Below the pieces are notes generated by a model, which was not told where the DNA came from, ran no database searches, and worked only from the letters and a program-made list of their open reading frames with translations. DNA of 64,000 nt from Parapedobacter tibetensis (GTDB lineage Bacteria > Bacteroidota > Bacteroidia > Sphingobacteriales > Sphingobacteriaceae), in NCBI RefSeq assembly GCF_024704835.1, contig NZ_JAMXBE010000003.1, positions 248,001 to 312,000 of the forward strand. Direction: 5' to 3'. Positions 1-64,000 of this stretch are shown here, one piece after another. A program made the position numbers and the translations under genes. Each line of letters begins with the position of its first letter. The first letter of the stretch is position 1.

Positions 1-872
1 TCGTCCATGATGGAAAGTTGGTAGCTCATCTCCGGACAGACCACCACAGGCAACCCGGTTTGCCTCACCCACGTAATGATAGCTTCACGGAGTTTCTTGT
101 TGTCTTCCTCTTTATGTTGGTCATTCAGGGTGTCAACCTCGTTAATCTGTTCAGCTGTCCAATCCCTGCCGAGCTGATAATATGGAGTCCGTCGGAGCCG
201 GGTGACCACGCAGAGGAATTGCTTCCGTTGCAGTTGGTGCGCATTCATGAAGTTGACGGCATCGTGGTCGTTACGGAGATCCATCGCAAACGTAGCATCG
301 GGAGCGAAGCCTATCGCGCCTGCCTTGATGTTGTTGTCTCTGAGATTTTTTTCCGAAAGGGTATCCCGGAGGTACACAAAAGACGCATTGTCCAACACGT
401 CTCGACGCTCCTGCCCGATGTCTTCAACGGTAATCCCGTAGATGCCGTAGGGTTTCTTAATGCGGGATTTCCACCATTGCAGTTTTGACTGCGCAACCAC
501 CGAGGGGCCAGAGCCGTGCAGCATGAAGTCGGCGGTTTCCGCGGCACGGATCACTTCCTCACTTTCCACTTCGCCATCCCTGATGGATCCCGTGACGATC
601 TGTAGGTCGGGGTACTTGCGTAGTAGCATCTGGTCGATAGCCCGTACCTCATGACCGGGCCAAAGGATCACGTTGGTGTCTGGCAGGTAAGTATTCAACA
701 GCGCCAGCAAGCCGGGCGTGTGGGCGATATCTCCGATATTGTAATATTGCCATCCCGATACCAATAGGATGGTTTTTGGTTTCGCTGGCTGCGCTAGCAG
801 CTGACGTAATGGAAGGCATGATGCGCCGGCGAGCAACATCATATCCTGTAGGAATGTTTTACGTTTCATCAT
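1..872 (-). CDS. Exported polysaccharide pyruvyl transferase-like protein (3' end cut by window edge)
   Basis: About 290 codons are visible; the C-terminus lies beyond the left edge. Translation from ATG-ATG at 872/869 gives a hydrophobic N-terminus (MKRKTFLQDMMLLAGASC) ending LLAQ, which looks like a signal peptide. It is followed by features of the polysaccharide pyruvyl transferase fold (PF04230): GWQYYNIGDIAHTPGLLALL, HGSGPSVV, VYLRDTFS and a FAPDATF stretch. Family members usually move pyruvate from PEP to sugars in the cytosol, so an exported copy is odd and may have another activity. It starts 10 bases after the propeller gene and is probably the last visible gene of the susC/susD operon. 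Fold assignment is fairly sure; function is inference. Confidence 0.75.
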   Translation of the reverse strand, partial: MMKRKTFLQDMMLLAGASCLPLRQLLAQPAKPKTILLVSGWQYYNIGDIAHTPGLLALLNTYLPDTNVILWPGHEVRAIDQMLLRKYPDLQIVTGSIRDGEVESEEVIRAAETADFMLHGSGPSVVAQSKLQWWKSRIKKPYGIYGITVEDIGQERRDVLDNASFVYLRDTLSEKNLRDNNIKAGAIGFAPDATFAMDLRNDHDAVNFMNAHQLQRKQFLCVVTRLRRTPYYQLGRDWTAEQINEVDTLNDQHKEEDNKKLREAIITWVRQTGLPVVVCPEMSYQLSIMD

Positions 873-882
873 TGTCAAATTA

Positions 883-2166
883 TTATAGTAATCGTTGTAC
901 TTCCGCCATTTTCACACTGCGCACACCACCATCAAAACTATTGTAAATGATGTATCTTCCGGTTCGGTCCCACGTTGGGTGGGCATCCAGTCGAAAGGAA
1001 CTATCGTTGACCTCGGCTGTTTCCACTTCGTCAATAATAAACTCCTCGCCAGTGGCGATGTTCAGCAACCGTATGGGGACCACACCGTCGCCTTTTGTCA
1101 CACTGGTTTCGTTGGGATACGCATCCGTCACCACGAATGGAAGGCCTCCGGGATGGAAGGAGGGATGGCCCGAACCGGGCCAAAACACCTCTTTCAAGTC
1201 CGTGCCGTCATATTTGAACGTCACCAGCTCAAGGGCTGGTTTATCGTCATTGACATTGAGGTTCATGGAAATATGTTCCCCATCTGGCATCCAAGCCATG
1301 TGGTGGCCACCTTTGGCATATTGCTGGGTGGTGATGGCGGTACGGATGTCGGTTCCGTCCGGCTTTAGTGTAACGACGGCTACACTGCGCTTGCCGCCAT
1401 CGCGCGGCCGCATGATGAGGCACGTCATGATCCGTGTCCCCTGCGGGTTCCACATCGCTTTGAAGCAATAGTACTCGTAATCCTGCGGGTTGGGTACGGC
1501 CAAACTGGGGATGGCTTTTTCGTAAATGTCCGCTATGGTTGCGATCCGTCGCGTTTCGTTGGCCGCTACGTCTGTCACGAAGATGCCGTCTGTAGCCACC
1601 GGTCCCATGTTGCGCTGTCTGTGCGCATCGGGAACGATGACACCGTAACCAGACTGCGCATAAAATGAATTGCGGAGGTTATGACCCACGAGCCGGCGGC
1701 CGTCTGCTGAGCACATAAATAGCGTGCCATGCAGTCTGCGGGATGCCCCTGTCAACGGATTGTACATTACGGTGACGGCCTCCCAAGTCGCTGTGTCTAC
1801 ATCATTATAGAACAACTGGCTATCATCCTTGCCCCACTGCACGTTGGCGCCCACCTGCATTTCCCAGCCGAAGGAGCGCGCCACAACCGTTGTGTCGGCG
1901 GTTTGACGATCGATGAGTACCACCTCGCCCCAGTCACCCGGTTCGGGATAATGATCCTCGAACGGCATGCGGAATAGGGCAAAATACCTTCCCGATGGGC
2001 TTAGGGGTGAGGTATCATGGAACCGGTGAATGATCCGACCCGTGGCGACCTGTTCGATTGGGACGGTAACCCGTTTGGGGTGATAGGATTGGGCCGTCGC
2101 CTGATTGATATAACCAAGCGATACGGCCCATCCTACAAGGATAAAATTCCACAGTCGCATCGCCAT
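883..2166 (-). CDS. Exported TolB/WD40-like beta-propeller protein
   Basis: 427 residues with an N-terminal signal peptide (cleavage near INQATAQ). The rest is repeated blades with TolB-type signatures: PLSPSGRYFALF, AWMPDGEHISMNL, HPSFHPGG and HPTWDRTGRYIIYNS. The repeats and length suit a seven-bladed periplasmic propeller. The His-rich loops recall oligogalacturonide lyase (PL22) propellers, but I cannot show the catalytic histidines, so a lyase role is only a possibility. It begins 3 bases after the SusD stop, so it should be co-transcribed with the transporter and may bind or cleave the same glycan. Confidence 0.75.
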   Translation of the reverse strand: MAMRLWNFILVGWAVSLGYINQATAQSYHPKRVTVPIEQVATGRIIHRFHDTSPLSPSGRYFALFRMPFEDHYPEPGDWGEVVLIDRQTADTTVVARSFGWEMQVGANVQWGKDDSQLFYNDVDTATWEAVTVMYNPLTGASRRLHGTLFMCSADGRRLVGHNLRNSFYAQSGYGVIVPDAHRQRNMGPVATDGIFVTDVAANETRRIATIADIYEKAIPSLAVPNPQDYEYYCFKAMWNPQGTRIMTCLIMRPRDGGKRSVAVVTLKPDGTDIRTAITTQQYAKGGHHMAWMPDGEHISMNLNVNDDKPALELVTFKYDGTDLKEVFWPGSGHPSFHPGGLPFVVTDAYPNETSVTKGDGVVPIRLLNIATGEEFIIDEVETAEVNDSSFRLDAHPTWDRTGRYIIYNSFDGGVRSVKMAEVQRLL

Positions 2167-2169
2167 TAC

Positions 2170-3639
2170 CTATAGTTGATACCCCGGATTTTGTTCCAGC
2201 AACGGATTATTGTCGATGTCCGATTGCGGAATGGGTAACAGTACATGGAAGGGTTTGATCAACGCATTCCGATTGAAGCTGTTTTCTGCCTTTACGGCAT
2301 CGATAAGCCTGCCGGTGCGAACCAAGTCGAACCACCGCATGTTTTCAAACGGAAATTCCAAGCGACGTTCCAACCAAACCGCCTCTTTAAAGGCCTGGTA
2401 GTCGAGCCCTTCCACCGGATCGAGCCCTGCACGGGTCCGTACGCTGTTCAGCGCCTCATAGGCTAACGCATCGGGTCCGCTGTTTACTTCGTTCTGGGCC
2501 TCCGCATACATCAAGAGCACATCAGCAAAGCGAATGATCGGGTAGCTTGTTCCCTCCCCACCATTCGTTTGAGCGGTCTTATCCCACAATTTCTGGAAGG
2601 AGATGGCGTTGGCTGGATTAGGGTCGGTGATCGACAGGTTGACCGTCTGGCCACCGAACGTATACGAAGTAATAAATGTCACTTCCCGCCGCTGATCGGC
2701 TTCGGTATACGAATTGTAAAGACTCGCGGTTGGCCTGGCTATCCCTGCTCCGCCACCTGGATAGATGGGCGCACCCCGTACACCGTAACCACGGCCTTGT
2801 CCATGCCCACTTACATCTGTAAGGAATTGTTTCTCCAATATGTTTTCCTTGCCTCCGCGTGCACTAAGTGCAAATGCTTCCGCAAAAGTGTCGTACAGGC
2901 CAAATGATCCATCGTCGATCACTTCCCTCGATTTTTGCGCTGCCTGTTGCCAGAAGGGTGAACCGGTGTCTGTGCCCGCCCGGAAAAGGTACATGCGGGC
3001 CAGTAATGCTTTTGCAGCATTACTGGTTGCTCTTCCGACATCCGCTGCTTCGTACTTCTGAGGCAATACTTGCTCAGCTTCCTGAAGATCGGCTTCGATC
3101 AACGTATACGCCTCTTCTGCAGATGAACGGGCTACTTCCAGGTTTTCTGCCCCTTCGGTGGGTTCGGTTACGATAGGTACCCCACCGTAAAACCGAACCA
3201 GGTTGAGGTAGGCGAGCGCGCGCAGGAATTTGGCTTCCGCGATATAGCGGCTCCTGAGCTGTTCGTCCATCGGGATGTCGGGCAACCGCCTAATCACAAT
3301 ATTGGAGCGGTTAATACCGGTGTAGGCGCCTGCAAAAAAGCCGAGGAAGCCAGTTTGGGGGGTGATGTCGTACCGCCAGATCAGTGGACGGTCGGCGCCT
3401 CCAGTCAGGAAGGGGATGGCATCGTCTGTTGCGACCAAGTCGTGAAAGACATCGGGATAGTTGATGGAGGCGTAGCAGGCACCCAATGCCGCTCTGGCGT
3501 CCTCGGCCGTACGGTAGAAGGTAGCATCGGTCAAATTCGTTACCGGTGCGATGTCCAACCGGCTTTCGCAACCCGATAAAGCAACGGCCCCTATGATCAG
3601 GGCCGAGAAAAAATAGTATGTTTTGTTCAACAGTTTCAT
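2170..3639 (-). CDS. susD: SusD/RagB-family outer-membrane glycan-binding lipoprotein
   Basis: 489 residues. A lipoprotein signal ends ALSGC, with the lipid-bearing Cys at residue 24. SusD features include the N-terminal segment around ATFYRTAEDARAALGACY, the TPR-like helices (AEAKFLRALAYLNLVRFYGGVP) and the C-terminal FENMRWFDLVRTG and LLEQNPGY. SusD proteins sit on the cell surface as a lid on SusC and capture oligosaccharides. The gene starts 5 bases after the susC stop, a standard susC-susD pair. Confidence 0.96.
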   Translation of the reverse strand: MKLLNKTYYFFSALIIGAVALSGCESRLDIAPVTNLTDATFYRTAEDARAALGACYASINYPDVFHDLVATDDAIPFLTGGADRPLIWRYDITPQTGFLGFFAGAYTGINRSNIVIRRLPDIPMDEQLRSRYIAEAKFLRALAYLNLVRFYGGVPIVTEPTEGAENLEVARSSAEEAYTLIEADLQEAEQVLPQKYEAADVGRATSNAAKALLARMYLFRAGTDTGSPFWQQAAQKSREVIDDGSFGLYDTFAEAFALSARGGKENILEKQFLTDVSGHGQGRGYGVRGAPIYPGGGAGIARPTASLYNSYTEADQRREVTFITSYTFGGQTVNLSITDPNPANAISFQKLWDKTAQTNGGEGTSYPIIRFADVLLMYAEAQNEVNSGPDALAYEALNSVRTRAGLDPVEGLDYQAFKEAVWLERRLEFPFENMRWFDLVRTGRLIDAVKAENSFNRNALIKPFHVLLPIPQSDIDNNPLLEQNPGYQL

Positions 3640-3644
3640 AGTAA

Positions 3645-6600
3645 TCAGAATTTAAGGTTCAACCCGAACAAAAATGTTTTCGCCGATGGGTAGACTCCGT
3701 AGTCGATCCCCTGGCTGATGGACGAATTGCCGAACCGGTTCACTTCGGGGTCATATCCCGTGTAGTCGGTAATGGTAAACAGGTTTTGCCCCGACGCATA
3801 AATGCGCAGCTGGCTAATGGGCAATGCACGGAACCACGTGCTGGGCAGCGTGTACCCCAATGTAATGGTTTTGAAGCGGATATAGGATCCGTCTTCGACC
3901 TGGAGAGAAGACAATATCCGCGACCCGCCGGCTGCATTGGCCCTCGGTATGGTATTGCTCGGGTTATCGGGCGTCCACCGGTCGATTACCCGTGTGGAGA
4001 GGTTGTTGCCGCCCGTCATGTTCAATTGGTCAAAACTGCCATAGTTGAGGATTTCGTTGCCGAATACGCCTTGTATGAACACGTTGAGATCGATGCCTTT
4101 ATAGGTAAACGTGTTGTTCCACCCGCTGAAACTGGTCGGATTCGAATTGCCGATAATCGCTCGGTCATCATCATTGATTGCATTATCCCCATTCTGGTCT
4201 ACATACCGCATGTCTCCCGGCTTGGCAGCGGGTTGTGCCGACGCGGCGACCTCTGCTTCGGTTTGAAAAATGCCGTCCATCTCGTACCCAAAGAAATTGC
4301 CGAGCGGTTCGCCCACACGGAGTAGGATCGGGTTCAATGTCGTATTGGAGATATACGCATCCACACCCGTACGGAATTCTTGCCGTTTATCCAGTGCCAG
4401 TACTTTGTTCTTATTAAATGTGATGTTGAACGAAGTCGTCCATTTCAGGTCCGCCTTGTCGATGATGTCTGCGCTGATGGCAAGTTCTACCCCTTTGTTT
4501 TCCACCTCGCCGATATTCTGCAGCATGTTGCTAAACCCCGAAGTGGTGGGCACGCCGACGTTGAAAAGGAGGTCTGACGTGGTCTTGTGGTAATAATCAC
4601 CTGTAAACGTAAGCCGGTTATCAAAGAAACCCAGGTCCAGGCCGATATCAAACTGGGCGTTTTTTTCCCAGCGTAGATCAGGGTTGGGGATGATGCTGGG
4701 TGCGTTGCCGACATAAACGGTGCCACCCAATACATAATTAGAAGAGGAAAGGCCAGCCACGTATCGATAATTATCAATTTCCTGATTGCCCGATAGTCCA
4801 TAACTCACCCGCAATTTCGCATCACTGAGTTTATTGACATTGCGCAGCCACGACTCGTTCTTTAGTTTCCACGCGAATGCCCCGGATGGGAAGAATCCGA
4901 ATTTGTTGTTCGGCCCGAAGCGCGAAGACCCATCTCGGCGTCCGGTAAGTGTAAACAGGAATCGATCATCGAATCCATAGTTCACCCGTGCGATGTACGA
5001 AATCAACCGCCACTGATTCGCTCCGGACGCCGGCGCCACCAAGGTAGATCCGCTGCCCAGATTGTGGTACAGGGCGAAATCGTCATTGAAATTATTCGCC
5101 CTTGCCGTTGCGGTCTCGTAGTCCGATTGTTGGTAGGTGTAGCCGATCAGGGCGTTGAAGTTGTGCCGGTCGCTAAATTGGCTGTCGTACGTCAGCGTGT
5201 TTTCATTGAGCCAATTGATGGTCTGGGCTGAGGCCACCTCCGCTTTCCCACCCAGTGAAGCACCCGCAAGCACCAACTGGGAAGTGTACGCGCTGACTTT
5301 GTTGGCCAATAGATCGGCGCCAATGGTACTCCGTAGTTTCAGTCCGTCGATGATTTCCAGTTCGGCATAGGCGTTGCTGAGTACGCGGATAAGCGAACTC
5401 CGCTTGGTATATTCCATGGCCATGGCGTAGGGGTTATCCGCACCCAACCCGTTGAGCGGACCGGTATAGGTATGGTACGTGCCGTCTTCGTTGAAAATCG
5501 ATAACGTTGGTGAGTAATTGAGCGTAGCCGGGATCAGGTTATCGTACGAGGTATTTCGCCCAGTTTCGGTCTCGGCGGTGTTGCCGTGGGTATAGGCTGC
5601 CTGCGTGGATAGCCCCACCTTCAATCGGTCGGACACGTCACTATCCAGGTTGGCCCTAAGCGAATAGCGGTTGAAGTCGCTCCGCAAGATAATGCCTTCC
5701 TGACCGTAATAGCCCAGCGATATCGCATAGCGGTTTTTCTCCGTGCCGCCCAGCGCGCTTAATTGGTGGTCGTGTATGGGGGCATCGCGCATCACCGCGC
5801 TTTGCCAGTCCGTTCCTTCACTCAGTGTTTCGGGCAGCGGCCGGTCGGCTGCGCTGCCGTCAAAATAGGGCGCGCCGCCATTGTTTACGTTTGCTTCGTT
5901 GACAAACTCCGCAAATTGCCGTGCGTTCAATAGCGGAAGTTTATGGCGCACCGATTGCTGGCCGTAATAGCCATCGTAGGTAATCATCGATTGGCCCGCT
6001 TTGCCACGTTTGGTTGTCACCAGGATGACCCCGTTTGAACCCCGAGAACCATAGATCGCCGTTGCCGAAGCGTCTTTAAGCACTTCCATCGATTCGATAT
6101 CGTTGGTGTTGATGGAATTGAGGTTTCCCGTGGGGAAGCCGTCAATGACATAGAGCGGTTCGTTGCCCGCATTCACTGATCCCGTACCGCGGATACGGAC
6201 GGTAGTGCTTCCACCGGGCCGCGCAGAATTGGTGATTACATTTACACCAGCAACCCGGCCCTGCATGGCGCGGTCCAAAGCGACGATGGGGGTAGACTGG
6301 ATTTCCGAAGCGCCTACGGAAGCAACCGATCCGGTTAAATCACCCCGTTTAACGGTACCGTAGCCTACAACCACCACTTCTTCCAGATCACTTACCGAAG
6401 CGGTCAGGGTGACATTGATGGTCGGGTTGGTTCCGATGGGCCGTTCAACAGCATTATAGCCCAGCATGGAGAATACCAGCGTACCTCCTGCTGACGGTGG
6501 CGTGATTCGGAAATAGCCATTGGCATCGGTTGTGGTAGCGGCAGCGGTACCTTTTATCGTTACCGTTGCCCCCTCCAATGGATTTTGCTGCTCATCGACA

Positions 6601-7058
6601 ACCCTGCCGCTCACCTCCTGCTGTTGTTCAACAATTACCGGATTGGGGGTAGTAGCAGCACGCATAGGTATGTTAGGCTTCTTTCTGGTGACCAAAATGG
6701 TCTTATCTTCAATGGCATACGTAAACGGCTGTTCAGCAAAAAGCTTGTCCAGCAATTTGGTCATCTCCATGTTATCGGCTACAATACTTACCGGTTTGGC
6801 ACGTTTCAACTCTTCATAATTGTACAAGACCACATAGCCGCTTTGCTGTTCAATAGATTGAAAGACCTTTTCGAGTGGAGTACGTCTCGAGTTTATGGTA
6901 ATGGTCTGTGAATAGCTTCGTGCTTGCAACTGCATACACGTAATCAACAGCAGTACATAACTTATTTTGATGATCATAAGGACTTGCCGTAAAATAGATC
7001 TATTGGTATACGGCCCGGGACGTAGGTAAATGTCTTCCAGGCCTCGCTTATTATTCAT
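3645..7058 (-). CDS. susC: SusC/RagA TonB-dependent transporter with N-terminal STN signalling domain
   Basis: 1137 residues. In order: signal region (MIIKISYVLLLITCMQLQA; M at 6977 is an alternative start), STN/secretin domain at about 50-125 (TPLEKVFQSIEQQSGYVVLY, then ILVTRK), CarboxypepD_reg-like domain at about 145-230, plug with EEVVVVGYGT and the SusC-type ASATAIYGSRGSNGVILVTT, then a 22-strand barrel ending in FGLNLKF. The STN domain is the signature of receptors that pass substrate occupancy to a FecR anti-sigma factor. That matches the fecR and ECF sigma genes directly upstream, so this transporter is probably induced by its own ligand. Confidence 0.96.
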   Translation of the reverse strand: MNNKRGLEDIYLRPGPYTNRSILRQVLMIIKISYVLLLITCMQLQARSYSQTITINSRRTPLEKVFQSIEQQSGYVVLYNYEELKRAKPVSIVADNMEMTKLLDKLFAEQPFTYAIEDKTILVTRKKPNIPMRAATTPNPVIVEQQQEVSGRVVDEQQNPLEGATVTIKGTAAATTTDANGYFRITPPSAGGTLVFSMLGYNAVERPIGTNPTINVTLTASVSDLEEVVVVGYGTVKRGDLTGSVASVGASEIQSTPIVALDRAMQGRVAGVNVITNSARPGGSTTVRIRGTGSVNAGNEPLYVIDGFPTGNLNSINTNDIESMEVLKDASATAIYGSRGSNGVILVTTKRGKAGQSMITYDGYYGQQSVRHKLPLLNARQFAEFVNEANVNNGGAPYFDGSAADRPLPETLSEGTDWQSAVMRDAPIHDHQLSALGGTEKNRYAISLGYYGQEGIILRSDFNRYSLRANLDSDVSDRLKVGLSTQAAYTHGNTAETETGRNTSYDNLIPATLNYSPTLSIFNEDGTYHTYTGPLNGLGADNPYAMAMEYTKRSSLIRVLSNAYAELEIIDGLKLRSTIGADLLANKVSAYTSQLVLAGASLGGKAEVASAQTINWLNENTLTYDSQFSDRHNFNALIGYTYQQSDYETATARANNFNDDFALYHNLGSGSTLVAPASGANQWRLISYIARVNYGFDDRFLFTLTGRRDGSSRFGPNNKFGFFPSGAFAWKLKNESWLRNVNKLSDAKLRVSYGLSGNQEIDNYRYVAGLSSSNYVLGGTVYVGNAPSIIPNPDLRWEKNAQFDIGLDLGFFDNRLTFTGDYYHKTTSDLLFNVGVPTTSGFSNMLQNIGEVENKGVELAISADIIDKADLKWTTSFNITFNKNKVLALDKRQEFRTGVDAYISNTTLNPILLRVGEPLGNFFGYEMDGIFQTEAEVAASAQPAAKPGDMRYVDQNGDNAINDDDRAIIGNSNPTSFSGWNNTFTYKGIDLNVFIQGVFGNEILNYGSFDQLNMTGGNNLSTRVIDRWTPDNPSNTIPRANAAGGSRILSSLQVEDGSYIRFKTITLGYTLPSTWFRALPISQLRIYASGQNLFTITDYTGYDPEVNRFGNSSISQGIDYGVYPSAKTFLFGLNLKF

Positions 7059-7233
7059 AACTTTGTAGTGCTAAGGTTATACTTTGGTGGAATAATCCGA
7101 ATTATCATATCAGGGTACCCATAGCTTATGGCGGGGTAAGTGGTGCAAACACTTCCCTGCCTTTCTATCGTATCCCTGTCGGCTTTATGGTGGGGTTCTC
7201 ATCATAGTCGTAATCGTTAAGTTTATTAATCAG

Positions 7234-8508
7234 TTATTCATTATCTTGTGAAGCATACAGGACCAATGTGCGGTTTGCTTTCAGTTCGGATTTGATATGG
7301 AAATCTTTTTCCAGAAAACTAAGGAACGTTGATAGTTTAACTCCGCGACTCATTTTCCCACCTAAATACCCTATAGGTTTTTTGCCCTGATAAATCACAT
7401 CGACATCATACCAGCGCTCCACCTGCTTCAGCGATTCATCAATACTTAGGCCGTGGAAATTAAACAGCCCATCTTTCCAAGCGATGGCTGTATACGGGTC
7501 AATCTTGTTGACACTGATTTCGCCACTATCATCAACAACGCTTTGTTGATTCGGCGTCAATACTTGGCTTTTCCCGTTTGTTGCGCCGTCAGTAGACGCA
7601 TATACCTGCACAGAGCCAGTTAAAAGTGTCGTCTTGGTCAGTACCTCGTTGTTATACGCATTGATATTGAATGAAGTGCCGAGTACCTCAATCCGTTGCT
7701 TCACCGTATTGACGATGAACGGCTTGGACTGGTCTTTAGACACCTCAAAATAAGCTTCTCCCTGAAGGGATACTTCCCGTTTGTCGCCGTCGAAGGCGAC
7801 CGGGTAGGTAAGTGAGCTGGCCGCGTTGAGCCATAGGTGGGTGCCATCGGCGAGGGTGATTTGATACTGGCCGCCTTTGGGGGTTGTTAGAGACATTAGA
7901 CGAGAGACCTGTCTGTTGTCTGTTGCCTGTTGCCCGTAATCTAAAATCTCGCTTCCACTCAAATACGAAATCTCATCTCCGATTACGATGCCGCTCTCTT
8001 CCGAACTCAAATTGACGGTTTGCCCGTCTACGAGTGTCAAGGTTGCACGGTTACCACCAGGGAGAATCTGCGCTGGTGTGATGGCTGCCGACTCCGGCTG
8101 ACTGAGGTCGGCTATAAAAAAGTAAATGCCGGTAAACAAGAAAATGAGCGCGGCGGCCGCGGCCGGGATGTTCCACCAAACTCGATGGGTACGTCTTGGC
8201 GTTTCGGCCGCAACGGGCGTATCTCGATGGATTTTCGCTTGTAGTTGGGGATAAAGGGAGGCAACACGCTGGGCGATGAAATCGGCATCGCTCGTTTCGG
8301 AGGGATTATCCAATGCCTGGTAGATGGTTTTCCTAAAAGCATCGTCCTCCAATGCAGCGAGTTTGGCAAACAATTGGTCAAATTCATCGCGACTAATCTG
8401 CTTGTCTAAATAAGCAGTTAACAGCTTATGTATTGCTCTGCGGTTGTCCAAAATGAAAGTAAGTTTATAATTCGTTTTGTAGTCTATACGGTCCGGCTCG
8501 GAAAACAC
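7234..8508 (-). CDS. fecR: FecR-family anti-sigma factor / sensor
   Basis: 424 residues. The N-terminal cytoplasmic part (DUF4880-like helices) is followed by one membrane segment (VWWNIPAAAAALIFLFTGIY, about 120-140) and a periplasmic FecR domain with LTTPKGGQYQITLADGTHLWLNAASSL broken across the hallmark positions and EAYFEVSKD. A DUF4974-type C-terminus (WKDGLFNFHGLSIDESLKQVERWYDVDV region) should contact the STN domain of SusC. It lies between the sigma gene (43 bases upstream) and the STN-bearing susC, the classic Bacteroidota trans-envelope signalling order. Confidence 0.95.
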   Translation of the reverse strand: MFSEPDRIDYKTNYKLTFILDNRRAIHKLLTAYLDKQISRDEFDQLFAKLAALEDDAFRKTIYQALDNPSETSDADFIAQRVASLYPQLQAKIHRDTPVAAETPRRTHRVWWNIPAAAAALIFLFTGIYFFIADLSQPESAAITPAQILPGGNRATLTLVDGQTVNLSSEESGIVIGDEISYLSGSEILDYGQQATDNRQVSRLMSLTTPKGGQYQITLADGTHLWLNAASSLTYPVAFDGDKREVSLQGEAYFEVSKDQSKPFIVNTVKQRIEVLGTSFNINAYNNEVLTKTTLLTGSVQVYASTDGATNGKSQVLTPNQQSVVDDSGEISVNKIDPYTAIAWKDGLFNFHGLSIDESLKQVERWYDVDVIYQGKKPIGYLGGKMSRGVKLSTFLSFLEKDFHIKSELKANRTLVLYASQDNE

Positions 8509-8551
8509 ACTATTGCTAGACGAAAAAAAATGAAATATTAATGAGGTGCGG

Positions 8552-9157
8552 TTAAAAAATACGCGACGCGATCAACAGGAAGAGGAGCAGGGCGTGCTCG
8601 CTGCGCGTGGCGTGGAGCACAAAATTTTTGATTTCCTTGATGGCTTTGACCAGTTGATTGCTCACGGTCGATACAGAGATCCCCATCAAGTCAGCCACCT
8701 CCTGATAGCTCTTTTCGTGCAGTTTGCACAGCAGCAAGATCTGCTTGCGTTTTGGCGGCAATTGATTGATCGCAGCGGAAAGTAGCTGCTGTTCTTCTTT
8801 AGCAATCAAGGCTTCCTCTGTATGGAGATAAGAGCTTACTGTGCTGGCCCACAGTTCTTGCTGCAATGCCTTGTCGCGGGTTATTTTTCGGAAAACGTCT
8901 ATGGCCAGGTGATCTGTGATACGATACAGGTACGTCTTGAACGCGCGTTGAGGGTCTATCTGCGCGCGCTTCTCCCAAAGTTTCAGAAAGGTGTCTTGCA
9001 GGATTTCCTCTACGGTATCGGGGTCTTTCAGTAAACGCAATAGCCGCTGGTAAAGAATAGGAGCAAAGCAGTCGTAAATTTCCTTAAATGCCGCATCATC
9101 CCCCTCACGCAATCTGCGTAGCAAATCGGGGTCTACTTTTGGCGATGGGTGCGGCAT
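8552..9157 (-). CDS. ECF (FecI-like) RNA polymerase sigma factor
   Basis: 201 residues from ATG at 9157. Region 2 is seen in VEEILQDTFLKLWEKR and YLYRITDHLAIDVFRK; region 4 in LPPKRKQILLLCKLHEKSYQEVADLMGISVSTVSNQL. A longer frame opens with TTG at 9175, but a TATGTTTG box at 9180-9173 overlaps that codon and would place the transcript start near 9166, so 9157 fits better. It presumably directs transcription of the susC-susD operon downstream when released by FecR. The C-terminus is unusually hydrophobic (HALLLFLLIASRIF). Confidence 0.95.
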   Translation of the reverse strand: MPHPSPKVDPDLLRRLREGDDAAFKEIYDCFAPILYQRLLRLLKDPDTVEEILQDTFLKLWEKRAQIDPQRAFKTYLYRITDHLAIDVFRKITRDKALQQELWASTVSSYLHTEEALIAKEEQQLLSAAINQLPPKRKQILLLCKLHEKSYQEVADLMGISVSTVSNQLVKAIKEIKNFVLHATRSEHALLLFLLIASRIF

Positions 9158-9172
9158 AATTGGAAATTTGTC

Positions 9173-9180
9173 CAAACATA
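9173..9180 (-). promoter_or_regulatory. -7 box of the ECF sigma gene
   Basis: TATGTTTG matches the Bacteroidota -7 consensus TAnnTTTG. A TTGG about 20 bases upstream could serve as the -33 element. The start codon at 9157 is 15 bases downstream. Confidence 0.55.
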
Positions 9181-9216
9181 CAGATTTTTGGAATACCCGA
9201 CCAAGCTAAGTCGCCA

Positions 9217-9579
9217 TTATTTCTGTTTTTCGAGGTATGCTACCAGCGAAGCCAGCTCCTGATAGCTCAACTCATTGGCGAGCCCCTCCCGAGCCACTCT
9301 TTCACGTCTAGCTACACGAACTGTCAATTCCCTTGTGTTCGTTGCGTCTACGGGGACAACAAGGTCATAGCGATCTACTATGCCATCACCGTTAATATCA
9401 GCATGGATTGGATCTCCGATTTCTGCTCTTGGCGTTTGTTGGGGGCTATCCTCTATTTCTTCTTCATCCCTGAAAGTTCCCGTTTTAAGATAGGTGGCAC
9501 CGTCATTTTCGAAATAGCCGCAACTGGAACATCCGTCACCCAGGAAAAGCGCATGGTTTTGTCCGTATCCGCAACAAAT
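9217..9579 (-). pseudogene. Relic of a protein with an EF-hand-like calcium loop
   Basis: An open frame of about 120 codons with no usable start codon. It reads convincingly as protein: GYGQNHALFLGDGCSSCGY early, HADINGDGIVDRYDL (a DxNxDG EF-hand/dockerin-type loop) in the middle, and a charged helical end. A second frame starting with ATG near 9641 (TMKSAIKAAVIEF) could be its N-terminus after one frameshift around 9575. The overlapping plus-strand frame 9160-9660 has a poor composition and is taken as its shadow. Family unknown. Confidence 0.45.
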
Positions 9580-9745
9580 TCAATGACAGCGGCTTTAATG
9601 GCTGATTTCATTGTTGTCATAGCGCAAAAAATATTAAACAAAGTGGAATCGGAAATATAATTTCCATTGTGGTACTCAAAAACTTGTCTGATTGGTTGTG
9701 TAACCCTCCTGAAAACTTAACGGAAACCCACCGGATGGGTGGTGA

Positions 9746-9810
9746 CCCTAAATTGGCGTAAGTTTAGGCGTCAAAGGCCAGTGGGCGGAGTAACTTGAAC
9801 CAGTGTTGGG
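9746..9810 (+). repeat. Palindromic unit copy 1 (cassette-site-like)
   Basis: Left arm 9746-9764 and right arm 9792-9810 are imperfect inverted repeats sharing CCC, TGG and AAGTT blocks with a mismatched middle. The left arm is itself a hairpin (CCTAAATT/AGTTTAGG around GGCGTA). The spacer is 27 bases. Related units lie at 10635 and 11555. The right end CAGTGTTGGG is shared with copy 3 and, with one change, copy 2. Confidence 0.7.
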
Positions 9811-9882
9811 ATTAATTGTAGAAGGAATACCCATGAAGATACTGAAAAGCAAGAGAAGGGTTGAGCTTTTAGAGGTAGAGGC

Positions 9883-10174
9883 CTAAAGAATAGGTTCTTG
9901 CCGATTGTCCAAGAAAACAATAACCTGCACCTCGTCACCGACTACCCGATACAGAAACGAAATGGTGCGATGGACTATAGCGCGTCTTACATGCACATCC
10001 TCCTGAACGGTTTGGAAGGCAAATGGAAATTTGGTAACAATACCCAATACCCGTCGGGTATCTTTCTGGAATTGTTTGGCGGTTTTGATGCCCCACCGCT
10101 CTTTTTACCTGCTCCAATAATGCTTCAAAGCTGTCTTTTGCTTCTTTGGAGAAGTAGAGTTTATATTCCTCCAT
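9883..10174 (-). pseudogene. RelE/ParE-like toxin, broken by a single frameshift
   Basis: It starts MEEYKLYFSKEAKDSFEALLEQVK and continues in the +1 frame as ERWGIKTAKQFQKDTRRVL, then RRAIVHRTISFLYRVV and VIVFLDNRQEPIL, ending at TAG 9883. Joined, this is a normal ~97-residue RelE/ParE mRNA-interferase-type toxin. The shift falls at a run of five A (about 10110); four would restore the frame. As written, the frame runs on to an unrelated 79-residue product. It lies 8 bases downstream of an intact antitoxin gene. A programmed frameshift or a base-call error are alternatives, but neighbouring genes are broken too. Confidence 0.8.
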
Positions 10175-10182
10175 TCCGGAAA

Positions 10183-10395
10183 CTAAGGATTACGGGTCAG
10201 CAATTCCTCAAATTCGCTGAAAGGGATTTTCCGGCCATTGTCCAAATCCTCAAGTCCGCGTTTCATTCCTTCGATAGCGTGGGGAGGCAGAGGCGCTACG
10301 CCCTTTGGCTCGAAATTAATCTTAAGCGCCTTTAACACAGCCTTCAATGCGGAAAGCTGTTCTTTATTTTTAGGATATACCACGTATGCTTCCAT
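10183..10395 (-). CDS. Antitoxin of the RelE-like module (DUF2683-like)
   Basis: 70 residues, intact. It resembles the small Bacteroidota antitoxins that precede RelE-like toxins: EQLSALKAVLKALKINFE followed by an acidic, flexible C-terminus (DLDNGRKIPFSEFEELL) suited to wrapping a toxin. ATG at 10395 is 4 bases after a TATATTTG -7 box (10407-10400), so the transcript is nearly leaderless. The toxin gene follows after 8 bases but is frameshifted, leaving an antitoxin without a visible working partner. Confidence 0.8.
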   Translation of the reverse strand: MEAYVVYPKNKEQLSALKAVLKALKINFEPKGVAPLPPHAIEGMKRGLEDLDNGRKIPFSEFEELLTRNP

Positions 10396-10399
10396 AAAA

Positions 10400-10407
10400 C
10401 AAATATA
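10400..10407 (-). promoter_or_regulatory. -7 box of the antitoxin gene
   Basis: TATATTTG matches TAnnTTTG and ends 4 bases before the ATG at 10395. I see no clear -33 TTTG. Confidence 0.5.
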
Positions 10408-10490
10408 AGGTTTTTCATTTCAATTTTTTACTACCATAAAAATTATGACATTTACCCAAGCAGCAAGCAAGCCTACTGCAGGACAGATGA

Positions 10491-10634
10491 TTCGACGGAT
10501 ATCCGGGATTACGCGATCCTACTATTGAAAATAAACGTTTCGTTCCGTCGACAGCATTAGCGCTGAAAATATCTTCTGTACTTAACATCAAGGTAGATGA
10601 TCTTTTTGAATTGGAAGAATCAGATTGGAACTAG
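10491..10634 (+). pseudogene. C-terminal relic of an XRE/Cro-type HTH regulator
   Basis: 47 codons in frame to TAG at 10632: GLRDPTIENKRFVPSTALALK then ISSVLNIKVDDLFELEESDWN. This is the second half of a small Cro/C1-type HTH regulator (end of the recognition helix, then helices 4-5 with VDDLFELEE). The upstream frame is closed by TGA at 10488, so the N-terminal half is lost or shifted (a separate ATG frame starts at 10444). The stop codon abuts palindromic unit copy 2. Confidence 0.6.
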
Positions 10635-10789
10635 CCCTAAACTGGCGTAAGTTTAGGCGTCAAAGGCCCGTGGGCTGGAAAGAAGGCATTGAGGTTGACA
10701 AAGGGTGAGCAAACATATAAAGACGTTCGGTTTGCGGATGGCTGCTGAAGGGGGATGAAGACAGCAAAAGCTAAACAACAGTGTTAGGG
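10635..10789 (+). repeat. Palindromic unit copy 2 (cassette-site-like)
   Basis: Bases 10635-10675 match copy 3 exactly over the left arm and following block, including a perfect 8-bp hairpin CCTAAACT/AGTTTAGG with loop GGCGTA. The right arm at 10771-10789 (CTAAACAACAGTGTTAGGG) is complementary to the left arm in its CCCTAA, ACTG and GTTTAG blocks. About 115 bases separate the arms and are unlike the other copies. Confidence 0.65.
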
Positions 10790-10814
10790 CATTGTTTTTG
10801 TGAAACCCTTTATG

Positions 10815-10822
10815 TAAATTTG
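10815..10822 (+). promoter_or_regulatory. -7 box of the PIN-module antitoxin gene
   Basis: TAAATTTG matches TAnnTTTG, 5 bases before the ATG at 10828. A TTG about 20 bases upstream (10792-10794) may be the -33 element. Confidence 0.5.
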
Positions 10823-10827
10823 TCATT

Positions 10828-11034
10828 ATGGTAATAGAACGCATAGAAAACAACCAGATCAAGATCACGCTGTCATCTGCAGTGGATAGTTTTGGCTTGC
10901 AACGCCTGATTGACTATGTCAATTATTTGGAGGCAACCGCTAAAAGTAAGGCTACGCAGGCAGACGTAGATAAACTGGCTGACGAAGTCAATGAATCCTG
11001 GTGGAGCAAAAACAGAAGCCGCTTTGTTAAGTGA
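10828..11034 (+). CDS. Antitoxin of a PIN-domain toxin module
   Basis: 68 residues: MVIERIENNQIKITLSSAVD, a coil region and a basic tail KNRSRFVK. I assign it as antitoxin by context: its stop codon overlaps the GTG start of the PIN-domain frame by four bases (GTGA at 11031), and size and layout fit Bacteroidota antitoxins of this type. The gene is intact although its toxin is not. Confidence 0.75.
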   Translation: MVIERIENNQIKITLSSAVDSFGLQRLIDYVNYLEATAKSKATQADVDKLADEVNESWWSKNRSRFVK

Positions 11035-11481
11035 ACCTGATCATCGATGCCAATATCATTTTCAGCGGCATTCTGAATACCAATGGAAAAATTGCAGATC
11101 TATTGATTAATTCACGGGATCACTTGCGCTTAATCGCCCCGAATACCTACGCAAAGAGATCAAAGATCATTACCTTAAACTCGTTAGCATCTCCAAACTT
11201 CAACTTCAACAGATCCAAGAAGCCGAATTTCAGATAATATATAAAGACATTACTTTCATATCGGAGGAACAAATCCGTATTTCTGCGTGGCTGGAAGCCG
11301 AACAACTGGTACACGATGTAGACCCAAAAGATATATCTTACGTGGCCTTTTCCCTGCACTTTAATCATAAAATATGGAGTGGCGACAAGAAATTGGTCAA
11401 GGGTCTTTTAAAAAAGGCTTCGACAATTTTCTGGACACCGATGCGGTATATGCATTAAGAGAGAGTTTGGCTAAAAAATAA
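11031..11481 (+). pseudogene. PIN-domain toxin (VapC-like ribonuclease), frameshifted twice
   Basis: GTG at 11031 opens MNLIIDANIIFSGILNTNGK, the PIN-domain start with the first catalytic Asp (IIDANI). The frame is lost near 11138 at a run of four C. The next frame continues EYLRKEIKDHYLKLV and HDVDPKDISYVAFSLHF (central acidic residues) and KIWSGDKKLVKGLLKK. A second loss at a run of six A (about 11415) leads to GFDNFLDTDAVYALRES and TAA at 11481. With one base restored at each site the protein is about 150 residues, normal for the family. As written it ends after 68 residues and lacks the later catalytic acids. Confidence 0.82.
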
Positions 11482-11554
11482 GGGTTGGCTTTGTGGAGCC
11501 CTATATGTAAATTTATAGTAAAACTAATATTATACAAACCATCGTGAATACCAC

Positions 11555-11776
11555 CCCTAAACTGGCGTAAGTTTAGGCGTCAAAGGCCCGTGGGCGGAGT
11601 AACTTGTGCCTGACAATAAAACCAAGGTTTGATGCGTCCCGCGGCCCCGCACTTAAGGCCGCATCGAGACAGTTGTAGCTTGGTGGTCTATATGAAGCCA
11701 CAGGCTTCTTTGTATTGGATAGGTCCAAGTTAAGCCAGCCGCATTTCCCGACTCCTAAACTTGAACCAGTGTTGGG
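11555..11776 (+). repeat. Palindromic unit copy 3 (cassette-site-like), interrupted
   Basis: Left arm and block at 11555-11606 match copies 1 and 2; the right arm (AACTTGAACCAGTGTTGGG) is at 11758-11776 and equals that of copy 1. The two parts are separated by 151 extra bases (11607-11757) bordered on both sides by AACTTG, so the extra piece looks inserted. It contains GC-rich self-complementary stretches (GCGGCC/GGCCGC) and a hairpin GAAGCC-ACA-GGCTTC followed by TTT near 11694-11710. I see no coding frame in 11482-11917. Confidence 0.68.
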
Positions 11777-11917
11777 AACAAAAGGTAGTATGGAATAATT
11801 GGTTGTTAACAGTAAAAAAACTTAGTGAAGTGGTTGCCAGCCGATAGAAAATGACGCTTAAATGGCTTACCGGCTCGGCAGTTTCAATCCTTATCCGTAT
11901 CATCGCAAAAAGAAATT

Positions 11918-12235
11918 ATGACAATACAAGTTAATTCCGACAAAAACATCGAGGTAACCGAAGGATTCATTAGCAAGATTACAGAAAACTTAACCGATTC
12001 CTTATCCCACTTTGACGAATTCATTACCCGTCTGGAAGTGTTCCTCGCTGACGAGAACAGCGACAAGCAAGGGAGCAACGACAAGCGCTGCACCATAGAG
12101 GTACGAATAAAAAGCATGAATCCCGAAGCGGTAACGGCAACGGCCGATAACATTGACATGGCTTTCAAGCAAGCCACGGACAAAGTGCTCCAACTCCTAA
12201 GGACCCGTACCGACAAAATGAAAAGCCACTCATAG
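11918..12235 (+). CDS. hpf: HPF/RaiA-family ribosome hibernation-like protein
   Basis: 105 residues, the size of short HPF/RaiA (sigma-54 modulation) proteins, which bind the 30S decoding centre and inactivate ribosomes in starvation. Matching features are the N-terminal strand MTIQVNSDKNIEVTEGF, VFLADENSDKQG, CTIEVRIKSMNPEAV and the last helix (NIDMAFKQATDKVLQLLRTR). It stands alone downstream of the toxin-antitoxin patch. Family call is good; whether it is the cell's main HPF is unknown. Confidence 0.85.
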   Translation: MTIQVNSDKNIEVTEGFISKITENLTDSLSHFDEFITRLEVFLADENSDKQGSNDKRCTIEVRIKSMNPEAVTATADNIDMAFKQATDKVLQLLRTRTDKMKSHS

Positions 12236-12243
12236 GCTAAGCT

Positions 12244-12531
12244 TTACGCCATCTCATGATATAAAGCTGCTGTTTGCGCAGCACGTGTGGAAATGCGCTT
12301 CTGCAAATCACGTGGCGAGAGCACTTTCATCGCTTCGCCAAAGCCCAGTAGCTCTCGTTCCAATTCAAAATTGAGCACCACGCAGATGCGGATAATAGCC
12401 CCAGTCTCATCTTGTTTCAACAGTTTCAGGGATGCATGCAGCGGCTTGGTAAGCACATAGGGTGCATGGCGAGCCGTGAAGACTAAAGCAGCCCATCGAC
12501 TTGTCGCAATATACCCGCTAATATGACGTTT
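12244..12531 (-). pseudogene. C-terminal relic of a WYL-domain transcriptional regulator
   Basis: An open frame of 95 codons without a natural start: FTARHAPYVLTKPLHASLKLL, IIRICVVLNFELERELLGFGE, VLSPRDLQKRI. This is the C-terminal (WCX) extension of YafY-type HTH-WYL regulators, with the usual 'ELERELLGFGE..VLSP.DL' spacing. The HTH and the core WYL domain are missing, and TGA at 12534 closes the frame upstream. A GTG at 12456 could start a 70-residue product, but I see no reason to expect one. Confidence 0.72.
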
Positions 12532-12615
12532 TCATACCTCACGGATGTCGAATTTTACCCTGACCTTTGTTTTGTAAGAAAAGAACAAGAAATACAAACA
12601 AATAAATTACAAAAA

Positions 12616-13041
12616 ATGGAAACAACGAACAAAACAAAAATCACGGTAGCAGCTACCGTGAAGGCACCGGTAGAAAAAGTATGGAAGCTTTGGACGACTC
12701 CCGAGGACATCATCCAGTGGAATAGCCCCTCAGACGACTGGCATACGCCAAGGGCTGAAAATGACCTGCGGGTAGGCGGCAAATTCCTATCGCGGATGGA
12801 AGCTAAAGATGGCAGCTTTGGTTTTGACTTTGCGGGGATGTATGATGAAGTAATCACCAACAAACGGATTGTCTACACCTTGGAAGATGGGCGAAAAGCG
12901 GAAATCGATTTCAAGGGGCAGGGTGACGAAACCGAAGTGGTTACCACGTTTGACCCCGAAAATGAAAACCCTATTGAAATGCAGCGGGGCGGGTGGCAAG
13001 CCATTACAGACAACTTTAAAAAATATGCCGAAGCAAATTAA
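12616..13041 (+). CDS. SRPBCC (AHSA1/START-like) family protein
   Basis: 141 residues from ATG at 12616. The frame is open from 12523, but the upstream part (LTDVEFYPDLCFVRKEQE) is not family-like. SRPBCC signs are ITVAATVKAPVEKVWKLWTT, EDIIQWN, LRVGGKF, GMYDEVI, VVTTFDPE and the final helix GGWQAITDNFKKY. The fold is a helix-grip hydrophobic pocket; members of the AHSA1-like group are small cytosolic proteins of mostly unknown ligand. It diverges from the WYL-regulator relic. Confidence 0.88.
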   Translation: METTNKTKITVAATVKAPVEKVWKLWTTPEDIIQWNSPSDDWHTPRAENDLRVGGKFLSRMEAKDGSFGFDFAGMYDEVITNKRIVYTLEDGRKAEIDFKGQGDETEVVTTFDPENENPIEMQRGGWQAITDNFKKYAEAN

Positions 13042-13117
13042 TTGGCATACCGGCACCATTCATCCCCAAAAGCTTGTGTGCATGGCCCGATAACGGCAAC
13101 CATACATGCTGAAAAAG

Positions 13118-13185
13118 AAGAGGCTGTCCGCTATGTTGAAAAACTCACCAGTAAACTTGTTTTTCAACATAGCGGATGGCCTCTT
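13118..13185. repeat. Long perfect-arm hairpin (24-bp stem)
   Basis: AAGAGGC, a TG/TG mismatch, then TCCGCTATGTTGAAAAA; a 16-base loop; then the exact complement back to GCCTCTT. No gene covers it. The tip AAGAGGCTGTC resembles termini seen in Bacteroidota insertion sequences, so it may be a MITE-like relic, or it could act as a transcript barrier between the SRPBCC gene and trmD. No T-run follows directly. Confidence 0.6.
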
Positions 13186-13297
13186 AATCTGCTTCACTCC
13201 ATCGCTTATGCCTCCCGCGCTGGTTCGCAAAGACGAGGAGCGACAATTTGGAATGCACCCTAAAAGAACCCAAGCCGGACTTCCCGACTGAAAAACC

Positions 13298-13305
13298 TAT
13301 CTTTG
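13298..13305 (+). promoter_or_regulatory. -7 box of trmD
   Basis: TATCTTTG, an exact match to TAnnTTTG, ends 4 bases before the trmD ATG (13310), implying a leaderless or nearly leaderless mRNA. No clear TTTG lies 19-21 bases upstream. Confidence 0.6.
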
Positions 13306-13309
13306 CCCC

Positions 13310-13987
13310 ATGCGATTTGACATCATCACGGTATTGCCTGGGCTATTAGACAGCCCCTTTGCTCATTCCATTTTGCAGCGGGCACAAAAAAAAGGATTGT
13401 GTGAAATTGTAATCCACAACCTACGTGACTATGCCGCCAATAAGCATAAAAGCGTAGACGACTATCCGTATGGTGGAGGTAGCGGCATGGTGATGCAAAT
13501 CGAGCCGTTTGCCACCTGTATCGAGCAACTACAGGCAGAAAGGGAATACGATGAAATCATCTTCATGACTCCCGATGGTGAAACACTCAATCAAACGATA
13601 GCCAACAACCTATCCACAAAAGGCAATATCATCATTCTTTGCGGACATTATAAGGGGATAGACCAACGCATACGGGATATCTATGTGTCACGGGAGCTTT
13701 CCATTGGTGATTACGTGCTCTCAGGGGGAGAGCTACCCGCAGCGGTGTTGGTGGACGCCGTGGTACGGCTTATTCCAGGGGTACTGTCTGATGAAACTTC
13801 TGCCTTGTCGGATTCGTTTCAAGGGGGCTTACTGGATGCACCCATGTATACACGCCCTGCCGATTGGCGAGGGCATAAGGTGCCGGATGTGTTGCTCAGT
13901 GGCAATGAGGCTGCCATTAACCTTTGGCGTGATGAACAGGCAATCTCCCGCACAAAAGCCCGTCGACCCGATTTGCTGGACGAATGA
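13310..13987 (+). CDS. trmD: tRNA (guanine37-N1)-methyltransferase TrmD
   Basis: 225 residues, normal length. It methylates G37 of tRNAs reading CNN codons with S-adenosylmethionine, preventing +1 frameshifting. The trefoil-knot SAM site is visible: [40 protein letters not shown]. The C-terminal tRNA-binding domain follows ([28 protein letters not shown]). Start ATG 13310 sits just after a strong -7 box. An essential core gene with no sign of transfer. Confidence 0.97.
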
Positions 13988-14092
13988 ACTAATTTTTTTC
14001 GTGTTTTTGCCCCCAAAGATGGGTGCATATACCGGCGAAGCCGGCTTGAACACAAAAGAAAACTAATCCTTGTGAAAAAAAACAATTTTATC

Positions 14093-14100
14093 TAAGTTTG
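14093..14100 (+). promoter_or_regulatory. Promoter of the trp leader and trpEGC
   Basis: TAAGTTTG matches TAnnTTTG; TTG at 14070-14072 lies 20 bases upstream as a -33 candidate. Transcription would begin at about 14107, at the ATG of the leader peptide. Confidence 0.6.
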
Positions 14101-14107
14101 CTGGCGT

Positions 14108-14194
14108 ATGTTGATTAACGTATATCATAACAGTACATGGTGGTGGCCCGGAGAAAATATCGTCGGGAGCTATGATATGTTATCGTATTCATAA
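14108..14194 (+). CDS. trpL: trp leader peptide with three consecutive Trp codons
   Basis: ATG at 14108 opens a 28-codon frame: MLINVYHNSTWWWPGENIVG, then SYDMLSYS and TAA at 14192. Three UGG codons in a row (14138-14146) directly before complementary RNA segments and a terminator upstream of trpE are the hallmark of ribosome-mediated transcription attenuation. Shortage of charged tRNA-Trp would stall the ribosome at WWW and free the region to form the antiterminator. The frame begins within a base or two of the predicted transcript start, so it may be translated as a leaderless message. Confidence 0.85.
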   Translation: MLINVYHNSTWWWPGENIVGSYDMLSYS

Positions 14195-14253
14195 TCAACC
14201 AAAGCCTTGTGAAAGATTGGCCCGACGCTTTTAAAAATTCGTCGGGTTTTTTT
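14147..14253 (+). terminator. trp attenuator (pause/antiterminator segments and intrinsic terminator)
   Basis: The terminator is CCCGACG (14221-14227), a 12-base loop, CGTCGGG (14240-14246) and seven T. An identical CGTCGGG at 14161-14167 can pair with the left terminator arm to give the antiterminator, and can also pair with CCCG at 14147-14150 as a pause hairpin. The segments 1:2, 2:3 and 3:4 of classical attenuation can thus all be assigned by eye. Confidence 0.85.
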
Positions 14254-14278
14254 GTGTTATTTTGCTAAAGGGAAAAAT

Positions 14279-15688
14279 ATGACATATCGATTTAAAACAA
14301 CTTATAAACACTTGCTGGCCGATACCACTACGCCGGTAAGCATCTACCTACGGCTTCGCGATGTATTCCCCAACAGCTTGCTGCTCGAAAGTTCGGATTA
14401 CCATAGCCGCGAAAATAACATGAGCTACATTTGCTGCCAACCCATAGCTGGCATCAAATTGGATAAGGATTTTTTTGAAGTGCAATACCCTAATAGCCCA
14501 CTGGAAAGGAAGCCTGCCTCAACGATAGACCTTCGGCATGAAGTTTCTCAATTCAGAAACGCGTTCAACGAAAATGGGGATTCGGATTTCAAGTTCATTT
14601 CCAATGGGTTATTTGGATTTTTTACGTTTGATACGGTATCCCATTTTGAAGATATCGAGCTGAAAAGCGCCGCAGACCTTAGCCGTAATATCCCATTCAT
14701 GCAATATCATGTATACCAATATGTGATTGCCATTGACCATTTCCGCAACCAACTTTATGTCTTCGAACATCAGCTCGAAAACGAAGAAGGCCCATCGGGA
14801 TTGGAAAAAATTCAATACCTCATCCAGAACAAGAACTTTCCAGAATATAGCTTTTCGCTTAATGGAAATGAAGAATCAACCATGACGGATGATGCATTCA
14901 AGGCGCTCGTGGTAAAAATGAAAGCTCATATTTACCGGGGCGATGTCTTCCAAATTGTGCCTTCTAGGGGGTTTTCACGGCCATTCCTCGGTGATGAATT
15001 CAATGTCTACCGCACCCTGCGATCCATCAACCCTTCGCCTTATCTATTTTATTTTGACTATGGCGATTTCAAGCTTTTCGGCTCTTCACCCGAGGCCCAA
15101 TTGACCATTCGCGACAGGGAGGCGACTATCTATCCAATAGCGGGCACCTTCAAACGCACGGGCGACACGGAACAAGATGAAAAAATAGCGGAAGCACTCA
15201 AATTGGATCCTAAAGAAAACGCAGAACATGTGATGCTAGTTGATCTGGCTCGGAATGACTTAAGCCGGCATTGCGAGCATGTTCATGTAAAATCCTATAA
15301 AGAGGCGCAATATTATTCACATATTATTCACTTGGTATCAAAAGTATGCGGAACACTAAAACGGGGAGTAAACTCCTTTGACGTAGTGGGCGATACGTTT
15401 CCGGCAGGTACACTCAGTGGAGCGCCCAAACACATGGCCATGCAATTGATAGACCGCTATGAAAACCGACAGCGTAGTTTTTATAGTGGAGCCATTGGGT
15501 ATATGGGCTTCAATGGCGATTTCAATCATGCCATCATGATCCGCTCATTCCTGAGCAAAAACAATACCCTCCATTACCAGGCGGGGGCAGGTATCGTAGC
15601 CGATTCAGACCCCGAAATGGAGCTAAACGAAGTGGACAACAAAATTGCCGCGTTGCGCAAAGCGTTGGATTTGGCACAAAACATTTAA
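14279..15688 (+). CDS. trpE: Anthranilate synthase component I TrpE
   Basis: 469 residues from ATG 14279 (the frame is open from 14252 inside the terminator, so the later ATG is chosen). With TrpG it turns chorismate and glutamine into anthranilate. Family features: N-terminal LLESSDYHSRENNMSYICCQP (LLES is part of the Trp feedback pocket), then the chorismate-binding domain with FQIVPSRGFSRPF, SPYLFYFDYGDFKLFGSSPEA, PIAGTFKRTG, LVDLARNDLSR, FPAGTLSGAPK and the GAGIVADSDPE end. First gene after the attenuator; trpG follows after 35 bases. Confidence 0.96.
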   Translation: MTYRFKTTYKHLLADTTTPVSIYLRLRDVFPNSLLLESSDYHSRENNMSYICCQPIAGIKLDKDFFEVQYPNSPLERKPASTIDLRHEVSQFRNAFNENGDSDFKFISNGLFGFFTFDTVSHFEDIELKSAADLSRNIPFMQYHVYQYVIAIDHFRNQLYVFEHQLENEEGPSGLEKIQYLIQNKNFPEYSFSLNGNEESTMTDDAFKALVVKMKAHIYRGDVFQIVPSRGFSRPFLGDEFNVYRTLRSINPSPYLFYFDYGDFKLFGSSPEAQLTIRDREATIYPIAGTFKRTGDTEQDEKIAEALKLDPKENAEHVMLVDLARNDLSRHCEHVHVKSYKEAQYYSHIIHLVSKVCGTLKRGVNSFDVVGDTFPAGTLSGAPKHMAMQLIDRYENRQRSFYSGAIGYMGFNGDFNHAIMIRSFLSKNNTLHYQAGAGIVADSDPEMELNEVDNKIAALRKALDLAQNI

Positions 15689-15723
15689 TGAATGATTCAA
15701 ACGATTATCACGGGATATAGAAA

Positions 15724-16317
15724 ATGAACAGGTTGCAAGAACATCGACCCAATATATTGGTCATAGACAATTATGATTCTTTTACATTTAATCTGGTGCA
15801 CCTGTTGCATGAATGTGGCCATGATGCCACCGTATGGCGCAATGATAAATTCGCTTTGGAAGATGTAGCGGATTTTGACAAAATCCTGCTGTCTCCCGGT
15901 CCCGGCATCCCTGAAGAGGCTGGCCTACTATTGGATGTAATCAGCGAATACGGGGCCTCCAAGAGCATTCTTGGCATCTGTTTGGGTCAGCAAGCTATTG
16001 CTGAAGTATACGGCGGCTCATTATACAACTTAGCCAAGCCTGTGCACGGCACGGCGACAACCCTGCTCGTCACCATGCCCGATGAACCGATTTTCAAAGG
16101 GCTCCCCTATTCATTCCCTGTTGGGCGGTACCATTCCTGGGCAGTATCGCATGATGGTTTTCCTGATGCGCTCCGTATCACTGCGGAAGACGAGCATGGG
16201 GTAATCATGGCACTGTCGCACAAAACACTGGATGTAAAAGGGCTGCAATTCCATCCCGAATCGGTGTTGACGTCACACGGTAAAGAAATGATTTCCAATT
16301 GGTTGGGTGAAAATTGA
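15724..16317 (+). CDS. trpG: Anthranilate synthase component II TrpG (glutamine amidotransferase)
   Basis: 197 residues. A class I glutamine amidotransferase that feeds ammonia to TrpE: NILVIDNYDSFTFNLVHLL, LSPGPGIP, nucleophile Cys in GICLGQQAIAE, and the His/Glu of the triad in LQFHPESVLT. It is encoded directly after trpE, so it most likely serves anthranilate synthase. It might also serve 4-aminobenzoate synthesis if shared with PabB, as in some bacteria; the sequence alone cannot tell. Confidence 0.94.
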   Translation: MNRLQEHRPNILVIDNYDSFTFNLVHLLHECGHDATVWRNDKFALEDVADFDKILLSPGPGIPEEAGLLLDVISEYGASKSILGICLGQQAIAEVYGGSLYNLAKPVHGTATTLLVTMPDEPIFKGLPYSFPVGRYHSWAVSHDGFPDALRITAEDEHGVIMALSHKTLDVKGLQFHPESVLTSHGKEMISNWLGEN

Positions 16318-16337
16318 TGGCTTAACGCATAAAGAGA

Positions 16338-17120
16338 ATGACCATATTAGATACCATCATTGCCAAAAAAAGTATCGAGGTTGAACAGGCAAAAAAGCAA
16401 GTTACGATTAAGGGTTTGGAAAAGATGCCCCTATTTGCAAGGGCTTGCCTTTCCTTGCGCAACTCCATACTAGACGTTGAAAAAAACGGCATCATCGCGG
16501 AATATAAGCGGGCTTCTCCCTCCAAGGGAATTATCAATGACCGTTCGGCTGTGGCGGAAGTCACGGCCGGCTACCAACACGCTGGAGCTTCAGCCGTTTC
16601 GGTGCTTACAGACCACGATTTCTTCAAGGGAAGCCTCGAGGATTTGGTACAAGCCCGTGCAGCATTGCAAATACCGTTGCTTCGCAAGGAGTTTGTCATT
16701 GATAGCTACCAGATTGCCGAAGCCAAAGCTTATGGTGCAGATATTATCCTACTAATTGCGGCGGTACTTACACCCGAACAGGTAAGGGATTTATCTACGT
16801 ATGCCAAATCCCTTGGAATGAATGTACTGTTGGAGGTGCACAACCGCACCGAACTAGGAAGAACCCTTATGGATACCGTGGATGCCGTGGGCGTGAATAA
16901 CCGCAACCTGAATGATTTTTCCGTTTCACTGGACCATTCGTTTGAATTGGTAGATTTGATTCCGTCTTCTTTCATTAAGGTTTCAGAAAGCGGCATCAGT
17001 GACCCTCATACCATCAGAACGCTCCGCAAAGCTGGTTTCCAAGGTTTCCTCATCGGTGAAAATTTTATGAAAACCGGAAATCCGGCACAGGCGATAAAGG
17101 AGTTTGTAGCGGAATTATAA
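16338..17120 (+). CDS. trpC: Indole-3-glycerol-phosphate synthase TrpC
   Basis: 260 residues, a single (beta/alpha)8 barrel that makes indole-3-glycerol phosphate. Seen: IIAEYKRASPSKG with the catalytic Lys, VLTDHDFFKGSLEDL, LRKEFVIDSYQIAEAKAYGAD, GVNNRNLNDFSV, VSESGI and GFLIGENFM. It lies 20 bases after trpG. trpD, whose product acts between TrpEG and TrpC, is absent here, as are trpF, trpB and trpA; the pathway must be completed elsewhere. Confidence 0.96.
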   Translation: MTILDTIIAKKSIEVEQAKKQVTIKGLEKMPLFARACLSLRNSILDVEKNGIIAEYKRASPSKGIINDRSAVAEVTAGYQHAGASAVSVLTDHDFFKGSLEDLVQARAALQIPLLRKEFVIDSYQIAEAKAYGADIILLIAAVLTPEQVRDLSTYAKSLGMNVLLEVHNRTELGRTLMDTVDAVGVNNRNLNDFSVSLDHSFELVDLIPSSFIKVSESGISDPHTIRTLRKAGFQGFLIGENFMKTGNPAQAIKEFVAEL

Positions 17121-17195
17121 TGCCTTAGATAGCTCGCTCAACATAGTTGAAGGGCTAATCCGGTTTGGTAATACCTGCTAAAGCTGATTAGTTAG

Positions 17196-17336
17196 CGTCT
17201 GTCCATAAAGTCAGTGTCTAGGCTAGAACGTTTGCCAACAAGGCTTGTGTAGTGAAAAAAAGCGCAGTCCCGCTGAGGCGGGATGAGCATTTTTTGAACA
17301 AGCGTAACGCAGTTGGCGGACATTATAGACAGACAC
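17196..17336. mobile_element. MITE-like element with inverted ends and target duplication
   Basis: A 141-base non-coding element. Its ends (17195-17212 and 17319-17336) are inverted repeats matching at 15 of 18 positions (GTGTCTGTC... type). It is flanked by the direct repeat TAGTTAG (17189-17195 and 17337-17343), as expected for a target-site duplication. The right copy contains the folE stop codon. No transposase of this type is visible in the window. Confidence 0.65.
17255..17295. terminator. Bidirectional terminator hairpin between trpC and folE
   Basis: A-run, GC, then TCCCGC-TGAG-GCGGGA, GC and a T-run. The run on each side makes it plausible on both strands, where trpC (+) and folE (-) converge. 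It lies inside the MITE-like element. Confidence 0.7.
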
Positions 17337-17339
17337 TAG

Positions 17340-17978
17340 TTAGCCTAGGGAGGCCGTGATGAGCCTCAAAAATTCACTCCGTGTACGTTCGTGTGCAAAC
17401 TCTCCGGTAAAGGCGGATGTGGTGGTTACCGAATTCTGCTTCTGTACACCTCGCATACACATGCAGAGGTGTTTACATTCGATGACCACGGCCACACCAA
17501 CAGGATTCAGTGTTTGCTGTATGCAATCGCGTATTTCATTGGTGAGACGCTCCTGCACTTGTAGACGACGGGCATAGATATCTACCACCCGGGGTATTTT
17601 GCTCAAGCCTACGATATGTCCATTTGGGATATAGGCCACATGCGCTTTGCCGAAGAAAGGCAACATGTGATGCTCACACATGGAGTATACTTCAATGTCT
17701 TTCACCACCACCATTTGGCTGTATTCCTCCTCAAACATAGCGCCCCTTAAAATCTCGGAGGCATCCAAATCGTATCCATGCGTGAGGTATTGCAAGGCCT
17801 TCGCTACCCTTTCAGGGGTCTTCGCCAAGCCTGCACGCGCTGGGTTCTCGCCCAATGCCTCAAGAATATCCGCGTAATGTGCCGCTATACGGTTTATCTT
17901 ATCGGGGTTATAACGGTCGATTTTCACGTATCCGTCAATTTTTTCTTCATCAAGCGGAAAATCATTGTTCATAGCCAT
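17340..17978 (-). CDS. folE: GTP cyclohydrolase I FolE
   Basis: 212 residues. It converts GTP to 7,8-dihydroneopterin triphosphate for folate or other pterins. Family signs: [19 protein letters not shown], the zinc-binding Cys/His of [40 protein letters not shown], the second zinc Cys in [16 protein letters not shown] and the closing FL.L. It lies 23 bases downstream of the PTPS/QueD-like gene, so the two share a transcript and a pathway. The stop codon lies in the duplicated target of the MITE-like element. Confidence 0.96.
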
Positions 17979-18001
17979 GTCTTGTTAATTTTTGGCGCAT
18001 T

Positions 18002-18415
18002 TTATTCTCCGAAATACTCTACAGAGTTATTTTCGGTTTCGACCAATCTGACGGAATGTAAAATGACCTGATGCGCCTCGATATGTGGCCTTAACTGGTT
18101 GAAAATTTCCATGGCCAGCACTTCCGTAGACGCCATCTTACCTCGCATGAAATCCACATCGAGGTTTACATTCCTATGGTCGAGCTTGTTGATAACGTGG
18201 GTCATGATGATACTTTTCAGTTCCTTCAGGTCTATTATAAAACCCGTTTGGGGATCTACACTCCCTTTCACCGTTACAAAGAGCTCATAATTGTGGCCGT
18301 GCCAATTTGGATTGGAGCACTTACCGAAGACCGCCTCGTTTTGCTCCAACGTCCACTCCTCACGATATAATTTGTGCGCAGCATTAAACCGTTCGCGCCT
18401 GGTGATATACATCAT
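18002..18415 (-). CDS. queD: 6-carboxytetrahydropterin synthase / 6-pyruvoyltetrahydropterin synthase family (QueD)
   Basis: 137 residues from ATG 18415 (ATG 18412 equally possible). An upstream TTG at 18424 overlaps a TATCTTTG -7 box and is rejected as start. Family features: RRERFNAAHKL with the first zinc His, KCSNPNWHGHNYELFVTVKG (catalytic Cys and HGHNY), LDHRNVN, and the C-terminal ETENNSVEYFG. It uses the FolE product dihydroneopterin triphosphate; pairing with folE supports a queuosine-precursor or tetrahydropterin role, which the sequence does not separate. Confidence 0.92.
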   Translation of the reverse strand: MMYITRRERFNAAHKLYREEWTLEQNEAVFGKCSNPNWHGHNYELFVTVKGSVDPQTGFIIDLKELKSIIMTHVINKLDHRNVNLDVDFMRGKMASTEVLAMEIFNQLRPHIEAHQVILHSVRLVETENNSVEYFGE

Positions 18416-18421
18416 AGGCTG

Positions 18422-18429
18422 CAAAGATA
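18422..18429 (-). promoter_or_regulatory. -7 box of the queD-folE operon
   Basis: TATCTTTG matches TAnnTTTG. It ends 6 bases before ATG 18415, so the message would be nearly leaderless and the apparent TTG start inside the box cannot be used. Confidence 0.6.
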
Positions 18430-18493
18430 ATAGTTAGAATTGAGATATGTGATATAAGGCCTCAGATTCCTAATAGGCTAGGGATAGCATAAA

Positions 18494-20221
18494 CTAAGCC
18501 CCATCCACCATCAGATAAACCACAGATCTTGGCGGCAATTCAAGTTTTATCACGCCATTGAGCGGGGCTGACAGTGCTTTTACGCTGTCATAATTTGTGG
18601 GCCCTCCCGATAATCCTTCAGGTCCTTGCCTGTTAATCAATACTTGTCGTGAAAACGTGCCTCCTTCGCCACCCACCAATGAATAATAGTAATATCGGCT
18701 GCCAGGCTTGAAATTCTTGATGTCTACCGAGGTGACTTTTGCTTCGGTTCCTATGTTGACCAATACCATGGAGGCATCATCCGAGCTGAATCCAGCGGCG
18801 TAGGCAAGCACCTCATCACTCCCGGAAACCGTAGTGGCAAACATGCGGTCGCCAACATATTTCTGGAAATAATACATGTAATAGAACGCCGGCCGTGGGG
18901 TCCACTTGGCCGTGCCATCACCTTCATCACCCAAGCTAAACATCCCGTGGTCGTTGCCATTGGCATACCCATTGGCGATACCCCAGCGGGCGGCCATGCC
19001 GTAATTGTGTTTGATAAACTCCCCTAGCACCATCGTGGCATGCATCCCAGCAATGTGCGATACCATCTGCCGGGATCCTTCGGCACCAATGTTCCATTCC
19101 GTAAGGGCTATGGGTTTCATGGCCACTCCCGCCCGCTGGGTGCTGGTATGCATCCATTGCATCATGCTTCGTGTACCGGATACGGCCGACTGAAGAATAT
19201 CCGCTGCTCCCGTATTGGCACCCAATGGTGTATAGTAATCGTGGATGATGTAATAGTCTGCCTCATCTCCCGCCGCTGCAAAGTACTCCTCATTCCATGT
19301 GCGGTCTGGCACATTCCAGCTGTTTGCCGCATCATAATGCATGAGCTGAGCACCAATCTTAATCGTTGCGCCTACCTCGATAGCCGCCTTGCGCATGGAA
19401 TCGGCATAGACCTTGAAATGCTGACCATACACCGTTCCATTGATAATCTCAGGTTGCCCATCCTTATTGTCGTTCACATCAATTTTGAAGCCTGCCTGCC
19501 ATGGGCCGCTACTTTCATTGCCGATTTCCCAATAGCTGGTCCGCCCGTCATCATGCCGTACCCATTCAGCAGCCAGGTGCGCTGCTGCGGCCACTGGATC
19601 GTCGCTTAAGCCATACCGTGCATAACCATAGTTGATGGTAATCATCCCTTTGGTATTGGTCTGTTGTAGCATTTGGTAATAATTGGCCAGCGAGAGTGTC
19701 CAAGAATCAGTGTTCTTGCCATACCAGTAGAAGGCTTGTGTGGGGTTTCCACCTGTATCGTATAGTGTGGCTGGCACATCCATAGGCATTTGGCCATTAT
19801 TGGCGTTCCAGAAATATATACTAGAAAGGTTTCCGCCCGGAAACCGAATAATTCCGGGGGAAAGTGCCTGTAGATGATTGAGCAACACAGGCTGATCGAC
19901 CATTTGGCCGATGTACAAGTTGGTATTCGTGCCGAATATACTCGGGTTTACACGACTGATGGTTTCACTGTAATCAGCCGTGACGGTAATGGTGGAACCT
20001 AATATCGGTGCCGTGGTGGGTACATACGCGGGTGCCATGAACTGCCGCGGAGCCCAGTCGTCCATGAAAAACCCTACTGAAGCGGGAATGCCTACTTCAG
20101 TGGGTGGTTTCACCGTTTCGTTTCCCATCTCTACGGTTTGGTTTTTCTTGCTGCATGCCAACAGGCTGGCTCCAACAAGCAGCGCAATCCCGTTACGGTA
20201 TATGGCGGTGCTATTTATCAT
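18494..20221 (-). CDS. Clan GH-A glycoside hydrolase lipoprotein, GH51-like
   Basis: 575 residues from ATG 20221. The frame is open to 20281, but only the later start gives a clean lipoprotein signal (GASLLAC, Cys 23). Seen: IIRFPGGNLSSIYFW (GH51-type substrate motif), WEIGNES with the acid/base Glu at about 236, IALTEWNIG with the nucleophile Glu at about 375, and a C-terminal beta-sandwich. These fit a retaining alpha-L-arabinofuranosidase-like enzyme, although other clan-A families (GH39, GH30) share this layout. Cell-surface or periplasmic lipoprotein, last gene of the minus-strand PUL operon. Confidence 0.78.
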   Translation of the reverse strand: MINSTAIYRNGIALLVGASLLACSKKNQTVEMGNETVKPPTEVGIPASVGFFMDDWAPRQFMAPAYVPTTAPILGSTITVTADYSETISRVNPSIFGTNTNLYIGQMVDQPVLLNHLQALSPGIIRFPGGNLSSIYFWNANNGQMPMDVPATLYDTGGNPTQAFYWYGKNTDSWTLSLANYYQMLQQTNTKGMITINYGYARYGLSDDPVAAAAHLAAEWVRHDDGRTSYWEIGNESSGPWQAGFKIDVNDNKDGQPEIINGTVYGQHFKVYADSMRKAAIEVGATIKIGAQLMHYDAANSWNVPDRTWNEEYFAAAGDEADYYIIHDYYTPLGANTGAADILQSAVSGTRSMMQWMHTSTQRAGVAMKPIALTEWNIGAEGSRQMVSHIAGMHATMVLGEFIKHNYGMAARWGIANGYANGNDHGMFSLGDEGDGTAKWTPRPAFYYMYYFQKYVGDRMFATTVSGSDEVLAYAAGFSSDDASMVLVNIGTEAKVTSVDIKNFKPGSRYYYYSLVGGEGGTFSRQVLINRQGPEGLSGGPTNYDSVKALSAPLNGVIKLELPPRSVVYLMVDGA

Positions 20222-20244
20222 GCGGTGTCTTACTACGTTCGTTA

Positions 20245-21657
20245 TTAATCTTGTGGTATGATATAATGAAATGCAAGCCATTCGTCTTTACCCGTATCAT
20301 AGGCGGTGCCAAACCACATGCCCCGTCCGGGCTCATCTGGGAACGCCTTCACTACTTTAATGGTATGTTGCGTCGGGCTCATCCAGCTATCCGGATTTTG
20401 GATGAGTGTATTGCCTGACAGCGTGATTTCGTTGGTTTCCTCATTGATGGTGAATGTACCGTTGGTGATCGTACCGTTTTGGCTCCGTGTGTAGTTTTGC
20501 CCTCCATAGCGGTCAAACCTTATCCATGAGTTTTCGGCAATAGCTGCCCAACCATCATTCCATCCCCAATCGTGTGAAGATCCTGCATTTTCCGTCCAGC
20601 CCTTTCCTTTGGCAATCCAGTCTACGGGATTACCTTCACCGTCGAGCCTCCACAGTTTACCTGAAGATGGCCCTCCGGTCAATAAATTCAGCAACTGACC
20701 AGATTCAAATGAAGGATCAAACCCTTCATCGGGTGTATTGTCTTCCTCGGGTACCCAATTGTCTGCATATTCCTTGGAGATAAAATTATAGACCAACATA
20801 GCCAGTCCTTCGCCATCTACATCCCGGTCTCGGATGACACCCAGCCGAAGTATATCCTCATCAAGGGCAAGTACCCGATAATTAGTCCAATTGCTAATGC
20901 CTGTCAAGCCGTTACTTTCGGGTTTGTAACCCCGAAGGATAGATGCTCCATTAATGGTGAGCATTTTGCTATTGATATCCAGGTAATAGGTGCCATTTTG
21001 TTCAATACCGCCTTCCATAGGCTTGATGGCGTGGAAAAAAGGTCCTCCTTTCAAGCTGAAGGTCATGACACCATAATCACCTTCGTCCATAGCATACACG
21101 CCTTCAGGACTCCAAGTCCAGCAATCATCGCCATAGCAGCCGGTGGCGCCTCCTCCATCCCAAGCACCTCCTTCTAACAACCAGCCGTTGTTTACGCCAT
21201 AAAAAGAGAGGGGCCCTGCAAAATATTTGCTTTCAGTATCCAAGAGCCATTGTTTTTCTTCGCCCGGTCCATCGGATAACGCAATCCAAAGCGGGTCGTT
21301 TACGTAGTTGAGGTTGTCTTCGGTTACCGTGATGGTCACCGGATCCATCTCTACCATACCCCCTGCGGTCATCGCCGAGAATCGGATGGTGTATTCACCC
21401 TCAAAAGCATAGCGCACAGTGTCCCTTGCCCGGTTTGACTTCCCTGTACCATAATCCCAAACGGGTACGGTGCCCGAGGTATGGTTGATGAGGATTACCG
21501 TGTTGCCACCGGGATCGGTCACCAAATCCTGCACCACTTCAAAATTTATTTGTGATTTGTCCAGCAGCTGACCCAATTGGGGGTCGACTTGCTTACATGT
21601 GGCCATGCATAGCAGTACTGCCATCCATGCCATGGTTATTCTTACGTACCTTTTCAT
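20245..21657 (-). CDS. PUL surface glycan-binding lipoprotein with PKD-like domain
   Basis: 470 residues with a lipoprotein signal (LLCMATC, Cys 21). The N-terminal part resembles a PKD/Ig-like domain (VWDYGTGKSNRARDTVRYAF, EGEYTIRFSAMTAGG). The rest has two Trp-rich segments of similar type (EKQWLLD and GKLWRLDGEG, each followed by Gly/Trp-rich loops WDGGG and HDWGWNDGW), as in carbohydrate-binding lipoproteins coded after susD. Position between susD and the hydrolase supports a surface glycan-binding protein, a SusE/F equivalent. No catalytic motif recognised. Confidence 0.75.
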   Translation of the reverse strand: MKRYVRITMAWMAVLLCMATCKQVDPQLGQLLDKSQINFEVVQDLVTDPGGNTVILINHTSGTVPVWDYGTGKSNRARDTVRYAFEGEYTIRFSAMTAGGMVEMDPVTITVTEDNLNYVNDPLWIALSDGPGEEKQWLLDTESKYFAGPLSFYGVNNGWLLEGGAWDGGGATGCYGDDCWTWSPEGVYAMDEGDYGVMTFSLKGGPFFHAIKPMEGGIEQNGTYYLDINSKMLTINGASILRGYKPESNGLTGISNWTNYRVLALDEDILRLGVIRDRDVDGEGLAMLVYNFISKEYADNWVPEEDNTPDEGFDPSFESGQLLNLLTGGPSSGKLWRLDGEGNPVDWIAKGKGWTENAGSSHDWGWNDGWAAIAENSWIRFDRYGGQNYTRSQNGTITNGTFTINEETNEITLSGNTLIQNPDSWMSPTQHTIKVVKAFPDEPGRGMWFGTAYDTGKDEWLAFHYIIPQD

Positions 21658-21687
21658 ATCATTCAGGTTTTAAAAAAGTCTACAAAA

Positions 21688-23286
21688 TTACCAGCCTGGG
21701 TTTTGCTTAAGCACCCCATTTGAAAGTGTGATTTGTGTATAGGGAAGTTGCTGCACCCCTCGGGTTTCCGTGATTTTAGAAGCCGATATCGTTTTGGTCA
21801 CCTCCGCTCCCCCATTCCGTACCGTAGTGGTTTCAGCAATTTCATTAGCCGCTGTTTCGACGCCTTGACGCAACAAATCCCAGTAACGTATGCCTTCGAA
21901 AGCAAATTCCAGCTGTCTTTCACGGAGCAGGTTGGCATTGTTGACCAACAAAGCGGAAAAACCACTCTTGTATGCTCTTCTGCGTACCTCATCAAAATAC
22001 ACCTGGGCATTGGCACTACCCAGCTCGGCGGCCATCAACAAAACATCGGCATATCGGATAGCTACATAATCCTGATATTGGCCGATCATAAAGTTTTCGC
22101 CGCCCCTGAGCACGACTAGGCTATTACCTTCCTCATCCACCATGGGCGAATATTTTTTTACATAATAACCGGTATATTCACGTTGACCTCCAAGATTAGT
22201 GAAATTGACTCCTTCCTCTTCGACCGCAATAATAGAGGCAACTTTACGTGTATCGTCATCACTATAGGCATTCCACAATTTCGGGTTCACGGTGGCCCCA
22301 CCCCAACCATTTCCATATGGATAGCTCCATTGCTCGCGCATACCTACCATCACCATCCAATGGTTGCCATCTGTATTGCCATCGTAATCGCTGGTATAGG
22401 TATATTTGATTGCGAATACGGTTTCCATATTGTCTTCTCCCACATAATCGGCTATGGAAGCGGCTGGCCAGAGCTTCGCATAGTCATCAACTAATCCATG
22501 GCCGCTATTGCTGATTACATCCTCTACGGCGGCAAGAGCTTCTGCCTTGGAGACCATTCCGACAAGGTCCGCCTTGCCATAATAGCCCGTATAGTACAGA
22601 AATACCCGTGCAAGCAAGGATTGGGCGGCCCATTTGGTAACCCTGCCGGCGTTGGGATTGTTGGCTGAAAATGAAACGGTAGGCAGGTTTGCTGTTGCAA
22701 ATTGCAGGTCCTCAGCAATTACACCGTATACCTCGTCCGGATGGGCCTGGGGCAGGTTTTCTGCAGAAGGTTCCGTAAGCAAGGGGATGTTTTCCCAAAG
22801 GCGTACCATATCAAAATAGAGGTACGCACGAAGAAAACGGGTTTCAGCTTCGTATATGGGTCGCAGGGATTCGTTGCCTTCCCAATCGATGTCATCAAGC
22901 TTGATAAGGAGCGTATTGGCCCGGTGCAGTGCCCTGTAATATGCTGCCCAATTGGCACCGAAGATATTCTGGTCTGAGGGCGACCGTAATCGGTCAAATT
23001 CGTCGAGCATTTGGTATCCAAAACCATCGGAGGCGCCGGTACCGCCGAAGCAGTTGTCAGAGAACAGTTCCGTAGCTACCGGCAGGGAAACTCCCTCAGC
23101 CCATACGATCTGCAGCCCATCATATACCCCCACAAGTGCCCGGTATGCATCTTCAGGGGTACGGTAGAATGTTTGTTCCGAGACATTGGTCACGTCTTCC
23201 ACCTGTAAAAATCCTTTCGTACATGCCCCTGTAGCAAGAAGAGACAGCGCCATGATATATCGTGTGAATGCGTTCATTGTTTTCAT
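21688..23286 (-). CDS. susD: SusD/RagB-family glycan-binding lipoprotein
   Basis: 532 residues; lipoprotein signal ends LLATGAC (Cys 22). SusD features: TFYRTPEDAYRALVGVYDGL, AETRFLRAYLYFDMVRLWENIPL, YAVIRYADVLLMAAEL-type helix (VAIRYADVLLM), RERQLEFAFEGIRYWDLLRQG and the terminal LKQNPGW. Partner of the susC 10 bases upstream and second gene of the minus-strand PUL set. Confidence 0.96.
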   Translation of the reverse strand: MKTMNAFTRYIMALSLLATGACTKGFLQVEDVTNVSEQTFYRTPEDAYRALVGVYDGLQIVWAEGVSLPVATELFSDNCFGGTGASDGFGYQMLDEFDRLRSPSDQNIFGANWAAYYRALHRANTLLIKLDDIDWEGNESLRPIYEAETRFLRAYLYFDMVRLWENIPLLTEPSAENLPQAHPDEVYGVIAEDLQFATANLPTVSFSANNPNAGRVTKWAAQSLLARVFLYYTGYYGKADLVGMVSKAEALAAVEDVISNSGHGLVDDYAKLWPAASIADYVGEDNMETVFAIKYTYTSDYDGNTDGNHWMVMVGMREQWSYPYGNGWGGATVNPKLWNAYSDDDTRKVASIIAVEEEGVNFTNLGGQREYTGYYVKKYSPMVDEEGNSLVVLRGGENFMIGQYQDYVAIRYADVLLMAAELGSANAQVYFDEVRRRAYKSGFSALLVNNANLLRERQLEFAFEGIRYWDLLRQGVETAANEIAETTTVRNGGAEVTKTISASKITETRGVQQLPYTQITLSNGVLKQNPGW

Positions 23287-23296
23287 CGTTAATTGG

Positions 23297-26200
23297 TTAA
23301 AATCTAATATTAGCCCCTAGCATGAATGTCCGTGGCCGGGGGTAATAACCCAAATCTACCCCTGAGGAGAACCCTTCTCCATAACCTATTTCGGGATCCA
23401 TACCGTTGTAGCGTGTAAAGGTATACAGGTTGAGCACTGAGGCATAGAGCCGCACCTTACTGAGGTAGCTTTTATTGAACACCTTGCCAAAGTCATACCC
23501 TACCGTTATATTGTTGATACGCAGGTAATCGCCATCGTGGATGTACAGGTCGGAAAATTGTGTCCAATTGCGCGCATCCTCCGTGACCCGAGGCATGGAA
23601 TTGGATGATCCCGGGCCATGCCAACGATCTAAGATAGCCGCTGAGTAATTGGCTTGGGGACTAGAATGATTGCGCCACGATTGGACCAGCTGGTTTCCGG
23701 CCACCCCCGATGCCAGCAAAGCGAAGTCAAACCCTTTATATTCGAGAGCGATGTTGATGCCAAAGGTGTAGTTAGGATTGGGATCGCCCACCATTGTTCG
23801 ATCCAAGTCATTAATGACACCATCATCATTGAGATCGATGTAGCGCACATCTCCAGGTTGCGCGCTGGGCTGTACCAATTGCCCATTTGGATTCCTGTGG
23901 GCAAGTACTTCATCCTCAGATTGGAAGATACCATCCGTTTTTAATCCCCAGAAATAGCCGATGGGAAAGCCATCTTGCGCCCGGTAAAATTCCAGGGAAT
24001 TGGCGTACAGTGAATTTGTATTGCCATGTACGATACCATCTCCGGTGGGGATCCTTCCCACTTTATTGGTGTTATAGGCTCCGTTTACTCCAATTGAATA
24101 GTTCAAGTCGCCTACACGATCGTGGAATGAGAGCGCCAGCTCAACGCCTTTGTTGCGCACATCGCCTCCATTGATAAAGGGGGCAGCAGCTCCGGCGGTA
24201 GCCAGTATCGGTGCTTGGATAAGCCAGTCCCTGGTATCTTTGATATACCAATCGACGTTTACGTCCAGCCTGTTGCGCATCAACCGGGCATCCAGTCCGA
24301 TATTGGTCTGCTCGGAAGTTTCCCATTTGATGAGCTCGTTGCCCAAGCGACTTGGGTAGGCGCCGGGCGTGAGCACACCCTCCTCGGGGCCAAAAATATA
24401 ATTGATGCCAAAGCTTACTGGAGCGAGGAACTGAAAGCCGCTGATATTCTGGTTGCCCACCTGACCCCAGCTAGCCCTAAGCTTGAGGAAATCGAGCCAT
24501 CCACTGGTGGCCTCCATAAAGGATTCATTGGTAGCAATCCATCCGGCCGAAACCGAGGGGAAATAACCCCATTGGTGACCGGGGGCAAATTTGGATGAGC
24601 CATCAGCACGGAAGGTGGCATTGAGCAAGTAGGTCTCCCTGAAATTATAGTTTAACCTGCCAAAATAGGACATCCTTCGTTCCGGTTCGACGGGGGCCCC
24701 TCCCAAGGACATGTTTGCACCGTCTGTATTAGTAGCGTTGTCTAACCAAGCATACTTAAGCCCACTGAAGATGAGGTCGCGATTGTTCCCCCATATCCCG
24801 GAACCATCCAATTTATAGGAAGATGAGCCTACCATGGCAGTGAATTGATGTTCGGGTGCCGGACTGAAATCATAGGTCAGCGTGTTATCCCACATGATTG
24901 CCCGTCCTTTACCCATGGATTGGTTCACTGAGGTGAAATCATTGAACGCATAGATTGACAAACGGTATATGGGTGAAAACGACCGTCCTTCGTTGGCATA
25001 ATAATCCAGTCCGAGCATGGTTTTGAAGGTAAGTCTCGGGATCGGTTGCACCGATAGATATACGTCGCCGATAAGCTTTTGGTCATTGTTGGTGTTTTGG
25101 TTGTTGATGACCATTTCGGCATAAGGATTGGCTTCACCATTATTCCAATCGGAGCTACTGTTGTCGAAGAAATTGCCTTCCTCATCATACATAGGCACAA
25201 AGGGGCTGGTGTTGAATGCTCCGCGTAGTGTATTATTATACTGGTTGCCTACTCCGATTCCATTGTTGTTAGCATAGGTGTAGGTAAGGTGTTGCCCGAA
25301 TTTGATGATGTCCTTGTAAAGCTTGTGCTCGGAATTCAACCTGAAATTGTACCGTTCATAGAAGGAAGAGCCCTTGCCTCCCACAATGCCCTCCTGCGAG
25401 GTATAAGCAATGGAGGAAGAATAGACGGATTGCTCCGTGCCTCCGGTGGCTCCTAGGGTATAATTCTGTGTAAGGGCATTATCTTCAAACATCTCGTTGA
25501 GCCAATTGGTCCCTTCGCCCATCGCGGCTAATTCATCATTGCTGAAATATGGCGGGTTTCCGGAATTAATCCGTGCTTCGTTCATGATGGCCGCGTACTC
25601 GGAGGCATTGAGCATCCGCGCTTTTTTGGCCACCTGTTGGGTTCCGGTATAACCATCAAAGGTAAGCTGAGCACGCCCAGCTTTTCCCGATCTGGTGGTA
25701 ATCAGAACCACCCCGTTGGCCGACTGGGATCCATAGATGGCTGCTGATGCAGCATCCTTGAGGATGTCGATAGACTCGATATCGGCAGGGTTCAAGTAGG
25801 AAATGCTCCCTGTTTGCACGCCATCTACGATATACAGCGGGCCAGCATTGCCAATGGTACCTAGGCCCCTGACAATGACATTAAGGCCCGAACCAGGTTG
25901 ACCGGATACCGTCGTAATCTGCACCCCCGGCGCTTGCCCCTGCAGCGCCTGTAGCGCGTTGGTCTGGCTTTGGCCTAGCAGGTCGTCTCCTTTTACCTGT
26001 AGGTTTGCCCCGGTAACCAGTTTTTTCTTCTGCACGCCATAGCCTACCACCACCACCTCATCAAGATCAGCGATCGACGATTGGAGCCTGATGGTCATAA
26101 CGGAGGCCGCATTTACCGTTATTTCCTGTTCCAGAAATCCCAAGTACGATACGACCAAGATATCCCCAATGGATGCATTGATGGAAAATTTTCCTTGGTC

Positions 26201-26371
26201 ATTGGTCACAGTCGCGGTGGAGCCTCCCTGCACCCGCACATTTGCTCCAGCGATAGGCGCTCCATCGTCTGCGGATAGCACGGTACCCGTGATGGTTTGT
26301 GCAAAGGCAGCTGTGGATAGCATACCGATAAGTATGGTAAGCCCCCATTTGTTGAAAAGTTGCTTGATCAT
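23297..26371 (-). CDS. susC: SusC/RagA TonB-dependent transporter
   Basis: 1024 residues from ATG 26371, which opens a clear signal peptide (KWGLTILIGMLSTAAFAQ); the frame is open to 26473 but the extra part is not signal-like. CarboxypepD_reg-like domain at about 25-110 (TGTVLSADDGAPIAGANVRV), plug with DEVVVVGYGVQKKK and SAAIYGSQSANGVVLITT, then a barrel ending FMLGANIRF. There is no STN domain, so regulation should be by the HTCS upstream rather than by FecR. Confidence 0.96.
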   Translation of the reverse strand: MIKQLFNKWGLTILIGMLSTAAFAQTITGTVLSADDGAPIAGANVRVQGGSTATVTNDQGKFSINASIGDILVVSYLGFLEQEITVNAASVMTIRLQSSIADLDEVVVVGYGVQKKKLVTGANLQVKGDDLLGQSQTNALQALQGQAPGVQITTVSGQPGSGLNVIVRGLGTIGNAGPLYIVDGVQTGSISYLNPADIESIDILKDAASAAIYGSQSANGVVLITTRSGKAGRAQLTFDGYTGTQQVAKKARMLNASEYAAIMNEARINSGNPPYFSNDELAAMGEGTNWLNEMFEDNALTQNYTLGATGGTEQSVYSSSIAYTSQEGIVGGKGSSFYERYNFRLNSEHKLYKDIIKFGQHLTYTYANNNGIGVGNQYNNTLRGAFNTSPFVPMYDEEGNFFDNSSSDWNNGEANPYAEMVINNQNTNNDQKLIGDVYLSVQPIPRLTFKTMLGLDYYANEGRSFSPIYRLSIYAFNDFTSVNQSMGKGRAIMWDNTLTYDFSPAPEHQFTAMVGSSSYKLDGSGIWGNNRDLIFSGLKYAWLDNATNTDGANMSLGGAPVEPERRMSYFGRLNYNFRETYLLNATFRADGSSKFAPGHQWGYFPSVSAGWIATNESFMEATSGWLDFLKLRASWGQVGNQNISGFQFLAPVSFGINYIFGPEEGVLTPGAYPSRLGNELIKWETSEQTNIGLDARLMRNRLDVNVDWYIKDTRDWLIQAPILATAGAAAPFINGGDVRNKGVELALSFHDRVGDLNYSIGVNGAYNTNKVGRIPTGDGIVHGNTNSLYANSLEFYRAQDGFPIGYFWGLKTDGIFQSEDEVLAHRNPNGQLVQPSAQPGDVRYIDLNDDGVINDLDRTMVGDPNPNYTFGINIALEYKGFDFALLASGVAGNQLVQSWRNHSSPQANYSAAILDRWHGPGSSNSMPRVTEDARNWTQFSDLYIHDGDYLRINNITVGYDFGKVFNKSYLSKVRLYASVLNLYTFTRYNGMDPEIGYGEGFSSGVDLGYYPRPRTFMLGANIRF

Positions 26372-26493
26372 ATTGTTTAAATTATAGGTGTTATCGGATG
26401 AGCATACATCGATTGTGCCCATACCATTGGTTATTCCATAAATTATCATCTTGCCGGCTATCAGCCCCGGCACCCGGCTTTATTGTCTTGTTA

Positions 26494-29349
26494 TTAATCC
26501 AATTGAATGGTTTTCTCCTTTCCGTTGTATTTTATAGTTGTCATTCTCCCAGCTTCTTTGTCAAATCCTCCGGGTCGATCCTCCGTAATGTACCCGATTC
26601 GAAAGGTCCTGCTTTTCAGCATCCCATTGAATGTGCCCTTACGTTCACCAAACACCAATTGGCGTGTTGCATGATGGTAGTGCAGGGCTATCGTGCTGAA
26701 TGCTCCTTGTTCATAGTTGTAGTTGGTGCCTTCATCTTCATATAGGGTAAAATTACCATCGACTCCCGCATAGATGTAGAGGGTGATTTCTTCTGGCTTT
26801 TTCTCGTCGGTATATTGCACCGCCGGCCCCAACGGTAGGATGCTCCCCGCTTTTACAAACAGCGGCATACGCTCGTAAGGGGCCTCGGCCTCAATATGCT
26901 GCCCTCCTTGTATATATGCGCCGGAGTAGAAATCATACCAGCCTTGGCCACTTGGCAAATACACATTGCGTGATGTGGCACCTTTTTCGGTAACTGGACT
27001 AATCAATAAGTAAGGGCCGAAGAGGTATTGGTCGTTGATGTTGAGCACCTCCTTATCCTGGGCAAAATCCATGGCCATCCCCCTAATCATCGAATAATTA
27101 TCGAAATAGGTCTTACCGGCCAATGAGTAGTTATAGGGAAGCAAACGATACCGCAAGTTGATGGAATAGACCATACTCGCATAGGCTGGATGCCCTTCGG
27201 GAGCGATGTTGAACGGCTCACGGAAAGGAAACTGCCCATGTGCCCTGAAGAGGGGGAGAAATGCCCCATACTGATACCAGCGCGCATTCAGTTCACGCCA
27301 TTCTTCCAAGTCATCGGCATTGGGGTTATGGAAGCGCTTTTCTACCAGGAATCCACCCGCATCCATGGTCCAATAAGGTGTACCCGACATGGAGAAATTA
27401 ATCCCTGCAGAAATCTGATCCTTCATATCATGCCAGCGGGATGAGATATCACCACTCCAAGCCGCGGCGGCGTAGCGTTGTTGGCCGGCAAAATATGAAC
27501 GCGTGAGGATGAATACCCGCTTGTTAGGGTCCGTTTGTCGTTGCCCTTCGTAAATACCTCGTGCATTTTCTAATGGGAAGGCATTATAGTACCTTACTGA
27601 TGAACCAATGGCTGGCTGCATCACGGATTTCCGCTCTTCCAGGTTGATGTTGGAGTGGATATCTGGTTCGCTAGCATCCATCCACCAAGCATCTATCCCT
27701 TTTTTATAGAGCTTTTCATTCATCAAGTCCCAAAACCCTTGTCGCGCACTTGCATTGAACGGGTCATAGAAGGTAGAGGTATAGCCTTTGCCTATCCAAT
27801 CGCGGCGACCGTCATGGATATTACGCATATACAACCATCCATTGTCCCTGAAATGCGTATATACACTGGACTCCTCATTGATTTTCGGCCACACAGAGAT
27901 CATAATTCTGAAATGATCCCGATGCAAACTATTGATCATGCCATCGGGGTCAGGGAATCGACCGGCATCAAAATCGTGACTGCCCCAGTCATGCTCGCGC
28001 CAATACGACCAATCTTGCACCATGTTGTCTATGGGTATGCGCCGCTTGCGGAATTCGGCGGCCACATCCAACAGTTCTTGTTGCGTTTTATAGCGCTCGC
28101 GGCTTTGCCAGAAACCAAAGGACCACCTGGGCATGATGGGTGCACGGCCCGTGAGGTGCCGATACCCGCCAATGACATCGTCCATATTATCACCAGCAAT
28201 GAAGTAATAGTCTACCGCATCGCCGGCTTCCGAGTCAAAAGAAAAAAGCTGGGGACCAACTTCAGGAAGTGGTCGCTGCCAATTGATGCTGAGATAAGCC
28301 TCACCACCATCCGGCAACCATTCTACCCTGATGGGATACTTTTGATCCTTTTCCATCGTTAAATCCAATTCAAAGGATCCGGCATTCCATGATTCGCGCC
28401 AGCGGTCCTGTTGAAGCTCACCATTTATCCACACTTTTAGGTATCCAGAATACTTAAAATGTAGACGATGCAGGCCCTCATAGGGCGATTCAATCTGCCC
28501 CTCATAATGCACCAAGCTTTGGGAGAGGTCTATCGCTTTGGGCAATTTGTGTTGATCGGTCAGGTAAGCGTATTCTACCGTTGACTCAGGCCGTGAAACG
28601 ATTACGTTATCAGGGTTATTTCTATCCCGGTAAGTGGCTGTTAGCCAGCCCTGCTCGCCATCGGAAGCATGCAACTTGAATGAAGAAAGAGGTAGCAAGG
28701 GACGGATGTCGCCTGCTTTGGTGATGGAATAGTTATGCCAAAGGATACCATAATTCTTGGTTGACAACAAAAAGGGCACGCCAATCGTCGTATTGTATTG
28801 CAAAAGCGTCACCTGCCGCCCTTGATAATTCATCACCCCGTTTTGATGTTGCCCTAGACCATAAAGTCCTTCATCCTCAGTGATCACAAACCCTTGTTTC
28901 ACCTGATAAAAGGCATCCCCACCAAACGCATCAGCTACAAACGATTGTGCATTCCTCTTCTGTTCGGTCACAATGGGATTGCCCATCCGATCATGGAAAT
29001 CTACCACACCGGTGTGCAGCGAGATATGGGCCACCAATGATGCTGTTTCAAGCGATAACATGTCGCCTTTCTCCTCCAGCGTCCATGGCCCCGCCGTACG
29101 CCTAAGGGAATCGACAATAATCAACGACTCCCGCTGGATTGCTTCATGACCCAACGGTCTTGACACCACATGGATAATTTCGTCTGTAATGACTTCCAAT
29201 TCCAACTGCTGATTAATAGCCGTCTGGAGTCCCTTATATTCAATAGTGACACCAAAATCCGTTTGGATATATGTTGCCTTATTGGATTGCGCCATCGTTG
29301 GCATGGCGGCAATAATCATCAAGTATAATGCAATAAATAGGAATCTCAT
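26494..29349 (-). CDS. GH31 glycoside hydrolase with inserted PA14-like domain (alpha-xylosidase/alpha-glucosidase type)
   Basis: 951 residues with signal peptide (cut near PTMAQS). Order: N-terminal GH31 beta-sandwich, a PA14-like insert at about 270-365 (ESPYEGLHRLHFKYSGYLKV, RVEWLPDGGEAYLSINW), then the catalytic barrel with WWMDASEPD (nucleophile Asp about 558) and WSGDIS (acid/base Asp about 634), and C-terminal sandwiches. The PA14 insert is typical of xyloglucan-active alpha-xylosidases such as those of Cellvibrio and Bacteroides, so removal of alpha-xylose is a fair inference; alpha-glucosidase activity remains possible. Same strand as susC, 122 bases upstream of it. Confidence 0.92.
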   Translation of the reverse strand: MRFLFIALYLMIIAAMPTMAQSNKATYIQTDFGVTIEYKGLQTAINQQLELEVITDEIIHVVSRPLGHEAIQRESLIIVDSLRRTAGPWTLEEKGDMLSLETASLVAHISLHTGVVDFHDRMGNPIVTEQKRNAQSFVADAFGGDAFYQVKQGFVITEDEGLYGLGQHQNGVMNYQGRQVTLLQYNTTIGVPFLLSTKNYGILWHNYSITKAGDIRPLLPLSSFKLHASDGEQGWLTATYRDRNNPDNVIVSRPESTVEYAYLTDQHKLPKAIDLSQSLVHYEGQIESPYEGLHRLHFKYSGYLKVWINGELQQDRWRESWNAGSFELDLTMEKDQKYPIRVEWLPDGGEAYLSINWQRPLPEVGPQLFSFDSEAGDAVDYYFIAGDNMDDVIGGYRHLTGRAPIMPRWSFGFWQSRERYKTQQELLDVAAEFRKRRIPIDNMVQDWSYWREHDWGSHDFDAGRFPDPDGMINSLHRDHFRIMISVWPKINEESSVYTHFRDNGWLYMRNIHDGRRDWIGKGYTSTFYDPFNASARQGFWDLMNEKLYKKGIDAWWMDASEPDIHSNINLEERKSVMQPAIGSSVRYYNAFPLENARGIYEGQRQTDPNKRVFILTRSYFAGQQRYAAAAWSGDISSRWHDMKDQISAGINFSMSGTPYWTMDAGGFLVEKRFHNPNADDLEEWRELNARWYQYGAFLPLFRAHGQFPFREPFNIAPEGHPAYASMVYSINLRYRLLPYNYSLAGKTYFDNYSMIRGMAMDFAQDKEVLNINDQYLFGPYLLISPVTEKGATSRNVYLPSGQGWYDFYSGAYIQGGQHIEAEAPYERMPLFVKAGSILPLGPAVQYTDEKKPEEITLYIYAGVDGNFTLYEDEGTNYNYEQGAFSTIALHYHHATRQLVFGERKGTFNGMLKSRTFRIGYITEDRPGGFDKEAGRMTTIKYNGKEKTIQLD

Positions 29350-29558
29350 GGTTATAAAAACTTACGCGGTGGCTTACTCCAGTTAACATTGGCTAATGTA
29401 CCCTTGTCTTACAGCACAAGCATACAGTGGTTAGCTATAGCACAAAATTAAGGGGGATATCGGGTTACGGGGGGATGCTTATGTTAACAATTTGGGGTGA
29501 TTTGGTAAACCTTCTTTGCCTTTTCGCCTATAATCACTTGTTTTGGGCCTTTCAGCCA

Positions 29559-32500
29559 TCAGGTTTCCTTGCGATATGCCGATGGGGAAGTATTGTACAA
29601 GGACTTGAAATACTTGCTGAATTGCTTGGGGTTCCCAAACCCCACTTCGTATGCCACCTCAGCCACATTCATCCCCGATTGCTCTAACAATTGGGCTGCC
29701 TGCCTGAGGCGTATATTGCGAATAAATTCAGATGGTGTGTATCCGCTAAGGGTAAGTATTCGTTTATAAAGGCCTACTCTGCTTATATTCATCTCTCTCG
29801 CCAATAGCTCCACGGAAAAATTGGGGTTGCCCATGTTGCGTGTGATGACGTCTAATGCTTTGCGCATAAACTGTTCATCGACAGAAATCACTTTTTTTTC
29901 TTCTGGCCGTACATCAAGTTGCTTTCTAAATGTCCTTTCCATGGCCTCCCTTTGTTTAAGGAGGCTGCTCACCTTAGACCGCAATAGTTCAAAATTGAAG
30001 GGTTTTATGATGTAATCTGCTGCACCAGCCTTGATTCCCGCCAACTGTGTGCTTTCATCGGCCATGGCAGTAAGTAGGATCAATGGAATATGCCGTGTAC
30101 GGTTGTCTTTTTTTAGCCGGAGGCAGAACGCCACACCGTCATCTCCAGGCATACTCACATCCGAAACAATGATATCGGGATGAAAGGCCAATGCTAGCGA
30201 CCATCCCTCTTCGGCGTCCTTGGCTTCCTGTATGGAGAAATACGCGCGTAGGTTATCTTTCAAATAAAACCGGAAGTCTTCGTCGTCTTCTACCAACAAT
30301 ACACGTCGCATGCTCCCTGTTGATGGTGCTTCACTGGCTTTCGCCAGCAATAGCGGCTGCTCATTAAGCACTTCTTTTGCTACGTCAATATCTCCGTTTA
30401 CAATTTCCATTAACGGGATGGTGACCGTAAAGGCGCTCCCCTCGTTTGGGATGCTCTCCACATCGATTTTTCCATTCAGCAGTAGTGTATATTCCTTGAC
30501 TATGGCAAGACCAATGCCGCTACCTTGATTGAGCATACTAGGCGGCGTATCATGTTGGAAATAACGGTCGAATATCCGAGCTTGATTTTCCTGAGGGATA
30601 CCGATTCCCGTGTCGCGAACCGTAATGGTCATTTCCCGTTCTGGTTTACCCATAGATTCAGGCGTGAATGACACGTCCACCGTTACCTGGCCACCCACCG
30701 GTGTAAACTTGAATGCATTGGATAACAGGTTAAATAAGATCCGTTCCAATTTATCATGGTCAAACCACACGTATAAATGTGTTTCAGGCATTGAAAGTCT
30801 ATAATCAATCCGTTTTCGTTCTGCCAAATCTGTAAATGACCCAAAATGCTGTTGAATGGCCATGGCAATATCACCTTTTTCGGGATTCAATTGCAATACC
30901 TGTGTGTCTATCTTCCTGAAATCGAGCAGCTGGTTTACGAGGTTGAGCAAGCGTTTGGCGTTGCGTTGCACAAGGATGAGGTGCTGTCTTGTGGAATCGT
31001 CTGTAGCCTCACTGGCCAGTTTGTCAAGGGGCGCAAGGATAAGGCTTATCGGTGTCCGGAATTCATGGCTTACATTGGTGAAAAATCGGGTTTTCATCCG
31101 GTCCAATTCGCGTATCCGACGAGCTTCTTCCCGCTCTTGACGCAGGGCAAAACGCGTTTTCTCACGCATTCGTTCAATATGTCGTACCAACAACAGCGCA
31201 CTCACGAATACCACCAAATAAGCAAAGTAGGCCCATCCTGTTTTCCAGAACGGTGGTAATATGGTGATATCTACCAGCGTGTACTCATCACTCCATGATT
31301 CATTATCTGTAGAGGTCATTACCTTGAAGCGATAATCGCCCGGATCCAGGTTGGTGAATGTAGCCTTGCGCGATTCATTGTCCATCACCAACCATTCCTC
31401 ACCAAAACCTTCGAGTTTATAGCGGAAATAAACCCCGTCCTTATGCAGGAAGTATAAGGATGCTACTTCCAGGCTCAATACATTCTGGTCATGCGGAAGC
31501 GTTATTTTACGAGTATGGCTGGGAGCGGTAGGTAATATGATACTACGGTTAAACAATTGAAAGTCGGTCAAAACCGGCTTGGGCAGTACGGAGGTATGCA
31601 CGATCCGTGATGGATCGATGATGTTGAAGCCCGATGGGCCACCAAAGAGCAGTTCGCCACTCACCAAGCGCCGCGCAGCATTTTCATTGAAGGCCGTGGC
31701 TTGAAGGCCGTCACGGCGATCGTAGTTCCTAAAGCGCCAATGGCGAGGTGCTGATTGCACCTGCCTAATGGCCGAAAGGCCCTTTGCGGTACTCACCCAA
31801 ATGGTGCCCTCCATATCTTCCTCAATGGTCAATACCGAATTATCAGGCAGCCCATCCTCCACCCGAAACACGTCGAAATCCATCGTACCGGGCCGGTACA
31901 GGTTGAGCCCCTCTCGCGTGGCCACCCAAATCCGATGCCGGCTATCTTCCAATATATCCGCCACATAGTCGTTGCTCAGGCTGTTGGCATTCCGTGAATC
32001 ATAGGAAAAATACCGATATTGACCATTACCTTGTTCTAACACCTCCACTCCCTTCTCTGTACCAAACCAAATGTTATGCTCATGGTCTTCCATGATGACC
32101 GAAACGTAAGAGGACCGAGGCCCACCATCAGCACCGAAACCCAATGGGGTGAACGTTCCCCTTTGCCTGTCCATCAAATTTACCCCGCCCGAAAGGGTGC
32201 CAATCCAAAAACGACCCTTGGAATCCTCATATATTTCCCACACGCTATTGTCACTGATGCTTTTCGAATTGGAAGGATTGTGCTTATATTGGACAAACCT
32301 ACGTCCATCAAACCGATTGAGCCCGCCGTAATAGGTACCCACCCACAGCACACCTGCTTTATCGAGATAAAGGCTCACAATCACATCACTACTTAAGCTA
32401 TAGGGATCTTTGGGATTGTGCGTATATTGCGTAAAGCGGTTTTCACGCCGATTAAAATAGATAAGCCCACCTCCGTTTGTTCCAATCCAAATATTGCCCA

Positions 32501-33629
32501 CTTGGTCTTCCACAAAACAGTTTACATCATCAAAGGGCAGTCCCGTTGGATCCCCGCGATGGCTCCTATACAGTGGGAACTGTACCTGATGCTGGTGGTA
32601 ATAGCTCAACCCTCCCTTGAACGTGCCCACCCACATCATGCCGTCCACGTCCCGGTAGAGTGTTGTGGTGCTGTTGTGCGATAAGCTGCGGTCATTGAAT
32701 TCATCATTCACAAGGTAGGCCATGCTATGGTCCTTTTTATCGAACAAGTTGATCCCTCCATGGTCGGTGGCAAGCCACATCCTTCCTTCCACGTCCTGGT
32801 CGATGTTGGTCACAAAATTATTATTGAGCCTTACCCCTTCGGATTGCGTATGTAAATGTTTGGGTGGATATTGTATATCGGGCCACCAATACACCCCTAT
32901 GGGGACGTTCTTGGCGTACACCCATGGACGGCCATCACGGTCAATGAAGAGCTTATAGTTGGCCCGGGTTTCCGTGGCCGGAGTATAAATTGATTCCGAC
33001 CATTGGATGGCCAAGGTATTGGGGTCGAGCCGTTGAACCAAGCCCAGTTCACTGACCAGCCAAATACTGCCATCCCCGCCCAAGGACATACTCGTAAAGG
33101 GCGCTGCCCCTGGTGCACCCCTATATTCCCTCAACTCATGTTGTTGTGCGTCATATCCGTAGAGCTGCCCATTGCCATGCAAAAACCAGTATCTTCCCAT
33201 TGAATCCTGTTTGATACTTAATACATCACCAGCCGGAATACCCATTTCCATCAATACGCTATCCGCATTACGGATAAAGCGTGCCGTGCGGGCATCGTAT
33301 ATGTTATAGCCCATCTGGGTCTTCACCCATAGCCGGCCTTCCGGGCCCATAAACAAGTCGTTTATTCCATTGTCCATGAGACTCTGCATATCTTTAGGGA
33401 TATGCCTGAATAATTTTACTTGATGGCCATCATAGCGGTTGAGCCCCGCCGGAGTGCCGAACCATAGAAACCCTTGGTCGTCTTTAAGAATCGCGGTGAT
33501 GTTATTGTGGGATAAGCCATCATCCATATCCAATTGTTGGAATTGTACTGTTTGTGCTGTCGCGATTACCAGCCATACTCCTGGGCACATACACAATACG
33601 ATTGACAAAAAGAAGCGTAACATGGTCAC
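29559..33629 (-). CDS. Hybrid two-component system sensor/regulator (HTCS)
   Basis: 1356 residues. Order: signal peptide; periplasmic propeller repeats (many NDIxxL/GxxWxGT-type Reg_prop motifs such as DKAGVLWVGTYYGGLNRFDG) to about 680; Y_Y_Y domain to about 785; one membrane segment (WAYFAYLVVFVSALLLV); HisKA with phospho-His in NVSHEFRTP (about 852); HATPase_c (DTGIGIP, GSGIGLAIV); receiver with phospho-Asp in IIVSDVSMPGDDG (about 1155); AraC-type HTH to the end (EVAYEVGFGNPKQFSKYFK). HTCS proteins bind an oligosaccharide in the periplasm and switch on the adjoining PUL; here susC/D sets lie on both sides. Confidence 0.97.
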   Translation of the reverse strand: MTMLRFFLSIVLCMCPGVWLVIATAQTVQFQQLDMDDGLSHNNITAILKDDQGFLWFGTPAGLNRYDGHQVKLFRHIPKDMQSLMDNGINDLFMGPEGRLWVKTQMGYNIYDARTARFIRNADSVLMEMGIPAGDVLSIKQDSMGRYWFLHGNGQLYGYDAQQHELREYRGAPGAAPFTSMSLGGDGSIWLVSELGLVQRLDPNTLAIQWSESIYTPATETRANYKLFIDRDGRPWVYAKNVPIGVYWWPDIQYPPKHLHTQSEGVRLNNNFVTNIDQDVEGRMWLATDHGGINLFDKKDHSMAYLVNDEFNDRSLSHNSTTTLYRDVDGMMWVGTFKGGLSYYHQHQVQFPLYRSHRGDPTGLPFDDVNCFVEDQVGNIWIGTNGGGLIYFNRRENRFTQYTHNPKDPYSLSSDVIVSLYLDKAGVLWVGTYYGGLNRFDGRRFVQYKHNPSNSKSISDNSVWEIYEDSKGRFWIGTLSGGVNLMDRQRGTFTPLGFGADGGPRSSYVSVIMEDHEHNIWFGTEKGVEVLEQGNGQYRYFSYDSRNANSLSNDYVADILEDSRHRIWVATREGLNLYRPGTMDFDVFRVEDGLPDNSVLTIEEDMEGTIWVSTAKGLSAIRQVQSAPRHWRFRNYDRRDGLQATAFNENAARRLVSGELLFGGPSGFNIIDPSRIVHTSVLPKPVLTDFQLFNRSIILPTAPSHTRKITLPHDQNVLSLEVASLYFLHKDGVYFRYKLEGFGEEWLVMDNESRKATFTNLDPGDYRFKVMTSTDNESWSDEYTLVDITILPPFWKTGWAYFAYLVVFVSALLLVRHIERMREKTRFALRQEREEARRIRELDRMKTRFFTNVSHEFRTPISLILAPLDKLASEATDDSTRQHLILVQRNAKRLLNLVNQLLDFRKIDTQVLQLNPEKGDIAMAIQQHFGSFTDLAERKRIDYRLSMPETHLYVWFDHDKLERILFNLLSNAFKFTPVGGQVTVDVSFTPESMGKPEREMTITVRDTGIGIPQENQARIFDRYFQHDTPPSMLNQGSGIGLAIVKEYTLLLNGKIDVESIPNEGSAFTVTIPLMEIVNGDIDVAKEVLNEQPLLLAKASEAPSTGSMRRVLLVEDDEDFRFYLKDNLRAYFSIQEAKDAEEGWSLALAFHPDIIVSDVSMPGDDGVAFCLRLKKDNRTRHIPLILLTAMADESTQLAGIKAGAADYIIKPFNFELLRSKVSSLLKQREAMERTFRKQLDVRPEEKKVISVDEQFMRKALDVITRNMGNPNFSVELLAREMNISRVGLYKRILTLSGYTPSEFIRNIRLRQAAQLLEQSGMNVAEVAYEVGFGNPKQFSKYFKSLYNTSPSAYRKET

Positions 33630-33743
33630 AACAAGGTTTTGGTTACCTTTAATCTATTTGTCAAACCTACGAAAAATTTATCGAGGCATCGTGAAATTGT
33701 AAAACCCAATGCCGATAGTTAAGCCCCTTTAACCTTGCATGTT

Positions 33744-33768
33744 CTTACCCAAATGGGGTAAGTTTTTC
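33744..33768 (+). terminator. Terminator-like hairpin upstream of the plus-strand susC
   Basis: CTTACCC-AAATG-GGGTAAG followed by TTTTT, a small intrinsic-terminator shape. No plus-strand gene ends before it (the HTCS diverges at 33629), so it would sit in the susC leader and could act as an attenuator. Confidence 0.5.
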
Positions 33769-33949
33769 TACACCTTCTTTTTCTATTTTTCATTATACTA
33801 TTCTGAATATGAATCATATGCATAAAACTGGAACGGTTTTTACATCTTATCTCACGAGAATCAATGGACTCCATTCGGGAGAAAACGCATCTACCCCCAG
33901 ACAGTCAATTATAAAAAACAAAACACTAGCTTCAGGCGTATACTACATT

Positions 33950-36900
33950 ATGGAAAAAAATATTGGAAACTATGTGATCACCTATTCCTCTTATTTCACT
34001 TCGGTAAAGATCAGCATAGTTTGCTGGGGCATTATACTTTCACTTCATAGCCAAAAAACCAAAGCTTCAGGTTTATCCGTTCGTCATCAAATTACCAACC
34101 AGGACACAATCAAAGCACAAGACACCGCCAAGCAAGACGCTGTAAAAGGCCGGGTGACCGACAGTAAAAAAGCCCCGTTAGCTGGAGTCACCATTGAAGT
34201 TAAGGGTACAGATGTTCTTGTACAGTCTGATGAAGAAGGAGCTTTCGAAATCAAAACTTCGGCAGACTCCTCTTCCATGTTGGTGTTTTCCCTGCTGGGG
34301 TTCGAAACCTTTGAAATGCCCATGAACTTAGCCAATGGACAAACCATTGAACTCACGGAAGCTGCTGCCGAGGCTTTAGATGAGGTGGTGGTAATCGGCT
34401 ACGGCACGGTGCAGAAGAAAAACCTTACCGGGGCAGTAAGCACCCTCAAGGGTGCAGACTTTCAGAACAATGCCATTACCAACACGGAAGAAGGTATTGC
34501 CGGCAAAATTGCAGGTGTACGGGTGAGTCAGCCTTCGGGACTACCTGGGTCTGCCATGAACGTCAAAATTCGGGGGATTAATTCCATCACGGCCTCCAGT
34601 TCGCCCCTGTACGTGGTTGACGGTATCCCGCAAGACCATATGCGCAATATAAATCCCCGGGATATCGCGTCCATGGAAGTGCTGAAAGACGCTTCTTCAG
34701 CGGCGATATATGGAGCCCGGGGAGGCAATGGCGTAATTGTTATTACCACCCGTTCGGGTGCGGAAGGCAAAACGCAAATCGATTTTGATGCCTATACCGG
34801 TTTTCAGAAAGTAGATAATGTATTGCCCATGATGAATACCGAGGATTACACCGCTTACATCATGTATGTGCGCAATGAACGTTTCCGGCTCACGGGCGGC
34901 GATTTGAGCCAGCCTATTACAAGCCGTCCAGCCGAGTTCCAATACCCGGAATCCTACCTGACACCCGGTAGCTTACCCAACAACAATTGGCAAGATATCA
35001 TCTACCGCCGGGCAATGATGCAAAATTACAACCTCAATGTATCAGGGGGTGGCGAAATCGGATCGTATGTGGTGTCAGGAGGGTACCTACGGCAAGATGG
35101 GGTAATGCACCATACGGGTTTTGAGCGTTACAATTTGCGGGCAAATACGCTATTCAATATCGGAGAAGCCCTAAAAATAGGGGCAAACCTTGCCTTGTCT
35201 GCCACTCGGCAAAACAACCCCAATACCGAAGGCAAGGAAAGCAATGCACATTACGCCATCGTGATGCCTCCTGTTGTAGGTATCGATCAGAATACGGAGG
35301 CAACAGGTTATTCACAAGCACAAACCTTTATCAACCCACTGGTGCGGTTGGAAGAAATGACCGCAGCAGGCAAAGGCACCAACATTCAGCTCAATACCTT
35401 TGCGGATTATACCCCCATCCCTGAGTTGACTTTGCGCTCCCAATTGGGGTATAATTCCCATAATGCTACATATAATGAATTTATTCCATTCAATGTCAAT
35501 AAGGGAGCACAAGCCACCGGGTTCGCTACTAACCGCAATACATACCATTTCAGCATCCAAAATACGGCGAACTATGTCCCCGACCTCGGGGACAGTCATT
35601 TTTTGGATGTCCTTTTGGGGCAGAGCTTTGAACGTTTCCGTGAGGAATACATGGCGGCAGGCGGCGATGGCTATCCCAATGACTTGATACCTTCACTCAA
35701 TAATGCAGGCAATCCCACGTTGGCTACCACCTCCATTGGCGTGAACGCCATCACCTCATTCTTTGGCCGTATACAATATCATTTTTTGGATAAGTACCTG
35801 CTCTCCTTGGCGGCGCGCTATGATGGGTCTTCACGGTTCGGCCCCAATAATAAGTGGGGTTTGTTTCCTTCCCTTTCCGTGGGTTGGAAGATCAACGAGG
35901 AAAATTTCCTGAGCGACGTGGAATGGATGTCGCTGCTTAAAATCAGGGCATCCATTGGTATGGCGGGCAATGACCGTATCGGCAACTATGAACACATTTC
36001 TTTGCTTGCCGGACAAAACTATAACCTCAATGGCAAGTTGGTAAATGGGCTGGTGCCTTCCAACATTCCTAATCCCAACTTGAGCTGGGAGACCACCATA
36101 TCGCGTGATATAGGGTTGGATGTTTTTCTGTTCGAGGACCGGATACAGTTTACTGCCGATATGTATTTCAACCGCACGCGCGATCTGTTACTCAGGGTGC
36201 CCGTCACCCGTTTGAGTGGTTTTTCTACCATCCGCCGCAACATCGGCGAGATGCAAAACAATGGATGGGAGCTCCAGCTTACCACCCAGAACATCAATAA
36301 TGAATCCCTACGTTGGAATACGTCGTTCAACTTCTCTCAAAACCGAAATAAGGTATTGAGCATGGGGCCAGATAATGCGCCGATTATCATCAACTCATGG
36401 AATGGCGATGCCTTTGTGACTCGTGTGGGCCATCCCGTAGGTAGCTATTACATGTATCGCACACAGGGGTTGCTTACAGCGTCGGATTTTGACGCCGATG
36501 GCAATCCGCTAGTACCTACACTTGATGGGCAATTGGCCGGCAATTTGAGGGCGGTAGACGTCAATGGCGATGGCATCATTAATACGGACGACCAGGCAGC
36601 CGTTGGTAGTTTCCAGCCCGATTTTTTATGGGGCATATCCAGCAAGCTGTCGTTCAAAGGGTTCGATTTCAGTTTCGACCTGCAGGGTCAGCAAGGGGGC
36701 GAGATCTTCTATCAGGGACGAAGGGGATTTGATAACGGCGTGGGTGATGGCACCAACCAATACAGCCGCTGGCGCTATTCCTACAAATCTCCTGAGAGCA
36801 TGGCTTCCATTCCCGCAGGGCGTGATATGACTTGGGATGGTGAAACACCCAATTTTTTTGGTGTGAACCCATTTTATAATGATACGTGGGTGTATGATGC

Positions 36901-37144
36901 GTCATTTGTCCGTATCCGCAACATCACCTTGGGGTATAACCTGCCATCGAGTTTGCTTGAACGCTTGAAAATAAGCAACGCCCGTATTTATGTGATGGGA
37001 GATAATGTATACACGTTTACCGATTATCCTGGAGCCAATCCTGAGGCAAATAATGAAGGCAATGAAAGCACGGCTGCAGGTGTAGATTATGGGGCATATC
37101 CCCTTTCACGCCGGTATACCTTGGGCATTAATGTGGTATTTTGA
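33950..37144 (+). CDS. susC: SusC/RagA TonB-dependent transporter
   Basis: 1064 residues from ATG 33950 (the frame is open from 33809, 1111 residues; the longer N-terminus does not look like a signal). Signal region VKISIVCWGIILSLHSQ, CarboxypepD_reg-like domain (KGRVTDSKKAPLAGVTIEVKG), plug with DEVVVIGYGTVQKKN and SAAIYGARGGNGVIVITT, and a barrel ending TLGINVVF. Divergent from the HTCS gene, which probably controls it. No STN domain. Confidence 0.94.
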   Translation: MEKNIGNYVITYSSYFTSVKISIVCWGIILSLHSQKTKASGLSVRHQITNQDTIKAQDTAKQDAVKGRVTDSKKAPLAGVTIEVKGTDVLVQSDEEGAFEIKTSADSSSMLVFSLLGFETFEMPMNLANGQTIELTEAAAEALDEVVVIGYGTVQKKNLTGAVSTLKGADFQNNAITNTEEGIAGKIAGVRVSQPSGLPGSAMNVKIRGINSITASSSPLYVVDGIPQDHMRNINPRDIASMEVLKDASSAAIYGARGGNGVIVITTRSGAEGKTQIDFDAYTGFQKVDNVLPMMNTEDYTAYIMYVRNERFRLTGGDLSQPITSRPAEFQYPESYLTPGSLPNNNWQDIIYRRAMMQNYNLNVSGGGEIGSYVVSGGYLRQDGVMHHTGFERYNLRANTLFNIGEALKIGANLALSATRQNNPNTEGKESNAHYAIVMPPVVGIDQNTEATGYSQAQTFINPLVRLEEMTAAGKGTNIQLNTFADYTPIPELTLRSQLGYNSHNATYNEFIPFNVNKGAQATGFATNRNTYHFSIQNTANYVPDLGDSHFLDVLLGQSFERFREEYMAAGGDGYPNDLIPSLNNAGNPTLATTSIGVNAITSFFGRIQYHFLDKYLLSLAARYDGSSRFGPNNKWGLFPSLSVGWKINEENFLSDVEWMSLLKIRASIGMAGNDRIGNYEHISLLAGQNYNLNGKLVNGLVPSNIPNPNLSWETTISRDIGLDVFLFEDRIQFTADMYFNRTRDLLLRVPVTRLSGFSTIRRNIGEMQNNGWELQLTTQNINNESLRWNTSFNFSQNRNKVLSMGPDNAPIIINSWNGDAFVTRVGHPVGSYYMYRTQGLLTASDFDADGNPLVPTLDGQLAGNLRAVDVNGDGIINTDDQAAVGSFQPDFLWGISSKLSFKGFDFSFDLQGQQGGEIFYQGRRGFDNGVGDGTNQYSRWRYSYKSPESMASIPAGRDMTWDGETPNFFGVNPFYNDTWVYDASFVRIRNITLGYNLPSSLLERLKISNARIYVMGDNVYTFTDYPGANPEANNEGNESTAAGVDYGAYPLSRRYTLGINVVF

Positions 37145-37163
37145 TCGCTAACAATTAAAAACA

Positions 37164-38627
37164 ATGACAATGGTATCCTATTATAAAACATGTATAGCAT
37201 TCCTTATTGTGGTATTTTGCAGCACGGCCTGCAACAAAGATATTGATCTATCTCCCGAATCGAATTATAATGCCAATGATTTTTATACCACCGAACAGGA
37301 TTTCAAATTAGCCATCGCAGGTGCCTACGGCGGCCTTAGGGGCATCCATAGCTACCAATATCCATTGGTGCTGGAGAGCCTAAGCGATAACATCAGTACG
37401 TTTACAAACAATCCCTATACCCGGATGGGCTTCTCTGATGGAGAGACTAATATCTTGTCGATATGGTCAGCCTATTGGGCCATCATTAACCGCAACAACA
37501 ACATCCTCGCCACGATAGACCAAGGCACATTCATCAACGAGGAGTGGAGGGGCATCATCAAAGGAGAAGCCTTATTCTTACGGGCATTTTCATACTTTCA
37601 GCTTGGCTGGCTTTTCGGTGGTGTTCCCATCATCGAAGCTCCCCTTACAGCAGAGGAATTGACAACCATCCCCCGTGCCACGCAGGAGGAGACAATGGCT
37701 TTTGCTGCTGCAGGTTTTGAGCAGGCCGCGGAACTATTGCCGGAGGAACAGACAGGCGACCAAGCCGGCCGTGCCACGGCCTATTCCGCCAAAGGGCTAT
37801 TGGCTCGCCTCCATGTGTTTTCTAAAGATTATGATGCGGCACATCCGATTTTGGAAGAAATCATCCAATCAGAGCGGTATGCCATCTACGATATCTTTGC
37901 CGATTGTTTTCTTGATAGCCGGGACAATGGCTCGGAACATGTCTTTCAAGTCCAATACACATCGGGCTTGGTAAATCAGGGAAATCAGTTGGTATACACG
38001 CTGGTGCCGGAAAACATCCGGTCGGAACTTTTCCCCAATGGGGGTCGTTCCCTTTGGCTGGCTGTATCACGCGACCTTTATAACAGCTATGACACCTTGG
38101 ATAACCGCCGTGATTTTACCATACAAAAGGGGTATACCTCCAGCAGTAATGTCACCGATACCAGTACGTTGCTTTTTATCAAACTGGCACATGGGGCCGT
38201 ACCGCCAGATCCATTTGACTATGGTGTAAACCTATCCATACTACGCTATACCGACGTGCTGTTGATGTATGCAGAAGTACTGAATGAGTTAGGCTATGTG
38301 CCGGATGGTGAGGCGTTTCAGCTGGTTAATCGCATTCGGGAGCGGGCCGGACTACCCCCATGGGATGCTACCTCCATCCCATCGCAGGAAGCGTTTCGAG
38401 AGGCGCTATTCGAAGAGCGAAGAAAAGAATTTGCCGGTGAATTCCTTCGCTGGTTTGACCTTGTGAGGCAGGGAGAAGAAAAAATGCAAACGACTATGGA
38501 TGCTTTTCTATCACAACTAGCAGAGGGGAGCGATACGTATCGGTTTGACCCGAAATATCTCCTATTGCCCATTCCCGCAGCTGAACGACAAACAAATCCC
38601 ACGTTAGAACAAAACCCCGGTTATTGA
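37164..38627 (+). CDS. susD: SusD/RagB-family glycan-binding lipoprotein
   Basis: 487 residues; lipoprotein signal ends FCSTAC (Cys 23). SusD features: DFYTTEQDFKLAIAGAYGGL, GEALFLRAFSYFQLGWLFGGVP, LRYTDVLLMYAEVLNELG, FEERRKEFAGEFLRWFDLVRQ and the terminal TLEQNPGY. It starts 19 bases after susC. No enzyme follows on this strand, so the pair must depend on enzymes coded elsewhere, such as the minus-strand set beyond the HTCS. Confidence 0.96.
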   Translation: MTMVSYYKTCIAFLIVVFCSTACNKDIDLSPESNYNANDFYTTEQDFKLAIAGAYGGLRGIHSYQYPLVLESLSDNISTFTNNPYTRMGFSDGETNILSIWSAYWAIINRNNNILATIDQGTFINEEWRGIIKGEALFLRAFSYFQLGWLFGGVPIIEAPLTAEELTTIPRATQEETMAFAAAGFEQAAELLPEEQTGDQAGRATAYSAKGLLARLHVFSKDYDAAHPILEEIIQSERYAIYDIFADCFLDSRDNGSEHVFQVQYTSGLVNQGNQLVYTLVPENIRSELFPNGGRSLWLAVSRDLYNSYDTLDNRRDFTIQKGYTSSSNVTDTSTLLFIKLAHGAVPPDPFDYGVNLSILRYTDVLLMYAEVLNELGYVPDGEAFQLVNRIRERAGLPPWDATSIPSQEAFREALFEERRKEFAGEFLRWFDLVRQGEEKMQTTMDAFLSQLAEGSDTYRFDPKYLLLPIPAAERQTNPTLEQNPGY

Positions 38628-38643
38628 AAACCCCTACGGGTTT
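38628..38643. terminator. Terminator hairpin between susD and typA
   Basis: AAACCC-CTAC-GGGTTT, then AGCTTTT on the plus strand. It sits between convergent genes 21 bases apart and may serve both. Confidence 0.55.
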
Positions 38644-38648
38644 AGCTT

Positions 38649-40454
38649 TTACTGGAACTTCTTCGCGTTTATCTTACGCTCGTTTTCCGTGAGGTAAATC
38701 TTACGGAGGCGAATACTCTTGGGTGTCACTTCGATGTATTCATCTGCTTGGATATATTCCATCGATTCTTCCAACGAGAATTTAACGGCAGGGGCGATGC
38801 GCGTATTGTCATCGCTACCTGAAGCCCGCATATTGGTGAGCTGCTTGCCCTTTACGAGGTTTACCACAAGGTCGTTGTCACGGATGTGTTCACCCACGAT
38901 TTGCCCTTCATAGATATCCACGCCGGGGTCTACGAAAAACCGTCCTCTATCTTGTAGCTTATCGATGGAATAGGCTGTTGTCTGTCCCTTCTCCATGGAT
39001 ACCAGCACCCCGGACAGTCGGCCTGGGATCGTGCCTTTCCAGGGTTCATAGCCCTTGAAACGGTGTGCCATCACGGCTTCACCAGCGGTAGCGGTGAGCA
39101 CATTATTACGCAAGCCGATGATGCCCCGCGCGGGGATATCAAATTCGAGGTGCTGCATGTCGCCCTTGGTCTCCATCACCAGGAGTTCGCCCTTACGTTG
39201 GGTGACCAGTTCGATGACCTTGCCCGATACTTCGGCGGGTACATCCACCACCATGGTTTCAATAGGTTCGCATTTGACGCCATCGATTTCTTTGATGATT
39301 ACTTGCGGTTGCCCCACCTGCAATTCATACCCTTCGCGACGCATGGTCTCAATCAGTACCGACAGGTGAAGGATGCCTCGACCATAGACCAAAAACGAAT
39401 CCGGTGATTCGGTGGGCACCACTCGCAAGGCAAGGTTCTTCTCCATTTCCTTATGTAGCCTATCATGTAGGTGTCGTGAGGTTACAAATTTACCCTCTTT
39501 GCCAAAGAACGGTGAGTTGTTGATGGTAAAGAGCATATTCATCGTGGGCTCATCGATTTTGATGATCGCCAGTTGCTCCGGGTTTTCGAAGTCGGCAATC
39601 GTGTCGCCAATGTCAAATCCTTCAATCCCCACCACGGCACAGATATCCCCAGCTTTCACTTCTTGCACTTTTACTCGACCAAGGCCTACGAAGGTATGCA
39701 GTTCTTTCACGCGTGATTTCACGATTTTGCCTTCCCGTTTGACCAAGGATATCGGCTGGTTTTCCTTAATGCTGCCCCGTGCCACCCTGCCAATGGCTAT
39801 CCGCCCTACGAAAGAGGAATAATCCAACGAAGTAACCTGCATCTGCAATGTTCCCTCTGAATACGGTGCTGAAGGGATGTGCTCCAATATAGCGTCCAAT
39901 AGGGCGGTAAAATTATCTGTTGGTTGTTTCCAATCGGTAGACATCCATCCTTGCTTGGACGACCCGTACAATACCGGAAAATCCAATTGTTCTTCCGTGG
40001 CATCGAGGTTGAAAAACAGTTCGAACACAGCCTCGTATACCTCCTCGGGGCGACAGTTTTCCTTGTCGACCTTGTTGACCACCACAATGGGCTTAAGGCC
40101 TAAAGCCAGTGCCTTTTGGGTCACGAAACGCGTTTGAGGCATGGGGCCTTCAAAAGCATCCACCAATAGGATTACCCCATCGGCCATTTTCAATACACGC
40201 TCCACTTCTCCCCCAAAATCGGCGTGACCGGGCGTGTCTATAATATTGATTTTTATATCTTGATACTGTACCGATACGTTTTTGGACACGATAGTGATGC
40301 CTCGCTCACGTTCCAAGTCGTTGCTATCCAGTATGAGTTCACCCATTTGCTCATTCTCGCGGAAGAGGTTGGTGAAGTGGAGGATCTTGTCTACCAACGT
40401 TGTTTTCCCGTGGTCTACGTGTGCGATGATCGCTATATTTCTGATTTTCTGCAT
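38649..40454 (-). CDS. typA: Ribosome-associated translational GTPase TypA/BipA
   Basis: 601 residues, normal for TypA. G1 AHVDHGKTTLVD, switch region ERERGITI, G3 DTPGHADFGGEVER, G4 NKVDK, followed by EF-G-like domains (IKIDEPTMNMLF, GRGILHLSVLIETMRREGYEL) and the TypA-specific C-terminus (MRASGSDDNTR, EYIEVTPKSIRLRK). It binds ribosomes and is needed mainly under stress or cold. A TACCTTTG -7 box lies at 40495-40488. Single gene. Confidence 0.97.
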   Translation of the reverse strand: MQKIRNIAIIAHVDHGKTTLVDKILHFTNLFRENEQMGELILDSNDLERERGITIVSKNVSVQYQDIKINIIDTPGHADFGGEVERVLKMADGVILLVDAFEGPMPQTRFVTQKALALGLKPIVVVNKVDKENCRPEEVYEAVFELFFNLDATEEQLDFPVLYGSSKQGWMSTDWKQPTDNFTALLDAILEHIPSAPYSEGTLQMQVTSLDYSSFVGRIAIGRVARGSIKENQPISLVKREGKIVKSRVKELHTFVGLGRVKVQEVKAGDICAVVGIEGFDIGDTIADFENPEQLAIIKIDEPTMNMLFTINNSPFFGKEGKFVTSRHLHDRLHKEMEKNLALRVVPTESPDSFLVYGRGILHLSVLIETMRREGYELQVGQPQVIIKEIDGVKCEPIETMVVDVPAEVSGKVIELVTQRKGELLVMETKGDMQHLEFDIPARGIIGLRNNVLTATAGEAVMAHRFKGYEPWKGTIPGRLSGVLVSMEKGQTTAYSIDKLQDRGRFFVDPGVDIYEGQIVGEHIRDNDLVVNLVKGKQLTNMRASGSDDNTRIAPAVKFSLEESMEYIQADEYIEVTPKSIRLRKIYLTENERKINAKKFQ

Positions 40455-40487
40455 TTCGCCGAAGCTTTTTTACCAATTTTGAGGGCG

Positions 40488-40495
40488 CAAAGGTA
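40488..40495 (-). promoter_or_regulatory. -7 box of typA
   Basis: TACCTTTG matches TAnnTTTG, about 33 bases before the typA ATG at 40454. No clear -33 element. Confidence 0.45.
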
Positions 40496-40542
40496 GGGAA
40501 AATTTATTAGAGTTGGGTGATTTATTATGAGTCTCTTTGGGA

Positions 40543-41733
40543 TCACTGAATAACCCCTAATTCCTTGCCCACCTTAGTAAATGCAGCTATTGCCTTGTCC
40601 AAATGATGCTGTTCATGGGCAGCGGAAAGCTGTACACGGATACGGGCTTTTTCCTTGGGCACCACAGGAAAATAGAACCCAATCACATAAATGCCCTCTT
40701 CCAGCATCCTAGCAGCAAATTGCTGGGCCAGTTTCGCATCATACAGCATCACGGGCACAATGGGGTGTACCCCTGGTTTGATGTCAAAACCCGCTTCCGT
40801 CACTTTCCTGCGGAAATAGTTGGTGTTATATTCCAGCTTATCTCGCAATTGAGTGGTTTGGCTCAGCATATCCAGCACAGCGATAGATGCTCCGGCGATA
40901 GCTGGAGCCAACGTGTTAGAAAACAGGTAAGGCCGTGAGCGCTGACGCAGCATGTCGATGATTTCCTTGCGGCCAGCGGTAAATCCACCGGAGGCTCCGC
41001 CTAAGGCTTTGCCTAAGGTGCCTGTGATGATGTCTACGCGGTCCATCACACTATGCAACTCATGCGTGCCCCGTCCGGTTTTGCCGATGAATCCCGTGCA
41101 GTGCGATTCATCAATCATCACCAACGCTTCATATTGGTCGGCCAAATCACATAGCTTGTCCAGGGGAGCAATGCTGCCATCCATAGAAAAAGCCCCATCG
41201 GTCACGATAATGCGATGGCGGGCGCCCTGCGCAGCTTTGAGCTGCTCCTCCAGGTCGGCCATATCACAGTTCTTGTAGCGGAATCGCTGGGCCTTGCATA
41301 GCCGCACCCCGTCGATAATGGAAGCATGGTTGAGTTCATCGGAGATAATCGCATCTTCGGCACCAAGCAAGGGTTCGAATACCCCTCCATTGGCATCAAA
41401 AGCCGCCGCATAAAGGATGGTATCTTCCGTGCCGAGAAACTGTGATATTTTTTCTTCCAAAGACTTGTGAATATCCTGCGTGCCACAGATGAAACGTACA
41501 GACGACATGCCATAGCCATGGGAATCGATGGTGTTCTTGGCCGTCTCAATCACTTCGGGGTGTGATGATAGCCCCAGGTAATTGTTGGCGCAAAAGTTGA
41601 TTACCGCTTCGCCACTTTGAACCTCGATGTCGGCCCCTTGGGGCGTTACGATCACACGTTCATTTTTATATAGTCCGGCATCTTTGATCGCTTGCAATTC
41701 TTGTTGCAGTGCGGGTTGGAGGGTTTTGTACAT
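40543..41733 (-). CDS. kbl: Glycine C-acetyltransferase (2-amino-3-ketobutyrate CoA ligase)
   Basis: 396 residues, the size of Kbl. A PLP enzyme of the alpha-oxoamine synthase family: [54 protein letters not shown], and the PLP Lys in [15 protein letters not shown]. The [25 protein letters not shown] start and overall match favour Kbl (threonine breakdown to glycine and acetyl-CoA) over the related serine palmitoyltransferase or BioF. No threonine dehydrogenase gene lies next to it. Confidence 0.93.
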
Positions 41734-41844
41734 GAAGCAAAAATTAAAAACGTTAAGTTAAAAAGCAAAAGTCAAGAATTAAAACGCTAATTCAAAATTC
41801 GTAAATCTAAAATCGTAAATCGTAAATCTAAAATTCTAAAGCCC

Positions 41845-41852
41845 TATCTTTG
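41845..41852 (+). promoter_or_regulatory. -7 box of the 437-residue conserved gene
   Basis: TATCTTTG, exact TAnnTTTG match, ends 4 bases before ATG 41857, again implying a nearly leaderless mRNA. It follows a run of short direct repeats (variants of AAAATTCGTAAATCTAAAATC) at about 41780-41840. Confidence 0.55.
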
Positions 41853-41856
41853 TCCC

Positions 41857-43170
41857 ATGGCAAGAGAAATCTTCGAAACGAAGCGAAAAGCGCTACGCAT
41901 CAACCTGAATGAAGAAATCTATGGTACGTTTGCAGAAATCGGTGCTGGACAGGAGGTAGCCCGCAATTTTTTCAATGCCGGAGCAGCATCGGGCACCATT
42001 GCCAAAACCATCTCGGCCTATGACATGGCCTTCAGCGATGCCATTTACGGCGTGGAGAGTTCGGGAAGATATGTGAGCCGCTCGCGGCTACGCAAAATGC
42101 TGGTACATGAGTTTGAGTTGCTCACGGAACGCCTCACCGGCGAAAAATACCACACCAAACGACTCTTTACCTTCGCCGGCACGGTGGCCGCACTGAACTT
42201 TAGCAAAACCAATGACGCCCACGGATGGATCGGCATCCGCTTCCAGCATGAAGCAGGAGGCCCCCCAAACGACATCATCTTCCATGTGCGCTTACTGGAT
42301 AGCGATACCATGTTGCAGCAAAAAGTGTTGGGCATACTCGGCGTAAACCTTGTTTTCGCAGCCTATTATTATACCCAGGATGTGCAAACCATGATTGAAT
42401 CACTGGCCGACAACCTTTCACCGGGCTCCGTGGAAATTGATTTGGTGAAATTGAATGGCCCCGTATTCAAGGATGTGAATGAGCGACTCATCAATCTTTA
42501 TCTCATTGCCAAAGGGTTTTCCAAGGCGGCTATTTTCAACCCTGAGGGCTCAGCCTATCAAAGCAAGGACTTTTTATACAAAAAAGATATCATGATTCTG
42601 CGCACGAAGTACCGGCAGAAATCCAATCCGAACTTTGACCTGTTTAATCTTGCCGTAGACCAGTTTAAACGCAATCTCGGCATCAAAGACAACCATTTGG
42701 TGGTGATGATTGAGGTGCTGATGAGTAATGCGCTGGATGAAACCCCTGACATTAGCAACGAAGACTTAGTTTATTTCGCTGAGCGTGCCGAATACCTTTG
42801 CAGCACGGGTAATCATATCCTCGTGTCCAACTTCACACGCAATCATTACTTGGCCGAATATCTTGCCCAATTCAAACCGCGTAACGTGGGCATTTCTACC
42901 AATATATCCAACTTGCGCAACGTCTTCAATTCCACACAATACAACAAAGGTGATTATACCAATGAACTGCTGGCTTATGTGAGTGGCTTATTTAGCAAAA
43001 ACGTAAAGCTATATGCCTATCCTTATCTCAATAAACAGGATAATCAAATCATCACGACCAAAAACATGCCGGTATCGGATGAGGCGAGACCGCTCTTTGA
43101 GTTTCTCGTTAAGAATGATTACATCATTGACATCGAGGATTACGATGAGCGTTATGTGAAGACCGTTTGA
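41857..43170 (+). CDS. Conserved cytosolic protein of unknown function (often mislabelled TonB-dependent receptor)
   Basis: 437 residues. No signal peptide, no plug or barrel, no membrane segment. The opening AREIFETKRKALRINLNEEIYGTFAEIGAGQ is highly typical of a family I recall in cyanobacteria, planctomycetes and Bacteroidota, where it often carries the name TonB-dependent receptor without support. Other strong stretches: FFNAGAASGTIAKTISAYDM, DAIYG, GWIGIRFQHEAGGPPND, GVNLVFAAYYY. I recognise no catalytic motif. It is followed after one base by idi, so the two are probably co-transcribed. Confidence 0.85.
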   Translation: MAREIFETKRKALRINLNEEIYGTFAEIGAGQEVARNFFNAGAASGTIAKTISAYDMAFSDAIYGVESSGRYVSRSRLRKMLVHEFELLTERLTGEKYHTKRLFTFAGTVAALNFSKTNDAHGWIGIRFQHEAGGPPNDIIFHVRLLDSDTMLQQKVLGILGVNLVFAAYYYTQDVQTMIESLADNLSPGSVEIDLVKLNGPVFKDVNERLINLYLIAKGFSKAAIFNPEGSAYQSKDFLYKKDIMILRTKYRQKSNPNFDLFNLAVDQFKRNLGIKDNHLVVMIEVLMSNALDETPDISNEDLVYFAERAEYLCSTGNHILVSNFTRNHYLAEYLAQFKPRNVGISTNISNLRNVFNSTQYNKGDYTNELLAYVSGLFSKNVKLYAYPYLNKQDNQIITTKNMPVSDEARPLFEFLVKNDYIIDIEDYDERYVKTV

Positions 43171-43171
43171 T

Positions 43172-43684
43172 ATGCAAACCGAAAATGTCATATTGGTAAA
43201 TGAGCAAGATCAGGCTGTTGGCACCATGGAAAAATTGGAGGCCCACCGGCAAGGATTGCTGCATCGGGCCATTAGTGTTTTCATATTTGACAACGATAAA
43301 CGGCTACTGCTCCAGCAACGGGCGCTAAGCAAATACCATAGTGCCGGCCTGTGGACCAATACCTGCTGCAGCCATCCGGTTCCCAGTGAGGAAGCGCTGG
43401 CAGCGGCACATCGACGGCTAGGGGAGGAGATGGGGCTGGAAACTCCATTGACCTTCGCATTTACTTTTTTATACCGCACGCCATTTGACAACGGTTTGGT
43501 TGAGCACGAATTGGACCATGTCTTCATAGGCCATACCAACAAAACGCCCCTCATCAATCCCGAGGAGGTAGCCGATTACCAATGGTGGCGTTTTGAAGAT
43601 CTCCAAGATGAAATTCAATCCAATCCTCAAGCTTATACCGTATGGTTCCGGCTCATCTATCAAAAGGTCTTTGCCTTAGTTTAG
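43172..43684 (+). CDS. idi: Isopentenyl-diphosphate delta-isomerase (type I, Nudix fold)
   Basis: 170 residues. It interconverts isopentenyl and dimethylallyl diphosphate for isoprenoid synthesis. Features: HRQGLLHRAISVFIFD, LLLQQRALSKYHSAGLWTNT then CCSHPVPSE with the catalytic Cys, a Nudix-type segment AAHRRLGEEMGLE, and the second catalytic Glu in VEHELDHVF. Start ATG 43172 nearly touches the stop of the preceding gene. Confidence 0.95.
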   Translation: MQTENVILVNEQDQAVGTMEKLEAHRQGLLHRAISVFIFDNDKRLLLQQRALSKYHSAGLWTNTCCSHPVPSEEALAAAHRRLGEEMGLETPLTFAFTFLYRTPFDNGLVEHELDHVFIGHTNKTPLINPEEVADYQWWRFEDLQDEIQSNPQAYTVWFRLIYQKVFALV

Positions 43685-43806
43685 CCTCCTTCGCTATTGT
43701 TTTCTTATTCACCTCCAGTTTTGTTCCCAAAAAAAGAAAACATTCCCTAACTTAGCGGCTATACACCTATTGATACCAGCATGTTTCATGTCAAAAGAAT
43801 TATTAC

Positions 43807-45246
43807 ATGACCAAGTATATTTTATTCTATTTACTGATTCCGGCACTATTTCTTCATTGCAGCCTTTCCAAAGCCCAGCATAAATCGCCGGCAAAACGCC
43901 CTAATATCATTGTCATCTTTACCGATGATCAGGGCTATGAGGACGTTGGCGTTTTTGGATCGCCGGATATCCTTACCCCTAACTTGGACCAAATGGCTGC
44001 AGAGGGGGTCAAATTCACTAATTTCCATGTTGCACAGGCTGTCTGCTCGGCCTCCAGGGCCGCACTGCTAACGGGCAGTTATTCCAATAGGGTGGGTATC
44101 CATGGTGCCTTGAATCACACCAGCGAATATGGCCTGAACCCCGAAGAAACGACCATCGCAGAAGTGGTCAAACCGCTTGGTTACCGTACCGCCATTATCG
44201 GCAAATGGCATCTCGGGCACCACAAGGAATTCCTTCCAACCAGGCAAGGTTTCGATGAATTTTTTGGCCTGCCCTATTCCAATGATATGTGGCCTCATCA
44301 TCCCGAGAACAAGGGTTATTATCCTCCATTGCCCTTATATGAAAATGAAAATATCATCGACACCCTCGAAAATCAACACCTGCTGACCACTTGGTATACC
44401 GAAAGAGCGTTGGATTTTATCGAACGGAATACGGAAACTCCCTTCTTCTTGTATTTGGCCCATAGTATGCCTCATGTGCCTTTGTTTGTCTCGGATAAAT
44501 TCAAAGGCAAATCCGAAAGGGGGTTATATGGAGATGTAATCATGGAAATCGACTGGTCGGTTGGCCAAATCCTGGAAGCCCTTAAAAAACATGGCCTCGA
44601 TGATAATACCTTGGTTATTTTCACATCGGACAATGGCCCCTGGCTTTCCTATAGTGGTCATTCCGGTTCGGCAAATCCATTGCGCGAAGGAAAAGGCACC
44701 TCCTGGGAAGGTGGCGTGCGTGTGCCATGCATCATGAGGTGGCCGGGCAAGTTGCCCGCAGGTAAAACCCAGACCGAGGCAGCCATGACCATAGACCTGT
44801 TGCCCACCATAGCACACCTTACAGGAGGGCAACTGCCGGAACATAAAATCGATGGGCTCGATATATGGCCGTTGATACAACTGGAGGAAAACGAGACTTC
44901 CCCGCATGAGGCCTATTACATCTATTATAACAAGAATGAACTTCAAGCCGTTTTAATGGGCCATTGGAAGCTTTACCTGCCGCACGCTTACCGCAGGATT
45001 AGAGCAGGACAGCCGTTCAGGGACGATGGCATCCCCATTAAGTATGAAATGACCAAAATCGAAAAACCGGAATTGTACCACCTTGGCGACGATATCAGCG
45101 AAACTAATAACCTGGCGGATAAAAATCCGGAAGTAGTGGAAAAAATGCTCCAGTTGGCACAACAGGCCAGAGAAGACATGGGAGATGCCTTGATGCAAAT
45201 GGAAGGAAAAAACCTGAGGGAGCCCGGTAGATTGGACGTTAATTAA
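43807..45246 (+). CDS. Secreted arylsulfatase-family sulfatase
   Basis: 479 residues; signal peptide with likely cleavage near SKAQ-HK. Sulfatase core: metal-binding Asp pair in IIVIFTDDQGYEDVG, the formylglycine motif CSASR (Cys about 80; Ala at the third place, accepted by anaerobic-type maturases), GKWHLGHH, a second metal site in VIFTSDNGPW and KGTSWEGGVRVPCIMRWPG. Type I sulfatases cleave sulfate esters from glycans or small molecules. No other glycan gene adjoins it and no maturase is in the window, so the substrate is unknown. Confidence 0.93.
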   Translation: MTKYILFYLLIPALFLHCSLSKAQHKSPAKRPNIIVIFTDDQGYEDVGVFGSPDILTPNLDQMAAEGVKFTNFHVAQAVCSASRAALLTGSYSNRVGIHGALNHTSEYGLNPEETTIAEVVKPLGYRTAIIGKWHLGHHKEFLPTRQGFDEFFGLPYSNDMWPHHPENKGYYPPLPLYENENIIDTLENQHLLTTWYTERALDFIERNTETPFFLYLAHSMPHVPLFVSDKFKGKSERGLYGDVIMEIDWSVGQILEALKKHGLDDNTLVIFTSDNGPWLSYSGHSGSANPLREGKGTSWEGGVRVPCIMRWPGKLPAGKTQTEAAMTIDLLPTIAHLTGGQLPEHKIDGLDIWPLIQLEENETSPHEAYYIYYNKNELQAVLMGHWKLYLPHAYRRIRAGQPFRDDGIPIKYEMTKIEKPELYHLGDDISETNNLADKNPEVVEKMLQLAQQAREDMGDALMQMEGKNLREPGRLDVN

Positions 45247-45271
45247 GTCAAAACAACTCGCTTCTCCACAC

Positions 45272-46063
45272 TTACTTTACACTTCGGCGCGCTACAATGA
45301 TATAGCCAAGGACAAAAGCCACGGCGGCTACAATAAGCCCCACAACCACTTCTTGTGAAAAAACATTGACATCCACGGTGCCACTTTCCGAGGGTTTCAT
45401 GGATTGCAAGGCCAACAAGGGATGTGCATAGGGGATCAGGTAGTCATATTCCCAATTTACATTGGCCGCGATGATGCCTGCAACGGTACTCAGGAAGCCT
45501 ATGCCCATGGGTTTGATGAAGTCTGTCCATATCAAGCTCAGTAGGAATTGGATAGCGAGGATACCCATGCCAGACAAAAACAGCTTGGTATGTAGCAAAA
45601 AAGCCTCCGCGGCAAAATTATATTGATGAAACTTGAGCTCGTCGGGTTTCATTACGCCCAATATATTGCCTCCAGCCAGTAAGAGGGCAGCAAACAAAAA
45701 GAGGCAAAGCGCAATGAGCAACACAGCAAAGCCAAATTTACCCGCGTATATACCCCACCGATTGAGTGGCAGGCTAAAGATACTCTTCCACATATCGGCC
45801 CGATGCTCGATGTTATTGACTGAATAAGCCACAAAAATCACAAACATGGGCATAAGCAATACCCCCATCACCCCCAATACACCATCGACGTACTGCCCCC
45901 AGATTACGATGCCTTCTGATTGGGTAAATTTACCGCTTTTGGCATAGAAACCAAACGTAATCAGGCTGATAATCGCCACGGGAAGCAATATTGCGCCCCA
46001 AAAAGCTAATGTCTTACGCGATTTATAAAATTCCGAACGTAAGGAAACAAGGAATGAATGCAT
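45272..46063 (-). CDS. ABC-2 type transporter permease
   Basis: 263 residues with about six hydrophobic segments (TLAFWGAILLPVAIISLITF, GVMGVLLMPMFVIFVAY, FAVLLIALCLFLFAALLLAG, ILAIQFLLSLIW, FLSTVAGIIAANV, VVVGLIVAAVAFVLGYIIV). The pattern fits the BcrB/lantibiotic-immunity type permeases. It follows its ATPase gene after 2 bases. Substrate unknown; export of a peptide, drug or lipid is the usual role. Confidence 0.88.
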   Translation of the reverse strand: MHSFLVSLRSEFYKSRKTLAFWGAILLPVAIISLITFGFYAKSGKFTQSEGIVIWGQYVDGVLGVMGVLLMPMFVIFVAYSVNNIEHRADMWKSIFSLPLNRWGIYAGKFGFAVLLIALCLFLFAALLLAGGNILGVMKPDELKFHQYNFAAEAFLLHTKLFLSGMGILAIQFLLSLIWTDFIKPMGIGFLSTVAGIIAANVNWEYDYLIPYAHPLLALQSMKPSESGTVDVNVFSQEVVVGLIVAAVAFVLGYIIVARRSVK

Positions 46064-46065
46064 AG

Positions 46066-46968
46066 TTAGTTTTTCGTGATATCAAGAAATAGGTTTTCCA
46101 GGTCTTTCCTTTGGTGTTGCAGGGAGAACACAGTAAATCCATGGTTGACCAGCAAGGTATTTACGCGCCCCATCTCTTCCTGGCTATTGAAAGGTACGTT
46201 CAGAAATCCGTCCGAAGCGGATATCAAAAATCCTTCTTGGGTAAGAAATTCGCCCGCTTCGGCAAGCCTATCCACCCCGATACGCACCAGGCTTGCATTG
46301 AGTGCATGCAGCTCATGTATACTTCCTTGGAAGAGGAGTTTGCCTTTATTGATAATGCCCACATGTGTGGCCATCTTTTCCACTTCGGCAAGCAGGTGAC
46401 TGGAAACAAAGATGGTTTTCCCTTGGTTTTGGGCAAGGTCTTGTAGCAATTCACGCACTTCGATAATGCCATTGGGATCAAGGCCGTTTGTGGGTTCATC
46501 GAGGATTAGCAATTCCGGATCAGCAAGCAGCGCAAGGGCTATCCCTAAACGCTGCTTCATCCCTAGCGAATAGTTGCTGGCTTTCTTTTCAGCTGCCTGT
46601 TCCAAGTCTACAAGCTTAAGCAATTGCTGTACATTCTTCTTTGGGACACCGAGAAGCATCGCCCGGTTGGTGAGATTTTCCCTACCGCTGAGGTGCCCAT
46701 ATATAGCGGGTTGTTCCACTAGTGAACCTACACGTGATAAAATCCCAACCCGCTTGGCATTCAGTTCTTGCCCAAACAGATAGATATTCTTTTCTCGGGT
46801 ACGCAATAGATTGAGCAGCAATTTGATGGTTGTCGTCTTACCTGCCCCATTGGGTCCAAGAAAGCCATATATGCTACCCTTAGGCACTTGTAATGATACA
46901 TTGTCTACCACTTGTTGTGTGCCAAAGCGGAATTGGAGTGCCTGTGTTTCTATGCTATAATCATACAT
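46066..46968 (-). CDS. ABC transporter ATP-binding protein (BcrA type)
   Basis: 300 residues. Walker A in GPNGAGKTTTIKLL, signature YSLGMKQRLGIALALL, Walker B LLILDEPTNGLDP, H-loop VSSHLLAEVEK, and a C-terminal extension of the BcrA/CcmA drug-exporter type. It is transcribed toward its permease. The upstream region (47057-47162) carries a strong -33/-7 promoter with a 19-base dyad between the boxes and then a terminator, so expression is probably gated by a repressor and/or attenuation. Confidence 0.93.
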   Translation of the reverse strand: MYDYSIETQALQFRFGTQQVVDNVSLQVPKGSIYGFLGPNGAGKTTTIKLLLNLLRTREKNIYLFGQELNAKRVGILSRVGSLVEQPAIYGHLSGRENLTNRAMLLGVPKKNVQQLLKLVDLEQAAEKKASNYSLGMKQRLGIALALLADPELLILDEPTNGLDPNGIIEVRELLQDLAQNQGKTIFVSSHLLAEVEKMATHVGIINKGKLLFQGSIHELHALNASLVRIGVDRLAEAGEFLTQEGFLISASDGFLNVPFNSQEEMGRVNTLLVNHGFTVFSLQHQRKDLENLFLDITKN

Positions 46969-47056
46969 ACGTACAGATTTTGTTAGTTTAGATAGCCGGC
47001 TTTAGGGATTGTTACAGGGCATGTAGCCCACATCGTCAAAGCGGCTGGCAATAGCC

Positions 47057-47163
47057 AAAAAAATGAAAGGTTTCCAAACGGGGAGAATGGAAACCTTTAC
47101 TAACCAATTATAAACCTAAATTATGATGGCACAAAGATAGTGTATTTTCTACACTATGCAAAA
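47057..47163 (-). ncRNA. Promoter-operator-terminator module, copy 1 (candidate ~70-nt RNA or attenuated leader)
   Basis: Read on the minus strand: TTTG (47162-47159), 19 bases, TATCTTTG (47139-47132), predicted start near 47125, then a 10-bp hairpin AAAGGTTTCC/GGAAACCTTT (47098-47066) with a 13-base loop and seven T (47063-47057). The dyad TAGTGTA-N5-TACACTA (47156-47138) fills the promoter spacer, as for a repressor site. The ABC transporter starts 89 bases beyond the terminator. A near-identical module lies at 54846-54964. Confidence 0.7.
47138..47156. promoter_or_regulatory. Operator-like dyad, copy 1
   Basis: TAGTGTA-TTTTC-TACACTA, a perfect 7-bp inverted repeat between -33 and -7 boxes. 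AGTGTA...TACACT half sites are known for YtrA-type GntR repressors, which often govern ABC exporters; no gntR gene is in the window, so the regulator is inferred. Confidence 0.6.
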
Positions 47164-47248
47164 TAAATTTTCACTTTTTTTATCTGCTAGCTATTATCAC
47201 CATTCGAGGTATGCAGAATACCCTATATGTATGGCAAGATATTCTCTT

Positions 47249-50200
47249 CTATCTCAATCGCTTACCAAAACTAAATGCCAATAGCAATAACAATCCCAAT
47301 CCAATTAAATAGCGACTATCCACAGGAGTATGAGCGGGCAATGCCTTTGGCTTTTTGTCTGGAGAATCCCTCAAAGTCTCTTCCATTTTAAACCCACTCA
47401 CTATATTTTCCGTCGCTTTGGCGTCAGACTGATCTTTCACCTGTGGCCTTTCCCTTGCTGGGGATTGTTGTATAGGCGGTGGTGGTTGTATTGACTGTGA
47501 TGGCTGTTGGCCAGGGCGAGGGGCAACGCTACCCACGGCTGGTTGCTGCTGTATATTCCCCAGCCGGTCTATGAGGTTGTTTACCAACTTCGTTGATATG
47601 CCATTGTCTACCCTGCCTACGATGTATTCGGTAAGCGCTTCATTCCCGCAGACATTTTCAGCGCAGGAAAGGCCCGTGTCCTCCATTGTTTGCAGGTAGG
47701 CGTCTATGAGTTTATCCATTACCTGTTCATCCGGTTTCCAATATTCCTTGCGAACCACCTCAATCATTCGGGCCAGCATGGTTTGGTAGGCATACGTGTT
47801 ATTAGCATCGGCGAATTTCTGCCTGATATCTAACTCATATTTGTCAGCAACATAGGTATCATACCACTGTTGCCATTTCTGTTCGTCAATCGCCTCCGGC
47901 ACCGTCACCTGCCATCCCCACATGTTATCGACCACCCGGCCTACCATACGTGCTCCAGCATAGCCTTCATCCAGCATTTCCGTAATCCATTTGGGATTGA
48001 GGTACCGTGTATTCAGTTCCCTTCCAAGGAATTTATCCAAGCTTTCTTGGCGCAGGGCATTGGGGTCAGAAAGATTCGTTACCACCACTTCTGGGGAAGA
48101 ACCATCTACAGCACGTATCGCCATGGCTGCGCCGCCGAGGTACTGGAAGAAATCATCGTTGTCCAGCGCACCATACACATTGGAGGATCGACTATGAAGC
48201 ACCGTCTTCGTACCGGCCAATGTCTTTTTGAAGAGGCCGATGACCAAGTCCTTTGCCGTTTGTCCTTCATCGGCAATGATATCCCGGTCGCCCCAAAATC
48301 CCTGTCCGTAAAGGTGACCCATGCGGTTGAAATACACGGATGACACCTGTCCTTCATCGTCCCATTTAGCTGATGCTTGGATAGCATCGTTCAGTCCGGT
48401 GCCATAGGCGCCGCTAGGCACACCGAATAAACGCACCGACGCCATGCGTTTGGCGAGCGCTGTATCGCGGATGCCTTCAGCAACAAGCCGGTTCATCGTG
48501 GTATCAATGTGTTGGCGCACGAAGTTGGTCGGCTCATCCTGTTCATAAGCCAGCGCCACGGCTTGGTCGAGCAGATGCATCAAGTTGGGGAACATGTCGC
48601 GATACAAGCCAGAGGGCAGTACTACCACATCGATACGGGGTCTTCCCAAACTATCTTGTGGGATGGCTTCGAGTCCTTTCACACGGCCAAAGCCATCGTA
48701 CCCAGGCCTGATGCCCAGCAGGTGCAAAATCTGGGATTCCATGATGCCTTCATGCCGGATGGTCTCCACGGACCAGAGGTTGATGGCCACTTTATCGGGG
48801 TATTGCCCCTCATGCCGCTGCTGATAGTCATCAATAAGCTGCCTGGCCATGCTGGCCCCCGCTTGATAAGTGTCTTCCGTGGGGATACGGGAAGGGTCAA
48901 ACGCAAAAAAGTTTTTGCCAGTGGGCAGGGCATCGGGATTTCGGATGGGATCGTTGCCCTGTCCCGCCCGGATATACCGTCCTTCCAAGGCGCTCATCAG
49001 TGCATCCATCTCGCTTTGTCCGCTGACCATTATCCGGTGAAACATATCTTCCATTAGCTCTTCGCGGGCTTTGGGCGATAACTGTTGCTGTCTACTCGCA
49101 ATGGCCGCCGCTGTTTTTTGAGCCTTGGCCGAATCGGGCGACATCCCAAACGTATGCAGGCCCATTGGGGTTTGGTTTTCGTTGATTTCCTGCAGGTAAT
49201 GTTCTAGCTTTTCAATATCCGCTGCAGCGAACCCTTGCTCCATCCCAAGATCTTTATGCAAGCCTGCGGCTTTCGCCAGTCGATTAATGGTAGCCAGGTG
49301 GATTTCGGCCAATGCGGGGCTCTTCTCCATGGCCGCGCTATAGTCGTTGATTACTCCGGCGAGCTCCCGTAACTCGGGGTTCATTCCCGCTTGGTCGAAA
49401 GGAGGCGTCATGTGGTCGATGATGACGGCCATGCCTCTGCGTTTGGCTTGGGTACCTTCACCCACATTGTCTACGATGTACGGATAGATATTCACGAGGT
49501 CTCCGATTAACGCCTCGGATGCGTCGTCATCATCAAAGCCAACCTCCCTGCCCGATAGCCATTCGTGCGTGCCATGGGTACCTAGATGTACCACGGCATT
49601 CACATCCAGCTCGTGTTGCAAATAAAGGTAAAAAGCGATGTATTGATGGTGAGGGGGTAGTGTAATGTCGTGGAATAGCGCTTCCGAATCTTCATCCCAT
49701 CCCCTGGCCGGCTGGGGCATCAGGTGGATGTGGCCATACTGCACCCTTGGCAGCACAAAAAAGCGCTTACCCGAGGCGTCTTCCCACACCATAATCCGGG
49801 CTTCCTCCGGGGCACCCCATTTATCAAGCACCTGCTGTTGTAGATGGGGATGCAAGTCTGCAAACCACCTCTTATATGCCTCAATAGGCACCAGCACCGG
49901 ATTTGTTTCTTTCACTAGGCGATCGAGCTCGGCGGGTGCCCAAGAGCCGATGTTGCGGCCGCTATCCATCACTGCACCATAGATTGCCTCTCCCGTTGGC
50001 GCATCGTCTCCCAAGTCATATCCTTCCGCCTGGAGGCGATTCAGGATATTTTCCATGCTTTGGGGTAATACATTGAGGTAGCTGGCACCGATATTGTTTT
50101 TGCCCGGGTGCCCGTTGTAATAGACAATGGCCACCTGTTTGCCTTCGTTTGACTTCTGTTGCAGGCGTGTCCAAGCCTGAAGCCTGCCCACCAGCCGCTT

Positions 50201-51253
50201 TACCCGACTTGCAATGGCCACTTTGGTTTTATATTGATGGCCTGTTCCATCATCCACCTGCTCCATGCTACTGGCCACGAAGGGTTGGATCTGTCCAGAA
50301 AGTTCGGGTCGGGCCAGCGCCATGGTCCGCGAAAACACGGAGAGCCCCTGTGGCGATTGCCGCCATTCGTCAGCGGTTTCAGCGATATTGATGGCATTGA
50401 TGACAGGTACTCCCAGCCGTTCGAAGGCTTCTTGCAGCACTACGGTAGACGATCCCGGCAGCGACGAGAACGATACAAGGGCCGCCACGCGTGAGGTGCC
50501 ATCGTCATCAAGGCAGAACGCGTCGATGGCCTTATCCAATGGATAACCATAGAAAGGTAGCACATTGAATCCCGCGGAATCAAGTGCGGCAGCATAAGCC
50601 TGTATATGCTCCAACTGCCGTGTAACCACCTCATAGCGGAAGGTATACAAGCCTATCCATGGTGCCCCGAGCTTAATCCGGATGCCGGAATTTTGATAAT
50701 CGGCAAAGCGGTCATACACCTTGCCCGTTTCGAAAGCAAACAGCCCGCTTTCTGGCAATTCCTGCACTTCGGCATAAGGGTATGGGCTGTCGAAGTGGCG
50801 ATGCAGCAGGAAAAGCAGCATATTCTTGAGGTTTTCGGGACTGGGGTGTTCGAAATACCGGGCCACATCCATATCGAACCGTATCCCTTGTTTTTTGTAC
50901 GCCTCTTCTTCGGGCGTAGTACCCACGGCATAGCAATGGGCACCACGGGTCAAGGCCGAGCGCAATGGCGCATTGAACCGCTCGATCACCCCTCCAGCAT
51001 GTACATAACAAACCACGAGGTCTGCCGTTGCTAAGCCTTCGCTTTCAGCTGCTGTAACAACTGATACGTGGTAGTCATCAGCAAAGCCGGGCAGTGCTTC
51101 AAGTTCCTTTATCGCCTCATGTGCTGGTTTTCCGTAGTTTTCGGTTAATAGTAAGCTCACTTTTTTTACTTGCTGCGTCATTGCACCGAAACCGTAGCCA
51201 AGCAAAGCCAGCAAGACAACCATGGCTATAAAGGGTGATTTATTCGTCATCAT
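47249..51253 (-). CDS. hmuS: CobN/BchH-like chelatase of the haem-uptake operon (HmuS type)
   Basis: 1334 residues of the CobN/ChlH/BchH large-subunit family (VNAVVHLGTHGTHEWLSGREVG, NLWSVETIRHEGIMESQILHLLGIRPG, EDEPTNFVRQHIDTTMNRL-type stretches). It has an N-terminal signal/anchor (SPFIAMVVLLALLGYGFGAM) and, after a Pro/Gln-rich linker near 1250-1300, a C-terminal membrane helix (YLIGLGLLLLLAFSF). Membrane-tethered CobN-like proteins beside a TonB receptor, an ExbB-like protein and DUF2149 are the HmuS proteins of Bacteroidota hmu loci, linked to removing iron from haem. ATG overlaps the DUF2149 stop (ATGA), so it is translationally coupled. Confidence 0.88.
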   Translation of the reverse strand: MMTNKSPFIAMVVLLALLGYGFGAMTQQVKKVSLLLTENYGKPAHEAIKELEALPGFADDYHVSVVTAAESEGLATADLVVCYVHAGGVIERFNAPLRSALTRGAHCYAVGTTPEEEAYKKQGIRFDMDVARYFEHPSPENLKNMLLFLLHRHFDSPYPYAEVQELPESGLFAFETGKVYDRFADYQNSGIRIKLGAPWIGLYTFRYEVVTRQLEHIQAYAAALDSAGFNVLPFYGYPLDKAIDAFCLDDDGTSRVAALVSFSSLPGSSTVVLQEAFERLGVPVINAINIAETADEWRQSPQGLSVFSRTMALARPELSGQIQPFVASSMEQVDDGTGHQYKTKVAIASRVKRLVGRLQAWTRLQQKSNEGKQVAIVYYNGHPGKNNIGASYLNVLPQSMENILNRLQAEGYDLGDDAPTGEAIYGAVMDSGRNIGSWAPAELDRLVKETNPVLVPIEAYKRWFADLHPHLQQQVLDKWGAPEEARIMVWEDASGKRFFVLPRVQYGHIHLMPQPARGWDEDSEALFHDITLPPHHQYIAFYLYLQHELDVNAVVHLGTHGTHEWLSGREVGFDDDDASEALIGDLVNIYPYIVDNVGEGTQAKRRGMAVIIDHMTPPFDQAGMNPELRELAGVINDYSAAMEKSPALAEIHLATINRLAKAAGLHKDLGMEQGFAAADIEKLEHYLQEINENQTPMGLHTFGMSPDSAKAQKTAAAIASRQQQLSPKAREELMEDMFHRIMVSGQSEMDALMSALEGRYIRAGQGNDPIRNPDALPTGKNFFAFDPSRIPTEDTYQAGASMARQLIDDYQQRHEGQYPDKVAINLWSVETIRHEGIMESQILHLLGIRPGYDGFGRVKGLEAIPQDSLGRPRIDVVVLPSGLYRDMFPNLMHLLDQAVALAYEQDEPTNFVRQHIDTTMNRLVAEGIRDTALAKRMASVRLFGVPSGAYGTGLNDAIQASAKWDDEGQVSSVYFNRMGHLYGQGFWGDRDIIADEGQTAKDLVIGLFKKTLAGTKTVLHSRSSNVYGALDNDDFFQYLGGAAMAIRAVDGSSPEVVVTNLSDPNALRQESLDKFLGRELNTRYLNPKWITEMLDEGYAGARMVGRVVDNMWGWQVTVPEAIDEQKWQQWYDTYVADKYELDIRQKFADANNTYAYQTMLARMIEVVRKEYWKPDEQVMDKLIDAYLQTMEDTGLSCAENVCGNEALTEYIVGRVDNGISTKLVNNLIDRLGNIQQQPAVGSVAPRPGQQPSQSIQPPPPIQQSPARERPQVKDQSDAKATENIVSGFKMEETLRDSPDKKPKALPAHTPVDSRYLIGLGLLLLLAFSFGKRLR

Positions 51254-51591
51254 TCTCCTTCCGGCACATAAATGATCTGTCCATCTTCCAGCTGGTAAGC
51301 TGTACCAAGCCGTTCTCCTTTGCCCGAGGCTTCCTCGGGAGTAAGTTTCTTCACCTTAATTTCCTTCCCTTTTTTGGTGATGATTTCCATCTGCCCATTG
51401 GCGTTCTGCTTGGTGACGGTCACTTCCGTATTGGGGTCAAAAAGATCCAGCATATTGAGGGCCGAGATGAGTGCAAAAATCATCGCCACAATAAGTACTA
51501 CACTTACGTCAAACAGATTGGCTACTCCGCTGATGGGATCTTCAAGAGGTTCCTGCCGGCCTTCCATGCGGCTATTGGTCAACAGCTTCAT
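51250..51591 (-). CDS. DUF2149 membrane protein of the haem-uptake operon
   Basis: 113 residues from ATG 51591, which overlaps the preceding stop as ATGA; the open frame extends to 51648 but the overlap decides the start. One membrane segment (VSVVLIVAMIFALISAL) and a short periplasmic domain. The layout is like ExbD/TolR, and it is paired with a MotA/TolQ/ExbB-like protein, so the two probably form a small proton-driven motor unit dedicated to this uptake system. Its own stop overlaps the hmuS start. Confidence 0.86.
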   Translation of the reverse strand: MKLLTNSRMEGRQEPLEDPISGVANLFDVSVVLIVAMIFALISALNMLDLFDPNTEVTVTKQNANGQMEIITKKGKEIKVKKLTPEEASGKGERLGTAYQLEDGQIIYVPEGE

Positions 51592-52202
51592 CGTACCATA
51601 TTTTCTTCTTCCACGGCTATCGCTTCTTTTTCCACGGGGACATTCCACTTATCGGAAGGAGCAATTTCGCGCAGTCGTGTCTCCACATATACCTCGCAGG
51701 CCAGGAAATCGGCATGCAGCCATTTTTCCTTGCCCAGGGCGATAAGGTAAGCGATGGTGCCACAAGTGATGCCCACAATAGTGGATGTAAATGCCGTAAC
51801 CATGTTTTCAGACATGGCCGTCATGTCGCCAGACGAGAGTGACGCCAAGGCATGCCCCATGGGAATCAGCGTGCCCACAAGCCCAATGGAAGGACCCGCT
51901 TTGATCATGAAACGGATGTTATCCAAGCGGTTGTTCAGCTTTTTTTCCCATCGCCTTACCATTTCGGTGAGCCGGATATCCGCATACTTCGGATTGCGCA
52001 AGATTTCCGCAATCGATTCATCGTGTTCTTGCCGAAAGACCCGCAGCCGCTGGCTTCCTTTGCGTTTATGATCTATCCATTCACGGAGGAATATACCTAA
52101 TGAAATGGTTGTCCAGCATACCATGGCAAATAGTGCCAGGAATATGGGCAGGAATAAAAAGGAGGTTAGTTGAAAGAGGAAATGATCAAGAAATGCTATC
52201 AT
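51588..52202 (-). CDS. MotA/TolQ/ExbB-family proton channel protein
   Basis: 204 residues with three membrane segments (FLFLPIFLALFAMVCWTTISL; SIGLVGTLIPMGHAL; FTSTIVGITCGTIAYLIAL), in the TolQ/ExbB arrangement with the cytoplasmic stretch between the first two. GPSIGLVGTLIPMG is the family signature. Co-coded with DUF2149 (4-base overlap) and the TonB receptor (5-base gap). It likely energises this receptor or the CobN-like protein rather than serving as the general ExbB. Confidence 0.92.
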   Translation of the reverse strand: MIAFLDHFLFQLTSFLFLPIFLALFAMVCWTTISLGIFLREWIDHKRKGSQRLRVFRQEHDESIAEILRNPKYADIRLTEMVRRWEKKLNNRLDNIRFMIKAGPSIGLVGTLIPMGHALASLSSGDMTAMSENMVTAFTSTIVGITCGTIAYLIALGKEKWLHADFLACEVYVETRLREIAPSDKWNVPVEKEAIAVEEENMVR

Positions 52203-52207
52203 GGATG

Positions 52208-54529
52208 TTAAAGTTGGTAACTGATGCCCGTAAAAAATGTACGCCCAGGCGCATAATAATAACTTGTTGGCGACGAATAGCTGCCGTAATATTGTTTGTC
52301 AAATAAGTTCATCACATTGAGGTTGATGGATACCGGCCCAACTGATTTACCCAATTTCAAGTCAAATACGGTAACAGCTGCCATCGTTTTATCCGGCGTG
52401 TTTTCCAGATCTCCATAATGGCTGCCGGTATGCCTTGCCCAAGCGCTTAGGTGAAACCAGCGAGTCTTGTCAAAAACCACAGCTCCCGATAGGCTATGCT
52501 TGGGATTATCGTTCATCTCCTTGCCCTCATATTCCGGATTGGTTTCATAACGTATGATTTCCGAGCGGTTGTGGAAATAACTGGCTTGCAGGGAAAGCCC
52601 ATCGCCGATGCGATAACGTACAAAGGATTCCAACCCTCGAAGATTCACCTTACCGATGTTGATGTATTGCCTTACGGGCAGGTTGCCAGGGTCGAAATAG
52701 GAAGGTACCTCGCTGCGGTCTATCAGCACACTGGTCAGAAAGTCGCTATACTGCGAAGCATATACCGTCGCAGAAATTTCAAGGCGGTTGCCAAGTTGGA
52801 AATCTGCACCGAAATCTACGGAATAAGCCATCCGTTCCGGTTTGAGCGACGGATTCCCGAGCCGGAAGGACGTGCCCAACGGTGTAGCATTGTACAGGTA
52901 ATAACTACTTGGTGCCTTGAAACCGGTGGCGTATACCGTGCGGAGCCTGAAGTTAGGCAGGAAGTCGTAGGTCAGCCCCAGCTTCGGGGTAAATATATCG
53001 GACGAAGCGTCATCATATGTGATATCGATCGCCTCGCCAGACATGTTATCAAAAAAATGTCCCTGTTTGTTGCTCCAATGGTCAAAGCGTAACCCAGCGT
53101 TCACATGGAGCCGCTCACCGATACTGATATCATCGTTGAGAAAAAAAGATATGAAATTCTGGTTTCCAGAAAAATCCTGATCGCCTTGGCCATAATAGAA
53201 TTTATGCGATTGTACCTTGGTAAACCGGAGGTCGGCCCCTAGGGTAATGGAGTTGCCGTACCAGGTTTGGTTTGCTTTGGCAATCAACCCATAAGTATCT
53301 AAAGGCACTTCCGAGTCGTAATACCTGTTGTCAAAAGCCCGAGATTCCGCGTTCCACCTGAATGAATTAGATTTGCGGTCTTGGCGATTGTAATAAGCAA
53401 TGATTTCAGGTTTAACCTTTGCCTGGTCGTCCGCGTAGCGGAGTTGGAAGTTTCCTGTAGTGGTGCGGTCGTCGTAGATGGTTGATGTGCCCGACTCCGG
53501 TTGCTGGAGGTTATAGTCGGCAATGGCCGTAAAGGTACCACCCACCGGCAGGTCATAGGCAAGTTTTGCATTCACATTGAGCAGCTCCATGCGGGGTTTC
53601 TGATAATAGCTTTGCCATAAGCTATCGGCCATGTAGGCATATCCATCCGTCTTCTTATACTCGGCAAAGGCGATGGCTCCCCACCCATTGCCAAAACGTT
53701 TGCCGGCCTTTATGTTGGTTTGGAAGGTATTCATCGAGCCGTACCGTAGATCTGCCCCGAGCACAGGTCTATCACCAGGGCTTTGTGTGACCAGGTTTAC
53801 GGTACCTCCCATGGAGCTCGACCCATAGATGGAAGAACCCGGCCCCCGCACCACTTCGATGCGTTCAATGCTGTTGCTGGCAAGGCTGTTCCACTCCGAT
53901 ACCCCTCCCGTATAGGAATCGTTAATGGGCACACCGTCTTTGAGGATGAGTGTGCGGTTTGCCGATCCGGTACCCCGCAGCACGATGCTCGTATGGGCAC
54001 CAGTGGTGGTGAGGCCTCGACTGCGATCCACGGCCACACCGGGCAAGTAACCCAATGCTTCATCAATGGTTTGGATTTGGCGAAGCTCCGCATCGCTCTG
54101 CTTTAATACGGATACACTGGAAGCGATTTTACGAAGCTGCATGGGTGTTGCTGAGGCTGTAACGGAAACATCGTCCAGCAGCGTTGTCTTAGGCACCAAA
54201 AGCCAGGTATAAAGCGAATCCGCTGAAACTGGGGATGGCAGCCGTACATCAAGTGCATTATAGTTTACATGGGTTACTGCCAGCCTTCGGCTTTCTCCCA
54301 ATGCAATCCAAAACCTGCCCTCCGAATCCGTGGCCGCGCGGGGTCCCTGCTGTGCTACCGTTATGGTCGCCCCGGGTATACCCACACCCGAAGCATCGAC
54401 AATGCGCCCCTGGATGAATTTGTTTTCCGTCCGCTGTGCATACAACTGTTGAAAGGTTAGCGCGAGGACCAGCAAACACCACGCGGCGCCTCGGAAGTGT
54501 TTGTAAATAGCATGTAAGTAAGGTATCAT
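52208..54529 (-). CDS. hmuR: TonB-dependent receptor of the haem-uptake operon (HmuR-like)
   Basis: 773 residues from ATG 54529 (the frame is open to 54601; the later ATG gives the signal GAAWCLLVLALTFQQLYAQ). CarboxypepD_reg-like domain at about 35-110 (QGRIVDASGVGIPGATITV), plug with SSVSVLKQSDAELRQIQTIDE and ERIEVVRGPGSSIYGSSSMGG, then a barrel ending FFTGISYQL. First gene of the operon with ExbB-like, DUF2149 and CobN-like genes, which points to haem or a related metallo-tetrapyrrole as cargo. No HmuY haemophore gene is present. Confidence 0.88.
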   Translation of the reverse strand: MIPYLHAIYKHFRGAAWCLLVLALTFQQLYAQRTENKFIQGRIVDASGVGIPGATITVAQQGPRAATDSEGRFWIALGESRRLAVTHVNYNALDVRLPSPVSADSLYTWLLVPKTTLLDDVSVTASATPMQLRKIASSVSVLKQSDAELRQIQTIDEALGYLPGVAVDRSRGLTTTGAHTSIVLRGTGSANRTLILKDGVPINDSYTGGVSEWNSLASNSIERIEVVRGPGSSIYGSSSMGGTVNLVTQSPGDRPVLGADLRYGSMNTFQTNIKAGKRFGNGWGAIAFAEYKKTDGYAYMADSLWQSYYQKPRMELLNVNAKLAYDLPVGGTFTAIADYNLQQPESGTSTIYDDRTTTGNFQLRYADDQAKVKPEIIAYYNRQDRKSNSFRWNAESRAFDNRYYDSEVPLDTYGLIAKANQTWYGNSITLGADLRFTKVQSHKFYYGQGDQDFSGNQNFISFFLNDDISIGERLHVNAGLRFDHWSNKQGHFFDNMSGEAIDITYDDASSDIFTPKLGLTYDFLPNFRLRTVYATGFKAPSSYYLYNATPLGTSFRLGNPSLKPERMAYSVDFGADFQLGNRLEISATVYASQYSDFLTSVLIDRSEVPSYFDPGNLPVRQYINIGKVNLRGLESFVRYRIGDGLSLQASYFHNRSEIIRYETNPEYEGKEMNDNPKHSLSGAVVFDKTRWFHLSAWARHTGSHYGDLENTPDKTMAAVTVFDLKLGKSVGPVSINLNVMNLFDKQYYGSYSSPTSYYYAPGRTFFTGISYQL

Positions 54530-54586
54530 ATAGAAAACAATTATTACTAGATAATGATCGAGCTTTTTATAAAGCAACTGGGTTGC

Positions 54587-54594
54587 AAATATAG
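54587..54594 (-). promoter_or_regulatory. Possible -7 box of hmuR
   Basis: TATATTTG matches TAnnTTTG, with GTTG about 18 bases upstream. It would start transcription near 54580, about 50 bases before the hmuR ATG. Confidence 0.4.
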
Positions 54595-54845
54595 AGATCA
54601 ATATTTAAATGCAACTATGTTTCTTTTAAAAATATTTATGGATTATTATGATTTGACTTTTTAGACAGCCCCTTTTGAAGATGGAAGCAATGCCGGCAGA
54701 CAAGCCATGGACTATCGGAAAACCGAAAGCTAAGGCAATAGCCTTCCCATCCATATGGTTAAAAACAGGAAGGGGCGGACCATTATTAAATGAGTGAAGG
54801 GTGCTATTACTGCTGAAAAAACGACGGAAGGTTTCCAATACGGTT

Positions 54846-54964
54846 AAAAAACGAAAGGCTTCCAAACGGGGAGAATGGAAGCCTTTACTAACCAATTATA
54901 AACCTAAATTATAAACCTAAATTATGATGACACAAAGGTAGTGTATTTTCTACACTAAGCAAAA
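54846..54964 (-). ncRNA. Promoter-operator-terminator module, copy 2 (candidate ~70-nt RNA)
   Basis: Minus strand: TTTG (54963-54960), 19 bases, TACCTTTG (54940-54933), dyad TAGTGTA-N5-TACACTA between the boxes (54957-54939), then hairpin AAAGGCTTCC/GGAAGCCTTT (54886-54854) with a 13-base loop identical to copy 1, and six T (54851-54846). Relative to copy 1 one stem pair changes from T-A to C-G on both arms, keeping the pairing. A 13-base tandem duplication (ATAAACCTAAATT) lies between promoter and hairpin. It is transcribed toward hmuR, whose ATG is about 315 bases past the terminator. Confidence 0.7.
54939..54957. promoter_or_regulatory. Operator-like dyad, copy 2
   Basis: The same TAGTGTA-TTTTC-TACACTA sequence as at 47138-47156, again between -33 and -7 boxes, so one regulator should control both modules. 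Confidence 0.6.
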
Positions 54965-55154
54965 CATTTTTTCATTTTTTTATTTTACGCCCTTTCCGCC
55001 ACTTCGCGGAGTGGGCAATCCGTCCCATTAGCCCACATTAGCTGCGAAAAAATGCCAGACAGCACCTATCTCACCGACCACAGTCATAAATGCTCTCCAC
55101 ATACAGCGTTTTCGGCACCTTAAATTTTCGGAAATACCAGTTCCTTCGTTATGC

Positions 55155-55898
55155 TTAGTACAACACCGTTATCGAGCCTTTGAGTGTTTCGCCACGCGTC
55201 GTGATGATGGTGTAATAATAAGCCCCCACCGGCACCCGTTGCCCTTTATAAGTACCATTCCATGGCGTAGCATATCCTCGTGAACGAAATACTTCCTGAC
55301 CGTTGCGATTGAATACCGCCACCTGCGCCTGTATATCTTCTTCAAGCCCACCTATTACCCACACGTCATTGACGCCATCACCATTTGGTGAAAAGGTGTT
55401 TGGAATGATGATCTCCTTGCAGTATGGCCGCACCTCAAATGTGGCAGTGGTGGTACATCCGTTTTCGTCCTCCACTTGCAAGGTATAGCTACCCGGACTG
55501 GATATGTCAAAATACGGACCGCTGATACTGCCATTCCAGTAGTAAGCGGCGTATCCTGGCGGTGCCACGATGTGTATTACCTCGCGCTCCGCAGTACAGA
55601 TTACGGTATCCGGGATGAACGGTGCCGTCAGCGGCTCGTACATCTCCACGATTATACTCGTCTCATCCGTGCAACCGGCCGCATTGGTAAGCGTCTGCGG
55701 GGCACCATCCACCCCCTGCCATTGACTGCGGGCACCCATTTTTAAATCCACATAACGCTCGATACCGGCCACGGCCGGGTTGGCCAAAAAACCATTAAAA
55801 ATGTATTGCGTATACTGGGGGCGCTGCTGCGCTTGTACCCCTATGCAAGCATAGAGCAAAAGGGTAAGGATAACTAGGCCGGTTGATCGTATGTACAT
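55155..55898 (-). CDS. Chimeric PorP/SprF N-terminus joined to a type IX (CHU_C) sorting domain
   Basis: 247 residues from ATG 55898 (signal STGLVILTLLLYACIGVQAQ). Residues about 25-75 (RPQYTQYIFNGFLANPAVAG, then ARSQWQGVDGAPQTL) are the start of a PorP/SprF gliding/type IX outer-membrane protein. The rest changes to an adhesin-type end: YWNGSISGPYFDISSPGSYT, then the type B sorting domain IIIPNTFSPNGDGVNDVW ... FNRNGQEVF ... GQRVPVGAYYYTI. The joint is near residue 75 at PQTLTN-AAGCTDET. Such proteins are normally separate neighbours, so this looks like a deletion fusion. A functional product is doubtful though the frame is intact. Confidence 0.75.
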   Translation of the reverse strand: MYIRSTGLVILTLLLYACIGVQAQQRPQYTQYIFNGFLANPAVAGIERYVDLKMGARSQWQGVDGAPQTLTNAAGCTDETSIIVEMYEPLTAPFIPDTVICTAEREVIHIVAPPGYAAYYWNGSISGPYFDISSPGSYTLQVEDENGCTTTATFEVRPYCKEIIIPNTFSPNGDGVNDVWVIGGLEEDIQAQVAVFNRNGQEVFRSRGYATPWNGTYKGQRVPVGAYYYTIITTRGETLKGSITVLY

Positions 55899-55972
55899 AC
55901 TGTCTATAAATAGACAACAATGATAATCATAAATCAATTTATTGCCTAAAGTTATGGCATTATTTATTTAAT

Positions 55973-56062
55973 ATGATTGACCTAAGCGGCACCGATCTGC
56001 CTGTAGGCGCATATTATTATGTCATTGACTTGGGCATAGGGTGCGGGCCCTTGAAAGGTTCC
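55973..56062 (+). pseudogene. Relic of a CHU_C (type IX type B) sorting domain
   Basis: The frame reads LSGTDLPVGAYYYVIDLG then GPLKGS, matching the end of gliding-motility C-terminal domains (LPVGxYYYVIDLGxGxxPLKG). It then runs into unrelated sequence instead of the usual final strand. A 64-codon frame starts at 55973, but only its first 30 codons are domain-like. Confidence 0.6.
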
Positions 56063-56163
56063 TGCTGCGATGATCAACGGCAGATATGCTTGCTCGTGCA
56101 GGAAGACCTATTTATTTTCGGCCCGGATTTTGAGTCAACCAATTTATCAAAATTAAACGGTGT

Positions 56164-56586
56164 ATGATTCGTAAACTAATCCCAGTTTTAGCCCTGTTTG
56201 TCCTTGCCTTGGGTTTGGCAGGATGTAAAAAAGAAAACGAAACTCGTGAGAACCGCCATTACCGCTATGAGGTCACGGGTACAATTTCGAAGCAAGTCAT
56301 GATTTCGTACACGCCCACCATCTTGGATGACGATCCGGATCTTGATAATATCGAATACGAAGAGACGGTGTCATTGCCTTGGATAAAAGAAGTCACGCTC
56401 AACGACCTGGTACAAGGGATAGGCTGTAGCATATCGGTTGACTATGCGGTGCCGGGCCAAGAGGTATTCATTAAGATCTATCTGGAAAATGAGCTTGTGG
56501 CGACCCATGAAGGCGTGGTCGATGCCAATGGAAGCATGGCTATCCTGGTGAATTACTACATAGACGGCACGGTAAACCGGTATTAA
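56164..56586 (+). CDS. Small lipoprotein of unknown function (MmpS-like layout)
   Basis: 140 residues; lipoprotein signal ALFVLALGLAGC with Cys at about 21. The mature part is one beta-rich domain: YEVTGTISKQVMISYTPTI, VSLPWIKEVTLNDL, VFIKIYLENELVATHEG. The order (YEVTGT...ISYT...LPW.K...I.V) resembles MmpS-type beta-sandwich accessory proteins, but the match is by eye. It overlaps the tail of the CHU_C-relic frame by 4 bases. Anchored by lipid, periplasmic or surface. Confidence 0.75.
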   Translation: MIRKLIPVLALFVLALGLAGCKKENETRENRHYRYEVTGTISKQVMISYTPTILDDDPDLDNIEYEETVSLPWIKEVTLNDLVQGIGCSISVDYAVPGQEVFIKIYLENELVATHEGVVDANGSMAILVNYYIDGTVNRY

Positions 56587-56713
56587 GCGCCCGAGTATAT
56601 AAAAACAATTTAGGAATATTATCGACGTGAATATATAGATAATTGGCGAATGTAACTACGAATAATTCGCCTCCCAGATCGGTCAAGAACGATGCCGGCC
56701 ATACTATTTTTCC

Positions 56714-56721
56714 TACCTTTG
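56714..56721 (+). promoter_or_regulatory. -7 box upstream of the frameshifted exported protein
   Basis: TACCTTTG matches TAnnTTTG, 28 bases before ATG 56749. Confidence 0.4.
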
Positions 56722-56748
56722 GGTGATAACCAATACTACACGGCAATG

Positions 56749-57358
56749 TGTACCAGCAAATACATGCAAATCACTTTTTTCTCAGCCTGTTTCTTCCTGC
56801 CACTATGTAGCCGCGGGCAACATGAAGGGGGCATCCAATTCCATGAAGGACAGCAATCCACTGGCATTCCAGCAGTCGCTTACTTTTGCGGACCTACTGG
56901 TGCCTTATCTCTCGCCACCGCAAAGACAGGCACTACTGCGCTATCGCTTGGCTTACCATGTCATGGTCAAGGACACCGCGGGTGTGAAGCAAGCGGGCCC
57001 GCAGTTAGTAAGCGAGTTGATGGACATTCCTTTAGATTCCATCGCGGCAGAAAATGACAGGCGGTATCACGAGACGATGGAGCCCTTTTGGAGCGGCACG
57101 ATGGATAGCACCAAGATCGAGGGGTTTCAAGAAGAGAAGCAGTTTGCGCTCAATTTGTATGCTCGCGAGATTTGCTCCTACTTATACAAGGCCTCCAATG
57201 CTTATGCTGCCTCCTTGGCAGCCAATGACCCAGCCCTACATGAAGAGCTGGCGTGGGCCGTCCGTTGCGATGAGCTGATTCCCAAGAGCCCCGTGTTCCA
57301 GCGACTGACTGCTCAGCTCCGGCAGCGTATATCCAATTATTCGATAGATTTGCGATGA
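56749..57358 (+). pseudogene. Exported protein of unknown function, frameshifted after the signal peptide
   Basis: ATG 56749 (or 56764) starts a signal peptide, MQITFFSACFFLPLCSRGQ, in one frame. The mature protein is in the next frame: NSMKDSNPLAFQQSLTFADLL, LSPPQRQALLRYRLAYHVMV, EEKQFALNLYAREICSYLYK, ending SNYSIDLR at 57358. The frames join if the run of five G near 56826-56830 had four. As written, the signal frame ends at 57057 and the mature part lacks a signal. About 200 residues when joined, mostly helical; family not recognised. Confidence 0.6.
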
Positions 57359-57423
57359 TGCACACGAGGTTGATGCAGGAGTATTCGCCATATTCGGCGA
57401 AGGTCACTTCACACCGCAGCTCA

Positions 57424-57708
57424 TCAATCCTTTTCCGAATGCCCTAGGTTCTTATGGGGCGCTATGTAATCGCGTACCAAACGCTTCAGTGCGGTTATTT
57501 CGGGGAACCCACCGTCCTTTTTACGGTCTACGATTACCTCTCCATCAAGGAAGATGCTGAATTTTCCGGCGTCTTCTGAAGGTCGTAGCAACACCCCGCC
57601 CAGCTCCTCTGTGAAGGTAGTGAGCAGTTCTGACGCCAAGTATACCGATCTTAGCATCCAGCCGCATTTGGGGCAATATTCAATAGTAATAGTTGGTTTC
57701 ATCTCCAT
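57424..57708 (-). CDS. SelT/SelW/SelH (Rdx) family protein
   Basis: 94 residues with a thioredoxin-like start TITIEYCPKCGWMLRSVYLA, where CPKC (Cys 12 and 15) replaces the CxxU of selenoprotein W relatives. Then ELLTTFTEELGGVLLRPSEDAGKF (split here in sense, not in sequence), a FSIFLDGEVIVDRK strand pair and FPEITALKRLVRDYI. Rdx proteins are small cytosolic redox proteins; the partner is not known. Stand-alone gene, convergent with the frameshifted protein. Confidence 0.88.
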   Translation of the reverse strand: MEMKPTITIEYCPKCGWMLRSVYLASELLTTFTEELGGVLLRPSEDAGKFSIFLDGEVIVDRKKDGGFPEITALKRLVRDYIAPHKNLGHSEKD

Positions 57709-57846
57709 ATCGCTAAAGGATTGGCTAAAATACCCAAAATATTATAAAGAATGCTAAAAAACGCGAGGCGCCAAGGTAACCGCGTTTAAAAAAGATAATA
57801 GCCATGCGTCTTTGCCGAGCAAGAGCGTTTGGGAATGAAATGGAGC

Positions 57847-57901
57847 GAAGCAATCTATTTTGGACGAAGGTTGCTTCGGCTCTCAAAGCCTCGCAATGAC
57901 G
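57847..57901. repeat. REP-like element of the CGTCATTGCGAGG type
   Basis: The minus strand reads CGTCATTGCGAGG, then GAAGCAACC and AGATTGCTTC. CGTCATTGCGAGG...GAAGCAATC elements are palindromic repeats dispersed in many bacterial genomes; this is a single copy in the window. Confidence 0.5.
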
Positions 57902-57909
57902 AAAAAGTT

Positions 57910-58035
57910 TTAAATTCGATTGCCCTGCGCGAGGCACCAGCCTGCAGCGAGGGCGATTTGTTTTTTGACGGTTTCCCGTGAGATGCCCAACCGCTGGGCG
58001 ATCTCGTTGTGTGAAACCCCTTCTTGACCGGTCCA
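57910..58035 (-). pseudogene. Region-4 relic of a FecI-like sigma factor, in frame after the susD stop
   Basis: Directly after the susD TGA (58036-58038) the same frame continues GQEGVSHNEIAQRLGISRE, then TVKKQIALAAGWCLAQ and TAA at 57910. This is the sigma region-4 helix-turn-helix and tail of a Bacteroidota ECF sigma factor (EGxSHxEIAxRLGIS..TVKxQI). The first three quarters of the gene are missing. It seems to mark a deletion or rearrangement point at the end of susD. Confidence 0.68.
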
Positions 58036-59520
58036 TCAGTGATATCCTTCATTTTGTCGTAGCACCTCGCTTCCGACCAAATCTATCTGACTACGCGGTA
58101 TTGGCATATACCGATGGTGCTCTTGGGGATTTAATTGCACGGTCTGAACAGAACCGTCAGACGGATTATAATACCGCTCTACCGTTGTCAGTTCAGTCAG
58201 GTAGCGGCCTGTCCGCACTAAGTCGAACCAACGCTCGTTTTCAAAAGCAAATTCCAAGCGGCGTTCCAACAAGAGTTTATCCAGAAACGCCTCTTCGGTA
58301 CCGATATCTGCTAACGTATAGTTGTGGCTGTCGTCGCCGAAAGCCCGCTGACGCACGCGATTGATCTCGGCCAGTGCCAGCTCTGGCTGGTTCAGGTAAT
58401 ATAGAACCTCCGCTTTGAGCAGCACCAGGTCAGCATATCTGAGCACAGGCAGGTCCAGTCCGCTGTTATTGGGTGTATGCTGGACGGCAAACTTATTCAC
58501 AAACGGGTACCATACGGGCGGATCGGCAGGGGGGCTATTCGGTGATTTCCAATAGGGCGTAATGGTTTCGGCTTTCCGGCTGTCTTCATCATCGTACAGT
58601 TTGTACAAGCTCCATGTGGGGAAGATGTTTTCATTGCCGCGGGCCGATATGCCGGACACCCCGAAATACGGCAGGAAATCCGTTGAAAGTGGCTGTCCAT
58701 TTTCACCGTCAAGGTATTTCATTGCAAAAATAACCTCCTTGTTATTTTCCGAACTGAGCGACCAAAGCGATTTGAATTCGGCTTCTAGTTGAAAGTTAAA
58801 CCCTTCAACCATATCCAGATAAGTTTTCGCTTCATCCCATTCTTTTAGGTAGACGTATACTTTAGCCAATAATGAGACCGCAGCCTCCTTGCTGGCCCGT
58901 CCCCCGGCTATAGCTGCTTTCATTGGCAGCAGGTCGATCGCCTGCTTCAGATCTTCGGTAATCTGGTGGTACACTTCTGCTTCGGACGACCGTGGTACGT
59001 CATAAGTTTCTTCCACCGTAAGTTTGGATGTGACCAGTGGAACACCTCCAAATACTTTCACCAGATCGAAATAGAGAAGCCCTCGCATAAAGAGCGCCTC
59101 ACCGGTGAGTTGCGCTTGCTGGTTTTCTGCATAATCTGTCGGATTATTTATATAAAAAATTACGGAGTTCGCCCGAAAGACACCTTGGTAAGCAAGTCGC
59201 CAGAAGTCGGCAAAACGTGGATTCTCCGAGGTAATCGATAAATTATTCAATTCGTCGATACCGCCGATATTAAAATACCCCGTACGATAGGTATTATCCG
59301 ATAACATTTCGGAAATAGTCCAATCACGGGGGAATCGGGTCTGATAGTTGTTGTAAATTCCTAGTACCGCTCCATCCATGTCTGCGGCAGTTTTAAAAAA
59401 ATTTGCTTCGGTCAATTCCGATTCAGGGGTCAACTCCAGAATGCTATTACAGGCCCCGAAGGCCAAAAAGACCGCCAACAATACGCCTTTGGTCAATTGA
59501 TTCACTATAGTTCGTGTCAT
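58036..59520 (-). CDS. susD: SusD/RagB-family glycan-binding lipoprotein
   Basis: 494 residues; lipoprotein signal ends AFGAC (Cys 24). SusD features: NFFKTAADMDGAVLGIYNNY, GEALFMRGLLYFDLVKVFGGVP, LRYADLVLLKAEVLYYL, LLERRLEFAFENERWFDLVRTG and VLRQNEGYH at the end. It follows its susC after 17 bases. No enzyme or intact regulator adjoins the pair; the sigma relic downstream hints that a regulator was lost. Confidence 0.96.
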   Translation of the reverse strand: MTRTIVNQLTKGVLLAVFLAFGACNSILELTPESELTEANFFKTAADMDGAVLGIYNNYQTRFPRDWTISEMLSDNTYRTGYFNIGGIDELNNLSITSENPRFADFWRLAYQGVFRANSVIFYINNPTDYAENQQAQLTGEALFMRGLLYFDLVKVFGGVPLVTSKLTVEETYDVPRSSEAEVYHQITEDLKQAIDLLPMKAAIAGGRASKEAAVSLLAKVYVYLKEWDEAKTYLDMVEGFNFQLEAEFKSLWSLSSENNKEVIFAMKYLDGENGQPLSTDFLPYFGVSGISARGNENIFPTWSLYKLYDDEDSRKAETITPYWKSPNSPPADPPVWYPFVNKFAVQHTPNNSGLDLPVLRYADLVLLKAEVLYYLNQPELALAEINRVRQRAFGDDSHNYTLADIGTEEAFLDKLLLERRLEFAFENERWFDLVRTGRYLTELTTVERYYNPSDGSVQTVQLNPQEHHRYMPIPRSQIDLVGSEVLRQNEGYH

Positions 59521-59537
59521 GATGCGTTTGTTATAGG

Positions 59538-62500
59538 TTAGAAAATTACGTTAACTCCAAACGTATACACCCGATTGATCGGTTCCGAGCCATTATTAAA
59601 CCCGGGCATACTTTTTATTCCGTTACTTTCGTCACCTGTAAATCCTTCCGGATTATATCCGTGGAATCCTTTTTTGGTGATCATCAGCAAGTTGCTGATG
59701 GACGCAAAAAGGCGAAAATTGCTAATCTTATATCGTTCCGAGAAAGATTGCGGTACGGAATAGCCGAGGTTCAAATTACGAATGGCCAGAAAAGAAGCAT
59801 CCTCCAGATAATAATCGCTATTGGACACCCAAGCCAGTTGACTGAGCGCCGTTGCGGGCTCTTTGCCATTGCCGGGTTCCGTTGGCGACCACCATTGGTT
59901 TTCTACCAATGACCGTCTTATTGCACTAACGGTGGCTCCCTGATAATATAAGTTTTCCAGATTATACATCTTGGCACCGATAGATGATTGCATGGCGATG
60001 CTCAAATCGAAATTTTTCCACGAAAAGTCGTTGACCATACCAAATGTCATCTTAGGCAGGTAACTACCCAAAATCACCCGATCATCCGGCGTAATTTTCC
60101 CATCAGGAACACCATCCGGTCCACTCACATCGGCATACTTTGTATTTCCTGGTTTCGATCCATCCATGATGGGCGAGTTGGCCACATCGTTTTCATCAAC
60201 CAACACACCGGCTAATTTGTATCCGTAAAAGGAAAACATGGGTTCTCCCTTCCGCAGAATCCAGGACATTCCCCTGGAGTGTGTGTTGATGACCTCATCC
60301 ACCCCTCCCAAGTCGACCACTTCATTTTTGTTTCGCGAAAAGTTAAACGCCGTCGACCACTTGAAGGCGCCCGTCAGGTTCTGGGAGTTCAATTCAACTT
60401 CAAAACCGGTATTTCGGACATCCCCCACATTCACCAGTGCGGTCGGGAAACCAGAAATAGACGGTACCGAAACATCATACAACAGGTTGGTCGTCTTCTT
60501 CTGGTAGTAGTCGGCCGCCATCGTCAGCCGGTTATTAAACAGCCCCAAATCCAGCCCGATGTTATAGCTTTCCGTCCGTTCCCATTGCAGCCCACCGTTA
60601 CCAATGGCGTTTTGTGCCCACCCTTTGGTAAGTACATCGTCGGGTGAATAATACACATCATCGATCGTGCCGAGATAGCTGAAATCACCGATATTGAAAT
60701 TACCGACCACGCCGTAACTAACCCGGGGTTTTAGTTCGCTGACCACCGTGTTACCCTGCATAAAGTCCTCCTGAGAAATCCGCCAAGCGATGGATGCCGA
60801 AGGGAAATTTCCCCATCGGTTGTTTGGCCCGAACCGGGAGCTGCCATCCGTACGAAACGAAGCTGCTAGCAGATACTTTCCTTTGTACGCATAATTTACC
60901 CGACCGAAATACGAAATAAGCCCCCATTTGGATTTGGTCGTATACGATCGGGAGGGATCAATAATCGCATTATTCAGCGTGCGTATGGCTTCGTTGTTAA
61001 AGCTTCCAGCCACGGCGGTCTGCAGTGCCGTGCGGGAAGTTGCTTTTTGGAAAGAAGCCCCCAAAATGGCGTTAAAATCATGATCTCCCCCAAAATCATT
61101 GGTATACCGCAATACGTTTTCGTTAAGCAGGTTAAGGGACCGGGTATCGCGGGCCGACCCGGAGTTAAGCCCGTTGGTCGTCGCGGATGCTGATTGGAAT
61201 CTTTCATCGATACCGTAAGTTATGTTGGCACCGAAGGACGACCGAACTGACAACCCTTTTCCTAACTGCGCTTCTGCATACATCTCGCCGACATTGTTCA
61301 TGGAAGACAACGTATTAAAAGTACCGTATAATGTAGCTAGCGGGCTTGTTTGTGCAGATACCGAATTACCCCAATAGTCCAGCGGCCGGGGGTAAGTCCC
61401 ATCCGGATAGGGATCGGGAGAAACGAACGGTGCTGTTTTCACGATCGCCTCCATGGTCACCGGGGAAGTCCGCCGATCGGCCCAGTTTGGGCTTACCATG
61501 ATGCCCACATTAATACCGGGAGCTAATTTCGCATCCACATTGGCCCGAAAAGCATAGGTTTTATAGCCCGTCGTCAATAACGTTCCCTGCTCATCGCGAT
61601 ACGTCCCGGAAATATAATACGTAACGTCATCTGTTCCTCCGCGTACGGACAGGCTATAGTTTTGCATTGGTGCCGGGCGCAATAAAATATCTTCCCAGAT
61701 GTAGTTCCCTTCACGGATGACCGGGTTGACACGGAAATTCGGTGGACGGCGATCATCGCCCCAAAGTGGTACTGATACATCGCCGCCCTGCCAAGTATAG
61801 TCCCGATTCATGTAACGGGCAATATAATCGTGGAACTCATCACCGGAAATCCAATCGTCGTGCCCCAAAGCTTCCGCTACCCCGGCATAGGCATTCAATT
61901 GAAGTTGGGGCTTTCCGATACTTCCCTTTTTTGTAGTGATAATAATGACCCCACCTGAACCCCGAGAGCCGTAAATGGCTGCAGAAGATGCGTCTTTCAG
62001 GACCTCAATAGACTCCACATCATTCATATTTACACTGCTCATGCTTCCTCCCGGAAACCCATCGATCACAATCAAGGGATCATTACTGGCAGAAATCGAT
62101 CCGGAGCCGCGTACTCGAATAATGGGTGCCGAACCGGGGTTGCTCCGGGTATTGGAAATGTTGACACCGGCCAATCGGCCTACCAATGCAAGCTCGGGAC
62201 GCCCTACTGGAATTTGATCCAGTATTTTGTTATCCACCTTGGAAATCGCTGCGGTCACCGAGCTCTTCTTTTGCGTTCCATAGCCAACCACGATTACTTC
62301 GTCAAGCCCCGCTACATCTTCCTCCATGACCACATCCACGGTAGACCTTCCCGACACGCCCATCTCCATCTCCTTATAGCCCATGCGTTTGAATACCAAT
62401 ATGTCGCTAGGCTCAACCTGCTCAATTGTAAATTTGCCCGCTGTACTGGTAGCCGTACCCGATCCAGTTCGTTTTATTATGACACTCACGCCTTCCAACG

Positions 62501-62660
62501 GTGTACCAGAGGCATCCTTCACCGTGCCCGATACGGCCTGCTGCATCCGAACACCAGCCATCGACAGCGAACTGCCTGCCCTCGCCGATGGGAGCGGACC
62601 GGCGTGTACACCCCAAGCCGTTAAGCTTGAAAGCCAAAGAAAAAAAAGTTTTTTTTTCAT
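59538..62660 (-). CDS. susC: SusC/RagA TonB-dependent transporter
   Basis: 1040 residues from ATG 62660, which opens the signal KKKLFFLWLSSLTAWGVHAG; the frame is open to 62762. CarboxypepD_reg-like domain (VSGTVKDASGTPLEGVSVII), plug with DEVIVVGYGTQKKSS and SAAIYGSRGSGGVIIITT, barrel ending TFGVNVIF. No STN domain. The 299 bases upstream (62661-62959) hold no gene; a dyad TTCCAAA-TT-TTTGGAA lies at about 62877-62892 and TTGCGCAA-type palindromes near 62745-62765, possible regulator sites. Confidence 0.95.
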   Translation of the reverse strand: MKKKLFFLWLSSLTAWGVHAGPLPSARAGSSLSMAGVRMQQAVSGTVKDASGTPLEGVSVIIKRTGSGTATSTAGKFTIEQVEPSDILVFKRMGYKEMEMGVSGRSTVDVVMEEDVAGLDEVIVVGYGTQKKSSVTAAISKVDNKILDQIPVGRPELALVGRLAGVNISNTRSNPGSAPIIRVRGSGSISASNDPLIVIDGFPGGSMSSVNMNDVESIEVLKDASSAAIYGSRGSGGVIIITTKKGSIGKPQLQLNAYAGVAEALGHDDWISGDEFHDYIARYMNRDYTWQGGDVSVPLWGDDRRPPNFRVNPVIREGNYIWEDILLRPAPMQNYSLSVRGGTDDVTYYISGTYRDEQGTLLTTGYKTYAFRANVDAKLAPGINVGIMVSPNWADRRTSPVTMEAIVKTAPFVSPDPYPDGTYPRPLDYWGNSVSAQTSPLATLYGTFNTLSSMNNVGEMYAEAQLGKGLSVRSSFGANITYGIDERFQSASATTNGLNSGSARDTRSLNLLNENVLRYTNDFGGDHDFNAILGASFQKATSRTALQTAVAGSFNNEAIRTLNNAIIDPSRSYTTKSKWGLISYFGRVNYAYKGKYLLAASFRTDGSSRFGPNNRWGNFPSASIAWRISQEDFMQGNTVVSELKPRVSYGVVGNFNIGDFSYLGTIDDVYYSPDDVLTKGWAQNAIGNGGLQWERTESYNIGLDLGLFNNRLTMAADYYQKKTTNLLYDVSVPSISGFPTALVNVGDVRNTGFEVELNSQNLTGAFKWSTAFNFSRNKNEVVDLGGVDEVINTHSRGMSWILRKGEPMFSFYGYKLAGVLVDENDVANSPIMDGSKPGNTKYADVSGPDGVPDGKITPDDRVILGSYLPKMTFGMVNDFSWKNFDLSIAMQSSIGAKMYNLENLYYQGATVSAIRRSLVENQWWSPTEPGNGKEPATALSQLAWVSNSDYYLEDASFLAIRNLNLGYSVPQSFSERYKISNFRLFASISNLLMITKKGFHGYNPEGFTGDESNGIKSMPGFNNGSEPINRVYTFGVNVIF

Positions 62661-62959
62661 GCCTATATTGATTAGTTGTTTCTTTCTGTATAAGCACACT
62701 GCGCAATGGCTTTTTTTAACTGCTCCATGTAAATCACGGGTACGTACACGCAAATTGCGCAAAACGTACAGCTAAATAAAGTCCTAAGCACCACGTGCAT
62801 AAGCGCTCCCTCAAGATCGAGTACTAAGGGTTTTAATCGGTAACGTACCCGCTAATTACAGAAATATATTTTAAACTTCCAAATTTTTGGAAAATAGATC
62901 AGGGATTTCGCTTAAATGCATTTGCCCTGTTCTGCAACTGACGCCCCCTCTTCAACGGT

Positions 62960-64000
62960 TTAATAGAGCATTCCGAAAAGCCAAAGCGGCACCTTATTGC
63001 CATTCCCGATTTCGATATCATCTGCAGCTATATACGCATCATGGATATCCGCTATTTGGCTGAAGTTTTTTCTGGCCCCGCCTACTTCGAAGATATACCG
63101 ATTATCTACGACAAAATCCCCTTTTTTGGCGAGGTCGATTTGGTAGCCTGCGTTTCGCAGCTGATTGACGAAGAAGCTCTCGCGTATGCTTCCGGCGTTT
63201 TTGGGTTGGGTAGAAATTGCATGAAATAGATTGGGGTTATCCAAAAGCAACTTTCCCGGCTTCTCCAACGGTCCCAGACCCTTACCCTCCAGATAGACCA
63301 ACTGGATCAGTTTGGCTTTTTCCAGGTAATGCAGGTACTGGATAAGTGTCGTCCTGCTCATACCAATGGTTTTTGCAAGCTCGGAGACATTAGGTTTAAA
63401 CGGTACCTGTGTAGCCAAGCTGGAAAGCAGTTGGTTGATCTTACGGACCTGTTGCTTGTCGATATCCTCGATAAAAGCGAGATCATAGGCAATCGTAAGG
63501 TTGACCACATTGGCAAGCTGACGGGGATAACTCGCTATATCTTCCTTGTAAAACGGATAGTATCCGTAGGTGGTGTACTGCCCGAATAGCTTGATGGGTT
63601 TCCAGTTATTCAGCTTGCTGGCCAGCGCCACGTGGTTTTCAAGCAAATCTTCCAACGCGACAGCCGGTTGCGCTATCCCGTGCTCAAAGGCAACGAATTC
63701 GCGGAAAGAAAAACCGGGGAGGTGATGCACATGGGCACGCCTGCTGAGATCAACCTCCAAGGACAACATCTCAACAATGGATGAACCCGTAAATACCACA
63801 TGAATGTCCCGGTAGAAATCGTATAGGTTTTTGAGTTCCCGCGCCCAGCCTTCATATTTATGTACCTCGTCTACAAACAGGTATTTGCCGCCCGATTTCC
63901 TGAACGTTTCGGCCGTTTCGGCCAACGTGTGCGTAGTGAAGTACAAGTCATCCAAGCTGATATAAAGCATTTCGTCCGTCGGTAGATCCAGCGTCTTCAT
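62960..64000 (-). CDS. AAA_14/DUF4143 ATPase (N-terminus beyond window)
   Basis: 346 residues are visible; the true start and the Walker A loop lie beyond the right edge. Seen: YLFVDEVHKYEGWARELKNL (Walker B of AAA_14), VVFTGSSIVEML (sensor), SFREFVAFEHG, a winged-helix segment VSELAKTIGMSRTTLIQYLH, and the DUF4143 nuclease-like end (NQLRNAGYQIDLAKKGDFVV, FEVGG). These are common, often mobile stand-alone ATPases of unclear role. The first residue of the visible part is not necessarily the start. Confidence 0.88.
   Translation of the reverse strand: MKTLDLPTDEMLYISLDDLYFTTHTLAETAETFRKSGGKYLFVDEVHKYEGWARELKNLYDFYRDIHVVFTGSSIVEMLSLEVDLSRRAHVHHLPGFSFREFVAFEHGIAQPAVALEDLLENHVALASKLNNWKPIKLFGQYTTYGYYPFYKEDIASYPRQLANVVNLTIAYDLAFIEDIDKQQVRKINQLLSSLATQVPFKPNVSELAKTIGMSRTTLIQYLHYLEKAKLIQLVYLEGKGLGPLEKPGKLLLDNPNLFHAISTQPKNAGSIRESFFVNQLRNAGYQIDLAKKGDFVVDNRYIFEVGGARKNFSQIADIHDAYIAADDIEIGNGNKVPLWLFGMLY

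Follow-up and report, generated by a model that had tools for sequence, protein, structure and literature searches.

A probable multicopy small regulatory RNA gene of Sphingobacteriaceae with predicted pairing to SusC translation starts

INTRODUCTION

The stretch of Parapedobacter tibetensis DNA analysed here (the window, 64,000 nt) contains two near-identical modules (47057-47162 and 54846-54963, both on the minus strand) on either side of an operon headed by the TonB receptor gene at 52208..54529, which we take to be of the hmu-like haem type. The placement raises the question of whether the modules serve the genes beside them or are genes in their own right. The analysis suggests that each is probably a gene for a small regulatory RNA. 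Such genes occur in Sphingobacteriaceae, where a genome often has twelve or more of them. The leading end of the RNA looks built for pairing with the start sites of sugar-import genes, so that the RNA probably switches sugar uptake off.

RESULTS AND DISCUSSION

Layout of the two modules

Each module has a TTTG-N19-TAnnTTTG promoter, a TAGTGTA-N5-TACACTA dyad, a short transcript, and a terminator hairpin at the end (Table 1). TAnnTTTG is the promoter consensus quoted in PMC7366714, and the promoter spacer is 19 nt in copy 1 and copy 2 alike. Aligned without gaps, the copies are 91% identical over 75 nt and 96% identical over 67 nt, in blocks that overlap. An earlier note on this DNA had described two near-identical promoter-dyad-hairpin modules with a one-pair stem change and an identical loop, and both are present: the stems differ by a single pair, T-A in one and C-G in the other, and their loops (11 nt unpaired, 13 including the closing pair) are the same. 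Absent from that note is a 13-nt tandem duplication (TTTAGGTTTATAA) in the 5' part of copy 2, which makes the predicted RNA about 80 nt rather than 70. The proposal of a repressor-controlled RNA of about 70 nt is supported in that the sequence predicts a short RNA with a terminator end, made from a promoter whose two boxes flank a dyad, a placement that would suit a repressor. Transcription of copy 1 would be expected to start near 47125-47128. The exact dyad occurs three times in the 6 Mb of the genome, versus zero occurrences of a reversed control pattern, and together with the fold z-scores of the two window copies (-3.26 and -3.37) this indicates that the modules are not products of chance.

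Table 1. Features of the two modules and of the neighbouring genes, in window coordinates
Feature	Position	Strand	Remark
ABC transporter ATPase (PF00005)	46066..46968	-	neighbour outside module; predicted seed pairing weak, -10.4 kcal/mol
Copy 1 terminator T-run CATTTTTTT	47057..47065	-	expected RNA 3' end
Copy 1 terminator hairpin	47066..47098	-	11-bp stem, loop TTCTCCCCGTT
Copy 1 5' seed CATCATAATTTAGGTTTATAATTGGTTAGT	47099..47128	-	w-type; putative antisense image of SusC start region
Copy 1 -7 box TATCTTTG	47132..47139	-	TAnnTTTG consensus
Copy 1 dyad TAGTGTA-N5-TACACTA	47138..47156	.	also reads TAGTGT-N7-ACACTA; between promoter boxes, overlaps the -7 box at its two outermost bases
Copy 1 -33 TTTG box	47159..47162	-	19 nt from -7 box
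CobN	47249-51253		haem operon
DUF2149	51250-51648		haem operon
MotA/TolQ	51588-52202		haem operon
TonB-dependent receptor	52208..54529	-	first gene of haem operon, outside module; predicted seed pairing weak, -7.7 kcal/mol
Copy 2 terminator T-run CGTTTTTT	54846..54853	-	
Copy 2 terminator hairpin	54854..54886	-	one compensatory pair unlike copy 1
Copy 2 5' seed	54887..54929	-	with 13-nt tandem duplication
Copy 2 -7 box TACCTTTG	54933..54940	-	
Copy 2 dyad TAGTGTA-N5-TACACTA	54939..54957	.	
Copy 2 -33 TTTG box	54960..54963	-	

A conserved multicopy family

At least 12 instances of the transcript part occur in the genome (model R1 has 12 matches at E <= 1, and model R2 has 13 at E <= 0.1). The window copies are two of these, and a module specific to haem was rejected. 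Weaker matches in the same genome (C18, C67, C6, C19, C10, C2, C34, and lower) were excluded from the copy count; in C18 the 17-nt core is exact but lacks a matching hairpin. The R2 search found the family in 34 of the 60 genomes searched, which comprised all nine Parapedobacter genomes (9 to 24 matches each), 24 of 28 genomes from the rest of the Sphingobacteriaceae, and one of 23 from other families.

When 126 copies were picked on the core alone, a hairpin followed the core in every one, a C-run lay in or beside the loop in 123, and 106 had a T-rich tail. Mean folding energy was -16.0 kcal/mol for these copies versus -7.1 kcal/mol at positions 300 nt away. This set includes L117 (labelled Archaeon HR02), which has the core without the C-rich loop and was left out of the count of downstream genes. 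The family loop carries CCC.

Changes on both sides were found at all 11 stem pairs, 98.3% of alignment cells were paired, and stem covariation was 0.906 versus 0.300 in shuffles, in an alignment that is fitted to the model. The model was built from five copies aligned without internal gaps; all 12 were then realigned, and this 12-copy alignment leans to the model's structure. It replaced a first 12-copy alignment (MAFFT and RNAalifold), in which none of the 11 consensus pairs was supported by two-sided changes. The earlier note had proposed looking for the hairpin pairing and the dyad in relatives; both are kept there, as judged from the stem covariation, the R2 genome search, and the dyads of the genus. 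On the sequence evidence the element is conserved and multicopy, with a covarying terminator and a mostly stand-alone placement.

Predicted pairing of the 5' end with SusC start regions

The 5' end reads as an antisense image of the SusC translation start, and its predicted pairing prefers SusC start regions. Evidence on targets is predicted pairing throughout. The 60 SusC genes used were the best-scoring of those scored rather than a random sample, and because the SusC searches scored 56 of 176 candidates in one case and 47 per genome in another, gene counts are lower bounds. For the 30 best-scoring SusC genes of the same genome, the GTCTTTT-type seed gave -13.30 kcal/mol versus -10.13 kcal/mol for shuffled seeds, and for 30 SusC genes from four related genomes it gave -14.88 versus -9.77 kcal/mol. 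The corresponding values for the w-type seed of the window were -12.35 versus -9.84 and -13.99 versus -9.52 kcal/mol. None of 200 shuffles reached any of these four values.

Pairing energy was -14.09 kcal/mol for the 60 SusC regions versus -10.46 and -10.23 kcal/mol for sets of 313 and 389 other regions (p = 1.2e-11 and 1.0e-13), and 30% of SusC regions lay at or below -16 kcal/mol versus 5.8% and 2.8% of the others, a gap of which part may be start calling because SusC starts were taken by a signal-peptide rule and control starts by the first ATG. The controls with shuffled seeds and with reversed regions are free of this bias. When pairing was left free within -100 to +60, the start codon was covered in 40 of the 60 SusC regions (shuffled mean 16.0, maximum 31) and, with the w-type seed, in 33 (shuffled mean 16.1, maximum 27). 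Pairing was centred on the AUG beyond any of 60 shuffled seeds.

In antisense, the 17-nt core is matched most closely at two sites (one and two mismatches), at the start of glgB and ahead of a lipoprotein gene with a SusC gene behind it. The glgB site was the best in the genome outside the family (-26.5); among nine Parapedobacter it was strong in three (-26.5, -26.5, and -19.9), intermediate in two (-16.7 and -16.5), and absent in four. A start-region pattern search across the genus mostly retrieved the small RNA genes themselves. A k-mer target test returned an excess for words of 10 to 12 nt in a sample that was partly ascertained, as some of its loci had been fetched for antisense hits, and it carries no support.

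Alternative explanations

Both window copies are codirectional with the neighbouring genes they point at, whose start codons lie about 90 nt from copy 1 and 320 nt from copy 2, an arrangement that would suit cis-acting leaders or attenuators. The hairpin would then act as a regulated terminator within the 5' untranslated regions of the ABC exporter and haem operons, as the earlier note had offered as one of its readings. However, a cis-acting leader or riboswitch lies upstream of, and codirectional with, the gene it regulates, whereas the downstream gene was convergent in 75 of the 117 named copies that have a visible one, so that the copies look like stand-alone small RNAs. Copies were intergenic in 124 of 125 cases, and several in the P. 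tibetensis genome face convergent or unrelated genes. The 67 proteins flanking dyad-type copies have no family in common (the commonest accounts for 6 of 67), no antiterminator was seen in the minimum-energy folds of the two window copies, and the start regions of the haem TonB receptor and the ABC protein are not predicted seed targets. Leaders are therefore quite improbable. We give even less credence to a dispersed mobile or repetitive element (MITE- or REP-like) without a regulatory function. Copies are indeed numerous, intergenic, and often clustered, but the promoter half varies among them and the 5' core hardly changes from genus to genus, compensatory changes keep the stem, and the C-run of the loop is retained; on these grounds a mobile repeat was rejected.

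A small RNA whose seed is aimed elsewhere, with a SusC match that only reflects the general composition of start regions in Bacteroidota, is the least improbable of these alternatives, though still unlikely. In its favour, 110 control start regions, some SusC regions included, slightly outscored shuffled seeds (-11.16 versus -10.31 kcal/mol, sd 0.45). Near matches to the seed core (up to three mismatches) were not in excess in the genome, with 43 sites, family copies included, versus 48 for the reversed control, and words of 7 to 8 nt from the core complement were not enriched at start regions. Individual good sites also include glgB, an ECF sigma factor gene, and a deaminase-type gene. Generic composition does not readily account for the separation of SusC from the 702 other regions or for the centring on the AUG, and reversing the SusC regions (-11.14 and -10.45 kcal/mol) abolished most of the effect, although these values were still slightly better than those of shuffles. 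A small RNA directed at SusC starts is thus the preferred reading.

The dyad and its possible regulator

The dyad does not define the family: 4 of the 12 copies in the genome have one (three exact, one with a mismatch). Across the genus there were 32 exact dyads versus 4 occurrences of the reversed pattern. By hand count, 19 lie upstream of a model match and end 12 bp from it (25 bp in copy 2); others precede an enolase gene (two genomes) and an SSF symporter gene (five genomes), and six of the 32 have no gene or copy assigned. The candidate sites before the enolase and sodium:solute symporter genes suggest that RNA levels go up or down together with central sugar metabolism. A GntR/YtrA gene beside the copies, which the earlier note had proposed to look for, found no support: PF00392 was absent among the 23 families that match at least two of the 67 proteins flanking dyad-type copies.

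tRNA-like fusions in sister genera

In sister genera the small RNA is fused behind a tRNA-like structure. The proposed arms pair in 100% of alignment cells; the 29-row tRNA-like alignment leaves out L107, L161, and L182 because their acceptor arms did not fit. ARAGORN found no tRNA or tmRNA genes in 27 fused loci, and Rfam RF00005 gave no tRNA match in the five fused loci scanned.

Comparison with known small RNAs

No Rfam family matched the window modules, and a known riboswitch or other Rfam family was rejected; an LhrC match at 47057-47119 was at chance level (E 8.5, 14.7 bits versus a gathering score of 110). The earlier note knew of no described family of this shape, but FopS of Bacteroides has it, with a recognisably different sequence. 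In PMC11697453, FopS (14 copies, with SusC repressed) is described as having 12 to 15 paralogues per genome, each of 65 to 70 nt, with a TAnnTTTG-type promoter, a Rho-independent terminator, and a single-stranded 5' seed whose CAU faces the target AUG. Nine of the 14 are intergenic, SusC start regions are targeted, and the RRM-1 protein RbpB binds FopS and antagonises it. The present family likewise has many paralogues per genome (12 copies here, 9 to 24 matches in the genus) of about 65 to 70 nt (a length inferred from promoter and terminator), an unstructured 5' part followed by a terminator, a TAnnTTTG-type promoter, a seed predicted to place CAU opposite AUG, mostly intergenic placement, and SusC starts as predicted targets.

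The seed can be aligned with the FopS R1' consensus, with a 4-nt insertion and substitutions, in the shared pattern GT.TTTTCATA.T.TTAG.TTTA....GGTTA..AAA. Among 2000 shuffles, 15 reached the alignment score of the GTCTTTT-type seed, 25 that of the Mucilaginibacter type, and 135 that of the w-type of the window. The FopS consensus seed also outdoes most shuffles in pairing with the SusC regions used here (3 of 200 and 1 of 200 shuffles reach its values), so that the local seed is not alone in this preference. The resemblance would fit homology as well as it would fit convergence on similar targets. RF04319 (BTncRNA_FopS) matched neither the window stretch at gathering score nor copy 1 at E <= 10, and gave no match at E <= 10 in 11 of the 12 copies of the genome examined; the positive control was a set of 14 loci retrieved by the FopS seed, of which 13 exceeded the gathering score. 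Conversely, model R2 had no match in those 14 loci, whose loops, unlike those of the present family, are not C-rich. RRM_1 (PF00076, RbpB type) had no match in the P. tibetensis genome, whereas a control, Bacteroides ihuae, matched. The available sections of PMC11697453 do not describe promoter variety, a TAGTGT-N7-ACACTA operator, or tRNA-like fusions for FopS. Relative to FopS, the C-rich loop, the candidate operator common to enolase and symporter genes, and the tRNA-like fusion in sister genera appear to be new.

GibS of Bacteroides thetaiotaomicron is a single gene, longer than the family here, and LhrC has exposed C-rich stretches. Compared by description, GibS resembles the predictions for the family in start-codon seed pairing and a glgB-type target: its 5' seed pairs at start codons, and it represses the glucan-branching enzyme gene BT_0771, according to PMC7366714. 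It has two seeds (R1 and R2) and a different promoter type (PMC7366714 and PMC11697453). LhrC of Listeria and Qrr of Vibrio are named as multicopy sibling small RNAs in the discussion of PMC11697453; like them, the family consists of several near-identical RNAs with separate promoters, but phylum, targets, and structure differ.

Proposed mechanism and implications

We consider it likely that each module encodes a trans-acting small RNA whose pairing with SusC starts would shut down glycan uptake, in a multicopy family with a dyad-bearing subset under a putative sugar-linked regulator. The RNA, of about 65 to 80 nt, would have an unstructured 5' end UCAUAAUUUAGGUUUAUAAUUGGUUAG complementary to the start region of mRNA for SusC-type outer-membrane transporters or, alternatively, to the start of the first gene in a SusC operon, with CAU facing AUG. 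With ribosome loading blocked by the pairing, particular glycans would no longer be taken up. The 3' end would be the terminator hairpin with its conserved C-rich loop. The RNA pool would come from about a dozen scattered genes with differing promoters, of which a subset, both window copies included, would be switched by a regulator that binds TAGTGT-N7-ACACTA and has candidate sites before the enolase and sodium:solute symporter genes. Expression of the RNA, repression of its targets, the polarity and identity of the regulator, and a role in catabolite repression are what we infer from sequence. A literature search for expression data on these genera found none.

More tentatively, and with somewhat less than an even chance of being right, two distant Bacteroidota groups may use the same trick, in which a dozen or more small RNA genes antisense to the SusC start consensus supply one pool that throttles all glycan importers. 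In Sphingobacteriaceae the dose might be set by a sugar-linked repressor common to enolase and symporter genes, by other promoters, and by precursors with a non-decoding tRNA-like structure immediately in front of the RNA, from which RNase P and the tRNA 3'-end machinery could release the RNA. This would amount to RNA-based catabolite control without RbpB, with the C-rich terminator loop as a possible second contact.

In the literature found, small RNAs that control SusC-type glycan uptake are described from gut Bacteroides. If the proposal is true, the presence of FopS-like RNAs in Sphingobacteriaceae, at up to 24 copies per genome, would make such control a wider principle of the phylum and would pose the question of a single or a repeated origin for anti-start-site RNAs. 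It would also supply a set of SusC and glgB targets ready for testing. The operator common to enolase and symporter genes would offer a handle on a sugar-linked regulator, and tRNA-like precursors would represent an unusual way of making small RNAs.

Two modules in the window

The repeat claimed by the earlier note was present in both copies in the window, as was the dyad TAGTGTA-N5-TACACTA between the -33 and -7 boxes of each promoter. On the minus strand both modules comprised a -33 TTTG box, 19 nt, a -7 TAnnTTTG box, a spacer, an 11-bp hairpin, and a T-run. The distance from the -7 box to the hairpin was ~30 nt in copy 1 and ~43 nt in copy 2. The genes flanking the modules were those of an ABC exporter (PF00005, PF12730) and an operon for a TonB receptor, MotA/TolQ, DUF2149, and CobN, which we take to be an hmu-like haem operon.

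Coordinates of features in the window and at other loci (G and L numbers are labels of genomes and loci)
Location	Feature	Remark
Window 47057-47162	Copy 1	Minus strand
Window 54846-54963	Copy 2	Minus strand
Window 54887-54929	Tandemly duplicated 13-nt part of the seed (the unstructured 5' end of the RNA)	Copy 2 only; two pairing registers could be possible
Window 55155-55937	Start of a PorP/SprF protein joined to a CHU_C secretion signal	Apparently a type IX secretion gene that has been truncated or rearranged
G000:C10:52428-52446 (L001)	Dyad before enolase	Just downstream of TAnnTTTG box
G005:C6:184466 (L286)	Dyad before enolase	Just downstream of TAnnTTTG box
G000:C8:62383-62457 (L016)	Small RNA copy whose palindrome, CCATG-CA-CATGG, differs from the dyad	Just upstream of -7 box; suggests another regulator
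L219:3983-5600	Five tandem units of the tRNA-like structure
L040:1310-1418	Group II intron match (RF02001)	Near the C39 copy of the small RNA
L177:4176-4258 and 799-879	Two Flavo-1 RNAs (RF01705)	Sphingobacteriales bin that also has the small RNA

A probable multicopy small RNA family

Genome searches revealed more copies in P. tibetensis beyond the window pair. A covariance model built from five of its copies (R1) had 12 matches at E<=1, and one built from those 12 (R2) had 13 at E<=0.1. The 5' core TTTATAATTGGTTAG was identical in all 12 copies. In the 12-copy alignment, which was fitted to the covariance model and is therefore biased towards the model's structure, both partners varied in all 11 stem pairs, 98.3% of cells were paired, and the stem covariation score was 0.906; shuffled versions scored 0.300 and slid versions no more than 0.321. 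Compensation was evident by eye between single copies (GGTTTCC/GGAAACC versus GCCCCG/CGGGGC).

R2 matched 34 of 60 genomes surveyed with strict filters and 88 candidates scored per genome: all nine Parapedobacter genomes (9 to 24 matches each), 24 of 28 other Sphingobacteriaceae (1 to 16 each), and 1 of 23 genomes outside that family. The exact 19-nt core was found in at least 119 stretches of the named collection, nearly all labelled Sphingobacteriaceae, from genera that include Sphingobacterium, Parapedobacter, Mucilaginibacter, Olivibacter, Pedobacter, and Arcticibacter.

Named copies were picked by the core alone. A hairpin lay 3' of the core in all 126; 123 had a C-run within or next to the loop (loop sequence UCCCC in 56 and CCCAU in 53), and 106 had a T-rich tail. 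With L117 dropped (a record labelled Archaeon HR02, which has the core but lacks the C-rich loop), 124 of 125 copies were intergenic. The earlier note had offered, as one reading, attenuated leaders for the ABC exporter and the haem operon. A leader would face its gene, yet the next downstream gene was convergent for 75 of the 117 copies where one was visible, which disfavours that reading and suggests free-standing small RNAs; nor was either window neighbour a predicted target (haem receptor, -7.7; ABC protein, -10.4). The 67 proteins flanking dyad-type copies had no common family, the commonest occurring in 6.

The dyad and tRNA-like fusions

The dyad was present in 4 of the 12 P. tibetensis copies, one with a mismatch; the remaining copies had other promoters. 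Across the nine Parapedobacter genomes, TAGTGT-N7-ACACTA occurred 32 times, versus 4 for the reversed pattern. Nineteen of the 32, counted by hand, end 12 bp upstream of a model match (25 in copy 2), five precede a sodium:solute symporter gene in five genomes, two precede enolase, and six fell outside assignment to a gene or copy. Gene identities came from Pfam for one enolase and three symporters and from like sequence for the others. In Mucilaginibacter, identical half-sites with an unchanged spacer length instead overlap the -7 box. These positions would fit a repressor.

Of the 126 named copies, 32 had a GGTTCGA T-loop ahead of the core; this motif was not found upstream of the 12 P. tibetensis copies in the stretches examined. 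Twenty-nine of the 32, from Mucilaginibacter, Pedobacter, and Arcticibacter (alignment A6; for example, L104, L134, and L146), aligned as a 108- to 121-nt structure with a 7-bp acceptor arm, D arm, T arm, and long variable arm; the small RNA starts immediately at the end of the acceptor arm. All cells pair in the structure as drawn, with both-side changes at 6 of 23 pairs, none of them in the invariant D and anticodon-like arms. ARAGORN called no tRNA in 27 such loci, and the Rfam tRNA family had no match in the five scanned. The loop at the anticodon place is almost invariant. tRNAs obey a rule on the position after the anticodon, and the G, C, or T found there argues against decoding.

Predicted targets

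The reverse complement of the RNA 5' end, CUAACCAAUUAUAAACCUAAAUUAUGAAAAGA, resembles a Bacteroidota start region including AUG. Pairing was evaluated with SusC genes (TIGR04056), the best-scoring 30 of at least 56 in P. tibetensis plus 30 from four relatives, against 200 dinucleotide-shuffled seeds. The GTCTTTT-type seed gave mean duplexes of -13.30 kcal/mol in P. tibetensis (shuffles -10.13, sd 0.75) and -14.88 kcal/mol in the relatives (shuffles -9.77, sd 0.82), values that none of the 200 shuffles reached; reversed SusC regions gave -11.14 and -10.45, respectively. With the w-type seed, which the window copies carry, the means were -12.35 and -13.99, and none of the 200 shuffles reached these either. 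The 60 SusC genes averaged -14.09, versus -10.46 for 313 other genes (p 1.2e-11) and -10.23 for 389 others (p 1.0e-13).

When the duplex could form anywhere from -100 to +60, the GTCTTTT-type seed paired across the start codon of 40 of the 60 SusC genes (shuffles 16.0, maximum 31) and overlapped -25 to +6 in 47 (27.2, maximum 41). The w-type seed did so in 33 (16.1, maximum 27) and 40 (26.1, maximum 35). The 19-nt core alone overlapped -25 to +6 in 30 (20.0, maximum 29) and covered the start codon in only 8 (5.4, maximum 13), and therefore it is not clearly AUG-centred. GGGAG, a potential partner of the CUCCC loop, occurred in 11 of 60 SusC regions versus 1 of 60 reversed (GGAG, 19 versus 14), between -100 and +60. 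It is possible that this is a second contact with the loop, or chance.

Near-matches to the core were not in excess in P. tibetensis (43 with <=3 mismatches, copies included, versus 48 in the reversed control). One of the two best outside the RNA family lies at the glgB start (one mismatch, duplex -26.5); this site was strong in three Parapedobacter genomes, intermediate in two, and absent from four. The other, with two mismatches, precedes an NHL/TIG lipoprotein gene by ~60 nt, and the gene after that is a SusC gene. Further core sites were at the start of a BNR-repeat gene, also followed by a SusC gene, and at a SusC start with a repeated AACCAATTA.

Relation to FopS

The suggestion that no family of this shape had been described is not supported. 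In the portions of the FopS report consulted (PMC11697453), B. thetaiotaomicron has 14 paralogous sRNAs of ~65 to 70 nt with a 5' seed and a terminator, the same layout as the window family. According to those portions, FopS represses SusC translation at the start codon and is antagonised by RbpB (PMC11697453). The FopS seed aligned best to the GTCTTTT-type seed (15 of 2,000 shuffles reached the score) and more weakly to the w-type (135 of 2,000). However, the Rfam FopS model RF04319, which recognised 13 of 14 loci fetched with the FopS seed, matched no copy tested of the window family; R2 found nothing in those 14 loci, whose loops are not C-rich; and P. tibetensis has no RRM_1 protein. Thus, by analogy the window family would act as FopS does, although it is not classified as a FopS RNA. 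FopS-seed copies also occurred beyond Bacteroidaceae, in plasmid-labelled Prevotella and Parabacteroides records and in Bacteroides phage BX-TP2 (H21-H40, L368-L381).

The predicted glgB site has a parallel in GibS, which, in the part of that report consulted, represses a glucan-branching enzyme at its start codon (PMC7366714). No prior description of the RNA family was found among the open-licence papers listed. Its kind, a multicopy antisense small RNA, is known; its identity, its range, and several of its features are new.
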